Positions 1 to 64,000 of a stretch of 64,000 bases of DNA are shown here, piece by piece. The translations under genes were made by a program, and so were the position numbers. Each line of letters starts with the position of its first letter. Within the stretch, counting starts at the first letter, position 1. Source of the DNA: Streptomyces mirabilis (lineage in GTDB: Bacteria > Actinomycetota > Actinomycetes > Streptomycetales > Streptomycetaceae); NCBI RefSeq assembly GCF_039503195.1, contig NZ_JBCJKP010000001.1:2232001-2296000 (forward strand), read 5' to 3'. Below the pieces are notes generated by a model that saw only the letters and a list, made by a program, of their open reading frames with translations, was not told the origin of the DNA and did no database searches.

Positions 1-49
1 CTTCCTTCGTTCGTGCGTACGATACGTACGGGATTGCGGGGTTTACGGC

Positions 50-322
50 TCAGAGGTGGGCGTACACGTCGTCGAGGGAGATCCCGCGCGCCACCATCAT
101 CACCTGAACGTGGTAGAGGAGCTGCGAGATCTCCTCGGCGGCGGCGTCCTTGCCCTCGTACTCGGCGGCCATCCAGACCTCGGCGGCCTCTTCGACGACC
201 TTCTTGCCGATGGCGTGGACGCCCTTGCCGACCAGTTCGGCGGTGCGCGAAGTGGTGGGATCGCCGGTGGCGGCCTTGTGCTGGAGCTCGGCGAAGAGCT
301 CCTCGAACGTCTTCTTGGACAT
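50..322 (-). CDS. hisE: Phosphoribosyl-ATP pyrophosphatase
   Basis: Second step of histidine synthesis: hydrolyses phosphoribosyl-ATP to phosphoribosyl-AMP and pyrophosphate in the cytoplasm. The 90-residue product is all MazG-like helix, with the metal-binding [14 protein letters not shown] and [14 protein letters not shown] segments typical of HisE. I start at MSKKTFEEL (322) rather than four codons upstream because that is the family N-terminus. It lies 34 bp downstream of ribH on the same strand, so it is probably read from the riboflavin operon; hisG is expected just beyond the window edge but is not seen. Confidence 0.95.
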
Positions 323-356
323 GATGCTGCCCACCCTACGCGCTACCGCCCCTGCC

Positions 357-842
357 TCAGTGCCAGGGTTCGGATACTGAGCGCAGTGTGGCCGCGGTCG
401 CCACGGCGGCCGTCACCGCCTCGTGTCCCTTGTCCTCGTTGGAGCCCTCGATGCCCGCACGGTCGAGAGCCTGCTCCTCGGTGTCGCAGGTCAGCACGCC
501 GAAGCCGATGGGGACGCCGGTGTCGATGGAGACCTGGGTGAGGCCCTGGGTGACACCCTGGCACACGTATTCGAAATGCGGGGTACCGCCGCGGATGACG
601 ACGCCGAGCGCGACGATCGCGTCGTAGCCGCGGCCCGCGAGGACCTTGGCGACGACCGGCAGCTCGAAGCTGCCGGGGACCCTGAGCAGGGTCGGCTCGT
701 CGATCCCGAGCTCGTGCAGGGCGCGCAGCGCGCCGTTGACGAGGCCGTCCATCACCTTTTCGTGCCACTGTGCCGCGATGACCGCGACCCGCAGGTCGCC
801 GCAGTTGCGTACGGACAGTTCAGGTGCACCCTTGCCGCTCAC
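357..842 (-). CDS. ribH: 6,7-dimethyl-8-ribityllumazine synthase
   Basis: Condenses 5-amino-6-ribitylaminouracil with 3,4-dihydroxybutanone phosphate to lumazine, the penultimate step to riboflavin. At 161 residues it has the standard length, with the substrate loop VPGSFELP, the [14 protein letters not shown] segment carrying the catalytic histidine, and the NEDKGHEA end motif. Starts at GTG with GAGGAG just upstream. Fourth gene of the rib operon, 22 bp after ribBA; forms icosahedral or pentameric shells in relatives. Confidence 0.96.
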
Positions 843-864
843 GTCTCTCCTCAGTGCTTTCTTG

Positions 865-2163
865 TTACTGGTTGCCGCAGGCGGACACGGTGGCCGTGTC
901 GAGCCAGGGCAGGTCGTGACCCATCCGGTCCCGCTTGGTGCGCAGGTAGCGGAGGTTGTGCTCGCCCGCCTGTACGGGCATCGGCTCCCGGCGCGTGACC
1001 TTGAGGCCGTGCCGGACCAGGGCGTCGGTCTTGTCGGGGTTGTTGGTCAGCAGGCGCAGGCTGTGGACGCCGAGGTCCTGAAGGATCTGCGCGCTCGCGC
1101 CGTAGTCCCGGGCGTCGGCGGGCAGGCCGAGTTCCAGGTTGGCGTCGAGGGTGTCGCGGCCGCGCTCCTGGAGCTCGTAGGCGCGCAGCTTGGACAACAG
1201 GCCGATGCCGCGCCCCTCGTGCCCACGCAGGTAGACCACGACGCCCCGGCCCTCGGCCTGGACGCGCTCCATGGAGGTCTGGAGCTGGGGACCGCAGTCG
1301 CAGCGCAGCGAGTGGAAGATGTCGCCGGTCAGGCACTCGGAGTGGACTCGGACGAGGACGTCGTCGCCGTCGCCGATCTCGCCGTGCACCAGGGCGACGT
1401 GCTCGACGCCGTCGACGGTGGAGCGGTAGCCGTACGCCGTGAACTCGCCGAAGGTGGTGGGCAGTTGCGTCTTGGCCTCGCGGCGGACGGTGGGCTCCGC
1501 GGTACGGCGGTAGGCGATCAGGTCCTCGATGGAGATGATCGTCAGACCGTGCTTGCGGGCGAACGGGATCAGCTCGGGCAGACGGAGCATGCGTCCGTCC
1601 TCCCCGGCGATCTCGACGATCGCGCCGGCCGGGCGCAGTCCCGCGAGCCGGGCGAGGTCGACGGCGGCCTCGGTGTGGCCGTTGCGGACGAGGACACCGC
1701 CGGGCTTGGCGCGCAGCGGGAAGATGTGGCCGGGGCGCACGAAGTCGCCCGCCTCGGCCGCGCCGCCGGCCAGCAGCCGCAGTGTGGTGGCGCGGTCGGC
1801 CGCGGAGATGCCGGTGGACACGCCGTGGGCGGCGGAGGCGTCCACCGAGACGGTGAACGCGGTCTTCATCGACTCGGTGTTGTTCTCGACCATTTGGGGG
1901 AGCTGGAGGCGGTCGAGTTCGTCGCCCTCCATGGGCGCGCAGATCAGCCCACGGCACTCGCTCATCATGAAGGCGATGATCTCGGGGGTCGCCTTCTCGG
2001 CGGCGATGACGAGGTCGCCCTCGTTCTCCCGGTCCTCGTCGTCGACGACCACGATCGGTCGGCCCGCCGCGATGTCGGCGATGGCCTTCTCGACCGGGTC
2101 GAGCGCGAAGTCCGAAGCATCTTCATCGTGCCCCGTGCTGTACCAAACGGGTGCCGTGGTCAT
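865..2163 (-). CDS. ribBA: Bifunctional DHBP synthase / GTP cyclohydrolase II
   Basis: Makes both riboflavin precursors: the N-terminal half (about residues 1-215, with [16 protein letters not shown]) converts ribulose 5-phosphate to 3,4-dihydroxy-2-butanone 4-phosphate, and the C-terminal half (about 216-432, with the zinc cysteines in [19 protein letters not shown] and [10 protein letters not shown]) opens GTP. The open frame continues far upstream, but the ATG at 2163 (MTTAPVWYS) overlaps the ribM stop as ATGA, which fixes the start at 432 residues. Part of the FMN-riboswitch-controlled rib operon. Confidence 0.96.
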
Positions 2164-2804
2164 GCGGGGGCTCCTTCCAGGACGGGCTGCCCGGCCTTGC
2201 GGGAGCGCAGCCACCAGTCGCGCATGCCCGACAGGACGAGCGCGCCGTAGACGACGTAGACGAAACCGGAGAAGGCGTAGCCGTTGGCGAAGTTGAGCGG
2301 GACGCCCACCACGTCGACCAGCAGCCAGGCGAACCAGAACTCGACCATGCCGCGGGCCTGCGCGTACATGGCGACGATCGTGCCGACGAAGATGTACGCG
2401 TCCGGCCAGGGGTCCCAGGACAGGGTCGGGTACGCGTGGAACAGACCGCTGACCGCCAGCGTGCCGACGGCGGCGGCGCCCACCATGTAGGCGCGCTCGC
2501 GCCAGGTGGCGAACCGAACGGAGATGTGGCCGCCCCGGCCCTCCGCCCTGCCGCGGTTCCACTGCCACCAGCCCCACAGGGCAACGACGATGACCACGAC
2601 CTGCTTTCCGGCGCTGCCGGAGAGATGGCCGCTGGCGAAGGCCGCGAAGAGGACGACGCCGGACAGGAGTTGTACGGGCCAGCTCCATATGGAGCGCAGC
2701 CAGCCGAGTGCGAGGCCGATCAGACCGATGATGTTGCCGATCATGTCCGACCACTTGATGTGCTGTCCGAGGAGCGTGAACGCCTCGGAGTTCAGCCAGT
2801 TCAC
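2160..2804 (-). CDS. ribM: RibM/PnuC-family riboflavin transporter
   Basis: Membrane protein of 214 residues with several hydrophobic segments and the PnuC-family features [10 protein letters not shown] and [22 protein letters not shown]. PnuC proteins carry nicotinamide riboside, but members sitting between ribE and ribBA in actinobacteria (RibM, formerly PnuX, of Corynebacterium and S. davaonensis) import riboflavin and its analogue roseoflavin. The position here, overlapping ribE and ribBA by 4 bp on each side and lying under the FMN riboswitch, argues for riboflavin rather than NAD precursors. The substrate is inferred from context only. Confidence 0.88.
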
Positions 2805-3436
2805 CGACCGCTCCCCTGGGTGTCGGGCAGCGCGACCGGCTGCTCACCACGGGCGCCGAGCAGTCGCTCGACGTACTTGGCGATGACGTCCACCTCGAGG
2901 TTGACCGGGTCGCCGGCCTGCTTGCGGCCGAGCGTGGTCAGGTCGAGGGTGGTGGGGATGAGGCTGACGGTGAAGAAGTCCGGGCCCGCGTCGACCACCG
3001 TCAGGCTGATGCCGTCGACGGTGATGGAGCCCTTCTCGACCACGTAGCGGGAGAGGTCCGCGGGGAGGGAGATCTTCACGATCTCCCAGTTCTCGGACGG
3101 CTTGCGCTCGATGACCGTGCCCGTGCCGTCGACGTGGCCCTGGACGATGTGGCCGCCGAGGCGCTCGCCCACGGCCATCGGGCGTTCCAGGTTGACGCGG
3201 GATCCGACGGTCAGGGCGCCGAGGCTGGAGCGGTCCAGGGTTTCGGCCATGACGTCGGCGGTGAATTCCTCGCCTTCGTGTTCGACGACCGTGAGACAGA
3301 CGCCGTTCACGGCGATGGAGTCGCCGTGCTGTGCGCCCTGCGTGACGACGGGGCCACGCAGACGGAAACGGGAGGCGTCGTCGAGAATTTCGACGGCGGT
3401 GACCTCACCCAGCTCTTCGACGATTCCGGTGAACAC
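2801..3436 (-). CDS. ribE: Riboflavin synthase, alpha subunit
   Basis: Dismutates two lumazines into riboflavin and the pyrimidine precursor. The 211-residue protein is the usual two-fold lumazine-binding repeat: [12 protein letters not shown] starts the first barrel and [13 protein letters not shown] the second, with NGVCLTV and DGISLTVV marking the equivalent positions. First gene of the rib operon; the riboswitch aptamer ends about 155 bp upstream. Its stop overlaps the ribM start by 4 bp. Often called ribC in other species. Confidence 0.96.
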
Positions 3437-3590
3437 TTCCCGGGTCCTCCTGCCTCATGGGGCACGGACTCCGGGGCCTGTCGATGACGACAGAATGAGC
3501 GGACTGCGACACCGGGAGCGAGCCGCATGGGGCGACACGTCCCGAAGGACGCGCCGAAACAAACGGCAGCGCGCACGAATGCCCGCCCGC

Positions 3591-3720
3591 CGCGCACTGC
3601 CTCCCATCCGGACTTTAACCGTCGGTCCAGGAATTCCACCTGGTCAACCGGCCGCTGGAAGCGACCGGGTCGCGGACTATAACCGCCGGTTCGGACTTTC
3701 ACCGACCCCGGAGTGCGCTG
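3591..3720 (-). promoter_or_regulatory. FMN riboswitch (RFN element)
   Basis: Read on the minus strand this matches the RFN aptamer closely: GGTGAAAGTCCG with ACCGGCGGT, a variable arm, then GGTGGAATTCC, CCGACGGTTAAAGTCCGG and ATGGGAGG. The closing P1 helix pairs GCGCACT at one end with AGTGCGC at the other. It lies about 155 bp upstream of ribE, so FMN should shut down the whole rib operon, either by termination or by masking the ribE ribosome site. I did not find an obvious U-tract terminator in the expression platform. Confidence 0.95.
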
Positions 3721-3870
3721 CTTCTGGTACAGCATCAGTGTGCCACGTCTGATCCACGTCCATGCGGGCGAACGTCTGTGGGGTGCCTCACAGGTCGTCC
3801 GGATGGACTTCTCCGGCGCATCGCGAGAGGTCAACTCCCGCGAGAATCCTCACGCTTGGCGCGATCGCCC

Positions 3871-3914
3871 ATGGGTCCGTACCCATTGACCACCTTGGTC
3901 TAGTCCTCTTAAGG
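3871..3914 (+). promoter_or_regulatory. Orphan promoter with DasR-like operator
   Basis: A perfect inverted repeat ATGGGT-N4-ACCCAT (3871-3886) runs into TTGACC (3886-3891), then 17 bp, then TTAAGG (3909-3914), a plausible plus-strand promoter. Inside the spacer, TTGGTCTAGTCC (3895-3906) resembles the DasR box (consensus ACTGGTCTAGACCACT) that controls chitin and GlcNAc genes in streptomycetes. No coding region follows; a hairpin at 3968-4006 comes next. I read it as the promoter left after loss of a chitinase-type gene. Confidence 0.55.
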
Positions 3915-3967
3915 TCCATGATCAATGGTTTGCCGAAGCCGAGGCGTCGCACTCGCCCCTTGAGCGA

Positions 3968-4006
3968 CCCGGCGGCGGTGACGGAGGCCCTTGCCCCGCC
4001 GCCGGG
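3968..4006 (+). terminator. Hairpin downstream of orphan promoter
   Basis: CCCGGCGGCG (3968-3977) is complementary to CGCCGCCGGG (3997-4006), giving a 10-bp GC stem with a 19-nt loop. There is no T-run, as is common for Streptomyces terminators. It sits about 50 bp after the orphan promoter with no gene between. Confidence 0.45.
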
Positions 4007-4027
4007 TCTCCCCATCCGGGGAGTCTT

Positions 4028-4071
4028 GGGCTGCGGGCGCGTGGGGCTGATCGCGCGGTTCCCCGCGCCCC
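4028..4071. repeat. Streptomyces intergenic palindromic repeat, copy 1
   Basis: The core, read on the minus strand as GGGGCGCGGGGAACCGCGCG, recurs in nearly the same form at 25728-25758 on the other strand. This family of short GC palindromes is scattered between genes in many Streptomyces genomes, often near the 3' ends of genes. Here it lies just past the ROK gene stop. Confidence 0.7.
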
Positions 4072-4100
4072 TCGCGCGGGGCGCGCGTCTTCAGGCCGGG

Positions 4101-5321
4101 TTACCGGGAGCGCGGCGCGAAGAGGTCGTCCTGGGCTGATTCTCGGGCGGTCAGGAGGGCTCCGCGGAGTACCGCGCCGCCACCCAGCGCGCTCGCGCGT
4201 ACCTCGACCGGCAGCGGGGACATCAGGGCGAGTCGCTCGCCGACCCGCGCGGCCAGCACCTCCCCGCCCACCTGCCCCACCTCACCGCCGAGCACCACGC
4301 ACCCGGGGTCGAGAACGGCCACCACGGACGCCGCGCCGATGGCGAGGCGGTCGGCGAGGGCGGAGAGGAAGCGGTCGGCTCCGGAGAAAGCCGAAGGGGA
4401 AGGGGAGAGGGAGGGAGGGGAAAGGTTCGCCACCGCTTGCCTCACCAGCGCAGCCGCCTCCGGTTCGCCGGGCGACACCGCTGTCGCCACCAACCCGTGG
4501 CCAGCCGCGAGTTCCGCGATCGCGGCGGACCCCGCCAGGGAGTGGAACCCGCCCTCGCAGTCCGTCGCCGAGGGCAGCGTCGACGTGCCCGGTACCGGCA
4601 GGAAGCCGATCTCGCCCGTGCCGCCGGACGCCCCACGACGGAGTCTGCCGTCGAGGACGACGGCCGCACCGGTGCCGTGGCCGAGCCAGAGCAGGACGAA
4701 CGTGTCGCGATCGCGGGCGGCGCCGTCACGCTGCTCCGCGAGGGCGGCGAGGTTCGTCTCGTTCTCGACGATCACGCGGGCGGGCAGCCGTTCCTGGAGG
4801 GCGGCGACCAGGCGGCGGTGCCACTCGGGCAGGCCGGAGGAGTCGCGGAGTTCGCCGGTGGCGGGGTCGATGAGACCGGGGGCTCCGACGCCGACCGTGT
4901 GCAGGCGCTCCGCCCCGGCCTCCTTGGCCGCGCGTTCGACCAGCGTGACCGCCTGCTCGACGGCGGGCCCGGTGCCGGTGTCGTCCGCGATCGGCACCGA
5001 CGCCCGGGCCAGTTCCCTGCCGAGGAGATCGGAGACGACGACCGAGACGCCCTCGGTGCGGACGTCGAGGGCGGCGAGATGGGCCCGGTCGGCGACGATC
5101 CCGTGAAGACGGGCGTTGGGGCCGCGGCGCTGTTCCCCCGACTCCCCCACCACCTCGATCAGTCCGGCGGCCGTGAGGCGTTCGACGAGGTCGGCGACGG
5201 TGGGCCGGGACAGTCCGGTGAGCTGCTTCAACTGCCCTGCCGTCAGGGGGCCTTCCTGCTGGAGCAGGCGCAGCGCGACGCGGTCGTTGATGGCCCGGGC
5301 GGTGCTCGGTGATGCGGGCAT
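4101..5321 (-). CDS. ROK-family transcriptional regulator
   Basis: A 406-residue NagC/XylR-type protein. An N-terminal winged helix-turn-helix (about 10-75, QLKQLTGLSRPTVADLVERL) is followed by a ROK sugar-kinase-like domain with GVGAPGLIDPATGEL, ENETNLAAL and LGHGTGAAVVLDGRL. The usual cysteine-rich zinc motif of ROK proteins is reduced to TDCEGGF, so I would not assume kinase activity. ATG at 5321 has GGGAGG 9 bp upstream; longer starts lack this. It diverges from an MFS transporter with a palindrome between them, so it probably represses that transporter and itself in response to a sugar. Confidence 0.85.
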   Translation of the reverse strand: MPASPSTARAINDRVALRLLQQEGPLTAGQLKQLTGLSRPTVADLVERLTAAGLIEVVGESGEQRRGPNARLHGIVADRAHLAALDVRTEGVSVVVSDLLGRELARASVPIADDTGTGPAVEQAVTLVERAAKEAGAERLHTVGVGAPGLIDPATGELRDSSGLPEWHRRLVAALQERLPARVIVENETNLAALAEQRDGAARDRDTFVLLWLGHGTGAAVVLDGRLRRGASGGTGEIGFLPVPGTSTLPSATDCEGGFHSLAGSAAIAELAAGHGLVATAVSPGEPEAAALVRQAVANLSPPSLSPSPSAFSGADRFLSALADRLAIGAASVVAVLDPGCVVLGGEVGQVGGEVLAARVGERLALMSPLPVEVRASALGGGAVLRGALLTARESAQDDLFAPRSR

Positions 5322-5373
5322 GCCGGGATCCTCCCAGATCAGTCGCTCAGTCGGTGGCCAGTACATCATCTAT

Positions 5374-5396
5374 CTATCAGGCAGGGTTCCTGATAG
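5374..5396. promoter_or_regulatory. Inverted repeat, likely ROK operator
   Basis: Perfect inverted repeat CTATCAGG-N7-CCTGATAG in the 120-bp divergent promoter region between the ROK regulator and the MFS transporter. It is AT-richer than its surroundings, and ROK repressors commonly bind such sites. Confidence 0.6.
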
Positions 5397-5441
5397 TTTA
5401 CGGCGGCATCGCGGGGAGCGAAGCCTGGAGGGGCGGGAAAG

Positions 5442-6653
5442 ATGGGTTACATGGTCTACGACCTGCGTGACGTGAAGCGGGCGCGGTACGCCGTGGCCGC
5501 CGTCTTCGCGGTGCACGGAGCGGTGACGGGCTCGTTCGCCACCCGTGTCCCCTGGATCCAGGACCACGCGTCCGTCAGCACCGGCCAGCTCGGACTGGCC
5601 CTCGCGTTCCCGGCGATCGGGGCCTCCGTCGCGATGCCGCTGGCGGGCCGGATCAGCCACCGCTTCGGCGCCCGTACCGCGCTGCGCGGGCTGCTGTCCC
5701 TGTGGACGCTGTCGCTGATCCTCCCGTCCCTCGCGCCGAACATCTACACGCTGTGCCCGGCCCTCTTCGTCTACGGCGCGTCGGCGGGCATGGCGGACGT
5801 GGCCATGAACGCGCTCGGCGTCGAGATCGAGAGCCGTCTCGGAAAGTCGATCATGTCGGGGCTGCACGGCATGTGGAGCGCGGGCGCCCTGGTCGGCTCG
5901 GCGGGCGGCACCCTCGCCGCGCACCTCGGCTCGGATGCGCGCCTGCACCACGCACTGGCGGCCGGGGTCCTGACGGTCCTGGGTCTCACCGCCTGCCAGT
6001 GGGTCCTCGACCTGCGACCGGCCGAGGACGAGGCCCCGCCGCCGCGCTTCGCGCTGCCACCGAAGTCCGCCCTGCTCATCGGCGCGATCGGCTTCTGCGC
6101 GGTGTTCTCCGAGGGCGCCAGCCTGGACTGGTCGGCGGTCTATCTCAAGGACGAACTGGGCAGCTCGGCCGGTCTCGCGGCGGCGTCGACGACCGGGTTC
6201 ATGCTGACCATGGCGCTGGCCCGGCTCGCCGGCGACGCGGTGGTGAATCGGTTCGGCGCGGTGCGCACGGTGCGGGCCGGCGGCGGTCTCGCCGTGCTCG
6301 GCGGGCTGCTCGTCGTCGTCGCGGACCACCCCGCCGTGGCGATGAGCGGCTTCGCCCTGATGGGTCTCGGCATCGCGGTCGTCGTCCCGCTCTGCTTCGC
6401 GGCGGCGGGGCACAGCGGCCCCAACCCCAGTCAGGCCATCGCGGGCGTCGCCACCATCACGTACACCTCCGGCCTGGTCGCGCCGAGTGCGATCGGCACG
6501 CTGGCGCAGGCGACGAGCCTGGTGGTGTCGTTCGGGCTGGTCACGGTGCTGGCGTGCGGCCTTGCCGCGTTCGCGGGGGTGCTGCGCGCGGGTGAGCGCG
6601 ACCGGCCCAAGGTCAGTCCCGCGCCCGCAGCAGTTCCCGACCCACGGCCCTGA
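5442..6653 (+). CDS. MFS transporter
   Basis: A 403-residue inner-membrane protein with about twelve hydrophobic segments. The loop GRISHRFGARTALRG after the second segment is the MFS signature. The C-terminal tail is a short charged, proline-rich stretch. The ATG at 5442 has GGAGGGG 8 bp upstream. Divergent partner of a ROK regulator, so a sugar or sugar-derived compound is the likeliest substrate, but nothing in the sequence names it. Its last 41 bp overlap the convergent thioesterase gene. Confidence 0.8.
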   Translation: MGYMVYDLRDVKRARYAVAAVFAVHGAVTGSFATRVPWIQDHASVSTGQLGLALAFPAIGASVAMPLAGRISHRFGARTALRGLLSLWTLSLILPSLAPNIYTLCPALFVYGASAGMADVAMNALGVEIESRLGKSIMSGLHGMWSAGALVGSAGGTLAAHLGSDARLHHALAAGVLTVLGLTACQWVLDLRPAEDEAPPPRFALPPKSALLIGAIGFCAVFSEGASLDWSAVYLKDELGSSAGLAAASTTGFMLTMALARLAGDAVVNRFGAVRTVRAGGGLAVLGGLLVVVADHPAVAMSGFALMGLGIAVVVPLCFAAAGHSGPNPSQAIAGVATITYTSGLVAPSAIGTLAQATSLVVSFGLVTVLACGLAAFAGVLRAGERDRPKVSPAPAAVPDPRP

Positions 6654-7074
6654 AGCGGTCGCTCCAGGACGTGGGACGCAGCGTCGCGGCGTCGAGCCTG
6701 ACGAGGACCCGCGTGCCGTGCGCGTACGTGAGCGCGCCGCCGGCCGAGCAGAAGCGGAATCCGTACGTCAGTCCGGTGTTCCCCAGGCGCTCCAGCCAGA
6801 GGTGGACGGCGTACTCGCCGGGGCGGTTGATCGGGGCCTCGTAGCTGATCCGCAGCTCCTTGACGGCGTTGCAGAAGTCGCCCGCCGCCTCCCAGTCGCC
6901 CTCGAAGGCGAGGAAGCCCTGGTCGTTCCACAGGGCGGTCCAGGCGCGTTCGACCATGACCGGGTAGCGGGCGTTGTGGAGCAGGCCGAGTGCGTCCAGG
7001 TCGTCGAAGTGGACGGTGACGGGGAGGAGCCGCCCGTAGGAGAGGGCGGGGGCTGCGGGCGCTTCGGCGGTCAC
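6613..7074 (-). CDS. Acyl-CoA thioesterase, 4HBT hotdog family
   Basis: Hotdog-fold protein of 153 residues. The motif HFDDLDALGLLHNARYPVMVERA carries the 4-hydroxybenzoyl-CoA thioesterase-type aspartate (here in DALGLLHN), followed by the long helix and ISYEAPINRPGEY. It should hydrolyse an acyl-CoA, identity unknown. The frame is open further upstream to an ATG at 7122, but that N-terminus is a proline-rich stretch with no ribosome site, whereas GTG at 7074 has AGGAG 8 bp before it. Converges with and overlaps the MFS gene end. Confidence 0.8.
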   Translation of the reverse strand: MTAEAPAAPALSYGRLLPVTVHFDDLDALGLLHNARYPVMVERAWTALWNDQGFLAFEGDWEAAGDFCNAVKELRISYEAPINRPGEYAVHLWLERLGNTGLTYGFRFCSAGGALTYAHGTRVLVRLDAATLRPTSWSDRFRAVGRELLRARD

Positions 7075-7173
7075 GGGCGGGGCTCCTGAGGGTGCCGGTG
7101 GGGACGGTGGGGACACCCCCATCCTAAGCGGCCGCTCAGGAGCCCCTGATCAGGGTGTGCGTATGCCCTCCGG

Positions 7174-8439
7174 TCAGCCGGCGATCGAGTCCAGCTGCTC
7201 GGCGGCAGGCCGCAGTGTCCACAGGTCGCCGCCGGGCGGTGTCTCCAGTTTCGGCACCGCGGCCTGGGCCGCCCGGTCCCCCGCGTCGGCCGCCGCGTGC
7301 ACGATGTCGCTCGCCGCGTAGCGGTGGAACTCCAGCTCCGGGTAGGGCCACGGCGCGGCGCCCGTCGCGGCGGGCAGCAGATAGTCGACCGCCTTGGCCA
7401 GGGTCTGGCCGTCCGGCCCCGTGTACCGCCACAGGTTCACGCCGACGTGCCGGCCGATGGCCGCGAGGCGGGTGTAGGCGACGAGGTCGAAGGTCGAGTA
7501 GTGCCAGCTGCGGGTGCGGGTGAGCTCCTGGGGCTGGCTGCCGTCCGCGGAAACCTGCGGGTCGATCCGCTTGGACTCCGCGCCGAGGACGGTCCGGCGG
7601 GCGAGGTCCTCGTCGCCGGTCGCGTACGCCAGGGCGGCGAGCTGCATGTCGTAGAAGGTGCCGTGGTTGTTCTTGGCGGCGCCCTCCTCGCCGCCGAAGG
7701 CGCTGTTCTCCAGCCAGTCGCGGAAGTCGGTGTTCCAGGCGCGCATGGCGGTGCGGTCGCTCTTCGACCAGCCGGGGGCGCCCGTCTCCAGGATCGCGAT
7801 CGCGTCCAGGACGCTGGTGTAGGACTGCGAGAAGTCGATGATGCCGATGGCCCGGCCGTCGTACTTGCAGGGGATGAACTGCCCGTGGTCGAGGTTCGGG
7901 TTCATCCGGGTGGCCGGGGCGAGGAACCAGGTGCGCAGGACGGTGGCGGCCTTCTCGGCGTACTGCTTCCTGCCGGTGTAGTACCAGGCGAGCGCGAGGT
8001 CGTACGTCGAGTCGAAGACCTTCTCGACGTCCTGGCGGTCGGTGCCGGTGTCGACCTCGGGGTTGCGCTGGCCGTCGCGCTGGACGTACGGGCAGCCCCA
8101 GGGGTTGTCGGCGGTCTTCGGCTGGGAGGGCCACCAATACGGGGCCTGGCTCAGGTAGTCGTGGACGTCGCCGCCGGGGGCGGGCTTGGGCTTGTCGACG
8201 ACCGTCCAGGGGCCCTGGGGCAGCCAGTTGTCGGCGCGGGCCGTCAAGCCCTCGAGCGTGCGCTTCAGTTGGGGATCCCCGCGGTCGAGGCGGAGCCGGG
8301 TCTGCTGGAGCCGCGCGCCGTCGAGGACGGCGGTCCGGGGGGCCTTCGGCGCCGCGTGGGCCGAGGCGGAGGGGACGACGACCGCCGCGAAGGTGGCCAC
8401 GGCGGCGAGGAGGACAGCCAGACGGGGTCGTGCACTCAT
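7174..8439 (-). CDS. Secreted alginate-lyase-family (PL5-like) protein
   Basis: A 421-residue exported protein: the Sec signal peptide (about 1-30, hydrophobic core LAVLLAAVATFAAVVV, AxA at ASAHAA) precedes an alpha-toroid domain of the alginate lyase family. Diagnostic stretches are SQAPYWWPSQ, KNNHGTFYDMQLAALA (catalytic Asn-His region) and ELTRTRSWHYSTFDL. The expected chemistry is beta-elimination of uronate polysaccharides, but Streptomyces members are mostly untested. ATG at 8439 follows GGAGG. It is divergent from the uracil permease, with a palindrome between. Confidence 0.8.
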   Translation of the reverse strand: MSARPRLAVLLAAVATFAAVVVPSASAHAAPKAPRTAVLDGARLQQTRLRLDRGDPQLKRTLEGLTARADNWLPQGPWTVVDKPKPAPGGDVHDYLSQAPYWWPSQPKTADNPWGCPYVQRDGQRNPEVDTGTDRQDVEKVFDSTYDLALAWYYTGRKQYAEKAATVLRTWFLAPATRMNPNLDHGQFIPCKYDGRAIGIIDFSQSYTSVLDAIAILETGAPGWSKSDRTAMRAWNTDFRDWLENSAFGGEEGAAKNNHGTFYDMQLAALAYATGDEDLARRTVLGAESKRIDPQVSADGSQPQELTRTRSWHYSTFDLVAYTRLAAIGRHVGVNLWRYTGPDGQTLAKAVDYLLPAATGAAPWPYPELEFHRYAASDIVHAAADAGDRAAQAAVPKLETPPGGDLWTLRPAAEQLDSIAG

Positions 8440-8458
8440 CAAGCCTCCGATCAGAAAT

Positions 8459-8473
8459 ATGAACGCAGTTCAT
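8459..8473. promoter_or_regulatory. Inverted repeat upstream of alginate-lyase-like gene
   Basis: Perfect inverted repeat ATGAAC-GCA-GTTCAT located 20-34 bp before the lyase start in the short divergent region. Size and position fit a repressor operator; no cognate regulator gene is adjacent. Confidence 0.45.
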
Positions 8474-8560
8474 GAGTAAGACCGTGTGAGCGTAGAACCG
8501 CCAGGTACCCGTGACAATGGTCCGGACAAAGTTTCACGTACGAAGAAAGCGAAACCCACC

Positions 8561-9955
8561 ATGGACCTCGGTGTGCGCTGGAAACTGCACGGCGACGGGC
8601 GAACGCCCGCGCCCGGAGCGGTTGTCCGCCCCGATGAACGCCTCTCGTGGCCGCGCACGATCGGGCTCGGCGCCCAGCACGTGGTGGCGATGTTCGGGGC
8701 GTCGTTCGTGGCACCGGTGCTCATGGGTCTGAACCCGAACCTCGCGATCATGATGTCCGGCTTCGCGACGGTCATCTTCCTGCTCGCCACCCGCGGCCGG
8801 GTGCCCAGCTACCTCGGCTGTTCGCTCTCCTTCGTGGGCGTCGCCGCGGTGATCCGCGCGCAGGGCGGCACCAGCGCCACGGTGACGGGCGCGGTGTTCG
8901 TCGTGGGCGTCGCGCTGTTCCTGGTGGGCCTGGCCGTGCAGCGGTTCGGGGCGCGGATCATCCATGCCGCGATGCCACCGATCGTGACGGGCGCCGTCGT
9001 CATGCTGATCGGTTTCAACCTGGCGCCGGTGACGGCGTCCACGTACTGGCCGCAGGACCAGTGGACGGCGCTGCTCACCATGCTGCTCACCGGTCTGGCA
9101 GTCGTCTGCCTGCGCGGTTTCTGGTCACGGATCGCGATCTTCCTGGGCCTGCTCTTCGGGTACGGGATCTCCTGGGTCTTCGACCGGATCTTCGGAAAGA
9201 TCCACTCGGTGGACGCGAGCGGCAAGCTCACCGACCACTGGCGGCTGAACCTCTCCGGCGTCGGCAAGGCGGACTGGATCGGGCTGCCGTCCTTCCACGG
9301 CCCGTCCTTCCAGTGGTCGGCGATCCTCGTCGCGCTGCCGGTCGTGATCGCGCTGGTCGCCGAGAACGCGGGGCACGTCAAGGCCGTCGGCGAGATGACC
9401 GGCGATCCGCTGGACGACGAGCTGGGCACCGCGATCTCCGCGGACGGCGTCGCCTCCATGCTCTCCACGGCGGTCGGCGGCCCGCCCAACACCACGTACT
9501 CCGAGAACATCGGCGTGATGGCCGCGACCCGCGTCTACTCCACGGCCGCCTACTGGGCCGCCGCGGGCTTCGCCCTCCTCTTCGGCCTCTGCCCCAAGTT
9601 CGGCGCGATCGTGGCCGCGATCCCGGGCGGCGTGCTCGGCGGCATCACCGTCATCCTGTACGGCATGATCGGCCTGCTCGGCGCCCAGATCTGGCTCAAC
9701 GCCCGGGTCGACCTGCGCAATCCGCTGAACCTGGTGCCGGCCGCCGCGGGCATCATCATCGGCGTCGGCGGCGTCTCCCTGAAGTTCACGGACAACTTCT
9801 CACTCAGCGGCATCGCGCTCGGCACGCTCGTCGTGATCACCGGCTACCACGCGCTGCGGGCGATGGCCCCGGCCCACCTGACGACCGATGAGCCGCTGCT
9901 GGACTCCGGCACGTCCTCGTACGACGAGGCGGACGATCAGCGCGCCAGCTCATAG
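8561..9955 (+). CDS. Uracil-xanthine permease, NCS2 family
   Basis: Nucleobase importer of the NCS2/UraA family (464 residues, about 12-14 membrane segments). Family signatures are the substrate-binding VAENAGHVKAVGEM and the following GGPPNTTYSENIGVM. The gene fits uracil uptake, though xanthine or both are possible. The frame is open back to a GTG at 8486 without a ribosome site; I prefer ATG at 8561 (MDLGVRW), the family-like N-terminus, but its ribosome site is also weak. The last 19 bp overlap the convergent GH6 gene. Confidence 0.88.
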   Translation: MDLGVRWKLHGDGRTPAPGAVVRPDERLSWPRTIGLGAQHVVAMFGASFVAPVLMGLNPNLAIMMSGFATVIFLLATRGRVPSYLGCSLSFVGVAAVIRAQGGTSATVTGAVFVVGVALFLVGLAVQRFGARIIHAAMPPIVTGAVVMLIGFNLAPVTASTYWPQDQWTALLTMLLTGLAVVCLRGFWSRIAIFLGLLFGYGISWVFDRIFGKIHSVDASGKLTDHWRLNLSGVGKADWIGLPSFHGPSFQWSAILVALPVVIALVAENAGHVKAVGEMTGDPLDDELGTAISADGVASMLSTAVGGPPNTTYSENIGVMAATRVYSTAAYWAAAGFALLFGLCPKFGAIVAAIPGGVLGGITVILYGMIGLLGAQIWLNARVDLRNPLNLVPAAAGIIIGVGGVSLKFTDNFSLSGIALGTLVVITGYHALRAMAPAHLTTDEPLLDSGTSSYDEADDQRASS

Positions 9956-11127
9956 GCGTACTCCGCCGAGAAGGTCCCCGGCGTGCCCTTGCACCCGTCC
10001 GACTCCCCCGGCAGCTTCACCCAGAGATAGGCGTCGATCCTGGCCTCCCCGGTGTTCAGGGTCGGCGCCCGGCCGATCTTCCGGCCCGCCGGATCGCACC
10101 ACTCCCCGTCGGCCGGGGCGCCGTTGCCGTTGCGGCTGGTGTCGATGACGGCGCCCAGGCTCGCGGGGCCGCCCAGTGCGGACAGCACCTGCCGGGCGTA
10201 CGCGATCTCGTCGCTCGTACGGTGGAAATTGGACACGTTGGTGAAGACACCGTCGGAGGAGGCGGCCGACGCGGCGCCCGCCCGTGCGAGGAGCGCGGCC
10301 TGCTCGGCGGCCGGGTTCCAGGCGGAGTGGCCGGCGTCGTAGTAGACGCGGGCCCGGGGGTCGGCGGCCTTGAGGACGCGGCCGGCGCGGGCCAGCGAGG
10401 CGAAGCGGGCGGCCCGGTCGGTCACGGGGAGGCAGCCGGCCTGGGCGACCGAGTCGGGCTCCAGGATGACGATGACCTCGTCGTCGCCGAGGCCCGCCGC
10501 GAAGTCGTCGATCCAGCCGTCGTACGCGGCGAAGTCGGGCGCGCCGCCCTGTGAGGCCCCGCCGCAGTCGCGCTGCGGGATCGCGTACGGCACGACGACC
10601 GGGACCCGGCCCTCGGCCGCGGCGCCCGCGGTCACCGCCCTGACCCGCGCGGTGATGGTGGCGGGGGTGAAGTCGGCGAACCAGACGGCGGCCGGGCGGT
10701 CGGCGATCCGGGACTCGATGACGGCGCGCCGGTGGTCGCCGGGGTGGGACGCGACCCAGTCCAGGACCTGGGAGTCGGGGTGGCTGTAGAGCAGGGCGGG
10801 GGCGGCCACGGTCGCCGGCTCCTTCCCGCTCGGGGAGGGCGTCGGGCTCGGCTTCGGGGACGGGGAGTGCCAGGACGGGGACGGCGCGACGGAGGTCCCG
10901 GACGGGGAGGGAGCCGGTACGGCGGGCGGCGGCCGAAGGCCGGGCGAGCGGGTCACCAGCGGTCGGGCGTCGTCGGAGGGGCGCTCGCGGTCGAGGGCGG
11001 ACATCATCCCCGTCACTCCGCCGACCGCCACGACCACCGAGGCCGCCGCGACCATGGCGGCGCGCCGGGCCACCCGCCTGCGCTCGGCCCTGCGTGCGGC
11101 CAGGCGCCGCGCACGTAAGCCTGACAC
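9937..11127 (-). CDS. Secreted/anchored GH6 endoglucanase-like protein
   Basis: Glycoside hydrolase family 6 protein of 396 residues. An Arg-rich N-terminus and one hydrophobic segment (about 24-44) form a signal or membrane anchor, then a Pro/Ser-rich linker (about 50-100), then the catalytic domain with VVVPYAIPQRDCGG, VIVILEPDSVAQAGC (catalytic Asp in EPD), VIDTSRNGNG and LWVKLPGESDGC. It should cleave beta-1,4-glucan by inversion. GTG at 11127 has GGGGGGAG upstream. Codon 4 is TTA (11116-11118), so translation should need the bldA tRNA. Confidence 0.9.
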   Translation of the reverse strand: MSGLRARRLAARRAERRRVARRAAMVAAASVVVAVGGVTGMMSALDRERPSDDARPLVTRSPGLRPPPAVPAPSPSGTSVAPSPSWHSPSPKPSPTPSPSGKEPATVAAPALLYSHPDSQVLDWVASHPGDHRRAVIESRIADRPAAVWFADFTPATITARVRAVTAGAAAEGRVPVVVPYAIPQRDCGGASQGGAPDFAAYDGWIDDFAAGLGDDEVIVILEPDSVAQAGCLPVTDRAARFASLARAGRVLKAADPRARVYYDAGHSAWNPAAEQAALLARAGAASAASSDGVFTNVSNFHRTSDEIAYARQVLSALGGPASLGAVIDTSRNGNGAPADGEWCDPAGRKIGRAPTLNTGEARIDAYLWVKLPGESDGCKGTPGTFSAEYAYELAR

Positions 11128-11269
11128 GTACCGCTCCCCCCGGTTCCCATCACGTTTGCGCCGCCCCCGGCCGCATCCGCGCCTCCCGACACGGGCGTGT
11201 TCCCCCGTTCCGGGGATGTGCCCGGCCAGGCGGCGACTCCGGTCAGCCTAGGACTGGGAACCTGCCCCC

Positions 11270-11974
11270 ATGACGCAGTTGGAACAGTTCTCCACCCCCG
11301 TGGACGCGATCGCCTCCCGGATGCGCACCCTGGCGGCGACCCTGCCGGAGCGTGACGGAATCGCGGTCTTCAACCGCGTCTACCTCACCGTCACCGAGGA
11401 GGTGGAACGGCGCCTGGACGCGGGGGAATTCCCGGACGGCGAGGCCGCGGTCACGCTGGATGTACGGTTCGCCGAGCGCTATCTGCGCGTGGCCGAGGAG
11501 GGGTCCCCGCCCGCCTGCTGGCGCCCGCTGTTCCAGTTCCGGCGCCATCCGGGAGTACGCCCGCTGCAGTTCGCGCTCGCGGGCATCAATGCGCACATCG
11601 GACACGATCTGGCGCTCGCCGTCGTGGACACCTGCCGTACCCTGCGCTGCGAACCAGCCGATCTGGAGGACGAGTTCGAGCGCGTGGGTGACCTCCTCGT
11701 CTCGCTGGAGGAGCGCGTCCGCGAAGATCTGATGCCGGGCCCCGACCTCCTCCAGATCGCCGATCCGCTCACCCATCTCCTCGGTTCGTGGAGCCTGGAG
11801 AGGGCCCGCGACGCGGCCTGGTCGGCGGCGCGGGCCCTGTGGGCGCTGCGCGGACTCCCCGACCTCGCCGAGGAGTTCGCCGACCGTCTCGGCGCCGCGG
11901 TCGGCCTGGCGGGCCGGATGCTGCTCACGCCCCTGGGGGACCGATCCGGCCATATCGCCGCGTACGGCACGTAA
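11270..11974 (+). CDS. DUF5995 family protein
   Basis: A 234-residue, mostly helical soluble protein resembling the DUF5995 family, recognised by the conserved ALAGINAHIGHDLALAVVDTC segment and LDVRFAERYL. No signal peptide or membrane segment. Function unknown; the conserved His and Asp residues in the INAHIGHDL motif hint at a metal site, which is only a guess. It diverges from the GH6 gene and is followed by the LLM enzyme on the same strand with a 58-bp gap. Confidence 0.7.
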   Translation: MTQLEQFSTPVDAIASRMRTLAATLPERDGIAVFNRVYLTVTEEVERRLDAGEFPDGEAAVTLDVRFAERYLRVAEEGSPPACWRPLFQFRRHPGVRPLQFALAGINAHIGHDLALAVVDTCRTLRCEPADLEDEFERVGDLLVSLEERVREDLMPGPDLLQIADPLTHLLGSWSLERARDAAWSAARALWALRGLPDLAEEFADRLGAAVGLAGRMLLTPLGDRSGHIAAYGT

Positions 11975-12032
11975 CTCACCCTCGTACGCGATACGTTCAC
12001 GATTCAAATGCCGAATGCGAAGGAGCACAAGC

Positions 12033-12965
12033 ATGGCTGCTCGGCTGGGTCTGAGTCTTCCTCAAACACGCCAGTTCGACATCGGTCGTGACGTCCCGGA
12101 CGTGGCGCGCACGGCTGAGGAGATCGGCTACGAGAGTCTGTGGGTGTTCGAGCGCGCCCTGTTCCCGGACCCCGCCACGCAGGGGCTGTACGGCGTCCCG
12201 AACCTGCCCTGGCCCGACTTGTACCGCGGCGTCGCCGAGCCGCTGGTGACCCTGACGCTCGCCGCGGCGGCCACGCGGCGGGCGCGGCTGGGCACCAGCG
12301 TCCTGGTCGCCCCGTTGCACGGCCCGTTCCAGCTGGCCAGGGCCCTGGCCACCCTGGACGCGGCGAGCGGCGGCCGGGTCGTGGCGGGCCTCGGTACCGG
12401 CTGGTCGCTCGACGAGTACGCGGCGGCGGGCGTGGCGCCGTTCGAGGAGCGGGGCCAGGTCCTGGACGAGGTCCTCGACGTGTGCCGCGCGGTGTGGGGC
12501 CCGGACCCGGTGTCGTACGAGGGCCGCCTGACCAGGATCGAGTCGGCCGTGGTCGCCCCGAAGCCGGCCCGGCCGATCCCGATCCTGCTGCCCGCCTTCA
12601 GCAAGAAGGCGCTGACCCGGCTCGTGGACCGCGGCGACGGCTGGCAGCCCGTGGCCCAGGGAGGCGCCGACCAACTCGCCGCCCAGTGGCGGCAGGTGCA
12701 GGACTTCGCGGCCGAGCGCGGGCGCACCGAGCCGATCCAGTCGGTGGCGCGGATCAACACGCGTTACTCCGCCAAGGCCTACGACGGCGCGGACCGCCAG
12801 CCCTTCCAGGGCAACGTCGACCAGATCGTGTCGGACCTGGTGCCGTACACCGAGATCGGCCTCGACGAGTACTTCGTCGACCTCCAGGACGGCCCGCGGG
12901 ACGCCGAGGAGCTCAAGGACCTGGCCGCCGAGGTGTACGCGGCGGCGCGGGCGGCCGGAATCTGA
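12033..12965 (+). CDS. LLM-class flavin-dependent oxidoreductase
   Basis: Luciferase-like TIM-barrel protein of 310 residues of the F420/FMN-dependent group: EIGYESLWVFE, RRARLGTSVLVAPLHGPFQLARALATLDAASGGRVVAG (bulge and flavin region) and VDRGDGWQP are typical. The family often uses coenzyme F420 in actinobacteria; which cofactor applies here cannot be read from the sequence. ATG at 12033 has AAGGAG 7 bp upstream, preferred over the start six codons earlier. Converges with the amine oxidase gene. Confidence 0.85.
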   Translation: MAARLGLSLPQTRQFDIGRDVPDVARTAEEIGYESLWVFERALFPDPATQGLYGVPNLPWPDLYRGVAEPLVTLTLAAAATRRARLGTSVLVAPLHGPFQLARALATLDAASGGRVVAGLGTGWSLDEYAAAGVAPFEERGQVLDEVLDVCRAVWGPDPVSYEGRLTRIESAVVAPKPARPIPILLPAFSKKALTRLVDRGDGWQPVAQGGADQLAAQWRQVQDFAAERGRTEPIQSVARINTRYSAKAYDGADRQPFQGNVDQIVSDLVPYTEIGLDEYFVDLQDGPRDAEELKDLAAEVYAAARAAGI

Positions 12966-12999
12966 CCGGCCGCCCCACGAAGGCCGGCCCGAACGGGTC

Positions 13000-14709
13000 C
13001 TAGTCCTCGGGCAGTTCCACCGGCGCGATCTCGTCGTAGACGTCGCCGGGCCCGGGGTTGGTCGGGTCGGTCGCCCCGCCCAGCTGGTGCATGACGCCCC
13101 AGACCGCGTTCAGCGCGGTCTGCACGGCACCCTCGGCCCAGCCGGCCGTCCAGGAGATGTCGTCGCCGGCGAGGAAGATGCCCCGCTTGTCCTCGGGCAG
13201 CGCTTCCTGCATGAAGTGCGTGAACAGGCGGCGCTGGTAGCGGTAGTGGCCGGGCAGGTTGGCCTTGAACGCGCCCATGAAGTAGGGCTCGTTCTCCCAG
13301 GACACGGTCACCGGGTTGCCGATGATGTGCTTCCTGATGTCGACCTTCGGGTAGATCTCGCCGAGCGACTTCAGCATGACCTCCATCCGCTCGTTCGCGG
13401 ACAGCGGCAGCCACTTCAGGCTGTCGTCGCACCACGTGTACGAGAGGCAGATGACGGCGGGCTTGTCCGGGCCCTCGTCGAGGAGGTAGGTCCCGCGGGT
13501 CATGCGGTCGGTGAGCGTCATCGACATGACGTCACGGCCCGTCGGATTTCCCCTGTCGTCGACGGCCTTGTCCAGCCAGAACGGCCGGTCGACCGGCACG
13601 AAGAGCTTGGAGCTCTCCATGTAGTGGGTCCGCTCGATGGCGGTCCAGTGGTCGATCGGGAAGAGCGAGTCGTCGCAGGCGATCTTGGAGAGCAGCATCC
13701 AGGACTGGGCGGTGAAGATCGCCGCCTTGAAGGTGCGGATGTCACCGTTGGCGTCCGTCACCGTGATCTGGTTGCCCGCCGTGCGGTGCAGCCGGGTCAC
13801 GGCCGGACGCGGGGCGCCGTCGTGCAGCTTCGCGAGCGAGGTGCCGTAGGCCCAGTGCACGATCTTCTGCGGCTCGCGCTCCCACAGGCGCAGCGGCAGT
13901 TGCTGGGAGCCACCGACGATGCCGCGGTGGTGGTCGTCGGCCTCGGTGTAGACGACGCGCAGGATCTCCAGGATCGAGTTCGGGAAGTCGGTGTCCCAGC
14001 CGCCGGTGCCGAAGCCGACCTGGCCGAAGATCTCGCGGTGCCGGAAGGACTTGAAGGAGTCCGAGTCGCAGAGGAAGCCGTAGAAGGTCTGGTTGTCGAG
14101 CTTCTCGACGAGCTTCGCCCAGATCTCGCGGATGCGCGGCACATCGCGCTCACGCATGGCCTGGTTCATGTCGGAGAAGTCGGCGCCCTCTTCGAGGCAG
14201 GCGTTCCAGGCGTTCATCACGTCGCGGTAGACCTGCGGCAGGTCGTCGACGGTGGTCGCGTAGTGCGACTCGCCCTTGAGGTCGACGACCGTCGAGGGAG
14301 TGGACTCCGCGAGCGGGTTGGGGAACAGCCGGGTCTCCAGACCCACCAGGTCGATGTAGTGCTGGAGGGCGGTGGAGGAGGGCGGGAAGCGCATGGCGCC
14401 CATCTCGGCGGTGAGCGACGGGTCGCACCCCTCGAAGCCCACGGTCCGCAGGCGACCGCCGATCTCGTCGGCCTCGTAGACGACGGGCTTGAGGCCCATC
14501 TTCATCAGCTCGTAGGCGGCCACGATGCCGGACAGACCGCCGCCGATGACCGCGACCTCGGTGCCGTGCTCGGTCGCGGGTATCTGGCCGAGGCCCGCCG
14601 GGTGGGCGAGGAAGTCGTCGTACGCGTACGGGAAGTCCGGTCCGAACATGGTGATCGGCGGCTGCTGCGCGTCGGCGTGCTGGACGGCGGTGGGCACCGT
14701 GGACGTCAT
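13000..14709 (-). CDS. FAD-dependent amine oxidase (tryptophan 2-monooxygenase-like)
   Basis: Flavin monoamine oxidase-type protein of 569 residues. The FAD Rossmann motif GGGLSG lies at 56-61, followed by VYEADEIGGRLRT and EMGAMRFPPSS, and the C-terminal FAD motif is LAGDDISWTAGWAEGAVQTA. The large size and the RFPP motif fit the amino-acid oxidase/monooxygenase branch that includes tryptophan 2-monooxygenase (IaaM). It follows a nitrilase-family hydrolase by 60 bp on the same strand, the arrangement expected if the oxidase makes an amide (for example indole-3-acetamide) and the hydrolase releases the acid. The substrate is inferred; phenylalanine or lysine are alternatives. Confidence 0.82.
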   Translation of the reverse strand: MTSTVPTAVQHADAQQPPITMFGPDFPYAYDDFLAHPAGLGQIPATEHGTEVAVIGGGLSGIVAAYELMKMGLKPVVYEADEIGGRLRTVGFEGCDPSLTAEMGAMRFPPSSTALQHYIDLVGLETRLFPNPLAESTPSTVVDLKGESHYATTVDDLPQVYRDVMNAWNACLEEGADFSDMNQAMRERDVPRIREIWAKLVEKLDNQTFYGFLCDSDSFKSFRHREIFGQVGFGTGGWDTDFPNSILEILRVVYTEADDHHRGIVGGSQQLPLRLWEREPQKIVHWAYGTSLAKLHDGAPRPAVTRLHRTAGNQITVTDANGDIRTFKAAIFTAQSWMLLSKIACDDSLFPIDHWTAIERTHYMESSKLFVPVDRPFWLDKAVDDRGNPTGRDVMSMTLTDRMTRGTYLLDEGPDKPAVICLSYTWCDDSLKWLPLSANERMEVMLKSLGEIYPKVDIRKHIIGNPVTVSWENEPYFMGAFKANLPGHYRYQRRLFTHFMQEALPEDKRGIFLAGDDISWTAGWAEGAVQTALNAVWGVMHQLGGATDPTNPGPGDVYDEIAPVELPED

Positions 14710-14769
14710 GGGGTACGGACTCCTTGCGGGAAAGCTGGTGAGGGGAGGCGCCGAGGGGGCTGCCGGGTG

Positions 14770-15558
14770 TCAGACGAGCGACCCGTAGAGGCCGGGGCGG
14801 CGGTCCTTCAGATACGGGTTCGCCTCGCGCGAGGCCGCGAGGAAGTCGGGGTCGGCGTCGGCGAGGACGAGTTCCTCACCGCGTCCGGCCCGGGTCCGGG
14901 CGATCCCGTCGGGACCGGCCAGCGTGGACAGTCCGACGAACTCGAACTCGCCCTCCGGGCCGACCCGGTTGACGTACGCGACGTACATCTGGTTCTCGAA
15001 GGCGCGCACCGGGACGACGGACTCGGCGACGAACTGGAAGGGGTGCATCTGCGCGGTCGGCACGACGAGGAGGTCGGTGCCGGCGAGGGCGTGCGCCCGG
15101 ACGTTCTCCGGGAACTCGACGTCGTAGCAGATCATGAGGCCGACGCGGAGGCCGTTCAGGTCCGCCTGGACGACGGGCTGCTCGCCGGGCGTGAAGTGGT
15201 CGCGCTCGAAGCAGCCGAAGAGGTGGGTCTTGCGGTAGTTCGCGAGACGGGTGCCGTCGGCGGAGATGAGCTGAGCGGAGTTGTAGACCGTCTCGCCCTC
15301 GCGCTCGGGGTAGCCGTAGACGACGGCGACGCCGTGGCGGGTGGCGATCTCGGCGACCGCGTCGGCGGAGTCCCCGTCGGCGGGCTCGGCGAGGCGGGCG
15401 ATGCCGTCGCCGATCGCGTACCCGGTGAGGAACATCTCCGGCGCCGCCACGAGCCCGGCGCCGGCAGCGGCGGCGCGGCCCGCGGCCTCGTCGAGGACCT
15501 TCAGGTTCTCGACGACCGAGCCGGGGCGGCCGGAGCTCTGGAGCAGGGCTGTGCGCAT
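14770..15558 (-). CDS. Nitrilase-superfamily carbon-nitrogen hydrolase
   Basis: A 262-residue C-N hydrolase with the full catalytic triad: Glu41 (APEMFLTGY), Lys111 (NYRKTHLF) and Cys145 (MICYDVEF). This branch contains aliphatic and aryl amidases; indole-3-acetamide hydrolase, omega-amidase and N-carbamoyl hydrolase activities are all possible. First gene of a two-gene operon with the downstream amine oxidase. Upstream are three direct repeats that may bind a regulator. Confidence 0.85.
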   Translation of the reverse strand: MRTALLQSSGRPGSVVENLKVLDEAAGRAAAAGAGLVAAPEMFLTGYAIGDGIARLAEPADGDSADAVAEIATRHGVAVVYGYPEREGETVYNSAQLISADGTRLANYRKTHLFGCFERDHFTPGEQPVVQADLNGLRVGLMICYDVEFPENVRAHALAGTDLLVVPTAQMHPFQFVAESVVPVRAFENQMYVAYVNRVGPEGEFEFVGLSTLAGPDGIARTRAGRGEELVLADADPDFLAASREANPYLKDRRPGLYGSLV

Positions 15559-15640
15559 GCGTGGTCCTCACGGGTACGGAGGGGTGTCGGGGACTGCTTA
15601 GACGGTACGGGCGGGGGGCTCGGGGGGACAAGGAGGAGCC

Positions 15641-15703
15641 GTTGCGCGCCGGTGGACGAATCGTTGCGTGCGCCCTGCCTCCGGCGGCGATTCGTTGCGC
15701 GCC
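15641..15703. repeat. Three direct repeats upstream of the hydrolase-oxidase operon
   Basis: GTTGCG-containing units begin at 15641, 15663 and 15694; on the minus strand they read GGCGCGCAACG, GCGCACGCAACG and GGCGCGCAACG, two of them continuing into AATCG/ATTCG. They lie 80-150 bp before the hydrolase start, a normal place for activator or Lrp-type sites. Confidence 0.45.
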
Positions 15704-15809
15704 CTCGGGCGGCGCCCGAAACCCCTGAGGCGCAGGTCACAGACGTCGTGACGAGCCGTCGCGACCTCGCCGTGCCGAGCGTCCCGGCCGCACGGCCCGC
15801 GTCCGGTTC

Positions 15810-16190
15810 TCACAGCGCGCGCAGTCGCTCCACGATCTCGCGCAGCAGCTCGGGATCGGCCGCCGGGCCGCCCGGTTCCGGCCGCCGCGGCGCGTCGATG
15901 CGTACGAGACCGGCCTCGGCCAGATCGCCGAGCAGCACGCGTACGACGGTCAGGGGCAGGTCGGCGTCGGCGGCGAGCTCGACGACCGGCCGGGGTCCGT
16001 GGCGCACCAGGGCCAGCAGGGCGGCGCCGGCGTGGTCGACACCGGGCCTGCCCTCGTCCGTCCGCAGGGCGGTGACCCGCGACATCAGATCGATCGTGTG
16101 CCGGTCCGAGGGCCGGGTCCGGCCCCGGGTCACGGTGTAGGGCCGCACCATCGACCCGGTCTCGTCCTCGTACCAGTGGTCGTCGGTCAC
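15810..16190 (-). CDS. cvnC: Conservon protein CvnC (DUF742)
   Basis: A 126-residue DUF742 protein: MVRPYTVTRGRTRP at the N-terminus and a winged-helix-like LTVVRVLLGDLAEAGLVRI. CvnC proteins are the third gene of conservons, the four-gene units (kinase-like CvnA, roadblock CvnB, DUF742 CvnC, GTPase CvnD) that form a membrane-associated G-protein-like complex in streptomycetes. It follows cvnB after 7 bp. No CvnD GTPase follows, which is unusual. Confidence 0.9.
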   Translation of the reverse strand: MTDDHWYEDETGSMVRPYTVTRGRTRPSDRHTIDLMSRVTALRTDEGRPGVDHAGAALLALVRHGPRPVVELAADADLPLTVVRVLLGDLAEAGLVRIDAPRRPEPGGPAADPELLREIVERLRAL

Positions 16191-16197
16191 GGCCGGG

Positions 16198-16668
16198 TCA
16201 GGGGCCCGCGGGGTCGGCGGCCGACCGTACGGCGGCGGCCATGTGGCGGCCGACGCGGCGGACCAGCAACGCCATCTCGTGGGCGAGCTGTCCGACGTCC
16301 GTCTGCACCTCGCTCAGGACGGCCAGCCGGCTGCCGTCGCCCGCCGGGGTGATGAAGAGGTAGGCGTCGTCGAGCATCACCATGGTCTGGCGCACCTCCC
16401 CCGCGGCGAAGCGTTCACCGGCCGAGCGGGCCAGGCTGTGGAAGCCGGAGCAGACGGCGGCGAGGTGCTCGATGTCCCGTCGGCGCATGCCGTCCGAGCA
16501 GCTCAGCGGGAGGCCGTCGGCGGTGAGGAGCACGGCCTGGCGGACGTGGTCGGTCCTGGCCACGAGGTCGTCGAGCAGCCAGCCGAGGTCCGTGCCGGGC
16601 GGTTCGGGGGTGGCGCCCCGGGGCTCGGAGGTCCGGTCGGAGTGCTCGGGGGTCTGGTCACGGAGCAT
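16198..16668 (-). CDS. cvnB: Conservon protein CvnB (roadblock/LC7)
   Basis: Roadblock/LC7 protein of 156 residues (domain about 28-125: DLGWLLDDLVARTDHVRQAVLLTADGL). These proteins bind and modulate the conservon GTPase and dimerise. The ATG at 16668 lies inside the end of cvnA (11-bp overlap), giving translational coupling; the longer upstream frame is only the shadow of cvnA. Confidence 0.92.
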   Translation of the reverse strand: MLRDQTPEHSDRTSEPRGATPEPPGTDLGWLLDDLVARTDHVRQAVLLTADGLPLSCSDGMRRRDIEHLAAVCSGFHSLARSAGERFAAGEVRQTMVMLDDAYLFITPAGDGSRLAVLSEVQTDVGQLAHEMALLVRRVGRHMAAAVRSAADPAGP

Positions 16669-19069
16669 CGTCGGCGTCCGTCCCTTCCTCGGTGTCGGTT
16701 CGCCGCTCGGATCCGGACCCGGTGGGCAGGCCCTTGCGGCCGCGGTCGAGGCCGCGCTGGAAGGCGCCGAAGACCGCGCGGACCTCCTCGGGGGTGACCT
16801 CGCGCTCCGACGGCTCGTCGGTGGCCGGGCCGTCGGTGCGCAGTTCGGGGGCGAGGGAGGTCTGCCGGACTCGGGTGGGCAGCGCGGGCGGGCTCGTGGC
16901 GGGAGCAGTCTCCGGCGTACGGTCCGCGTGCCGGAGAGGTGCCTCCCGCGGTTTCTCCACACGGTCCGCGTGCCGCTGAGGTGCCTCCGGCTGTTCCTCT
17001 GCACGGTCCGTGTGACGGTCGGGTGCCTCCCGCTTTTTCTCAAGGACCGCGGTGCCCTTCCGGGAGCTCTCGGAGGTCCGGGACGTCCCGGAGGTCCGGG
17101 AGGTGCGCGACGGCAGTGCCCGCGATTCCGTGTCCGCCGCCGGCTCCGGCCGCTCGGGGTCGACCGGCGCGAGGACCGCCTCCGGCAGCAGCACCACCGC
17201 CGTCGTGCCGCCGTACGGCGACCGGCACAGCGTGACCTCGATGCCGTGTCGTGCGGCGAGCCGCCCCACCACGTACAACCCGAGCCGGTCGTGCCGGGTC
17301 GGATCGAAGTCGTCCGGCGTGGTGAGGGTGCGCTGGGCCTCCTCGATCTGTTCGGGTTCGAGACCGAGGCCCCGGTCGTCGATCTCCAGGACGAACCCGC
17401 CCCCGGCCCGCCCGGTACGCAGGGTGACCTGGGTGTGGGGCGGTGAGAACACCGTGGCGTTCTCGACGAGTTCGGCGATCAGATGGACGACATCGGCGAC
17501 GGCGTCCGCCGCCACGCCCACCTCCGGCATCGGCGGGACCACGACGCGCGCGTACTCCTCGATCTCGCCCACCGCGGAAGCCACCACGCGGGCGACCGGT
17601 ACGGGCCTGCGCCATCTGCGGCCGGGCGCCGCGCCGGAGAGGATGATCAGGCTCTCCGCGTGGCGCCGCATCCGGGTGGTGAGGTGATCGATCCGGAACA
17701 GATCGTCCAGGACGTCCGGGTCGTCGGTGCGCCGCTCCAGCGTGTCGACCAGTTTGAGCTGGCGGTGGACGAGCGCCTGATTGCGGCGGGCGATGTTGAG
17801 GAGCACCGCGAACAGCCCTCGGCGCAGGGTGGCCTGCTTGACGGCGGCCTCGACGGCCGCGAGGCGGGCGGTGTTGAAGGACCGGCCGACCTGGCCGATC
17901 TCGTCGACTCCCGCCTCCCCGTCGGCCAGGGGCGGTGCCTCGGTGGCGGCGTCCACGTCCTCGCCCGCGCCGAGCCGCCGCATGACGTCGGGCAGCTGGC
18001 GCGTGCTGAGGAGGTCGGCGGCGTCCCGGAGGGTCTCCAGGCGGCGCGAGATGCGCCGGGCGCCGCGCACGGCGAACCACAGGGACAGTCCCACGGCGGC
18101 GAGTCCGAGTACACCGACGATCGCCGCCTTGGCCAGCTCCCGGTAGGCGAAGGCCCGCCCTCGTTCGGCGGAGTTGACGGCCGACCGCGTGCACAGCTGC
18201 ATGTACCGCTTGACGGCCCGGTCGGTGGTGGTGCGCCAGGAGCCGACCGCGACGGCCTCCCCCGCACCCCGTGCGCCCGCCCGCAGCAGGGCGTCCTCAC
18301 CCCGGGTCAGCTCCCGGTACAGGGAGCCGCGCTGGAACTCCTCGAAGAGGGCGCGCGAGTCGGCGGGGAGGTCGGGCACATACGTCCGCTCGAAGACCCG
18401 GCGGTCCTCGATCGTCGCGGTGAGCGTGCCGTACTGGCCGTCGGTGAGCGATCCGGCGGCTCGCGCCCCGGCGACGAGGGCGTCCTCCCGCGAGACGAAC
18501 TCCCTCACCCGCACCAGCTCGATGACGACCTGGGCCTCGCGTGCGAGCTGTCCGGCCTGCAGCGCGGTGAGGGCGGACTGGACGTCGAAGCCCGGCTCCA
18601 CGAGGGCGCCGTACTCGGTGACCGCCCGGTCCCAGCTGATGGCGCGGGACAGCACCCGCTCCCGCAGCCCCTCCAGCCCGTCGAAGGAGCGCAGCACGGC
18701 GTCGAGCACCTGCCGCTGCCCGGCGGAGAGCCGCCCGCGGTCGCCGTCCCGGATCGCCGTCCGCAGGGCGGTCACGGCGCGGTCGGTGCGGCGCTGTTGT
18801 TCCATCAGGTCGAGGGCCGCCGCCGTGCCGTGGTCCGCGCCCAGGTAGGCGGCCGCGAGCCGCCGTTCGATCTGGATCTGGCCGACCGCCGTGTCGACGG
18901 GTGTCCCGAAGTCGTCGTACACCCCCTGGACCCGGACGAGCGCGCGCAGTTCGCCGGTGACGGACACCATGGCGAAGCTCCACAGCACCATGAGGGCGAC
19001 CACCGGTGCGACCGCGAGCGCCACGATGCGCGTACGGACCGTGGTGGGACGGCCGAAGGGCCAGCGCAT
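16658..19069 (-). CDS. cvnA: Conservon sensor-kinase-like protein CvnA (NIT domain)
   Basis: Membrane protein of 803 residues. A first membrane segment (about 14-36) leads into a nitrate/nitrite-sensing (NIT) type extracytoplasmic helical domain with IQIERRLAAAYLG, then a second segment (about 315-335), a HAMP-like linker, a dimerisation helix, and an HATPase domain with ELVENATVFSPP, DDRGLGL and RLGLYVVGRLAARHG. A phospho-acceptor His is not obvious, as in other CvnA proteins. The C-terminal 150 residues are low-complexity and include three 14-residue repeats. Likely an input receptor for the CvnB/CvnC module. Confidence 0.9.
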   Translation of the reverse strand: MRWPFGRPTTVRTRIVALAVAPVVALMVLWSFAMVSVTGELRALVRVQGVYDDFGTPVDTAVGQIQIERRLAAAYLGADHGTAAALDLMEQQRRTDRAVTALRTAIRDGDRGRLSAGQRQVLDAVLRSFDGLEGLRERVLSRAISWDRAVTEYGALVEPGFDVQSALTALQAGQLAREAQVVIELVRVREFVSREDALVAGARAAGSLTDGQYGTLTATIEDRRVFERTYVPDLPADSRALFEEFQRGSLYRELTRGEDALLRAGARGAGEAVAVGSWRTTTDRAVKRYMQLCTRSAVNSAERGRAFAYRELAKAAIVGVLGLAAVGLSLWFAVRGARRISRRLETLRDAADLLSTRQLPDVMRRLGAGEDVDAATEAPPLADGEAGVDEIGQVGRSFNTARLAAVEAAVKQATLRRGLFAVLLNIARRNQALVHRQLKLVDTLERRTDDPDVLDDLFRIDHLTTRMRRHAESLIILSGAAPGRRWRRPVPVARVVASAVGEIEEYARVVVPPMPEVGVAADAVADVVHLIAELVENATVFSPPHTQVTLRTGRAGGGFVLEIDDRGLGLEPEQIEEAQRTLTTPDDFDPTRHDRLGLYVVGRLAARHGIEVTLCRSPYGGTTAVVLLPEAVLAPVDPERPEPAADTESRALPSRTSRTSGTSRTSESSRKGTAVLEKKREAPDRHTDRAEEQPEAPQRHADRVEKPREAPLRHADRTPETAPATSPPALPTRVRQTSLAPELRTDGPATDEPSEREVTPEEVRAVFGAFQRGLDRGRKGLPTGSGSERRTDTEEGTDADDAP
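16919..17045. repeat. Three 42-bp tandem repeats inside cvnA
   Basis: Units starting with GGTCCG at 16921, 16963 and 17005 have an exact period of 42 bp and encode a 14-residue repeat of the type EAPxRHxDRxExxR in the disordered cytoplasmic tail of CvnA. Being in-frame, copy number could vary without breaking the protein. Confidence 0.8.
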
Positions 19070-19209
19070 GGACTCCCCAGGACGGCAGGACGGTCGGGTG
19101 GCCGGGCGACGGTTGGTTACCCATCGGTGTTACTCGCTGGTAGCGGGCGCGGATCAACCTACGTGATGGCGCGCCCGCACCGCAATGGTTTCCTGGACCG
19201 CCGCTCGGT

Positions 19210-20700
19210 TCAGACGGCGAAGGTGGTGACGACCGCGGCGTGGTCCGAGGGCCAGTCGTTGCCCGCGACCTCGGGCCAGGGACGCGGGGTGCCGGTGACC
19301 AGCGCCCGGGAGTCGAGCACCGTCAGCCCCCGGTGCAGCACGAAGTCGATCCGGTCCTGCGGCTCGGGCCGCCCGCTGCCGTCCTCGTGCTCCACGTGAA
19401 CCGGCGACCAGGTGTGTCCGGGCTCCCGCACGGGGTCGGGATGGGCCTCGCGGTAGGAGTCGCTCAGGCCCGCCTCCTCGGCGGCCCTGGTCACGGGCCA
19501 TTCGACGTCCGGCCAGTCCAGGTGCGAGGGCGCGTTGAAGTCACCGACCAGGACCACGGGGACGGCCTCGGCGGCGGACTCGGCGATCCGTCGCAGGATC
19601 TCCCGCATCTGCTCCAGCCGGACGCCCTCGTGGGCGATCAGCTCGGCCGCCGGGAGCCCGTCGAAGCGGGCCTCGTAGGGGCCGTACGGCGTGTAGTCGA
19701 GGTGGGCGCTCCAGACGTCCACCTCCTGGCCGCCGTCCAGCCGGACGCGCACTCCGGTGCCGCCGTAGAAGCCGACGTCCGGGTCGCCGTGGCGGGCGAT
19801 GATCGGGTAGCGGCTGATGACGCCGAGGTTCTCGCCGGCCCGGTGGTGGTGCCAGCCGAGGGCCTCGGCGAGTTCCTGTGCCGAGGTGCCGTACGTCTCC
19901 TGGAGGCCGACCACGTCCGCGCCCGTCTCGGCGATGACCTTGAGCTGCTTCTCGCGGTGGTCGTCGACCTTCGTCCCGCCGTACCAGAGGTTCCAGCTCA
20001 TCACCCGCAGCTCGCGGGGCGCGACCATGGCGCGCAGCCGGGCCGGGGTCACCTCCTCCAGGCTGGTCAGGACGGTGCGTCCGGGTACGGAGTCGATCGG
20101 CGCGAGCGAGGGCACGGCGAGCACGGCGCACCCCGCCGCCTCGGCGGACGCCACACCCGTCTCGGTGTCCTCCACGGCCACACACGCGGCGGGATCGACG
20201 CCGAGGGCGCGGCAGGCGGCGAGGTAGGGGTCGGGGGCGGGCTTGGTGCGTTCGGTGTCGTCGGCCGTGACGGAGACCGCGAAGTGTTCGGCGCCGAGGG
20301 CCGCGAGGACGGTGTCGGCGACCGCGCGAGGCGACGCGGTCACGAGGGCGGTGGGGACACCCTCGCGGACGAGTTCGCCGAGGAGCCGCAACGCGCCCGG
20401 GCGGGGCACGATGCCGGTGCGGACCCGGTACGCGAACTCCCGGTGCAGCTCGGTGGCGATCTCCCCCACCTCGGCGCCCGTGATCCCGCCCAGCCAGGCG
20501 GCGGTGTACTCGACGGGCCTGCCGAGCACCTCCGGCTGGTCGGCCCCGGTCAGCCGGCGTCCGAGCCCGTCGGCCACCTGCTCCACCGCCTCCCACCACA
20601 GCCGCTCGGTGTCCACGAGCGTGCCGTCCATGTCGAACAGGACTGCCTGGAGGGGGAGTTGGGGGGAGGTGGTGCGGAGGGTCACGGTGCTCTCTTTCAC
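19210..20700 (-). CDS. HAD phosphatase fused to EEP-family phosphodiesterase
   Basis: A 496-residue two-domain enzyme. The N-terminal HAD domain (about 17-225) resembles beta-phosphoglucomutase-type sugar phosphatases and has all four motifs: DMDGT (Asp23, Asp25), VTAS at 120-123, Lys153 and Glu177-Asp178. The C-terminal endonuclease/exonuclease/phosphatase domain (about 230-496) is also complete: Asn237, Glu268, His333, Asp387-x-Asn389, Asp452 and Asp486-His487. No export signal, so it acts in the cytoplasm. It is the last gene of an ABC-importer operon, 29 bp after the ATPase. I infer a phosphodiesterase step followed by a phosphomonoesterase step on the imported substrate. Confidence 0.88.
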   Translation of the reverse strand: MKESTVTLRTTSPQLPLQAVLFDMDGTLVDTERLWWEAVEQVADGLGRRLTGADQPEVLGRPVEYTAAWLGGITGAEVGEIATELHREFAYRVRTGIVPRPGALRLLGELVREGVPTALVTASPRAVADTVLAALGAEHFAVSVTADDTERTKPAPDPYLAACRALGVDPAACVAVEDTETGVASAEAAGCAVLAVPSLAPIDSVPGRTVLTSLEEVTPARLRAMVAPRELRVMSWNLWYGGTKVDDHREKQLKVIAETGADVVGLQETYGTSAQELAEALGWHHHRAGENLGVISRYPIIARHGDPDVGFYGGTGVRVRLDGGQEVDVWSAHLDYTPYGPYEARFDGLPAAELIAHEGVRLEQMREILRRIAESAAEAVPVVLVGDFNAPSHLDWPDVEWPVTRAAEEAGLSDSYREAHPDPVREPGHTWSPVHVEHEDGSGRPEPQDRIDFVLHRGLTVLDSRALVTGTPRPWPEVAGNDWPSDHAAVVTTFAV

Positions 20701-20729
20701 TCGGCGTAAGTCAGTGGGGGGTGCGTCTG

Positions 20730-21806
20730 CTACCGCGTGCGCTCGGCGACCAGCACCGGCCGCTCCGGGAGGCTCACGGTCACGGCGGCCCCCGAGCCGA
20801 GCCCGGCGGCCTCATGGGTGGACAGGTCGGCCTTGACCTCGGTGGCGTCCGGGAGCCGGACGGTGACACGGGTGGCGGCGCCGAGGAAGGCGGTGGCGAC
20901 AACGCGCGCGGTCCCGGCCTCGTCGGCCCGTACCCGCACCGCCTCGGGCCGTACGAGCACGTCGATCTCGGTCGCGGCGGGCGCGTCCCCGTCGACCGGC
21001 AGCCGCTGTCCGAGCACCTCGGCCACGCCGGAGTCCAGCCGCCCCGGAATCCGGCTCATCGTGCCGACGAACTCGGCGACGAAGGCGGTCGCGGGGCGCC
21101 CGTACAGCTCGGCGGGCGCGGCGCACTGTTCGAGCCGCCCGGCCCGCATCACGGCGACGCGGTCCGCCATGGACAACGCCTCTTCCTGATCGTGCGTCAC
21201 GAACAGCGTGGTGATGCCGAGTTCCTGCTGAAGCCGGCGGATCTCCTCGCGCAGGGTGAGTCGCACCTTGGCGTCCAGGGCGGAGAGGGGCTCGTCGAGC
21301 AGCAGCACGCGCGGACGCAGGGCGAGCGCGCGGGCCAGCGCGATGCGCTGCTGCTGGCCGCCGGAGAGCTGGTGCGGGAACCGCTCGCCCTTGTCGGCGA
21401 GTCCCACGAGGTCGAGCAACTCGGCCGCGCGGGAACGCCGTTCGACGGTTCGCACCTTGCGCATCCGCAGCCCGAAGGCCACGTTGTCGAGGGCGCTGAG
21501 GTGCGGGAAGAGACTGTAGGACTGGAAGACCATCCCCGCGTCGCGGCGGTGGGCCGGGACCCGGGTGACGTCCTCGCCGTCGACCAGCACCTCGCCGGAG
21601 TCGGGGTGTTCGAACCCGGCGAGCATGCGCAGCGCGGTGGTCTTGCCGCAGCCGGAGGGGCCGAGCAGGGCGAGGAGTTCACCGGGACGGGCGGTCAGGT
21701 CGAGGCCGTCGAGGGCGACGGTCGGGCCGAACTCCCTTCGCAGGCCTCGGAATTCAACGGTGGCGGCCTTGGCGTCGGCGGCCTTCTCAAGCGTGGTGAC
21801 GGTCAT
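20730..21806 (-). CDS. ABC importer ATPase with TOBE domain
   Basis: Nucleotide-binding subunit, 358 residues: Walker A GPSGCGKT, Q-loop VFQSYSLF, signature LSGGQQQR, Walker B LLLDEPLSALD and the switch His in FVTHDQEEAL. The C-terminal TOBE domain (about 265-355) places it with the iron(III)/spermidine/2-aminoethylphosphonate importers. Follows the two permease genes by 3 bp. Confidence 0.93.
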   Translation of the reverse strand: MTVTTLEKAADAKAATVEFRGLRREFGPTVALDGLDLTARPGELLALLGPSGCGKTTALRMLAGFEHPDSGEVLVDGEDVTRVPAHRRDAGMVFQSYSLFPHLSALDNVAFGLRMRKVRTVERRSRAAELLDLVGLADKGERFPHQLSGGQQQRIALARALALRPRVLLLDEPLSALDAKVRLTLREEIRRLQQELGITTLFVTHDQEEALSMADRVAVMRAGRLEQCAAPAELYGRPATAFVAEFVGTMSRIPGRLDSGVAEVLGQRLPVDGDAPAATEIDVLVRPEAVRVRADEAGTARVVATAFLGAATRVTVRLPDATEVKADLSTHEAAGLGSGAAVTVSLPERPVLVAERTR

Positions 21807-21809
21807 GGT

Positions 21810-22688
21810 TCATCCCCGGGATGCGGAAGCGGAACGGGAGCGCCCGCCGAGCCCGGCGAGCGAGAGGAGCAGGGCCCAGGTGACGAGCAGGCTGAGCACG
21901 GAGACGGCGACGGAGAGCTGGGCCTGCGAGCCGCCGACGCTGTAGATCCACACGGCGAAGGGCTGGAAGCCGAGCAGCTGGGCGACGGTGAACTCGCCGA
22001 GCACCAGGGCCAGCGTGAGGAAGGAGGCGTTGAGCAGCGCTCCGCGCAGATTGGGCAGCACGACCCGTACCAGCGCCTGCGGCCAGTTCGCCCCGCAGCT
22101 GCGCGCGGCCTCGACGAGGGTGCGTACGTCGACGGCGCGCAGCCCGGCGTCCAGGGCCCGGTACACGAACGGCAGTGCCATCACGACGTACGCGAGGACG
22201 AGCACTACGGGGAAGTCGGGGTTCTGGAGTGCCACGAACGTCTCGAAGAGCGGGGTGCGGGAGAGGTGTTCGGGTCCCCACTTGAGGACCGTGGCGATCC
22301 CGGCGACGAAGGCGATCGGCGGGACGACCAGCGGCAGCGAGCAGATCACCTCCACCACGGGCCGCAGCTTCGGGGCACCGAGCCGCAGCGCGACCATCGC
22401 GGGCACCATCAGCAGCAGGACCACGGCGATGGTGGCGGCGGCCAGTTCCAGCGAGAGCAGCAGGCTGGAGCCGAAGCCGTCGGCGGAGACGATCTGGCGG
22501 TACGCGTCGAAGGTGATCCCCTGGTTCGGCACGTCGACCGTGAAGACCACGGAGGCGGCGAGCGGGACCAGGAAGTAGAGCCCGGCGCAGACGAGGACGA
22601 CCCCGCGCCAGGGACGCACCCGTACGGACTTGTTCGCCCCGCGGGCGGGCTTCAGGACCCGAGCGGGATTGTTCAGGCTTCCAGCCAT
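21810..22688 (-). CDS. ABC importer permease, second subunit
   Basis: Integral membrane subunit of 292 residues with about six segments and the ATPase-docking loop EAARSCGANWPQALVRVVLP. The true start is ATG at 22688 (MAGSLNNPA), 16 bp inside the preceding permease gene; the longer frame is a shadow. Pairs with the permease upstream to form the pore. Confidence 0.9.
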   Translation of the reverse strand: MAGSLNNPARVLKPARGANKSVRVRPWRGVVLVCAGLYFLVPLAASVVFTVDVPNQGITFDAYRQIVSADGFGSSLLLSLELAAATIAVVLLLMVPAMVALRLGAPKLRPVVEVICSLPLVVPPIAFVAGIATVLKWGPEHLSRTPLFETFVALQNPDFPVVLVLAYVVMALPFVYRALDAGLRAVDVRTLVEAARSCGANWPQALVRVVLPNLRGALLNASFLTLALVLGEFTVAQLLGFQPFAVWIYSVGGSQAQLSVAVSVLSLLVTWALLLSLAGLGGRSRSASASRG

Positions 22689-23584
22689 CGCGCGCTCCGT
22701 CGTTGCAGGGGCAGGTACACGGCCATGACCAGGCCCGCGATGAGGACCATGTCGAGGCTGAGGGCGAGCGCCACGTTCTCCTGGCCGACCAGGACGTTGC
22801 CGGAGATGGCGTCGGCGATCTGCAGGGTGACCAGCGGGACCGCGCTGCCCACCATGGCCGCCGCGGTGGCGTACGCGGCGAAGGCGCTGCCGAAGAGCAG
22901 CACGAGGCCGCCGAGCAGGGAGGGCGTGAGGACGGGGAGGGCGATGTGCCGCCAGTACTGGATTCCGGTGGCGCCGTTGTTCTGTGCGGCCTCGCGCCAC
23001 TGGGAGCGCAGACCGTCCAGGGCGGGCGTGATGGTGAGGACCATCAGCGGGATCAGGAAGTACAGGTAGACGATGACCAGGCCCCAGAAGCTGTAGAGGT
23101 TCCAGCCCTCGTCCTTCAGGCCCAGGTGCTCGGTCAGGACACCCGCGTTGCCGAGGGTGGCGACGAACGCGAAGGCCAGCGGCACACCGCCGAAGTTGGC
23201 GAGGACGCCGGACGCGGTGAGGACCGCCTCGCGCAGGGCACGGAAGCGGGAGGTCACCACGGCCTGGGCGAGCGGCAGTCCGAGGACGGTCGCGATGCCC
23301 GCGGAGACCGCGGACAGCTTGACGCTGCCGATCAGGGCGGTGAGGTAGGCGCCCTGGAGCGAGTCGGTCAGGTTGGCCGTGGTGTACGAGGTGGCGCCGG
23401 TCGTCTGGTCCTTGACGGTGAAGGCGCCGTTCAGCATGGCCAGGGCCGGGATGCCGAAGGCGATCGCGACGAAGACGAGCAGCGGGAGCACGGCGAGCCA
23501 GCCGGGGGCGCGGCGCCGCCGCCGCTGGGAAGCGGCGGCGGCGGGCGTCACGTCGGCCTCGGCCTCGGTGAGGAGGGTGGTCAT
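22673..23584 (-). CDS. ABC importer permease, first subunit
   Basis: Membrane subunit of 303 residues with about six segments and the docking loop EAAQNNGATGIQYWRHIALP. ATG at 23584 overlaps the binding-protein stop by 4 bp (ATGA), confirming the start. Resembles the permeases of 2-aminoethylphosphonate/iron-type importers. Confidence 0.9.
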   Translation of the reverse strand: MTTLLTEAEADVTPAAAASQRRRRRAPGWLAVLPLLVFVAIAFGIPALAMLNGAFTVKDQTTGATSYTTANLTDSLQGAYLTALIGSVKLSAVSAGIATVLGLPLAQAVVTSRFRALREAVLTASGVLANFGGVPLAFAFVATLGNAGVLTEHLGLKDEGWNLYSFWGLVIVYLYFLIPLMVLTITPALDGLRSQWREAAQNNGATGIQYWRHIALPVLTPSLLGGLVLLFGSAFAAYATAAAMVGSAVPLVTLQIADAISGNVLVGQENVALALSLDMVLIAGLVMAVYLPLQRRSARWLEA

Positions 23585-24732
23585 CCGGAGACGGCCTTGC
23601 CCCAGCCCTGCGCGAGGACCGTCTTGGCCTTGGCCTGCTGGGCCTCGGTCGGGAAGCTCGGCGTGCCGGAGACCGCGGGGAGCTTGGCGGCGGCGGTCTT
23701 GTCGAGGGTGCCGGCCGTCTGCATGGCGGTCATCAGGGCTGGGCGCGCGTAGCCCTTGAGCCAGAGGTTCTGGCCCTCGGCGCTGTAGAGGTACTCCTGC
23801 CACAGGCGGGCGGCCGCCGGGTGCGGGGCGTCCTTGTTGACGGCCTGGGAGTAGTACTGGGAGAACTTGCCGTCCGCGGGGACCGTGACCGTCCAGTCGA
23901 CGCCCTTGGACTTGAACTCGTCGGCGTAACCGGCGTTCAGGTAGTCCCAGTCGATGCTGATCGGGGTCTCGCCCTTCTCGACGGTGGCCGGGGTCGACTC
24001 GACGGGCGTGTAGTTGCCGTTCTTCTTCAGCTTGGCGAAGAAGTCCAGGCCGGGCTGGATGTCGTCGAACGAACCGCCGTTGGCCAGCGAGGCCGCGTAG
24101 ACACCACCGAAGGCCGAACCGGACTTGGTGGGGTTGCCGTTGAGGGCGACCTGGCCCTTGTACTCCGGCTTGAGCAGGTCCTTGAAGGTCTTCGGGCACT
24201 CCTTGACCTTCTTGGCGTCGCAGCCGATGGAGATGTAGCCGCCGTAGTCGTTGAACCAGCGGCCCTGCGCGTCCTTCTGCCCCTCGGGGATGTCGGCGAA
24301 GGCGGTCACCTTGTACGGCGCGAGCAGCCCCTGCTGGGCGGCGCTGAGCGCGAACGAGCTGCCCAGGTCGAGGACGTCCGGGGCACGGTCCTGCCCCTTC
24401 CTCGACGTCACGGCGTTGATCTCGTCCTGGCTGGAGCCGTCCGGGTTCTCCACCTCGATCTTGATGCCGTACTTCTTCTTGAAGCCGTCGATCAGGGCGC
24501 CGTAGTTGGCCCAGTCACGGGGCAGCGCGATCGCGTGCAGCGTGCCCTCCTTCTTGGCGGCCTTGACCAGGGCGTCGAGGCCGCCGAAGTCCGCGGCGGA
24601 GGTCGCGGTGGCCGCGCTCTTGCCGTCGGCGGTGGTCGACTTGTCGTCGGGGGCCGCGCCACAGGCGCTGAGGGCGAGGGCGGCGGCGACGGCGAGGCCG
24701 CCGGTGAGGACGGCGGTCCTCGGCAGGAACAC
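23581..24732 (-). CDS. ABC importer substrate-binding lipoprotein
   Basis: A 383-residue type-II periplasmic-binding-type lipoprotein: hydrophobic leader and lipobox LSAC followed by a Ser/Thr/Ala-rich linker, then the binding fold (DALVKAAKKEGTLHAIALPRDWANYG, FKKKYGIKIEVENPDGSSQDEINAV). It belongs near the iron/2-aminoethylphosphonate group. Two close GTGs are possible; 24732 lies 9 bp from GGAGAG and is preferred over 24738. First gene of the operon; the promoter region holds a strong inverted repeat. Substrate unproven; the HAD-EEP fusion downstream suggests an organophosphate diester. Confidence 0.88.
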   Translation of the reverse strand: MFLPRTAVLTGGLAVAAALALSACGAAPDDKSTTADGKSAATATSAADFGGLDALVKAAKKEGTLHAIALPRDWANYGALIDGFKKKYGIKIEVENPDGSSQDEINAVTSRKGQDRAPDVLDLGSSFALSAAQQGLLAPYKVTAFADIPEGQKDAQGRWFNDYGGYISIGCDAKKVKECPKTFKDLLKPEYKGQVALNGNPTKSGSAFGGVYAASLANGGSFDDIQPGLDFFAKLKKNGNYTPVESTPATVEKGETPISIDWDYLNAGYADEFKSKGVDWTVTVPADGKFSQYYSQAVNKDAPHPAAARLWQEYLYSAEGQNLWLKGYARPALMTAMQTAGTLDKTAAAKLPAVSGTPSFPTEAQQAKAKTVLAQGWGKAVSG

Positions 24733-24779
24733 GGTCACGGTCTCTCCAGGAGTACGCACGAGGTTCGGGTAGTGCGGAG

Positions 24780-24797
24780 AACTTGTCTGAACAAGTT
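24780..24797. promoter_or_regulatory. Inverted repeat, likely GntR operator of the importer operon
   Basis: Perfect inverted repeat AACTTGT-CTGA-ACAAGTT in the divergent region between the binding-protein gene and gntR, about 48 bp before the former's start, where it would overlap a promoter. GntR/HutC regulators bind repeats of this size. Confidence 0.65.
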
Positions 24798-24917
24798 GGC
24801 CCCAGTAGGCCCGGCGTGGGTGTCCTGTTCGTAAACTTTGGCGAAACCGTGACCCTTGATTCCCTGCACAATCCCGGCCCGCGCCGATCACGTTCGGATC
24901 TCGATTAGGCTGGTCAC

Positions 24918-24929
24918 GCTGTGCACAGC
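24918..24929. promoter_or_regulatory. Palindrome at the gntR promoter
   Basis: Perfect 12-bp palindrome GCTGTGCACAGC ending 20 bp before the gntR ATG. It may be a second operator or part of the 5' leader; its sequence differs from the inverted repeat at 24780. Confidence 0.35.
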
Positions 24930-24949
24930 AGTCGAATCAGAGGGGAAGC

Positions 24950-25690
24950 ATGCCGGCGCGACACGAGGAGATCGCCGACGAGCTGCGGCGCGCCATCGAC
25001 CGCGAGGAGTACACGGTGGGCAGTCTGCTGCCCGCGGAGACGGACCTCGCGGCCCAGTACGGCGTGGCCCGCGGCACGGTCCGCCAGGCCGTCGCGGCCC
25101 TGACCGCCGAGGGCCTCATCGGCTCCCGCCAGGGCGCCCGCCGGGTGGTCCTCGCCAGCCGCCGCAGCCAGAGCTTCGCCGAACTGCGCAGCTTCGCCCA
25201 GTGGGCGCGCGCGATGGGCCGGGAGGCGACGGGACACGTCATCGAGCAGGAGAGGCGCCCGGCGACCACGGAGGACGCCGGGCGCCTCCAACTCCCCGAG
25301 AGGACACCGGTGTTGCACGTCCTGCGGGTCCGCGGTCTGGACGGCGAGCCGGTCCTCCTGGAGCGGACCGTGTACGCGGACTGGATCTCCCCCGCCGTCG
25401 AGGCCATCGAGCCCGACTGCCCCTCGGTCACCCAGCGGCTCTACGAGGACACCGGCCTGGTCTTCGCCTACGGCGAGCACGTCATCGACGCGGTGGCCGC
25501 GGGCGCCCAGGACGCCGACCTCCTCGGCGTCCGCCGCACCAGCCCCCTCCTGCGGGTCCGCCGCGTCACCACCACCCGCGAAGGCCGCCCGGTGGAATGG
25601 TCCGACGACCGCTACCGCTCGGACGCGGTGAGCTTCAGCGTCCACAACTCCATCGGCAACAACGCGCTGGCACGAAAGACAGCGGAGTAA
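24950..25690 (+). CDS. GntR-family (HutC/UTRA) transcriptional regulator
   Basis: A 246-residue regulator: N-terminal winged helix (about 5-70, ETDLAAQYGVARGTVRQAVAALTAEGLI) and a C-terminal UTRA ligand-binding domain (about 90-235, with PVLLERTVYADW and PLLRVRRVTTTREGRPVEWSDDRYR). UTRA domains sense small sugar phosphates, amino acids or phosphonates. Divergent from the ABC importer-phosphohydrolase operon, so very probably its repressor, released by the imported compound or its breakdown product. Confidence 0.9.
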   Translation: MPARHEEIADELRRAIDREEYTVGSLLPAETDLAAQYGVARGTVRQAVAALTAEGLIGSRQGARRVVLASRRSQSFAELRSFAQWARAMGREATGHVIEQERRPATTEDAGRLQLPERTPVLHVLRVRGLDGEPVLLERTVYADWISPAVEAIEPDCPSVTQRLYEDTGLVFAYGEHVIDAVAAGAQDADLLGVRRTSPLLRVRRVTTTREGRPVEWSDDRYRSDAVSFSVHNSIGNNALARKTAE

Positions 25691-25727
25691 GGGTTCTTGT
25701 CAGAGGGCGCGGGGTGCATCGCCCCGT

Positions 25728-25758
25728 CAGGGGCGCGGGGAACTGCGCGACCAGCCAC
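25728..25758. repeat. Streptomyces intergenic palindromic repeat, copy 2
   Basis: GGGGCGCGGGGAACTGCGCG followed by ACCAGCC; the same element as at 4028-4071 in the opposite orientation, here between the convergent gntR and lrp genes. A shorter related GGCGCGGGG-type arm precedes it from about 25705. Confidence 0.7.
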
Positions 25759-25789
25759 AACGAACCCTCAGCCGCCGCCCAACCCCCCC

Positions 25790-26242
25790 TCACGTGGGCG
25801 ACCCTGACGAGAACCGCCGCAGCAACGGAGACAACACCAGCACCGACTTGGTCCGCTCAACGAACGGCTCCCCAGCGATCCGCTCCAACACCCGCTCGAA
25901 ATGCCGCATGTCAGAAGCGAACACCTGCACCACCGCATCCGCCTCACCGGTGACGGTGGACGCGGCCACCACTTCCTGATACCGCTCCAGCCCCCGCTGA
26001 ATGGTCTCCGGCGAGGTGTTCCGGCGGCAGTAGATCTCGACGAACCCCTCCGTCTCCCACCCCAGCGCCGCCGGATCCACCCGCACGGTGAACCCGGTGA
26101 TGGCACCCGTGGCCCGCAGCCGGTCCACCCGGCGCTTCACGGCGGGCGCGGACAGGCCGACCAGGTGGCCGATGTCGGCGTAGGAGCGGCGGGCGTCCTC
26201 GGCGAGGGCGTGCACGATGCGTTCGTCGAGATCGTTCAGCAC
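25790..26242 (-). CDS. Lrp/AsnC-family transcriptional regulator
   Basis: A 150-residue regulator with the N-terminal AsnC helix-turn-helix (LDERIVHALAEDARRSYADIGHLVGLSAPAVKRRVDRL) and the RAM effector domain (about 70-140). Such proteins bind amino acids and form octameric discs. It follows an amino acid permease gene by 10 bp and so is probably cotranscribed with it and controls it. Confidence 0.92.
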   Translation of the reverse strand: MLNDLDERIVHALAEDARRSYADIGHLVGLSAPAVKRRVDRLRATGAITGFTVRVDPAALGWETEGFVEIYCRRNTSPETIQRGLERYQEVVAASTVTGEADAVVQVFASDMRHFERVLERIAGEPFVERTKSVLVLSPLLRRFSSGSPT

Positions 26243-26252
26243 TGCGGGTGTT

Positions 26253-27719
26253 TCACTTTTCTGAGGGCGCGAGACGGGAGCGGCGGTAGCCGTAACTGAA
26301 GTAGAACACGAGCCCGGCGGCCATCCAGACTCCGAAGACCACCCAGGTGACGGCCGAAAGGCTGCCCATCATCCACACGCACAGGGCGAAGCCGATCGCG
26401 GGCAGCACCGGCGACAACGGCACCCGGAAGGTGCGCCGCATCTCCGGGCGCGTCCGGCGCAGCACCACGACGGCCACATTGACCAGCGCGAAGGCGAAGA
26501 GGGTGCCGATGCTGGTGGCGTCGGCGAGCTGGCCGAGCGGGATCGCGGCGGCGAGGACACCGCAGAACAGCGAGACGATCACGGTGTTGGCGCGGGGCGC
26601 GCCGGTCTTCGGGTGGACACGCGAGAACACCTTGGGCACGAGCCCGTCGCGGGACATGGCGAAGAGGATGCGGGTCTGGCCGTAGAGCACGGTCAGGACG
26701 ACGCTGGCGATGGCGATGACGGCACCGGCGGCGAGCAGCGTGCCCCAGAAGGTCTGCCCGGTGACGTTCTTCATGATCTCGGCGAGCGCGGCCTCCGAGT
26801 CGTTGAACTTCCGCCAGGGCTTGGCGCCGACGGCGACGGCCGCGACGACGACGTACAGGGCCGTCACGATGACCAGCGAGAGCATGATCGCGCGCGGCAG
26901 GTCGCGCTGCGGGTCCTTGGCCTCCTCACCCGCGGTGGAGGCCGCGTCGAAGCCGATGTACGAGAAGAACAGCGTGGCACCGGCGGCACTGACGCCCGCC
27001 ATGCCGAGCGGCATGAAGTGCTCGTAGTTGCCGGACTTGAAGCCCTGGATGCCGATCGCGCAGAACAGCAGCAGCGCGACGATCTTCACGGCCACCATGA
27101 TCGTGTTGGCGCGTGCGGACTCCTTGGCGCCGCCGAGCAGGAAGGCCATGGCGAGCAGGACGACGATCAGGGCCGGCAGGTTGAAGATGCCGCCGTCGCC
27201 GGGAGGTGCGGAGAGCGCGTTCGGGAGGGTGACGCCGATCGTGCCGGCGAGCAGTTCGTTGAGGTACTCGCCCCAGCCGACCGCGACGGCGGCCACCGAC
27301 ACGCCGTACTCCAGGACCAGACACCAACCGCAGATCCAGGCGATCAGCTCACCCATCGTTGCGTACGCGTACGAGTACGAGGAGCCGGCGACCGGGATGG
27401 TGCCGGCCAGCTCGGCGTACGACAGGGCCGAGAACAGCGCCGTGAGACCGGCGATCACGAAGGAGAGGGTGACCGCGGGTCCGGCCTTGGGGACGGCCTC
27501 GCCGAGGACCACGAAGATGCCGGTGCCCAGGGTGGCACCGATGCTGATCATGGTGAGCTGCCACAGCCCGAGGGAGCGCCTGAGCGAGCCTCCCTCACCC
27601 TGGCCGCCCTCGGCGACCAGGCGTTCCACGGGCTTGCGGCGCATGAGACGCGCGCCGATACCCGGGGACGGTGCGGCGGACTCTGTGCGGGACTGCGGGG
27701 GTGCGCCTTGATCGAGCAC
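26253..27719 (-). CDS. APC-family amino acid permease
   Basis: A 488-residue amino acid/polyamine/organocation transporter with about twelve to fourteen segments. SIGATLGTGIFVVLG is the consensus in the first segment and FFSYIGFDAASTAGEEAKDPQRDLPRAI the one in segment six. It resembles the cationic amino acid (CAT/YfnA) branch. GTG at 27719 has AAGGAG 8 bp upstream. Operon partner of the Lrp-type regulator; TTGCG inverted repeats upstream are likely sites for it. Confidence 0.88.
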   Translation of the reverse strand: MLDQGAPPQSRTESAAPSPGIGARLMRRKPVERLVAEGGQGEGGSLRRSLGLWQLTMISIGATLGTGIFVVLGEAVPKAGPAVTLSFVIAGLTALFSALSYAELAGTIPVAGSSYSYAYATMGELIAWICGWCLVLEYGVSVAAVAVGWGEYLNELLAGTIGVTLPNALSAPPGDGGIFNLPALIVVLLAMAFLLGGAKESARANTIMVAVKIVALLLFCAIGIQGFKSGNYEHFMPLGMAGVSAAGATLFFSYIGFDAASTAGEEAKDPQRDLPRAIMLSLVIVTALYVVVAAVAVGAKPWRKFNDSEAALAEIMKNVTGQTFWGTLLAAGAVIAIASVVLTVLYGQTRILFAMSRDGLVPKVFSRVHPKTGAPRANTVIVSLFCGVLAAAIPLGQLADATSIGTLFAFALVNVAVVVLRRTRPEMRRTFRVPLSPVLPAIGFALCVWMMGSLSAVTWVVFGVWMAAGLVFYFSYGYRRSRLAPSEK

Positions 27720-28025
27720 GCGGTGGCTCCTTCATCGCTGCCGGTCGATACGGCGGGAACCGGCGGCACCCCTGGCAGCAGGGACCCACCGAGCGGGGTC
27801 CCCGCCACGCCATGTACAGCGCTTGACCCTATGAGTCCGGGCTTCACGGGCGTAATGCAGCAACCTTGCGCATCTCCGCAAGATCATTGCGTTCATCGCA
27901 CCTCGGCGCGTGTTCGTTGCGCGGGGTCTTTCGATGGTTGCGTACGCCCCCGCACGGCAGTCCGCGGCAGGTACGCCGACGGCCCCCGCGGGCGCACCAC
28001 GGGGGCCGTACGACGGTGGAAGGGG
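27720..28025. other. Intergenic region, permease promoter side
   Basis: 306 bp between guaB1 and the permease with no coding frame of typical Streptomyces codon use. It holds the TTGCG repeats described separately (27866-27900), further TTGCGC and TTGCG copies at about 27920-27940, and the permease promoter, which I could not assign precisely. Confidence 0.6.
27866..27900. promoter_or_regulatory. Paired TTGCG inverted repeats, possible Lrp operators
   Basis: TTGCG-N6-CGCAA (27866-27881) is a perfect inverted repeat, followed six bases later by TTGCG-N5-CGCA (27887-27900). They lie about 150-180 bp upstream of the permease start. Lrp/AsnC regulators bind serial degenerate repeats of this kind, and the permease operon encodes one. 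Confidence 0.5.
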
Positions 28026-29510
<1,485 letters not shown>

Positions 29511-29575
29511 TCAGCCAGGGGGAAGAGCACGTACTTCATTGTCCCATGGCGACCTGTATGTGATGCCCGGACAGA

Positions 29576-29962
29576 TCATCCAGGCTGGTCAGGGGGCAGT
29601 TGGTCGGATCCTCCAAGCGAGAGGACCACCGACAGCACGGCGTCGTGCTCCTCGTAGCGCCCGGTGGCCGATTCCAGCACCTCCTGGGCGATCTCCCACT
29701 CGTCGGGGCGGGCCTTGGCGTAGTGCCGCCAGCCGCTCACCAGGATGACACGGCCCGGGCTGGCGGGCCCCCAGTCGGGGTCGCCCAGGCAGTCCGCGAG
29801 GGCGTCCCAGTTCCGGCCGAACCATTCGGGCAGGTCGAGGGCGCGGACGCAGCGTTCCATGAAGGCCGCCTTGTCCGAGACTCCGGTGAGGTCGAGGACG
29901 CTGACCTGCCATCCGACCGCGCGCGCCGCCCGGAACACCTCCGCCAACGGGCCGTCCGTCAT
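29576..29962 (-). CDS. Barstar-family ribonuclease inhibitor
   Basis: A 128-residue barstar-like protein. The conserved core is FGRNWDALADCLGD; the acidic helix of barstar that plugs the RNase active site corresponds to this segment. It should protect the cytoplasm against the RNase encoded immediately upstream, with which it overlaps by 4 bp. The C-terminal tail beyond about 110 is family-atypical and acidic. Confidence 0.9.
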   Translation of the reverse strand: MTDGPLAEVFRAARAVGWQVSVLDLTGVSDKAAFMERCVRALDLPEWFGRNWDALADCLGDPDWGPASPGRVILVSGWRHYAKARPDEWEIAQEVLESATGRYEEHDAVLSVVLSLGGSDQLPPDQPG

Positions 29963-30393
29963 CTCAGCACCGCCCTGAACGACTTGTAGTGATCACCGGT
30001 GTAGTAGATCTCACCGCCCTGCCCGGTGACAATGCGACGGGCTCCCCGATCGTGTGCGCCGGGGGTTTTGACCGTGTACTCGTGGTAATAGCCGCGCGGG
30101 TGCTTGGGCAGCATGCCCTCGAAGTTCCCGAAGACGATGCCGTCCCTGGCGTACGGGAAGGGGCCGCCCTTGTCGATGAGGGCGAGCGTCGTGCGGGCCT
30201 CGGCGGGAAGCCGGGTCGCGTCGACCGTCCCCATCCCGTGGGCCCAGGTGGGAACCGCTGAACGGGCCGCCGACGGGGCGCCCGTCACCGCACCCGTACC
30301 GGCCGACTCCGTCGACGAGCAGCCCGTCAGGAGCACGCCGAGACACAGAAACAGCCCCACGAGCGCCCGGGGCACCCACCGCACCACCACCAT
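29959..30393 (-). CDS. RNase Sa-like guanyl-specific ribonuclease (lipoprotein)
   Basis: A 144-residue exported RNase of the barnase/RNase Sa family. The first 24 residues are a signal with lipobox LTGC (Cys25), so it is probably lipid-anchored outside the cell. After a linker the catalytic domain (about 55-144) matches RNase Sa closely; the catalytic residues are Glu105 (YYHEYTV), Arg119/Arg120 (GARRIV) and His135 (YYTGDHY). The two cysteines that form the RNase Sa disulfide are missing: the first is Asp58 and the C-terminal one is lost. Starts at ATG 30393; coupled to the barstar gene. Confidence 0.9.
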   Translation of the reverse strand: MVVVRWVPRALVGLFLCLGVLLTGCSSTESAGTGAVTGAPSAARSAVPTWAHGMGTVDATRLPAEARTTLALIDKGGPFPYARDGIVFGNFEGMLPKHPRGYYHEYTVKTPGAHDRGARRIVTGQGGEIYYTGDHYKSFRAVLR

Positions 30394-30458
30394 GCCGCCG
30401 ATGCTGCCACGCCCCCCTCCGCGCGGCGCGCCGATACCCCGAAGCGCCTCCTGACGGG

Positions 30459-31478
30459 TCACGGACCGTCCGGATCCGCCCGGTTCAGGGCGGGTCGGGG
30501 AGTCGTGCCCGCTGTCATCAGGTAGTCCGCGGCGGACGTGTCCGTCACCAGGCTGGTGACGAGCCCGGACCGCAGCACCGCGTCGATGGCGGCGGCCTTG
30601 CGCTGTCCGCCCGCGATCGCCACGACCTCGGGAATGCGTCGCAGCCGGTCGGCCTCGACGGTGATGCACCGCTCGCCCAGGTCACGGCCGACCCGCCGCC
30701 CCTCCGCGTCGAAGAGGTGCGCGGACATCTCGGCGGCGACACCGAGGGTGGCGTAGTGGGCGCGCTCCTCCTCGGTGAGCATGTCGTGCACCGTCGAGAT
30801 GCCGGGCTCCCAGGAGCCGATCGACACGCAGGCGACCGTGACCTTGTCGAAGTACTCGAAGGCACGGGCGATCCCGGTCTGGCTGCGCAGCGCGGCCGCG
30901 GTGGCCGCGTCGGGCAGCAGCATCGGCGCGTAGATGGGGTGGGCGTCGCCGCCCGACACCTGCGCGGCGCGGCGTACCGCCTCCACCGACCCGCGTTCCG
31001 CGGTCCCGGCGTCGTACACGCCCGTCAGCTGCACCACCGTGCACGGCGGGAGCCGGTCGAGCGCCGCCGCCATGTGGATGGTGGAGCGGCCCCAGGCCAG
31101 GCCCAGCACATCGCCCTCGTTGACCAGCTCACCGAGCAGGTCGGCGGCGACTTCACCGAGGTTCTCGGGGTCGGGCGACTCCTCGGCATCCGCCGGGGAC
31201 TCGACCACGACGGCGTGCCGCAGGCCGTAGCGGGCGCGCAGCGCGTCGGAGCGCTCCGCGTCCAGCTCGGCGGGCACCCGGATCTCGATCCGCACGAGAT
31301 CCCGTTCGAGGGCGGTCTCCAGGACCCGGGCCACCTTGAAGCGGCTGACGCCGAACTCCTCGGCGATCTGGATCTTGGACTTCCCCTCGAGGTAGAAGCG
31401 GCGGGCCATGGCCGCCGCCTGCACCAGCTCAGCGGGTCCCATCCGCATGGCTGACCGGCCCGCCGACATACCCGACAC
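30459..31478 (-). CDS. SorC/DeoR-type sugar-binding transcriptional regulator
   Basis: A 339-residue SorC-family regulator: a helix-turn-helix (about 20-55, KSKIQIAEEFGVSRFKVARVLETA) and a sugar-phosphate-binding domain with LGLAWGRSTIHMAAAL and AIAGGQRKAAAIDAVLRSG. Effectors of the family are sugar phosphates. GTG at 31478 has GAGGAG 7 bp upstream, whereas the longer start at 31502 has none. It lies 100 bp downstream of rpe on the same strand, so pentose-phosphate intermediates are a reasonable guess for the signal. Confidence 0.87.
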   Translation of the reverse strand: MSGMSAGRSAMRMGPAELVQAAAMARRFYLEGKSKIQIAEEFGVSRFKVARVLETALERDLVRIEIRVPAELDAERSDALRARYGLRHAVVVESPADAEESPDPENLGEVAADLLGELVNEGDVLGLAWGRSTIHMAAALDRLPPCTVVQLTGVYDAGTAERGSVEAVRRAAQVSGGDAHPIYAPMLLPDAATAAALRSQTGIARAFEYFDKVTVACVSIGSWEPGISTVHDMLTEEERAHYATLGVAAEMSAHLFDAEGRRVGRDLGERCITVEADRLRRIPEVVAIAGGQRKAAAIDAVLRSGLVTSLVTDTSAADYLMTAGTTPRPALNRADPDGP

Positions 31479-31580
31479 GGCGATCTCCTCACTGCTGTTC
31501 ACACTCTGGATTCGCCGTTCATCCTTGCAGATCCGGCGTACTCGATCAGCCCTGATGGGCGGCGTTCACGTTCCCTTTGG

Positions 31581-32267
31581 TCAGTGGTCGCACGCCCACG
31601 CCGCAGGGGCCGTCGCGCCCTGAGCCTGGGTGCGCAATGCACGTACCGCCTGGGCCGGATCAGCGGCCCCGTACACGGCCGAACCGGCGACGAAGACGTC
31701 CGCGCCCGCCTCCGCGCACCGCTCGATGGTGGACGCGGACACACCGCCGTCGACCTGAAGCCAGAGCTCGAGGCCGTGCTTGCTGATCAGCTCACGGGTG
31801 CGGCGGATCTTCGGCAGCATGATGTCCAGGAACGCCTGGCCACCGAAACCGGGCTCGACCGTCATGATCAGCAGCATGTCGAGCTCGGGGAGCAGGTCCT
31901 CGTACGGCTCGATGGGGGTCGCGGGCTTGAGCGCCATGGAGGCGCGGGCGCCCTTGGCCCGGATCTCGCGGGCGAGCCGAACCGGCGCGGCGGCCGCCTC
32001 GACGTGGAAGGTGACGGAGCCGGCACCCGCTTCCACGTACTGGGGTGCCCACCGATCGGGGTCCGCGATCATCAGATGGCAGTCCAGCGGCGTGTCCGTC
32101 GCACGGGCCAGGGACTCCACTACCGGCACACCGAGCGTGAGGTTCGGGACGAAATGGTTGTCCATGACGTCGACATGGAGCCAGTCCGCGCCCTCCACCG
32201 CCTGTGCCTCTTCGGCAAGACGGGCGAAGTCCGCGGACAGAATGCTGGGGTTGATCTGCACGGCCAT
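31581..32267 (-). CDS. rpe: Ribulose-phosphate 3-epimerase
   Basis: Interconverts ribulose 5-phosphate and xylulose 5-phosphate in the pentose phosphate pathway. A 228-residue TIM barrel with [13 protein letters not shown] (Ser and Asp), [16 protein letters not shown] (His, Asp), DCHLMI (His), [12 protein letters not shown] and [11 protein letters not shown] (second catalytic Asp). ATG at 32267 begins [10 protein letters not shown]; the frame upstream is non-coding. Confidence 0.96.
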
Positions 32268-32479
32268 GCCCCAAGCCTGCCATGCCCCGGGCCGGTTGCT
32301 CTCCTCGGTCCGGCTCCTGGACCGTACCTGAGACATACCGGCGGCATACCTGTGCCATACATGCGCCATACATGCGCCGTGCCCGAGCCGCACCGGGGCG
32401 ACACCAAAACGGCACCAAAGCGGCACCGGGACCGTTGCGCGGGTGTCGCGCCCCGCGCGGTCCGGGTGCCGCCGGTTCT

Positions 32480-32881
32480 TCAGCCGCGGGCGAAGGCCGG
32501 CAGGTCGGCGTCGAAGACGTCCTTGAACGGGGCGACCATCGACAGGCCGTGCGGGGCACCCTGGTACACCTTCAGCGTGGCGTCCTTGACGATTTTCGAG
32601 GACTTCTCCGCGGCCGCGACGATGGGCACGATCTGGTCGTCGTCGCCGTGTGCGATCAGGGTGGGGATGTCGAACCGCTTCAGGTCCTCGGTGAGGTCGG
32701 TCTCGGAGAACGCCTTGACGCAGTCGTACGAGAAAGCCGTTTTCGGCCATCATGCGGACCTGGGGGTCCCAGGCGTCGGCGTTCAGCGGCCAGCCATGGC
32801 TGAACACGACCGGCTGCCCCGTACCCCAGTCCTTGTAATAGATTTCCGTGTCATCCTTCGTGGAAATGAAAGGCAGGGCAT
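32480..32881 (-). pseudogene. Alpha/beta hydrolase (non-haem haloperoxidase type), internally deleted
   Basis: Two ends of one gene are present in different frames. The 5' part reads [18 protein letters not shown], then [17 protein letters not shown] and MMAENG; the 3' part, from about 32738 down, reads [17 protein letters not shown], then [15 protein letters not shown] and [11 protein letters not shown], ending PAFARG-stop. Intact relatives have about 150 more residues between, including the nucleophile elbow GHSxGG, so the middle and the catalytic Ser are gone. The start is also damaged: the only nearby ATG (32881) is out of frame with the 5' part. Cannot be functional. Confidence 0.88.
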
Positions 32882-32946
32882 ATTTCTTTCGATCGAGTTA
32901 CGTGCGGGATCCCTGATCGGCTGAAATGCATGACGGGAATTTCACG

Positions 32947-34452
32947 CTACCCGACATGCCGCTTTTCCGCGCGGTACGCCTCCAGCAGGCGGAGCCACAC
33001 CTCACTCGCGGTGGGGTAACTGGGCACGACATGCCACAGCACGGGAAGCGGCACTCTCGCGACGATGGCCGTCGTGGCGGAGTGGACGAGTTCCGCGACG
33101 CCCGAACCGACGAACGTCGCGCCCACCACCGTGTCGGTACCCCGGTCGACGACCAGTTTGGCGCGCCCGAAGTAGTCCTCACGCTGCACATAGGTGCCGG
33201 CCAGCGCGGCCATGTCGTACTCGACCGTCGCCACGTCGAGTCCCGCCGCGCGCGCCGCCCGCTCGGTCATGCCGGCCGATCCGACCTCCGGGTCGGTGAA
33301 CGTCACCTGCGGGTTGCCCCGATGTCCGTCGGCGGAGCCCGGCACACCGCTCCCCGCTCCGTCCACCCGCCCGTCCGTGGCACGGGCGGCGATCACCTCA
33401 CCGGCGATCCGCGCCTGGTACTTGCCCATGTGGGTCAGCAGCGCGCGCCCGCAGACATCACCGACCGCGTACAGCCAGTGCCCGTCCACCGCCCGTACGG
33501 CCTGCTCGTCGTCGACCTCCAGAAAGCCGCCGTCGGGGCGTCCCACCGACGACAGGCCGATGTCCTGGGTGTTCGGCGTACGTCCGGTGGCGAGCACCAG
33601 TTCGTCGGCGACGAGCGTGCTCCCGTCGTCCAGCCGGACGGTGACCTCGCCGCCGTGCGCCAGCCCGACTCCCGTGTCACGGGGGTCGTCGCGCCGCACC
33701 TCGGTGACGGATCTGCCGGGAAGCAGCCGCACCCCCGCGTCCGTCAACCGGTCGGCCACCATGCGCCCGGCGAAGGGTTCCGCCCGGGCCAGCAGGCCGG
33801 TGCGCCGGTACACGACGCTCAACTCCTCGACGCCCAGCGGCTTCAGCCAGGTGGCCGCCTCGCACGCGACCACCCCACCGCCCAGCACCACGACCCGGCG
33901 TGGCACCTCGCGCAGATTGGTGACGTCGCGGGACGTCCACGGCCGTGCCTCGCTCATGCCGGGAATCGTCGGCACGGTGGTGCAGGAGCCCGTGTCGATC
34001 ACCACCGCGTGCCGTGCGGTCAGCACACGGGTGCCGCCGGCCGCCGTCTCCACCGCCACCGCGCGCTCCCCGGCGAGCCGCCCGTACCCGCGCACGACAT
34101 CGATGCCGACGCCGAGCGCCCAGTTGATCTGCGAGGAGTCGTCGAGGCCGTTCACGACGGTGTCCCGGCGGGCCAGTACCGCCCGCACGTCCAGCTCGCG
34201 CCCGGTCAACAGCGAGGACACACCCGGCACATGCCGTCCGCCGTCCAGCACCTCGGCCGGGCGCAACAGGGCCTTGCTGGGCATGCAGGCCCAGTACGAG
34301 CACTCGCCGCCCAGCAACTCCGCCTCGACCAGCACCGCCTCCAGACCGGAGAACTGCGTGGCGTACTGAGCCGCGTTCTCCCCGGCCGCGGCGCCGCCCA
34401 GGACGATGACGTCCCACTCGGAACGATCGGGATCCACACGCGCTGCCATCAT
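32947..34452 (-). CDS. FAD/NAD(P) pyridine nucleotide-disulfide oxidoreductase
   Basis: A 501-residue flavoprotein of the lipoamide dehydrogenase/mercuric reductase superfamily. FAD motif VLGGAAAGENAA at about 17-28, redox pair CSYWAC in GGECSYWACMPSK, NAD(P) motif VVLGGGVVACEAA, and FAD motif LYAVGDVCG. The C-terminal active-site His-Glu pair of classical members is changed to VPSYPTASE: the Glu remains but the His is absent, as in a divergent actinobacterial group. Substrate unknown. ATG start with GAGGG just upstream. Confidence 0.85.
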   Translation of the reverse strand: MMAARVDPDRSEWDVIVLGGAAAGENAAQYATQFSGLEAVLVEAELLGGECSYWACMPSKALLRPAEVLDGGRHVPGVSSLLTGRELDVRAVLARRDTVVNGLDDSSQINWALGVGIDVVRGYGRLAGERAVAVETAAGGTRVLTARHAVVIDTGSCTTVPTIPGMSEARPWTSRDVTNLREVPRRVVVLGGGVVACEAATWLKPLGVEELSVVYRRTGLLARAEPFAGRMVADRLTDAGVRLLPGRSVTEVRRDDPRDTGVGLAHGGEVTVRLDDGSTLVADELVLATGRTPNTQDIGLSSVGRPDGGFLEVDDEQAVRAVDGHWLYAVGDVCGRALLTHMGKYQARIAGEVIAARATDGRVDGAGSGVPGSADGHRGNPQVTFTDPEVGSAGMTERAARAAGLDVATVEYDMAALAGTYVQREDYFGRAKLVVDRGTDTVVGATFVGSGVAELVHSATTAIVARVPLPVLWHVVPSYPTASEVWLRLLEAYRAEKRHVG

Positions 34453-34614
34453 TCACGCCCTCAAATACGAGAATGGTGAACTCGGAGGATCAGGCGATGA
34501 CTCTCATTATTGCGCTCGGACGGGGTTTACCACGCCTCGTCCTACTCCGCTCCGGCCTTTTCTCCGAATACGAGAAAGGGTACGCCTTCGGACTGTTCTC
34601 GGCGCTGGGAGAGG

Positions 34615-36057
34615 TCACGCCGTCCGGCGGATCAGCGCCAGATACATGGCGTCCGTACCGTGCAGATGCGGCCACAGCTGTACGTCGGGGCCGTCGCCCA
34701 GCGCCGGGACGCCGGGCAGGAGCGGGCGGGCGTCGAGGAGTTCGGCGGAGCCCGTGTCGTAGTGCTTGAGGACGTCGTTCACGACCGCGCGGGTCTCGGC
34801 GAGGTGCGGCGAGCAGGTCGCGTACCCGACGACGCCGCCGACCCGTACGGAGTCCAGCGCCGTGCGCAACAGCCCGCGCTGGAGGGGCGCGAAGCCGTCC
34901 AGGTCCTCGGGACGGCGCCGCCAGCGGGCCTCGGGACGGCGGCGCAGGGCGCCAAGACCCGTGCAGGGCACGTCCATGAGCACCCGGTCGAAGGTGCCGG
35001 GCAGCCACGGCGGACGGGTGCCGTCGGCGGCGATGACCTGGTAGGGGCCGGGATTACCCGCGAGCGCCTTGGCCACCAGGCCCGCCCGGTGCGGCTGCTT
35101 CTCCGCGGCGAGCAGCGCGGCGCCGCGCTCGGCGGCCAGTCCGGCGAGCATGGCGGCCTTGCCGCCGGGGCCCGCGCAGCCGTCCAGCCACGCCTTGTCG
35201 GGGCCGTCGAGCGGCGCGTTCGCGAGAGCGAGCGCCACCAGCTGGCTGCCCTCGTCCTGGACGCCCGCCCGCCCCTCCCGTACGGCGTCGATGGCACCGG
35301 GCTCGCCGCCCTCGCTGAGCCGCACGGCGTACGGCGACCAGCGTCCCGGCAGCGCGGACTCCTCCCCGAGGGCGCCGAGGAGTTCGTCGGCGGTGGAACG
35401 CCCGGGCCGCGCCACGAGCGTCACCTCGGGCCGCTCGTTGTCGGCCTCCAGCAGGTCCTCGATCCCGGCACGGCCGCCGCCCAGCGCGTCCCACAGCGCC
35501 GAGACGACCCAGCGCGGGTGCGAGTGCACGACGGCGAGGTGGTCCTCGGGGTCCTCGTCGTAGGGCGGCGCGACCTGCTCCAGCCAGGCGTCGAGATCCT
35601 GCCGGGCGACCTTGCGCAGCACGGCGTTGACGAACTTGGCGCGCCCGTCGCCGAGTACGACGCGGGCGAGTTCGACGGAGGCGGACACGGCGGCATGCGT
35701 CGGGATGCGCGTCCCGAGCAGCTGGTGCACGCCGAGGCTGAGCACATCGAGCACGGGCGGGTCGACTTCTCGCAGCGGCCGGTCCACACAGGCCGCGATG
35801 ACGGCGTCGTACGTCCCTTGCCGGCGCAGCGTCCCGTACACCAGCTCGGTGGCCAGCGCCGCGTCCCGCCCGTCGAACTTTTCCGGTCCCTCCTTCTCGC
35901 GCGCCTTCCGCAGCAGCGGCGGCAGCACGAGGTTGGCGTACGCGTCGCGCTCGTCCACGGCCCGCAGTGCCTCGAAGGCGAGCATGCGGACCGGGTCCTT
36001 CTGGGGGCGGCGGTAGGGCTTGCCGGGCTTGCGCGGCCCGCGGGACTGCTCAGTCAC
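34615..36057 (-). CDS. rsmB: 16S rRNA (cytosine-967-C5) methyltransferase
   Basis: 480 residues: a Lys/Arg-rich N-terminus, a NusB-like RNA-binding domain (about 20-165, VDERDAYANLVLPPLLR ... FVNAVLRKVAR) and a Rossmann methyltransferase domain with GCAGPGGKAAMLA (SAM), MDVPCTGLGALRRRPEARWR (catalytic Cys of PC motif) and GYATCSPHLAET (second Cys). Starts at GTG 36057. Its usual partner fmt lies upstream, but the two are separated here by about 1.1 kb of gene remnants. Confidence 0.94.
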   Translation of the reverse strand: MTEQSRGPRKPGKPYRRPQKDPVRMLAFEALRAVDERDAYANLVLPPLLRKAREKEGPEKFDGRDAALATELVYGTLRRQGTYDAVIAACVDRPLREVDPPVLDVLSLGVHQLLGTRIPTHAAVSASVELARVVLGDGRAKFVNAVLRKVARQDLDAWLEQVAPPYDEDPEDHLAVVHSHPRWVVSALWDALGGGRAGIEDLLEADNERPEVTLVARPGRSTADELLGALGEESALPGRWSPYAVRLSEGGEPGAIDAVREGRAGVQDEGSQLVALALANAPLDGPDKAWLDGCAGPGGKAAMLAGLAAERGAALLAAEKQPHRAGLVAKALAGNPGPYQVIAADGTRPPWLPGTFDRVLMDVPCTGLGALRRRPEARWRRRPEDLDGFAPLQRGLLRTALDSVRVGGVVGYATCSPHLAETRAVVNDVLKHYDTGSAELLDARPLLPGVPALGDGPDVQLWPHLHGTDAMYLALIRRTA

Positions 36058-36161
36058 GAAAAAGGTGCTCCGGATCCTGGATGGTTCGACCCCTCCAGCC
36101 TACTTCCGGACGGACGTCGTTCGGCCGGACGGCCCAGGTGTCCTGGTCGGCCGCCCGCCGC

Positions 36162-36735
36162 TCAGCCGCCCGGGATCACCGGTCCCGTCTCGTACGCGAT
36201 CACGACCGCCTGGGCCCGGCTGTCCGGGCCGAGCTCGTCATGGTGCGGTCGAGGTGGGCCTTGACGGTGGCCTCGCTGATGCCGAGGCGGTGGGCGATCT
36301 CCAGGTTGGGCAGGTCCCGGGCGGTCAGCTTCGGCACCTCGACCTCGCGCGAGGTCAGCACGCCCGGGTCGGGTGGCGCGGCGTCCCGCGCGGGCCCGTG
36401 CTGCCGGGCGAAGGCCTCGATCAGACGGCGGGTGATGCTGGGCGCGAAGAGCGCGTCGCCGCGTCGACCGCGGCCACCGCGGCGAGCAGCCGCTCGGGCC
36501 CGGAGGCCTTCAGCAGGAACCCGCAGCCCCCGCCGACCCTCACCCGGTCGAGCGGCCACCTGCCGCGCAGGGGGACCGGCAGCTGCGCGAGGGCGATCAG
36601 GACGTGGGCGCGCCCATCGGGCTCGGGCCGGCCCCGCGCCGCCCTCGACACATGCCCCACCAGCATGGCCACCCCGGTCACGGCGAGCGCGATCAGTGGG
36701 TCGACGACGAACGGCCGAGGCGTCCTCAGGCGCAT
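36162..36735 (-). pseudogene. Fused remnants of a sensor kinase and a LuxR-type response regulator
   Basis: The 5' part (from ATG 36735, MRLRTPRPF) is the first two membrane segments of a NarL-type sensor kinase (LIALAVTGVAMLVGH, VLIALAQLPVPLRGRWP). It then runs directly into the middle of a response regulator: CGFLLKASGPERLLAAVAAV, then in a second frame LFAPSITRRLIEAFARQHG, LTSREVEVPKLTARDLPNLE and ISEATVKAHLDR, and in a third frame DSRAQAVVIAYETG to the stop at 36162. A deletion joined two neighbouring genes, and two frameshifts followed. Confidence 0.85.
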
Positions 36736-36783
36736 CGCCGCAGACCAGTCCCGGATCCCGGACGGTACGTCAACTCCTGTGCT

Positions 36784-37083
36784 ACCAAGGGAGTTGTACG
36801 ACCTCACGGCTACGGCGCCCGGCTACTGGGCATACGCCGCCCACTACTCGGGGACCACCGTGCGGCCTTCGAGCACCGGGATGTCGTCCGCGGGCATCGA
36901 AGCACAGTGCCTGCTCGACCTGGCGGGCTTCAGCCCCGGCACCATCGACGGGGTCCTCGGCACCAAGTCCCAGGCGGCGGCCGCGGACTTCCAGCGACTG
37001 GCCAACGAGTACGACGGGGTCACCCTCACGGTGGACGGGTCGGCCCGAAGACCTGGCCGTTGCTGCGCGCCCACGCCTTCTGA
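36784..37083 (+). pseudogene. Peptidoglycan-binding domain fragment, frameshifted
   Basis: Encodes a PG_binding_1 domain: GIEAQCLLDLAGFSPGTIDG, LGTKSQAAAADFQRLANEYDG, LTVDG, then after a shift into another frame near 37037, VGPKTWPLLRAHAF-stop. In intact domains the DGxVGPxTW motif is continuous, so one base has been lost or gained. No convincing start or signal peptide precedes it, so it is probably the 3' end of a lost cell-wall enzyme. Confidence 0.65.
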
Positions 37084-37160
37084 TCCCTCCCGGCCGGCCG
37101 GGAGCCCGATGGCCCGCGCCCCCCGGGGGGAGGTGCGGGCCATCGCCGTACGACCGCGTG

Positions 37161-38093
37161 TCACGCCCCGAGCCGCTCCCCGGAGGCGATGCGCACCCCG
37201 CGGGCCCAGTCGGCCGCGCGCATCGGCTTCTTGCCCTGGGCCTGGACCCAGAGCAGTTCCACGGCGTACGAGCCGGTCCCGACGTACACGTTGTTCTTGC
37301 CTACGGACAGTTCGCCCGGGGCGAGGTCGGTGCGCTCGGGCACGGGCGTGGCGTGGATGAGCTTGAGCCGCTCGCCGCGGAAGACGGTCCAGGCGCCGGG
37401 CGCGGGCGTGCACCCGCGCACCATCCGGTCGACGCGCAGCGCCGGTGCGGACCAGTCGACGTGGGCGTTCTCGACGGTGATCTTCGGCGCCAGGGTGATG
37501 CCGTCGGCAGGCTGCGGTACGGCCTTCAGGGTGCCGTCCTCGATACCGTCCATGGTCGCGACGAGCAGGCCGGAACCGGCGAAGGCGAGCCGGGTGAGCA
37601 GGTCCCCGCTGGTGTCCGTGCGCCGGATCTCCTCGGTGACGGTCCCGTACACCGGCCCCGAGTCGAGCCCCTCCTCGATGAGGAAGGTGGAGGCACCGGT
37701 GATCTCGTCCCCCGCCATGATCGCGTGCTGCACGGGGGCGGCGCCACGCCAGGCGGGCAGCAGGGAGAAGTGCAGATTGACCCATCCGTGGGCGGGCACG
37801 TCGAGGGCGACCCGGGGCAGCAGCGCCCCGTACGCCACCACGGGGCAGGCGTCGGGCCCGATCTCCCTCAGCCGGGCCAGAAAGTCCTCGTCCCGCGGCT
37901 TGACCGGCTTCAGGACCTCGATGCCGGCCTCCTCCGCCCGCTCGGCGACCGGACTCGCGACGAGCCGGCGTCCCCGGCCGGCGGGCGCGTCGGGCCGCGT
38001 GACCACGGCGGCGACCTCGTGCCGCCCGGAGGCGATCAAGGCGTCCAGTGCGGGAACGGCGACCTCGGGGGTACCTGCGAAGACGAGCTTCAT
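37161..38093 (-). CDS. fmt: Methionyl-tRNA formyltransferase
   Basis: Formylates initiator Met-tRNA using 10-formyl-tetrahydrofolate. 310 residues: [19 protein letters not shown], the active-site VVAYGALLP and [22 protein letters not shown] (Asn, His), [14 protein letters not shown] (Asp), and the C-terminal OB-like tRNA-binding domain (about 205-310). ATG at 38093 is the family N-terminus. Normally follows priA directly; here a small plus-strand gene lies between them. Confidence 0.96.
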
Positions 38094-38354
38094 GGGTGGC
38101 GGCTGGCCTCTCGGGCGGGAACGCTTCAGGGCCCTGCACACCCGCCGGTCCGGACGGGGTACGGGGCAGCGCACCAGTCTATGCGGCGCGAGGGCTCGGC
38201 GGCTCGGGGGTTCGACGGGCGGCACGCCCGAACACACGAACAGGTACCGAAGGCCGAGGCGAGACGACAGCGCACCGGGGGCGTACGCCCCGGGACGCGC
38301 CCTGTGCATATGCCCTTGCGCCCCCACAGCGTGACCACTCACCCGCAAACGCGT

Positions 38355-38974
<620 letters not shown>

Positions 38975-39061
38975 CCCCACCTCTCGCCTGCCTCCCGGCA
39001 CCATCGAAGCCGGGAGGCGGCCCAGGGCGGGGAGGCCCGGACGGGGGCTGACCGACACTCG

Positions 39062-41209
39062 TCACCCGATGTCCGGCGGATCGATCCGAATCCGTACGGG
39101 CTCACTCACGCCCCGCGCCATCCGCGCCGCCTGGGCGGCCTTCAGCGCGGCCGCCAGCGCCGCCCCGCTCCCCGGCGGCACCCGAACGAGCGCCCGCTCC
39201 CACTGCTCCCCCGGCGGCGGCGCACCCACCCGGCGCGGTCCCCCGGGCTGTGTGACGGGCAGCGGCACCGGCCCCAGTACCTCCGCGTCGCCCGGAAGCC
39301 CGACCACGGCGAGGAACCCGGCGAGCGCCTCCGCCGTACCCGACACGGCCGCCATCCGGGACACCGGCGGAAACCCGAGCTCGGCCCGCTCGGCGAGCTC
39401 CCGCACCGCGTGCCCGACGGGATCCCACCGTACGAGCGCCTGCACGGGCCGCAGGGTCGGCTCCGCGACGACCACGACCGTGCCCCCCGCCCCCTGTCCA
39501 CGGACCAGCGCCGCCGCGCCGATCCACCGTCGCAGCGCGTCCTCGCCGGCCCGCAGATCGGGCCGCGACAGCATCGTCCAGCCGTCGAGCAGCAACGCGG
39601 CGGCGTACCCGCCCTCGGCGACGGGCTCGGCACCCGGCGTGCTCACGACGAGCGCGGGCGCACCCGGGACGGTGTCGAGCACCTGCTCGCGTCCCGACGT
39701 CCGCACGGGCACGGCCGGAAACGCCCGCCCCAGCTCCTCCGCGGTCCGCCGCGCGCCCACGACCTGGGCCCGCAGCCGGTACCCACCGCACTCGGGACAG
39801 TGCCAGGCCGCCTCGTCCCGCCCGCACCACGTGCACAGCAGGGCCCCGGCGTCCCGCGCCTCCAGCGGTCCCGCGCAGTGCCGGCAGCGAGCCGGCGCCC
39901 GACACTGCGCACAGGCCATCCGCGGTACGTACCCACGCCGGGGGACCTGCACCAGTACGGGCCCGTGCCGCAGGCCGTCCCTCACCACCTGCCAGGCGAG
40001 GGTCGGCAGCCGGGCGGCCCGCGCCGCCTCGTCCCGCGCGAGGTCCCCGTCCCCCACGGTCCGCACGAGCGGCGCGCTCGCCCGCACCTGCTCCCGCTCG
40101 GCGACCAGCGGCAGCGCCCACCCGCTCTCGACCAGCTGCGCCGCCTCGACGGTGCAGCCCCAACTCCCCAACAGGAAAGCGCACTTGTCATGAGCGGCCC
40201 GCAGCAGCAGTACTTCCCGGGCATGCGGCTGCGGCGCGTGCTGCTCACTGTGGCTGTCGTCGCCGTCGTCCCAGATGACGACGAGTCCCAGATCCCGTAC
40301 GGGCGCGAACATGGCGGCCCGGGTCCCCACGACGGCCCGTACGGAACCACGCCGCACGGCCAGCCACTCGCGATACCGCTTCTCGGGGCCGGCCTCGGCC
40401 GTGAGCACCGCGTGCTGCCCCTCCCCCAGTACGGCGGACAGCGCGGCATCCACCCGTGTGACGGCCCGGCCGTCCGGCACGACGACGAGCGCGCCCCGCC
40501 CCGAGGCGAGCGTCGCGCCCACGGCTCTGGCGATCTCCTCGGCCCAGCCGGGCCCCGGCAACGCGTTCCACACGGCCCGCGGTGTCCCGCCCGCGGCGAG
40601 CGACTCGAGGAAGGCCGCCCCCCGCCCGTATCGCGTCCAGGAACCGGTCTCGGGTATGCCGGGCGGAGGAAGCGGCGCGGGCGAGGGCTTCTGTTCGGCC
40701 CGCGCGTTGCGCGGCGGGACCGCGAGCTGCAGCACGTCCGCGAGGCTCCCCGCGTACCGGTCGGCGACGGCGCGCGCGAGTCCCAGCAGCTCGGGCCCGA
40801 GCACGGGCTCGGGCGACACGACCTGCGCGAGCGCGGCCAGCGGCCCGGCGTAGTCGGACGCGGCGAGCCGCTCGACGAGGAACCCGTCGATCAGCCCCCC
40901 GCCCTCGCGCCGGCCCTCCCGCACCCGGTGCCGCCCTGCCCCGAACCGCACCCGGACCCGCACGCCCGGCTGTGCCTCGGCATCCAGCTCCGCGGGCACG
41001 GCGTAGTCGAAATAGCGGTCGAGGTGCAGCACACCCTTGTCGACGAGAACGCGTGCGACAGGCAGCTCCTCGGCGAGCTTCGCCCCCCGCCACGTCCGCG
41101 GCTTCGCCTTGGGCGCCCGGGCCTGCCGCACCCCTTCCCGAATCAACGCAAGCTGCTCGGGCGGCGCGCCCTCCGCGCCACCCTCACCCCACCCGTTCGC
41201 GCTGCTCAC
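39062..41209 (-). CDS. priA: Primosomal protein N' (PriA-like)
   Basis: A 715-residue replication-restart protein with the PriA 3'-DNA-binding domain (ARVLVDKGVLHLDRYFDYAVP), the zinc-binding cysteines (CAQCRAPARCRHC, CTWCGRDEAAWHCPEC) and the C-terminal domain. The helicase motifs of E. coli PriA are eroded: the Walker A position reads ALPGPGWAEEIA and the DEEH box reads WDDGDDSHSE. This is typical of actinobacterial PriA, which is thought to lack helicase activity. GTG 41209 chosen as the family start; the frame extends further upstream. Convergent with the HTH gene 3' end. Confidence 0.93.
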   Translation of the reverse strand: MSSANGWGEGGAEGAPPEQLALIREGVRQARAPKAKPRTWRGAKLAEELPVARVLVDKGVLHLDRYFDYAVPAELDAEAQPGVRVRVRFGAGRHRVREGRREGGGLIDGFLVERLAASDYAGPLAALAQVVSPEPVLGPELLGLARAVADRYAGSLADVLQLAVPPRNARAEQKPSPAPLPPPGIPETGSWTRYGRGAAFLESLAAGGTPRAVWNALPGPGWAEEIARAVGATLASGRGALVVVPDGRAVTRVDAALSAVLGEGQHAVLTAEAGPEKRYREWLAVRRGSVRAVVGTRAAMFAPVRDLGLVVIWDDGDDSHSEQHAPQPHAREVLLLRAAHDKCAFLLGSWGCTVEAAQLVESGWALPLVAEREQVRASAPLVRTVGDGDLARDEAARAARLPTLAWQVVRDGLRHGPVLVQVPRRGYVPRMACAQCRAPARCRHCAGPLEARDAGALLCTWCGRDEAAWHCPECGGYRLRAQVVGARRTAEELGRAFPAVPVRTSGREQVLDTVPGAPALVVSTPGAEPVAEGGYAAALLLDGWTMLSRPDLRAGEDALRRWIGAAALVRGQGAGGTVVVVAEPTLRPVQALVRWDPVGHAVRELAERAELGFPPVSRMAAVSGTAEALAGFLAVVGLPGDAEVLGPVPLPVTQPGGPRRVGAPPPGEQWERALVRVPPGSGAALAAALKAAQAARMARGVSEPVRIRIDPPDIG

Positions 41210-41317
41210 AGCAACATTCCTACCAGACCCCACTGACACCGCCGCGCGCCCGAGATCGGACCGGCCACGGATCACGAACGCCCCGAGGGCGCTTCTGCCA
41301 TGGGCCACTCGGCCATA

Positions 41318-41368
41318 CCGGTCCAAGGACCGGCAGCAGGATGCGAACCTGCGAGGGGATCACACCCC
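41318..41368 (-). other. Three adjacent hairpins, tRNA-like T-arm
   Basis: Stems CCGGTCC/GGACCGG (loop 2), GCAGG/CCTGC (loop 7) and GGGG/CCCC (loop 6) follow one another. On the minus strand the middle one is GCAGG-TTCGCAT-CCTGC, with T-arm geometry (5-bp stem, 7-nt loop starting TTCG), next to a short variable-arm-like hairpin. No anticodon or D arm and no CCA-type acceptor were found, so at most this is a relic. Confidence 0.3.
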
Positions 41369-41611
41369 GGAAGTACCCGTGCCCATCGCACCGGACGCCA
41401 CGACGTCAGTTCTCCCGAGTTCCAAGCGGCAGCGGACCATGATCCAGAATCACCGCGCGCGCCCTGGGCGCACTCCACCGAAGTAACCGCGGCCATCGCA
41501 CCGGGAGACCCCGACCTTACGAACCGCGCCCCCACCCGCACCACCGATTTACCCACCCACCTTTACCCACCCGCAGCGCCCGCCCCTCGCGGACTCCCGC
41601 CGGGAAACGGT

Positions 41612-41645
41612 GAGGCCCGGCACCCCCGAAGGGGTACCGGGCCTC
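41612..41645 (-). terminator. metK terminator hairpin
   Basis: GAGGCCCGG (41612-41620) pairs with CCGGGCCTC (41637-41645), with further pairing ACCCC/GGGGT inside; it begins 16 bp after the metK stop. GC stem without a U-run. Confidence 0.8.
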
Positions 41646-41661
41646 GCCGTGCAGGCGTTGC

Positions 41662-42870
<1,209 letters not shown>

Positions 42871-42971
42871 AACGCTCCCTGTGGTTGCAGCGGCTGCTGG
42901 CTGATCATTGGTGGACGGGACGAGAGCTGCGCTCGGCGTCGTCCGAGAACAGTTTATCGGTCGCGCTCACC

Positions 42972-43008
42972 CACAGGCCCCCCTGTCTCGCTTCTCGGAA
43001 GCCCTGTG
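42972..43008 (-). promoter_or_regulatory. Structured leader upstream of metK
   Basis: CACAGG (42972-42977) pairs with CCTGTG (43003-43008) and encloses GCTTC-N3-GAAGC (42990-43002), about 100-140 bp before the metK start. Adjacent sequence (43015-43040) can form a GGCA/TGCC helix. It does not match the SAM-I, SAM-II or SAM-IV cores as I remember them. Could be a leader RNA or the coaBC terminator, since coaBC ends at 43111. Confidence 0.4.
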
Positions 43009-43110
43009 ACCTGCGGCACGGGCATTCTGCGCCATGCCGATCGTTCTCCACCAGGGTCCCCACGGGCGATTTCACGCTGATGGACGCGGCGGCTGGGGTT
43101 AATGAGACAG

Positions 43111-44313
43111 TCACACCAGGCGGCGTACCACCAGGTCCCACACCATCTCGGCCAAAGCCTCCTTGGGTCCGTACGGCACCGCGGTCTCACTGCCGTCGGC
43201 CCCCAGCACCACGGCCTCGTTCTCCTCGGCACCGAAGGTCTTGCGCTCCCCCACCTCGTTCACGACGAGAAGATCGCACCCCTTGCGCGCCAGCTTCGTA
43301 CGACCGTTGGCGAGGACGTCGTCCGTCTCGGCGGCGAAACCGACGACCACCTGGCCACGGCGGGGACGGTCCGCCGAGATCTCCGCGAGGATGTCCGGAT
43401 TGCGAACCAGAACGATCGGCTCCGGTTCCCGGTCGTCCTTCTTCTTGATCTTCCCGGTCGCGTAGGCGGCCGGGCGGAAGTCCGCCACCGCAGCCGCCAT
43501 CACCACGGCGTCGGCGTCCGAGGCCGCCTTGAGGACCGCCTCGCGCAGCTGTACGGCCGTCCCGACCGGCACCACGTCCACGCCCGCCGGGTCCGGCAGT
43601 CCGGTGTTCGCGGCGATCAGCGTGACCCGGGCGCCCCGCGCGGCCGCCGTGCGCGCCAGGGCGTACCCCTGCTTGCCGGAGGAGCGGTTGCCGAGGAAGC
43701 GGACGGGGTCGAGGGGCTCTCGGGTACCGCCGGCGCTGACGACGACGTGGCGGCCGGTCAGATCGGCCTCGGTCGCGCCGCGGGCGAGCACCCGGCGGCA
43801 GACCTCGAAGATCTCCGCGGGCTCGGGCAGTCGCCCCTTGCCGGTGTCGACGCCGGTCAGGCGCCCCACGGCGGGCTCGATGACGACGGCGCCGCGGCGG
43901 CGCAGCGTCGCCACGTTCTCCTGGGTGGCGGGGTGCTCCCACATCTCTGTGTGCATGGCGGGCGCGAAGACGACCGGGCAGCGGGCGGTGAGCAGGGTGT
44001 TGGTGAGGAGGTCGTCGGCCAGGCCGTGGGCGGCCTTGGCGAGCATGTCGGCCGTCGCGGGGGCCACCACCACCAGGTCCGCGTGCTGTCCGATGCGGAC
44101 GTGCGGGACCTCGTGGACGTCCGACCAGACCTCGGTGGAGACGGGATGGCCGGAGAGCGCGGACCAGGTGGCGGCGCCGACGAAGTGCAGCGCCGAGGCG
44201 GTGGGGACGACGCGCACGTCGTGGCCCGACTCCGTCAGCCTGCGCAGCAGCTCACAGGCCTTGTACGCGGCGATGCCACCGCTGACCCCCAGCACGACCT
44301 TGGGTTTGTCCAC
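43111..44313 (-). CDS. coaBC: Bifunctional CoaBC (phosphopantothenoylcysteine decarboxylase/synthetase)
   Basis: Two consecutive steps of coenzyme A synthesis. The N-terminal CoaC flavodoxin-like domain (about 1-185) has VLGVSGGIAAYKACEL, APATADMLAK and the PAMHTEMW active loop; the C-terminal CoaB domain (about 186-400) has VSAGGTREPLDPVRFLGN, RSSGKQG and AAVADFRP. Starts at GTG 44313 behind GGGGAGAGAC. Follows rpoZ. Confidence 0.96.
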   Translation of the reverse strand: MDKPKVVLGVSGGIAAYKACELLRRLTESGHDVRVVPTASALHFVGAATWSALSGHPVSTEVWSDVHEVPHVRIGQHADLVVVAPATADMLAKAAHGLADDLLTNTLLTARCPVVFAPAMHTEMWEHPATQENVATLRRRGAVVIEPAVGRLTGVDTGKGRLPEPAEIFEVCRRVLARGATEADLTGRHVVVSAGGTREPLDPVRFLGNRSSGKQGYALARTAAARGARVTLIAANTGLPDPAGVDVVPVGTAVQLREAVLKAASDADAVVMAAAVADFRPAAYATGKIKKKDDREPEPIVLVRNPDILAEISADRPRRGQVVVGFAAETDDVLANGRTKLARKGCDLLVVNEVGERKTFGAEENEAVVLGADGSETAVPYGPKEALAEMVWDLVVRRLV

Positions 44314-44404
44314 CGTCTCTCCCCGAGCTCGGAAACGTACGACTCCATGACACACCACAGGCCCGGCGGTCGCGCCGCCGGGCCTGGGATGAGCGATTGA
44401 ACGA

Positions 44405-44677
44405 CTACTGCGCGGGGCCCTCGACGGCCTCGGACGTCAGCAGACCCGCGTTGATCTCGCGCAGGGCGATCGACAGCGGCTTCTCGTGGACGTGGGTGTC
44501 GACGAGCGGACCGACGTACTCGAGGAGGCCCTCGCCGAGCTGCGAGTAGTACGCGTTGATCTGACGGGCGCGCTTGGCCGCGTAGATCACGAGGCTGTAC
44601 TTCGAGTCGGTGGCCTCGAGGAGCTCGTCGATCGGAGGGTTGATGATGCCCTCGGGAGCGGTAATGGAAGAGGACAC
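44405..44677 (-). CDS. rpoZ: RNA polymerase omega subunit
   Basis: 90-residue omega subunit that helps assemble beta-prime. The conserved core is [33 protein letters not shown], and the C-terminal segment is the actinobacterial extension. GTG at 44677 has GGAAGG upstream; the longer frame is intergenic. Lies between gmk and coaBC as in other actinobacteria. Confidence 0.96.
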
Positions 44678-44724
44678 GCTCTGCCTTCCGAAAGGTGGAA
44701 ATGACCTAAAAGTGACCTGAAAGA

Positions 44725-45282
44725 TCAAACAACTTCTACCAAGGCTAGCAGCTCACGCGCCACGTCCTCGACGGAGGTGTTGACCAGGGTGACATCGAAC
44801 TCCGGCTCGGCCGCCAGTTCGATCTTGGCCGCCTCCAGGCGGCGCTCGATCACCTCGGGCGGTTCGGTGCCCCGTCCGGTGAGCCTGCGCACCAGCTCGT
44901 CCCAGGAGGGCGGAGCCAGGAACACGAGCAGGGCCTCCGACATGGACTCGCGGACCTGCCGTGCGCCCTGGAGGTCGATCTCCAGGAGGACGGGCACGCC
45001 CGACTCCAGGTGCTCCAGGACGGCGGCACGCGGCGTCCCGTAGCGGTTGCCGGCGAATTCGGCCCACTCCAGCAGCTCGCCGTTGGCGATCAGCTTGTCC
45101 ATCTCCTCGTCGGAGACGAAGAAGTAGTGGACTCCATGCTTCTCACCGGGGCGCGGCTTGCGGGTCGTCGCCGACACCGAGAGCCAGACCTCGGGGTGTT
45201 CCTTGCGCATATGGGCGACGACCGTGCTCTTGCCGACCCCAGAGGGGCCGGAGAGCACGGTCAGCCGCGGTCGTTCACTCAT
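44725..45282 (-). CDS. gmk: Guanylate kinase
   Basis: Phosphorylates GMP to GDP. 185 residues with P-loop [30 protein letters not shown] (GMP binding), [13 protein letters not shown] and [12 protein letters not shown]. Starts at ATG 45282. Lies 37 bp downstream of mihF, with rpoZ about 50 bp further on; a conserved mihF-gmk-rpoZ-coaBC-metK string. Confidence 0.97.
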
Positions 45283-45319
45283 GCAGCGATTATTCCAGCA
45301 ATCCCGGTATGCCCAGGAC

Positions 45320-45643
45320 TCAGGCGCCGGAGCCGCCGAACTCACGCTCCAGAGAAGCGATCTGGTTCGAGCCGAGGCCGCGTACGCGGCGGCTCTCGGA
45401 GATACCGAGTCGCTCCATGATCTGCTTGGCGCGGACCTTGCCCACGCCCGGCAGGGACTCCAGGAGAGCGGAGACCTTCATCTTGCCGATGACGTCGTTC
45501 TCCTGGCCCTGCTTGATGACCTCGTGGAGGGAGGCGCCGGAGTGCTTGAGTCGATTCTTGACCTCGGCCCGCTCCCGGCGAGCCGCGGCGGCCTTTTCGA
45601 GCGCGGCTGCGCGCTGTTCAGGGGTAAGGGGCGGAAGAGCCAC
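45320..45643 (-). CDS. mihF: Integration host factor, actinobacterial type
   Basis: 107-residue nucleoid-associated protein (sIHF in Streptomyces, mIHF in mycobacteria). It binds DNA through a helix-two-turn-helix ([20 protein letters not shown]) and a basic N-terminal helix ([18 protein letters not shown]). Unrelated to E. coli IHF. Starts at GTG 45643 ([15 protein letters not shown]). The homologue affects chromosome condensation, sporulation and antibiotic production. Confidence 0.96.
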
Positions 45644-45955
45644 GCCTACGTCACCTCGGATGTCGAACTGTCGGATACGGACCGGTGAGGAACCTAGTCG
45701 CCCCACACCTGGGGAGCTACGAGCAACACGCTTGCCCGTTCTCCCCCGCACTGCCTTGAAAGCGTGGGAGGTGGCCCCACTCGACGGAGACTAGCGGGCA
45801 AGTGCGCCAGAGTCAGCGAGAACAGCGGAAAAGTCCTGGTCAGCCTCCCTGGAGCCGGACATTTACGACATACTGCCCCGGATTTGAGGATGTATTCAGA
45901 CTCGCGGCGCTCCGAACGCACTCATCGGAGGACTCCCGAACGGCTGTCGGAGGAC
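45644..45955. other. Intergenic region pyrF-mihF
   Basis: 312 bp, presumably carrying the mihF promoter and the end of the pyr operon. It contains ACGCTT and AAGCGT arms about 25 bp apart (around 45730-45765) that could form a stem-loop. I see no open frame, promoter or operator I would defend. Confidence 0.5.
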
Positions 45956-46798
45956 TCAGGCGGCCGTCACGGCGGCTCTGATCTCCTCCGCGAAGCGCTC
46001 GGCGGACGCACGCAGCGCGACCACGTCGGGACCGTGACGAAGAACACCCCGGCTCACGTTCGGCACGACATTGCGCACCGCCGCCCCGAAGACGCCCGCC
46101 AGATCGGCCGCCGTGGCTCCCTGGGCGCCGATGCCGGGCGCCAGGAGCGGTCCGTTGATGTCCAGGTCGTAGGAGGAGAGATCGCCCAGCGTGGCGCCGA
46201 CGACCGCACCGAAGGACCCCAGGGGCGTCTGTCCCGCGTTCTCGGCGGCGAGGTGGGCCAGCATGGTCGCTCCGACGTTGCGGCCGTCCCCGCGGACGGC
46301 GTGCTGCACCTCGCCACCCTCCGGGTTCGAGGTGAGCGCGAGGACGAAGAGCCCGGCCCCGCTCTCGCGCGCCAGGTCCACCGCGGGCTTCAGCGAGCCG
46401 TAGCCCAGGTACGGCGACACCGTCAGCGCGTCCGAGAAGAGCGGCGCGTCCTTGCGCAGGAAGGTCTCCGCGTACGCGGCCATGGTCGAGCCGATGTCGC
46501 CGCGCTTGGCGTCCATCACGACCAGCGCCCCGGCCGCCCGCGCCTCCTCGACCGACTTCTCCAGGACGGCGATGCCCCGCGAGCCGAACCGCTCGAAGAA
46601 CGCGCTCTGCGGCTTGAGGACCGCGACCCGCTCGGCCAGCGCCTCGACGACGGTGCGGCTGAACCGCTCCAGGCCCGCGATGTCGTCGTTCAGGCCCCAG
46701 TCGGTGAGCAGCGAGGCGTGCGGGTCGATGCCAACGCACAGCGGGCCGCGCTCGTCCATGGCACGGCGAAGACGTGCGCCAAAGGGTTCCAGGCTCAT
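45956..46798 (-). CDS. pyrF: Orotidine 5'-phosphate decarboxylase
   Basis: Last step of UMP synthesis. 280 residues, the longer type-2 enzyme of actinobacteria, with CVGIDPHASLL and the catalytic VVMDAKRGDIGSTMAAYAE (Asp-Lys-Asp) and NPEGGEVQHAV. ATG overlaps the pyrD stop by 4 bp, so pyrD-pyrF are coupled. Last gene of the pyr operon. Confidence 0.96.
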   Translation of the reverse strand: MSLEPFGARLRRAMDERGPLCVGIDPHASLLTDWGLNDDIAGLERFSRTVVEALAERVAVLKPQSAFFERFGSRGIAVLEKSVEEARAAGALVVMDAKRGDIGSTMAAYAETFLRKDAPLFSDALTVSPYLGYGSLKPAVDLARESGAGLFVLALTSNPEGGEVQHAVRGDGRNVGATMLAHLAAENAGQTPLGSFGAVVGATLGDLSSYDLDINGPLLAPGIGAQGATAADLAGVFGAAVRNVVPNVSRGVLRHGPDVVALRASAERFAEEIRAAVTAA

Positions 46799-47901
46799 GC
46801 GGACTTCCTCACGTCGGCGCCGACCGCGTCGGCGAGGGTGGCGTACGGGCTGGTACGGAGGCGGGCGGCGAGCCCTTTGTGGATCGCCCGGCCCCAGAAG
46901 GGGCCCTCGTAGATGAACGCGCTGTACCCCTGGACCAGCGTGGCGCCGGCCAGGATGCGCTGCCAGGCGTCCTCGGCGTTCTCGACGCCGCCGACGCCCA
47001 CCAGGGTGATCCGGTCGCCCACGCGCGCGTAGAGCCGGCGCAGCACCTCAAGGGAGCGTGCCTTCAGCGGCGCGCCCGAGAGTCCGCCGGTCTCCCCGAC
47101 GAGCGAGGGTTCGGACTTCAAACCGAGTCCATCGCGCGCGATCGTGGTGTTCGTGGCGATGATCCCGTCCAGGCCGAGCTCGACGGCGAGGTCGGCGACC
47201 GCGTCGACGTCCTCGTCGGCGAGGTCGGGCGCGATCTTGACGAGCAGCGGCACACGCCGGTCGGTGACCGCGCGGTCGGCGGCCTCGCGGACGGCGCTCA
47301 GCAGCGGCCGCAGTGCCTCGGTCGCCTGGAGGTTGCGCAGGCCGGGCGTGTTCGGCGAGCTCACGTTCACCACGAGGTAGTCCGCGTGCCGGGCGAGCCG
47401 CTCGGTCGACTTCACGTAGTCGCCGACGGCCTCCTCCTCGGGAACGACCTTGGTCTTGCCGATGTTGACGCCCACGACGGTCCGGAAGACGGGCGTACGG
47501 GCCCCCAGGCGCTCGCTGACGGCCGCGGAGCCCTCGTTGTTGAACCCCATGCGGTTGATCAGCGCCCGGTCCGCCACGAGGCGGAACAGCCGCTTCTTGG
47601 GGTTGCCCGGCTGCGGCTCCCCCGTGACCGTGCCGATCTCGACGTGGTCGAAGCCGAGCATCGACATCCCGTCGATCGCGACGGCGTTCTTGTCGAAGCC
47701 CGCCGCGAGCCCGAAGGGACCGTGCATCCGCAGGCCGAACGCCTCGGTCCGCAACTCCTTGTGGCGGGGCGCGAGCACGGCGGCGACGAACGTACGCAAT
47801 ACGGGGATACGGGCGACGAGCCGGATCCAGCGGAAGGCGAGGTGGTGGGCCTGCTCGGGGTCCATCCGCTGGAAGACCAGCCGGAAGAAAAGCTTGTACA
47901 T
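46795..47901 (-). CDS. pyrD: Dihydroorotate dehydrogenase (quinone)
   Basis: Class 2 membrane-associated DHODH, 368 residues: the N-terminal helix [21 protein letters not shown] docks on the membrane to reach quinone, followed by the FMN barrel with [25 protein letters not shown], and the catalytic-serine segment [15 protein letters not shown]. Oxidises dihydroorotate to orotate. Lies 95 bp after carB and overlaps pyrF. Confidence 0.96.
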
Positions 47902-47996
47902 GTCTCAGTGTCCTCTTGAAGCTCTCGGTGTCCTCGTGAAGCCTCATGAGCCTCATGAAGAGGGGGACACCGTTTCCGGTGTCCCCCTCAGGGCTG

Positions 47997-51297
<3,301 letters not shown>

Positions 51298-51305
<8 letters not shown>

Positions 51306-52455
51306 GCTGGCCCTCCATCAGGGAAACGAAGCGGTCGAACAGGTAGGCGGCGTCGTGCGGGCCGGCTGCCGCTTCGGGGTGGTACTGGACGCTGAAGGCC
51401 GGCTGGTCGAGGAGGTGGAGCCCCTCGACGACCTGGTCGTTCAGGCAGACGTGGGAGACCTCGGCGCGGCCGTAGGGGGTCTCGGAGACCTTGCCGAGCG
51501 GCGCGTCGACGGCGAAGCCGTGGTTGTGCGCGGTGACCTCGACCTTGCCGGTCGTACGGTCCTGGACCGGCTGGTTGATGCCGCGGTGGCCGTACTTCAG
51601 CTTGTACGTGCCGAAACCGAGGGCGCGGCCGAGGATCTGGTTGCCGAAGCAGATGCCGAAGAGCGGGGTCCTGCGGGCGAGGACCTCCCGCATGACGGCG
51701 ACGGGGCCGTCGGCGGTGGCCGGGTCACCGGGGCCGTTGGAGAAGAAGACCCCGTCGGGGTTCACGGCGTACACGTCCTCGGCCGTGGCCGTGGCGGGCA
51801 GCACGTGCACCTCGATGCCGCGCTCGGCCATGCGGTGCGGGGTCATGCCCTTGATGCCCAGGTCGACGGCGGCGACCGTGAACTTCTTCTCGCCGATGGC
51901 GGGGACGACGTAGGTCTCATTGGTGGCGACCTCGGCGGCGAGGTTCGCGCCCTTCATCTCGGGCGCCTGGCGCACCTCGGCGAGCATGGTGCCCTCGTCG
52001 GGCAGCGCGTTGCCCGAGAAGATGCCCACGCGCATGGCGCCGCGCTCACGCAGGTGACGGGTGAGGGCGCGGGTGTCGACACCGCTGATGCCGACGACGC
52101 CCTGGCTGCGCAGTTCCTCGTCCAGCGAGCGCCGGGCGCGCCAGTTGGAGGGCACGCGCGCGGGGTCGCGGACGACGTAGCCGGCGACCCAGATCCGCTT
52201 CGACTCGGGGTCCTCGTCGTTGACGCCGGTGTTGCCGACGTGCGGGGCGGTCATGACAACGACCTGGCGGTGGTACGACGGGTCGGTGAGGGTCTCCTGG
52301 TAGCCGGTCATCCCGGTGGAGAACACGGCCTCGCCGAAGGTCACCCCCACGGCCCCGTAGGCGCGGCCACGGAAGGTCCGGCCGTCCTCCAGGACGAGTA
52401 CGGCGGGAGCTGCCTTGTGCCTCTGCGAGGCGGCTCCCTGGATGGAGGTCGTCAT
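51298..52455 (-). CDS. carA: Carbamoyl-phosphate synthase small subunit
   Basis: Glutaminase subunit that feeds ammonia to CarB. 385 residues: N-terminal CarA domain ([21 protein letters not shown]) and class I glutamine amidotransferase domain with nucleophile Cys in [14 protein letters not shown] and His-Glu in [11 protein letters not shown] at 52455 (MTTSIQ) has GGAAGG upstream and overlaps the preceding gene by 4 bp. Confidence 0.97.
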
Positions 52456-53033
52456 CGTGCGCCTTCCGTCTTGGTGCTCTTGTTGATCATGTTGTTCAGG
52501 GTGTCGACCCACTCGATGTGCTCGGCCGCGCGGTCCGAGCGGAACCCGGAGTCGATCAGCTTGTCGCCGTACGCCCAGGTGATGACGAGCAGACCGCCCT
52601 CACTGAGGACCTTCCCGGCGATGCCCTTGCCGAGCAGGGCCTCGCGCAGTGCCTCGGCCGGGATGAAGAAGTCGGTGGCGCCGGGGCGTACGACGTCCAG
52701 TCCCGCGTCCGTCAGCGTGAGCTCGACCCGGCTTCGGGTGCCCAGGCCGTGCGCCACGATGCGGTCCAGCCACTGCCCGGCGGTGGTGGAGCCGTGGTAG
52801 CGGCCGCTCATGCTCAGTTTCGCCGGGCCGGGGTCTTCCGGCGCGGCGGGCAGCTCCGGCAGGTCACTCTGAAGGGTGCCGCGCCACTTCCAGCCCTCGC
52901 GCATCAGCCAGTAGACGAGGGCGACGAACAGGACGAGGCCGACGAGCCAGCCGATCCGGGCGGCCCAGTCGGTCACTTCGGCGGACTTCTGTTCGGCAGC
53001 CATGGAGGCGGCCATCGGGATGAGAGGTGTCAC
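52452..53033 (-). CDS. PH-like membrane protein of the pyr operon
   Basis: 193-residue protein with one membrane segment (about 26-45, [18 protein letters not shown]) and a cytoplasmic bacterial PH-like domain (about 75-180, containing [20 protein letters not shown] and [18 protein letters not shown]). Function unknown. Genes of this type sit between pyrC and carA in many actinobacterial pyr operons. Here the start overlaps the pyrC stop (GTGA) and the stop overlaps the carA start (ATGA), so it is translated in step with both. It may tether the pathway enzymes to the membrane, but that is a guess. Confidence 0.85.
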
Positions 53034-54316
53034 GCGAGCTTCCCGTCGACGAGGGTGGCCTTGCCCCGCAGCCAGGTGTGCGTGACCCGGCCCGGCAGCT
53101 CACGGCCCTCGTAGGGGGTGTTGCGGCTGCGCGAGGCGAAGCCCGCGGGGTCCACGGCCCCACGGTATGCCGTGTCGACGAGCGTGAGGTTGGCGGGCTC
53201 ACCTGCCGAGACGGGACGGCCGTGGCCCGCGGCCTGCCCGATCCGGGCGGGCTTGAAGGACATGCGGTCGGCGACGCCGGCCCAGTCCAGCAGTCCGGTC
53301 TCCACCATCGTCTGCTGGACGACGGAGAGCGCGGTCTCGAGCCCCACCATGCCCATGGCGGCGGCGGCCCACTCGCAGTCCTTGTCCTCGTGCGGGTGCG
53401 GCGCGTGGTCGGTGGCGACGATGTCGATCGTGCCGTCGGCGAGCGCCTCGCGCAGCGCCGTCACGTCGCGCTCGGTGCGCAGCGGCGGGTTGACCTTGTA
53501 GACCGGGTCGTACGTGCGGACCAGCTCGTCGGTGAGGAGGAGGTGGTGCGGGGTGACCTCGGCGGTGACGTCGATGCCGCGGGACTTGGCCCAGCGCACG
53601 ATCTCGACGCTGCCGGCGGTCGACAGGTGGCAGATGTGGACGCGGGAGCCGACATGCTCGGCGAGCAGGACATCCCGGGCGATGATCGATTCTTCGGCCA
53701 CCGCGGGCCAGCCCCCGAGCCCCAGCTCGGCGGAGACGACGCCCTCGTTCATCTGGGCGCCCTCGGTGAGGCGGGGCTCCTGCGCGTGCTGCGCGACCAC
53801 GCCGCCGAAGGCCTTCACGTACTCCAGGGCCCGGCGCATGATCACCGCGTCGTCCACGCACTTGCCGTCGTCCGAGAAGACGGTGACGCCGGCCGCGGAC
53901 TCGTGCATCGCGCCCAGCTCGGCGAGCTTCTTGCCCTCCAGGCCGACCGTGACGGCGCCGATGGGCTGCACGTCGCAGTAGCCGTGCTCCTGGCCGAGCC
54001 GGTAGACCTGCTCGACCACACCGGCGGTGTCGGCGACCGGGAAGGTGTTGGCCATGGCGAACACGGCGGTGTAGCCGCCGCTCGCCGCCGCTCGCGTACC
54101 GGTCAGGACGGTCTCGGAGTCCTCACGACCGGGCTCCCGCAGATGGGTGTGCAGGTCGACGAGGCCCGGCAGCAGGACCTTGCCGTCGGCCTCGACGACC
54201 TCGGCGCCCTCGTCCGGGAGACCGGTACCCACCGCCTCGATCACGGCACCGTCGATCAGTACGTCCTGCGGCTCGCCCCCGAGCACCTTCGCACCACGGA
54301 TCAGGATCTTGCTCAT
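53030..54316 (-). CDS. pyrC: Dihydroorotase
   Basis: 428-residue class I dihydroorotase, cyclising carbamoyl aspartate. Amidohydrolase features: zinc ligands in DLHTHLREPG, HICHLST, and the catalytic ATDHAPHPHEDK. ATG at 54316 lies 4 bp after pyrB. Third gene of the operon. Confidence 0.97.
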   Translation of the reverse strand: MSKILIRGAKVLGGEPQDVLIDGAVIEAVGTGLPDEGAEVVEADGKVLLPGLVDLHTHLREPGREDSETVLTGTRAAASGGYTAVFAMANTFPVADTAGVVEQVYRLGQEHGYCDVQPIGAVTVGLEGKKLAELGAMHESAAGVTVFSDDGKCVDDAVIMRRALEYVKAFGGVVAQHAQEPRLTEGAQMNEGVVSAELGLGGWPAVAEESIIARDVLLAEHVGSRVHICHLSTAGSVEIVRWAKSRGIDVTAEVTPHHLLLTDELVRTYDPVYKVNPPLRTERDVTALREALADGTIDIVATDHAPHPHEDKDCEWAAAAMGMVGLETALSVVQQTMVETGLLDWAGVADRMSFKPARIGQAAGHGRPVSAGEPANLTLVDTAYRGAVDPAGFASRSRNTPYEGRELPGRVTHTWLRGKATLVDGKLA

Positions 54317-54320
54317 GTTC

Positions 54321-55298
54321 TTACTTCTCCTCGGTACGGGTGTGGGTGACGGCGGGCTCGTTGCCGCCCAGGAGCAGGTAGAGCACGGCCATGCGGATCG
54401 AGACGCCGTTCGCGACCTGCTCGACGACGGTGCAGCGGTCGGAGTCGGCGACCTCGGCGGTGATCTCCATGCCGCGGACCATCGGACCGGGGTGCATCAC
54501 GATGGCGTGCTCGGGCATCTTCGCCATGCGGTCGCCGTCGAGGCCGTAGCGCCGCGAGTACTCGCGCTCGGTCGGGAAGAACGCCGCGTTCATCCGCTCG
54601 CGCTGGACGCGCAGCATCATCACCGCGTCGGACTTGGAGAGGGTGCTGTCGAGGTCGTAGGAGATCTCGCAGGGCCAGGACTCCACGCCGACCGGCACCA
54701 GGGTGGGCGGGGCGACGAGGGTGACCTCGGCGCCGAGGGTGTGCAGCAGGTCGACGTTGGAGCGGGCGACCCGGCTGTGCAGGACGTCGCCGACGATCGT
54801 GATGCGCTTGCCGGACAGGTCCTGGCCGATCCCGGCGTCGCGGCCGACCAGGCGGCGACGCATGGTGAAGGCGTCGAGCAGGGCCTGCGTGGGGTGCTGG
54901 TGGGTGCCGTCACCCGCGTTGATGACGGCGGCGTCGATCCAGCCGGAGGTGGCGAGCCGGTACGGGGCTCCGGAGGCGCCGTGCCGGATGACGACGGCGT
55001 CGACGCCCATGGCTTCGAGGGTCTGGGCGGTGTCCTTCAGGGACTCCCCCTTGGACACCGAGGACCCCTTGGCGGTGAAGTTGATGACGTCCGCGGAGAG
55101 GCGCTTCTCGGCGGCCTCGAAGGAGATCCGGGTACGGGTCGAGTCCTCGAAGAAGAGGTTGACGACGGTGCGGCCGCGCAGGGTCGGCAGCTTTTTGATC
55201 GGCCGGTCGGCGACCCGGGCCATCTCCTCGGCGGTGTCGAGGATCAGGACGGCGTCGTCGCGGGTGAGGTCGGCGGCCGAGATGAGATGACGCTGCAT
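54321..55298 (-). CDS. pyrB: Aspartate carbamoyltransferase catalytic subunit
   Basis: 325 residues; carbamoyl phosphate loop [13 protein letters not shown] and aspartate-domain [12 protein letters not shown] are clear. No regulatory PyrI is encoded, as usual in actinobacteria. It follows pyrR after 95 bp and precedes pyrC. Confidence 0.97.
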
Positions 55299-55393
55299 CT
55301 GTCAGGCTCCGTAAGGCAGTTCAGGAGAATTCGGGCAGGCGGGCGCGCGAGGAGCGCACTCGGGGGCGTACGGCGGTGACGTACTCCGGAGTG

Positions 55394-56032
<639 letters not shown>

Positions 56033-56138
56033 GTCGGATTTGCGCCATCCACGGTACCAGCCCGGCAACGCGCCTGATCACCACCCCGTGGGCCACCGCC
56101 GGTGACTCCCGCGCGAAGGTCGGTCCGGACCATTCGGC

Positions 56139-56191
56139 TTGACGGGGGAGAGTAACGCTGCGTAACCTCACAGTGAGTCACCAGAGTCACC
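56139..56191 (+). promoter_or_regulatory. bldD promoter with BldD boxes
   Basis: TTGACG (56139-56144), 18-bp spacer, TAACCT (56163-56168); just downstream AGTGA-G-TCACC (56172-56182) and a further TCACC (56187-56191). These match the BldD operator AGTGA-n-TCACC and sit around the expected transcription start, as in the known autoregulated bldD promoter. Confidence 0.8.
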
Positions 56192-56237
56192 AGCCGCGCG
56201 GCGGAGCCGCACGTTGATACAGCGTCCGGGGAGCTAT

Positions 56238-56738
56238 ATGTCCAGCGAATACGCCAAACAGCTCGGGGCCAAGCTCCGGGCCATCCGCACCCAGCAGGGC
56301 CTTTCCCTCCACGGAGTCGAGGAGAAGTCACAGGGACGCTGGAAGGCGGTCGTGGTCGGGTCGTACGAGCGCGGCGACCGCGCCGTCACCGTGCAGCGCC
56401 TCGCCGAACTCGCGGATTTCTACGGGGTTCCCGTGCAGGAGCTGCTGCCCGGCACCACTCCTGGCGGAGCCGCCGAGCCGCCGCCGAAGCTCGTCCTCGA
56501 CCTGGAGCGGCTGGCCCACGTGCCGGCCGAAAAGGCGGGTCCGCTGCAGCGCTACGCCGCGACGATCCAGTCCCAGCGCGGTGACTACAACGGCAAGGTG
56601 CTGTCGATCCGCCAGGACGACCTGCGCACCCTCGCCGTCATCTACGACCAGTCGCCCTCGGTCCTCACCGAGCAGCTGATCAGCTGGGGCGTGCTGGACG
56701 CGGACGCGCGCCGCGCCGTCGCCCACGACGAGGGCTGA
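56238..56738 (+). CDS. bldD: BldD, c-di-GMP-responsive developmental regulator
   Basis: Master repressor of sporulation genes during vegetative growth. 166 residues: an Xre-type helix-turn-helix DNA-binding domain (about 1-75) and a C-terminal domain whose c-di-GMP signature is intact, RGD at 114-116 and RQDD at 125-128; tetrameric c-di-GMP bridges two BldD molecules on DNA. Nearly identical to the S. coelicolor protein as I remember it. ATG at 56238 follows GGGGAG; the frame is open eight codons further but MSSEYAK is the known N-terminus. Confidence 0.98.
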   Translation: MSSEYAKQLGAKLRAIRTQQGLSLHGVEEKSQGRWKAVVVGSYERGDRAVTVQRLAELADFYGVPVQELLPGTTPGGAAEPPPKLVLDLERLAHVPAEKAGPLQRYAATIQSQRGDYNGKVLSIRQDDLRTLAVIYDQSPSVLTEQLISWGVLDADARRAVAHDEG

Positions 56739-56837
56739 TCCCTTCGGGGAGTTCAGCAGAAACGTGCCGCCGGGGTGGCCGGAACCATGTGTTCCGGCCA
56801 CCTCGGCGGCTGTGTGCGGGCCTCGGGAGCCAGCTGG

Positions 56838-56897
56838 GTACGAGAACGCCGGAGGGCCCGCAGCGGACGTGCTGCGGGCCCTCCGGCGTTCTCGTAC
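56838..56897. terminator. 26-bp perfect hairpin downstream of bldD
   Basis: The arms 56838-56863 and 56872-56897 are perfectly complementary (26 bp, starting GTACGAGAACGCCGGAGGGC) with an 8-nt loop. Position 100 bp past bldD and facing the convergent nusB suggests a two-way terminator of exceptional length. Confidence 0.85.
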
Positions 56898-56943
56898 GTC
56901 GTCTGCGGGCGCGTACGGACCATCGGCGCCGTACGCGCCAGGT

Positions 56944-57109
56944 CCTGTCGTCGAATTCCCGTCCGCCCGGAGGGCGGGCCCTGCGGCGTCAGGTGCGTGC
57001 TCTCGGGGTGCCGGGCACCGGCCCTCGTACTGGATGTACTCGGGTCGGTGCCCGGTGCGGCGAGAGTGCGTGCATGGCGTCGCGGGGCAGACGGGAATTC
57101 GACGACAGG
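56944..57109. mobile_element. MITE-like palindromic element
   Basis: Perfect 20-bp terminal inverted repeats: CCTGTCGTCGAATTCCCGTC at 56944-56963 and its complement at 57090-57109. The 126-bp interior is itself a long imperfect palindrome centred near 57036 (GTGCCGGGCACCG and CGGTGCCCGGTGC, closing on GTAC-N5-GTAC). No coding capacity. It ends 2 bp before the nusB stop codon. The structure fits a non-autonomous transposable element; I believe similar sequences recur in other Streptomyces genomes but cannot check. No target duplication is evident. Confidence 0.65.
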
Positions 57110-57111
57110 GC

Positions 57112-57546
57112 CTAGGCCTCGTCGCGGCGCAGCGACGGCTTCAGGTCCTTCAGACGGCCCAGCAGGCCGTTCACGAACGAGGGCGACTCGTCCGTGGAGA
57201 ACTCCTTCGCCAACTGCACCGCCTCGTCGAGGACCACGGCGTCGGGGGTCCCGTCGACCCAGATCAGCTCGTAGGCGCCGAGGCGCAGGATGTTGCGGTC
57301 GACGACCGGCATCCTGTCCAGCGTCCAGTCGACGGCGTAGGTCGCGATGAGCTCGTCGATCCGCTTCGCCTTGGTGGCGTAGCCCTCGACCAGCTCCATC
57401 GTGTACTCGCTGACCGGCGGCTGCCGGGTGTCGGTCCGGGAGTGCCGGATCCAGTCCGCGAGGACCGTCAGGACGTCCACGCCGCGCTGGTCGCCCTCGA
57501 AGAGGATCTGGAAGGCGCGCTTGCGGGCCGTGTTGCGGGCAGCCAC
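57112..57546 (-). CDS. nusB: Transcription antitermination factor NusB
   Basis: 144-residue all-helical RNA-binding protein of the rRNA antitermination complex: ARKRAFQILFEGDQRGVD, the actinobacterial insert around 35-45, and ILRLGAYELIWVDGTPDAVVLDEAVQLAKEFSTDES, FVNGLLGRL. Follows efp by 2 bp and its stop is abutted by the MITE-like element. Confidence 0.96.
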   Translation of the reverse strand: MAARNTARKRAFQILFEGDQRGVDVLTVLADWIRHSRTDTRQPPVSEYTMELVEGYATKAKRIDELIATYAVDWTLDRMPVVDRNILRLGAYELIWVDGTPDAVVLDEAVQLAKEFSTDESPSFVNGLLGRLKDLKPSLRRDEA

Positions 57547-57548
57547 GG

Positions 57549-58115
57549 TTAGCTGTTCACCCGGCCGAGGTAGTCGCTCGTGCGGGTGTCGACCTTGATC
57601 TTCTCACCGGTGGTGATGAAGAGCGGGACCTGGATCTGGTGACCGGTCTCCAGGGTGGCGGGCTTGGTGCCGCCGGTGGAGCGGTCGCCCTGGACACCCG
57701 GCTCGGTCTCCTGGATGACGAGCTCGACGGCGGCCGGCAGCTCGACGAAGAGCACCTCGCCCTCGTGCTGCGCCACGGTGGCGGTGAAGCCCTCGATCAG
57801 GAAGTTGGCGGCGTCGCCGACGGACTTGCGGTCGACCATCAGCTGGTCGTACGTGTCCATGTCCATGAAGACGAAGTACTCGCCGTCCATGTACGAGAAC
57901 TGCATGTCGCGCTTGTCGATCGTGGCCGTCTCGACCTTGACGCCGGCGTTGAACGTCTTGTCGACGACCTTGCCGGAGAGCACGTTCTTCAGCTTGGTGC
58001 GCACGAAGGCCGGGCCCTTGCCGGGCTTGACGTGCTGGAACTCGACGACGGACCAGAGCTGGCCTCCGTCGAGCTTGAGCACCAGGCCGTTCTTGAGGTC
58101 GTTCGTGGAAGCCAC
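57549..58115 (-). CDS. efp: Elongation factor P
   Basis: 188 residues, three beta-barrel domains; relieves ribosome stalling at polyprolines. The tip loop of domain I is KPGKGPAF, whose lysine is unmodified or modified differently in actinobacteria. Domain III ends with [31 protein letters not shown] at 58115 is the family start with AGGAG upstream; the longer frame is intergenic. Confidence 0.97.
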
Positions 58116-58173
58116 GGTTGCGGAATCTCCTGGACTGACGTGGACGACCCCGGGACACGCGCGTAGCGATTGG

Positions 58174-59280
58174 CTACAGCGCGAGCAGTTCCTTGGTCGT
58201 GATGGTGAGTAGCTCGGGTCCGCCGTCCGCCTCGGGGCGTACGACGAGCGTGTCATCGATCCTGACACCGCCCCGGCCCGGGAGGTGGACCCCCGGTTCG
58301 ACGGTGACCGGCACGCAAGTGTCCAGTTTACCCATGGCCGCGGGGGCCAGCTGCGGGTCCTCGTCGATTTCGAGCCCCACACCGTGCCCGGTCAGTGCGG
58401 GAAGGCCCTCCGTGTGGCCCGCGGAGTCGAGCACCTGGCGTGCGGCCCGGTCCACGTCACGGTAGGCGGCGCCGGGTACCAGCGCCTCGCGTCCGGCCCG
58501 CTGGGCGGCGAAGACGAGGTCGTACAACTCGATCTGCCAGTCGGCGGGCGAGGTGCCGATCACAAAGGTACGGCCGATTTCACAGCGGTAGCCGCGGTAG
58601 GTCGCGCCGAGGCATACGGAAAGGAAATCTCCTTCCTCGACGCGCCGGTCGGTGGGCCGGTGCCCGCGCCGCCCGGAGTTCGGGCCGGTGCCGACGGAGG
58701 TCGCGAAGGCGGGGCCGTCGGCACCGTGGTCGACCAGCCGGCGCTCCAGCTCCAGCGCGAGATGCCGCTCGGTTCGGCCGACGAGGATCGATTCGAGGAG
58801 CTCCCCGAGCGCCTGGTCGGCGATCTCGGCGCCGATCCGCAGACAGGAGATCTCCTCCTCGTCCTTGATCACCCGCAACTGCTCCACCGCACCGCCCAGG
58901 TCGGCGAGACGCAGCCCGGGTGCCACCGAGCCGATGGCCCGGTGCCGGGTCACGGTGAGGTGGTGCTCCTCGACCGCCAGGGAGTCGGCGCCCTGGGCGA
59001 TGGCTGCGTCGGCGGCGGCGACCGCCGCGTCGCCCCCGGCGCGCGGCAGCACCTGCACGCGCAGCGCCTCGTCGGGACGCCCCTCGTCGGCCTCGCCGCT
59101 CGGCGGAGCGCCGCAGAGCAGCAGGTCCTCACTGCTGCCCACCAGGAGGACGGCACCGCGCGGGACCGCGCCCGCGAGGTACCTCACGTTGGCCGGGCGG
59201 GTGACGAGCGCCGTCGCGCTGCCGCCCGCCGCGCAGCGCTCCCGAAGCCGCTCGCGTCGCGCCGCGTACACCTCTGACAT
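58174..59280 (-). CDS. M24-family peptidase homologue (PepP/PepQ-like)
   Basis: 368 residues with the creatinase N-terminal domain (about 1-130) and a pita-bread M24 domain (about 140-365). Of the five metal ligands of Xaa-Pro aminopeptidase, the first Asp is Cys (FLSVCLGA), the second Asp is Glu (YRCEIGRTF), the His ([10 protein letters not shown]) and first Glu ([11 protein letters not shown]) are kept, and the last Glu is Asp ([10 protein letters not shown]). It may bind metal differently or be non-hydrolytic. It sits directly upstream of efp, a place where pepP-like genes are common in many bacteria, which hints at proline-rich peptide handling. Confidence 0.88.
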
Positions 59281-59686
59281 AAATCGAGCCTACGAGCGTC
59301 GACGCGATGTCGCCGTTCCAGCGGGGCCGGATGGGCGGTAGGCGGTCGCCGGTGAGAGGGAGGCACCGCGGGCGGGGGCCAGGGGGCTGGTTCCGCGACT
59401 GCGATCAGCGGGCCCGACAGGCGGCGCGACCTGACTCGTGGGGCGGCGCCCCAGAGGGCCGACACGTCGGAGGCAAGTACCCGGGCGGTAGTCCTGGGTG
59501 CCGTCGGCCGCGCTGCACCCCCGCCTGGGGCGCGGCGCGCGCCGCGCCATGGCGGTCCGGACATGGGCGGGGGCGACACCAAGGATGCGGCCCCCCGACG
59601 GAGTCACCGACGACGCTGTGCCGCCGGCCGCCCGGCGCTCCTCCACCGATGCCGTGCGGCCGACGGGTTACGCCGGTGCCGCGGGG
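59281..59686. other. Intergenic region M24 gene / P-loop gene
   Basis: 406 bp with no convincing gene. The only distinct structure is a perfect 20-bp palindrome GGCGCGGCGCGCGCCGCGCC at 59529-59548, about 140 bp after the P-loop gene stop, possibly its terminator. Presumably also contains the promoter for the M24-nusB genes. Confidence 0.55.
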
Positions 59687-60595
59687 CTACCACTGCGGTG
59701 GGCTCGCGATGGAGCGGGCGAGGACCTCGTCCAGGACGCGGGCCGTGGACGGGACGTCGAGCTGGGAGTTGTCGATGATGGGGAGCCCGGAGCCGTACCA
59801 GCCGGCCATCCGGCCGTGGATACGGGCGACTTCCTCGTCGGTCAGGCGGCGGTTTCCGGAGCGCTCGGCGTTGCGCTCCAGGACTATCTCCAGGCCCGGC
59901 AACAACACCACGGGCAGCAACCCCGGCCCGACGTGTCGCTTCCAGCCGCCGAGGCCGACGACCGGGCGGTCCGGGAAGACCGCGTCGTCGAGGATGCAGG
60001 AGATGCCGTTCGCCAGGAAGTTCCGCGCGGCGAAGCCGCAGGTGCGGCGGGCCAGGCGGTACTGCGCCTCCGAATGGTCGTTCCACCCCGACTGCGGATC
60101 GGCGAAGCCCGAGCGCACCCATTCCCGTACGTCGTCGAGGCTGATGTGGGCGGTCGGCACCCGGCGGTGGTCCGCCCAGTACTTGGCGACGCTCGTCTTG
60201 CCCGCACCCGCGGGCCCGATGAGCAGCACGGCGAGGGTGGTCGCCGCGGGGTCGGGAGCGCCCGGGGCGCTGGGCATGGCGACCGGGCCGCCCGGGGGCA
60301 GCTGCACATGGCCCGTCGTGTCGGGGATCGGCGCCGCGGGGGCGTGCTGCGGGGGCGCGGGATGCGGCAGGTGCGAGGGGGGCGCCGGATGTCCCGGCGG
60401 CGGACCGGTGAAGCCGGGGGCGGGTGGGCTGGTGGGCGCCGGACCGGCGGGGCCGCCCGGGTGTCCCGGGTGCTGTGCGGTCGGCGACCAGCCGTCGGCG
60501 GCGGGTCCTTGCCCCGGCTGGTGGGGCGGCGGCAGCGGAGCCCCCACTGCGTGCTGCATCCGGTGCCACTCCGTCTCGTGAATCTCTTCGCCCAT
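59687..60595 (-). CDS. P-loop kinase-like ATPase with Pro-rich N-terminus
   Basis: 302 residues. The first 120 are a disordered Pro/Gly/His-rich stretch; the rest is a small AAA/zeta-toxin-like P-loop domain: Walker A LIGPAGAGKTS, ISLDDVREWV, RLARRTCGFAARNFLANGISCILDDAVFPD (Walker B region), and a LID-like ERNAERSGNR. This fold phosphorylates small molecules (nucleotides, antibiotics or sugars); the substrate is unknown. The ATG at 60595 was chosen; 60559 (MQHAVG), 9 bp after GGAG, is an equally good start. Downstream of aroB but separated by a terminator. Confidence 0.78.
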   Translation of the reverse strand: MGEEIHETEWHRMQHAVGAPLPPPHQPGQGPAADGWSPTAQHPGHPGGPAGPAPTSPPAPGFTGPPPGHPAPPSHLPHPAPPQHAPAAPIPDTTGHVQLPPGGPVAMPSAPGAPDPAATTLAVLLIGPAGAGKTSVAKYWADHRRVPTAHISLDDVREWVRSGFADPQSGWNDHSEAQYRLARRTCGFAARNFLANGISCILDDAVFPDRPVVGLGGWKRHVGPGLLPVVLLPGLEIVLERNAERSGNRRLTDEEVARIHGRMAGWYGSGLPIIDNSQLDVPSTARVLDEVLARSIASPPQW

Positions 60596-60688
60596 TCGCT
60601 CGCGGCAGGCGATCGACGCCGCGAGCGGAGCCTCCCGCTCTCCCCCACAGCCTGAAGGGCGCGGGAGGGATCCCCACCGAACGGTACC

Positions 60689-60722
60689 TTCCCCGGCCGT
60701 CGTTGTGTGAACGGCCGGGGAA
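60689..60722 (-). terminator. aroB terminator hairpin
   Basis: TTCCCCGGCCGT (60689-60700) and ACGGCCGGGGAA (60711-60722) form a perfect 12-bp stem with a 10-nt loop, 58 bp after the aroB stop. On the minus strand it should end the aro operon before the P-loop gene. Confidence 0.8.
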
Positions 60723-60779
60723 GCCGGGGAGTGCCCATGAACGGAGGGCAAACAGGGCCAAGTAGGGGCCCGTTGGGAG

Positions 60780-62382
<1,603 letters not shown>

Positions 62383-62386
<4 letters not shown>

Positions 62387-63567
62387 CGCACGACCAGGTT
62401 CTCGAGGTAGGACTCGACGTTGCGCCGCGTCTCGGGCACGCTGTCGCCGCCGAACTTCTCGGCCACCGCGTCCGCGAGGACGAGGGCGACCATGGCCTCG
62501 GCGACGATTCCGGCGGCCGGGACCGCACAGACGTCGGAGCGCTGGTGGTGGGCCTTGGCGGCCTCGCCGGTCGCGACGTCGATCGTGGCCAGCGCGCGCG
62601 GCACGGTCGCGATCGGCTTCATCGCGGCGCGTACGCGCAGCAGCTCGCCGGTGGTCAGACCGCCCTCGGTGCCGCCGGAGCGGCCGGAGGTGCGGCGGAT
62701 GCCGTCCTCGGTGTGGACGATCTCGTCGTGGGCCTTGGAGCCGGGCACGCGGGCCAGTTCGAAGCCGTCGCCGACCTCGACGCCCTTGATCGCCTGGATG
62801 CCCATGAGCGCGGCCGCGAGCCGGGCGTCGAGGCGCCGGTCCCAGTGCACGTGCGAGCCGAGGCCCACCGGCACGCCGTACGCGAGCACCTCGACGACGC
62901 CGCCGAGCGTGTCGCCGTCCTTGTGGGCCTGGTCGATCTCCGCGACCATCGCCTTCGACGTGTCGGCGTCGAGGCAGCGCACCGGGTCGGCGTCGAGCTT
63001 CTCGACGTCCGAGGGCTTGGGGTAGACGCCGTACGGGGCCTTCGCCGCGGCCAGCTCGACGACGTGCGAGACGATCTCGATCCCGGCCGTCTCCTTCAGG
63101 TACGAACGGGCCACGGCGCCCAGCGCGACACGGGCCGCGGTCTCCCGGGCGGAGGCGCGCTCCAGGATCGGCCGGGCCTCGTCGAAGCCGTACTTCTGCA
63201 TGCCCGCGAGGTCGGCGTGGCCGGGCCGGGGCCGGGTCAGCGGCGCGTTGCGGGCCACCTCCGCCAGCACCGACGGGTCGACCGGGTCGGCCGCCATGAC
63301 CTGCTCCCACTTGGGCCACTCGGTGTTGCCGACCATGACGGCCACCGGCGAGCCGAGGGTGAGACCGTGCCGGACACCGCCCAGGAAGGTGACCTCGTCG
63401 CGCTCGAACTTCATCCGGGCACCGCGTCCATAGCCCAGGCGCCGCCGGGCGAGGTGGTCCGCCACCATCTCCGTGGTGATCGGCACGCCGGCGGGAAGGC
63501 CCTCCAGCGTCGCGACAAGTGCGGGACCGTGGGACTCCCCCGCGGTCAGCCAGCGCAACCTGCTCAA
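62383..63567 (-). CDS. aroC: Chorismate synthase
   Basis: 394 residues; FMN-dependent last step of the shikimate pathway. Signatures [53 protein letters not shown] and [13 protein letters not shown]. It begins with the rare start TTG at 63567, supported by GAGGAG 5 bp upstream. First gene of the aroC-aroK-aroB chain. Confidence 0.97.
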
Positions 63568-63745
63568 CGGTGCTCCTCATGCTCGCGCCCTGGTACTGCT
63601 GCTGCGTACACGCGTCCTCGTGTACGGCGTCGGCGCGACCGGGTGCGCGGCCCGGGCCCGCCACCTCCGATCCTCCCACGTCCGGGCGCGGTGCCCCGCC
63701 GCAGGTCCATCAGGCGGGACGGCGCCCGGCCCGCCGCCGCGGTGC

Positions 63746-64000
63746 TCAGCGGCTCGCGAGGGCCAGCTCGCCCGCCTTCCGCATGGCGTCGAGGGGCGCC
63801 GGGGCGAGTCCGGTCATCCGCTCGACCTGGAGCACCGCCTGGTGCACGAGCAGGTCGAGTCCGCTGACCACGGCACCGCCGTAGCCCGACCAGCGGGCCG
63901 CGAGGTCGGTGGGCCACGGGTCGTACAGCACGTCGAAGAGCGTCGCGGGCCGTTCCGGGACGGCGGCGGACAGGGCGTCCGTCGTGCCCGCGGGGGTGGT
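63746..64000 (-). CDS. aroE: Shikimate dehydrogenase, C-terminal part
   Basis: Partial: 84 C-terminal codons inside the window; the gene continues beyond the right edge. Visible are STTPAG-type residues TTPAGTTDAL, LFDVLYDPWPTDLAARW and GLDLLVHQAVLQVERMTG, all typical of the AroE nucleotide-binding end. Reduces 3-dehydroshikimate with NADPH. 178 bp upstream of aroC. Confidence 0.92.
   Translation of the reverse strand, partial: TTPAGTTDALSAAVPERPATLFDVLYDPWPTDLAARWSGYGGAVVSGLDLLVHQAVLQVERMTGLAPAPLDAMRKAGELALASR

Follow-up and report, generated by a model that had tools for sequence, protein, structure and literature searches.

The DNA analyzed here (the window) is a 64,000-nucleotide stretch of the Streptomyces mirabilis genome (assembly GCF_039503195.1, contig NZ_JBCJKP010000001.1, positions 2,232,001 to 2,296,000 of the forward strand), and features are numbered from its first nucleotide. 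On the minus strand, from 24732 to 20730, an operon encodes an ABC importer in the order solute-binding protein, permease A, permease B, and ATPase, and its last gene, at 19210..20700, encodes a 496-residue protein that joins a HAD to an EEP domain. The lipoprotein-type binding protein (SBP_bac_6; 23581..24732) and the two BPD_transp_1 permeases, A (22673..23584) and B (21810..22694), are given with assumed start codons; the ATPase (20730..21806) carries a TOBE domain. A GntR/UTRA regulator gene (PF07702 and PF00392 over cut-off) lies divergently on the plus strand at 24950..25690. These domain calls, all Pfam matches over curated cut-offs, uphold the first-pass annotation in describing an importer operon with a divergent UTRA regulator, and an open reading frame check bore out the gene positions that it gave. 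In sequence and fold the binding protein is closest to 5t1p, a Campylobacter jejuni protein that we take to be Cj0727, and it falls within the 5t1p-type clade; its structural neighbors include the hexose-phosphate binders AfuA and VcA0625, and its fold is common to iron and polyamine binders.

The terminal gene had been described as one polypeptide with a complete HAD and a complete EEP domain, and this holds. The HAD domain (residues 18-196; 20113..20649, minus strand) scores 105 bits with PF00702 (cut-off 26.4), 100 with PF13419, and 61 with TIGR01509 (cut-off 29.4), and the EEP (Exo_endo_phos) domain (residues 234-487; 19240..20001, minus strand) scores 69.8 bits with PF03372 (cut-off 24.5). 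All 13 of the catalytic residues named previously, Asp23, Asp25, Lys153, Glu177, and Asp178 in the HAD half and Asn237, Glu268, His333, Asp387, Asn389, Asp452, Asp486, and His487 in the EEP half, are invariant in an alignment of 27 fusions that includes the protein from the window. By its fold and catalytic motif residues the HAD half is a predicted HAD-IA phosphatase, and among solved structures it is closest to sugar/polyol phosphatases and beta-phosphoglucomutases. No signal peptide was seen by eye in the fusion protein, which is predicted to be cytoplasmic. The fusion recurs in frame and without a stop in 26 further genomes, and the 120 matches listed, of 1448 in the database, all bear both HAD and PF03372 domains; it is therefore not a sequencing accident. 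These matches include a homologue from S. avermitilis with 80% identity. A genome search of the kind that the first-pass annotation had proposed confirmed its linkage to the importer, since it lies behind the importer genes at 26 of 26 further loci.

Within the family, the binding protein is found at E <= 1e-120 in 180 of 297 evenly drawn genomes, and the fusion, counted from the genome table, in 27 of these 297; at E <= 1e-40, the binding protein is found in 30 of 396 genomes of the phylum. Operon structure was compared in 101 complete operons from 124 loci, 23 having been dropped for an incomplete set of binding protein, two permeases, and ATPase. The loci were chosen partly by HAD/EEP matches and partly by binding-protein matches, so that the fused fraction among the 101 operons is enriched by design. 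The regulator is divergent in 91 of the 101, and the HAD is the constant partner of the importer, since a HAD gene lies downstream of it in 94.

The 217-bp intergenic region contains three elements. At 24781..24796 is a palindrome with perfect 6-base arms, ACTTGT-N4-ACAAGT, which has a single exact site in the whole 11.1-Mb genome; this palindromic operator is present in 27 of 27 fused promoters and in 9 of 54 others, and is probably the site of the UTRA regulator. It should be noted that this regulator scores 128.8 bits with the PhnF model TIGR02325, below the cut-off of 156.8. A second palindrome, CTGTGCACAG (24919..24928), adjoins the regulator gene; when the window was shuffled 100 times, 10 of the shuffled sequences also held one. 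Between them, at 24819..24847 on the minus strand, a search located a PHO-box-like run of 11-nt repeats, the PHO box being given as 11-nt direct repeats with the consensus GTTCACC (PMC4415409). The element was evaluated over the 81 promoters (27 of them fused) in which both start regions could be aligned, out of 125 (the 124 loci and the window). It ranked first among 420 permutations with a score of 10.63, the best of spacings 7-15, and ranks 2 and 3 (10.57 and 10.46) were one- and two-base shifts of the top permutation. In the 27 fused promoters alone it ranked fifth of 420, with spacing 10 scoring above spacing 11 (10.63 versus 10.26). TT pairs 11 nt apart are conserved in the element. These promoter counts, like the neighbor counts that follow, are drawn from related sequences.

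Relatives of the importer in a distant branch, mostly from Coriobacteriia and Firmicutes with one locus from a Mailhella metagenome-assembled genome outside both groups, also have phosphoesterases as neighbors. In all 71 complete operons of this branch, genes for PHP proteins or PF01663 (type-I phosphodiesterase) proteins lie in or beside the operon, as judged with probes derived from the branch's 80 loci and L125; 9 of the 80 were excluded because of contig ends or a missing ATPase, and 4 of these 9 still had a phosphoesterase. A PF01663 diesterase and a HisJ-type PHP protein occur together in eight of the loci (L233, L235, L237-L239, L242, L243, and L253), a pair that by analogy is the counterpart of EEP plus HAD. 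An Enterococcus plasmid carries a divergent PHP gene, the binding protein, an alkaline-phosphatase-family gene, and the permease, and in Agrobacterium a phosphodiesterase gene overlaps the ATPase gene. Most of the other distant relatives that were read have no phosphoesterase neighbor. Such a gene is absent next to the importer in 8 of 10 loci from other actinobacteria, one of the 8 having a GlpD-type gene, and in 8 of 13 annotated plasmid loci, for which the gene table is incomplete; these 13 were picked among the records listed, with two orphan binding-protein loci and unannotated records uncounted. In L115, a GlpD-type gene lies directly upstream. Neighbors were read mostly by eye, covering 13 of 28 loci (the ten from other actinobacteria, two Coriobacteriia-like, and one of the family).

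The reading that we favor, with a probability of roughly 0.6, is that the operon pairs an importer of a small phosphate ester, linked to phosphate starvation, with a hydrolase that works in two steps in the cytoplasm. The sequence itself shows the operon, the intact residues of the active sites, their conservation, and the promoter elements; the transport, the activities, the order of steps, the ligand, and the binders of the promoter elements we infer from it. The lipoprotein would bind the ester outside the cell, and the two permeases and ATPase would bring it in intact; if the ester is a diester, cleavage by the EEP half would yield an alcohol and a monoester, from which the HAD half would then release inorganic phosphate. 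PhoP probably activates transcription of the operon, and the UTRA protein, bound at its one operator close to the promoter, probably keeps the operon repressed as long as neither the ester nor a product is there. As ligands, glycerophosphodiesters, or the head-group or glycerol phosphates that would arise from phospholipid breakdown, seem the most likely. Import followed by cytoplasmic ester cleavage, as suggested by the first-pass annotation, is strengthened by the phosphoesterases of unrelated folds beside the importer clade, the PHO-box-like element, and the unique operator. As for the further suggestion that a diester is processed by the EEP and HAD halves in series, we still only infer this, because the HAD stands alone in most relatives and a phospholipase C gene lies beside some operons; a diester would not be an obligatory ligand, since most family operons are without an EEP.

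It is unlikely, but well within consideration, that the ligand is itself a phosphomonoester (a head-group, glycerol, or sugar phosphate) that the HAD alone dephosphorylates, the EEP half having an accessory role with only the smaller share of substrates. The HAD, not the EEP, is the constant partner, and the relationship of the binding protein to AfuA and VcA0625 is in keeping with a monoester, as is L066, where the operon includes an intact EEP with its own apparent signal peptide (by eye). Moreover, phospholipase C-type (PF04185) genes lie from -5.5 to +12.5 kb of the binding-protein gene in 26 of 75 non-fused operons and would yield monoesters outside the cell; 12 of the 26 adjoin the operon or regulator, and 14 are farther off, behind an EEP-like gene. 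Five of these genes (L067, L071, L088, L093, and L096) were scored with Pfam and the rest called by tblastn, and two of the four scored with the phosphocholine-specific NCBIfam model passed it (L071 and L088). These neighbors fit a monoester ligand as much as a diester. However, a neighbor of this type is found in 0 of 26 fused operons, the eight named EEP catalytic residues are kept in 27 of 27 fusions, no export signal was seen by eye in the fused-clade EEP, and a PF01663 gene is paired with a HisJ-type PHP gene in the eight relatives described above.

The importer had been assigned to a 2-aminoethylphosphonate/iron type, an assignment that gives way to the 5t1p clade, and the binding protein is below the listed NCBIfam cut-offs for both; with the operon proteins, every listed NCBIfam model of phosphonate, iron, polyamine, and Ugp importers stays under its cut-off. 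That the system imports 2-aminoethylphosphonate and that the HAD is phosphonatase-like is very improbable. The best NCBIfam matches of the binding protein and ATPase are 2-aminoethylphosphonate models (for the ATPase PhnT2, 395 bits against a cut-off of 458) and that of the regulator is PhnF, but PhnS, PhnS2, NF011620, PhnT, PhnT2, PhnU, PhnU2, and PhnV are all below cut-off (PhnS 64 versus 395, NF011620 75 versus 310), as are the phosphonatase model TIGR01422 (46 versus 220) and PhnF (129 versus 157, rounded). No aminotransferase or C-P lyase subunit is among the families listed for the operon, and use of 2-aminoethylphosphonate needs no EEP. The chance is slimmer still that ferric iron or a polyamine is imported and the hydrolases are passengers: the fold is shared, and the ATPase scores 337 bits with the polyamine potA subfamily (cut-off 356), but the ferric models are likewise unmatched (sfuA 36 versus 93 for SfuA/FbpA; ferric ATPase 329 versus 496), and the phosphoesterase partners and PHO-like element argue against it. 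Iron sites in this fold use a tyrosine pair, and the first Tyr of a Tyr-Tyr near residue 294, assumed to match that pair, is Phe, Pro, or Gly in distant members. It is similarly very unlikely that the EEP half is a nuclease or a repair enzyme that became joined to the HAD by accident: the profile search placed ExoIII-type nucleases first (4e-8), but it also matched sphingomyelinase C (8e-6), all weakly, and the fusion is in frame behind the importer at all 26 further loci.

A broader proposal, to which we give slightly less than an even chance, is that a widespread class of systems for scavenging phosphorus, as yet undescribed, is built around 5t1p-type importers. Phosphodiesters would be taken up intact and cleaved once in the cytoplasm, and the diesterase/monoesterase module would be freely exchangeable among folds that are unrelated (EEP, PF01663, PHP, and calcineurin-like; HAD and HisJ-type PHP); in Streptomyces the two steps would be fused, the monoester passing directly between active sites. 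A 2021 review (PMC7866108) describes Streptomyces as without ugp and uhp, reports no evidence there for sugar phosphates entering phosphorylated, and treats the internalization of glycerol-3-phosphate as an open question. The operon is a concrete candidate for intact phosphate-ester uptake in Streptomyces, and its ligand, enzyme, and switch can all be tested. It hints at what the 5t1p-type importers of gut and soil bacteria, so far unassigned, may do, and we judge it to represent a new form of "import then hydrolyze" organophosphate scavenging.

Among known systems, Ugp (UgpBAEC with UgpQ) presumably differs from it in binding-protein family, in having the GDPD-type UgpQ in place of an EEP, and in having no HAD partner. 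The ATPase of the window misses the UgpC model (287 versus 432), and no GDPD family is among the Pfam matches of the proteins that the operon encodes. The likeness is that Ugp of E. coli and C. glutamicum combines Pi-regulated ABC import of organophosphates with a linked phosphodiesterase (PMC7866108, PMC4415409, PMC3353115), the cluster being described as absent from Streptomyces in the first of these. The PHP/PF01663-linked importers of Coriobacteriia and Firmicutes share the binding-protein clade and operon order, but have a PHP protein (CehA/McbA-like or HisJ-type) or a type-I phosphodiesterase in place of HAD-EEP. The C. jejuni cj0727-cj0733 operon, which has a binding protein of the 5t1p clade, presumably encodes a type-I phosphodiesterase and a HAD, with no EEP and no fusion. 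It lies in a region, Cj0727-Cj0755, for which a table in PMC2292242 lists, among other things, phosphate-regulated genes and iron uptake. As described, pctABCD of C. glutamicum is similar in being a Pi-starvation-induced ABC importer of unknown ligand (PMC3353115). AfuA and VcA0625 resemble the binding protein in fold, and their ligands, hexose phosphates, are likewise phosphorylated.

The window (2232001-2296000 of an 11.1-Mb genome) contains a five-gene operon that runs leftward from 24732 to 19210 and encodes a binding protein of the lipoprotein type, two permeases, an ATPase, and a 496-residue HAD-EEP fusion protein (19210-20700, minus strand), with junctions that, given the assumed start codons, overlap or leave gaps of at most 29 bases. 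A GntR/UTRA regulator gene starts at 24950 and is read rightward; all of these parts were assigned by Pfam, each above its curated cut-off. The first-pass annotation read the HAD phosphatase and EEP hydrolase as a single polypeptide, and a genome search shows that the fusion is real and not isolated, being present in 27 of 297 family genomes (two from genus g7 and 25, counting that of the window, from the window's own genus), with HAD and EEP in one frame without a stop at all 26 loci besides the window. The 13 catalytic residues named in that annotation are invariant across the 27 aligned fusion proteins. Among the listed close homologues of the fusion protein, those with a genus name are from Streptomyces, and the window is treated here as Streptomyces DNA. 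In an AlphaFold model each domain is good (mean pLDDT 85) and the relative placement of the domains is uncertain (pTM 0.66). No export signal was seen on the fusion protein, and therefore both halves should be cytoplasmic. In the g7 fusions at loci L062 (8747-10528) and L063 (8296-10086), the linker between HAD and EEP is an Ig-like domain, which is unusual for a cytoplasmic enzyme.

Operon and neighbor counts drawn from related genomes show that a HAD gene lies downstream on the same strand in 94 of 101 complete family importer operons and beyond the regulator in 2, none being recognized in 5; the regulator is divergent in 91. Since HAD is present in nearly all of them, the importer and HAD are the core of the system, to which one group has added EEP. 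The relative locus L066 has an intact EEP gene, whose product seems to carry a signal peptide, directly behind the ATPase gene, and HAD is on the other side of the regulator. Fifteen other non-fused operons, in g7 and in genus g14 (perhaps Kitasatospora), have an EEP-like gene starting 5.7-12.1 kb from the binding-protein gene. GDFN and the His of the final DH motif are lost in all 11 of the g14/g7 proteins aligned, and a conserved pseudoenzyme is predicted. The EEP-like genes of L071 (11007-12425), L069, and L072-L087 encode extra N-terminal domains, with a Big_9 Ig-like match, under its cut-off, in L071.

Many g14/g7 EEP-like genes are followed by a phospholipase C gene; that of L071 scores 698 bits against an NCBIfam cut-off of 580 for phosphocholine-specific phospholipase C. 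Of the 75 non-fused operons, 26 have a phospholipase C-type gene within −5.5 to +12.5 kb of their binding-protein gene, adjoining the operon or regulator in 12 and behind the EEP-like gene in 14; none of 26 fused operons has one over the same range. The genome of the window has two phosphocholine-specific phospholipase C genes over the cut-off, both away from the operon. At L115 (1324-7327), a glycerophosphate-oxidase-like gene (DAO plus DAO_C) precedes the importer on the same strand.

The intergenic region contains the palindrome ACTTGT-N4-ACAAGT (24781-24796), which has no second copy in the genome and is present in 27 of 27 fused promoters versus 9 of 54 others, as expected of the site of a dedicated local regulator. 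Upstream of it, 11-nt repeats stand in a row. When GTTCACC, the PHO motif published for S. coelicolor (PMC4415409), is taken twice at 11-nt spacing and scored against 420 letter permutations over 81 promoters, it ranks first (10.63; permutation mean 9.13, S.D. 0.27); ranks 2 and 3 (10.57 and 10.46) go to the motif itself shifted by one and two bases, and the 11-nt spacing outscores spacings of 7-10 and 12-15. Among the 54 non-fused promoters, 31% have at least 12 of 14 PHO matches and the pair ranks third of 420, where the two higher scores belong to shifted versions of the pair; the signal is weaker in the 27 fused promoters (rank 5 of 420), where spacing 10 scores above 11 (10.63 versus 10.26). 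These promoter sequences make PhoP control of the operon likely. A further palindrome, CTGTGCACAG (24919-24928), adjoins the regulator gene, is unchanged or almost unchanged among the fused promoters of the alignment, and is possibly the site of a second regulator.

Under phosphate limitation, a small phosphate ester would be imported intact and then cleaved inside the cell. Enzymes of the EEP family cleave phosphodiesters and such HAD-IA enzymes cleave phosphomonoesters, so that diester to monoester to phosphate would be the natural order of steps in the fused form. The phospholipase C and GlpD-type neighbors point to a phospholipid-derived ester as candidate ligand and fit a diester (glycerophosphodiester) and a monoester (head-group or glycerol phosphate) alike. 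This distinction may not be sharp, because E. coli Ugp, as described in a 2021 review of phosphate nutrition in Streptomyces (PMC7866108), handles both.

Relatives of the binding protein also occur in other settings. The binding protein belongs to the clade of 5t1p, a C. jejuni protein that is probably Cj0727. Copies with no permease or ATPase recognized nearby are found at L098 (6950-8032), L099 (7025-8056), L127 (probably the same record as L099), L129, L144, L147, L150, L153, L159, L165, L172, and L173. In both L098 and L099, annotated plasmid records, the binding-protein gene lies behind a gene for a SpoIIE-family phosphatase, an arrangement that would suit a binding protein serving a sensor. 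The binding protein is matched by 179 Enterococcus plasmid records; E. faecium plasmid pFYH006-137K (L283, 5472-11018) carries a complete importer of the 5t1p type, accompanied by PHP and alkaline-phosphatase-family genes. A Thioclava relative (L104, 5626-6633) has a PhoH gene directly upstream.

Among the best 25 matches of each operon protein, no NCBIfam component model for 2-aminoethylphosphonate, iron, polyamine, or Ugp systems reached its cut-off, and a literature search by title and abstract opening found nothing on this operon or the HAD-EEP fusion. Ugp already shows import with linked hydrolysis, but the system in the window differs from it in binding-protein clade, in its hydrolases and their fusion, and in its regulator.
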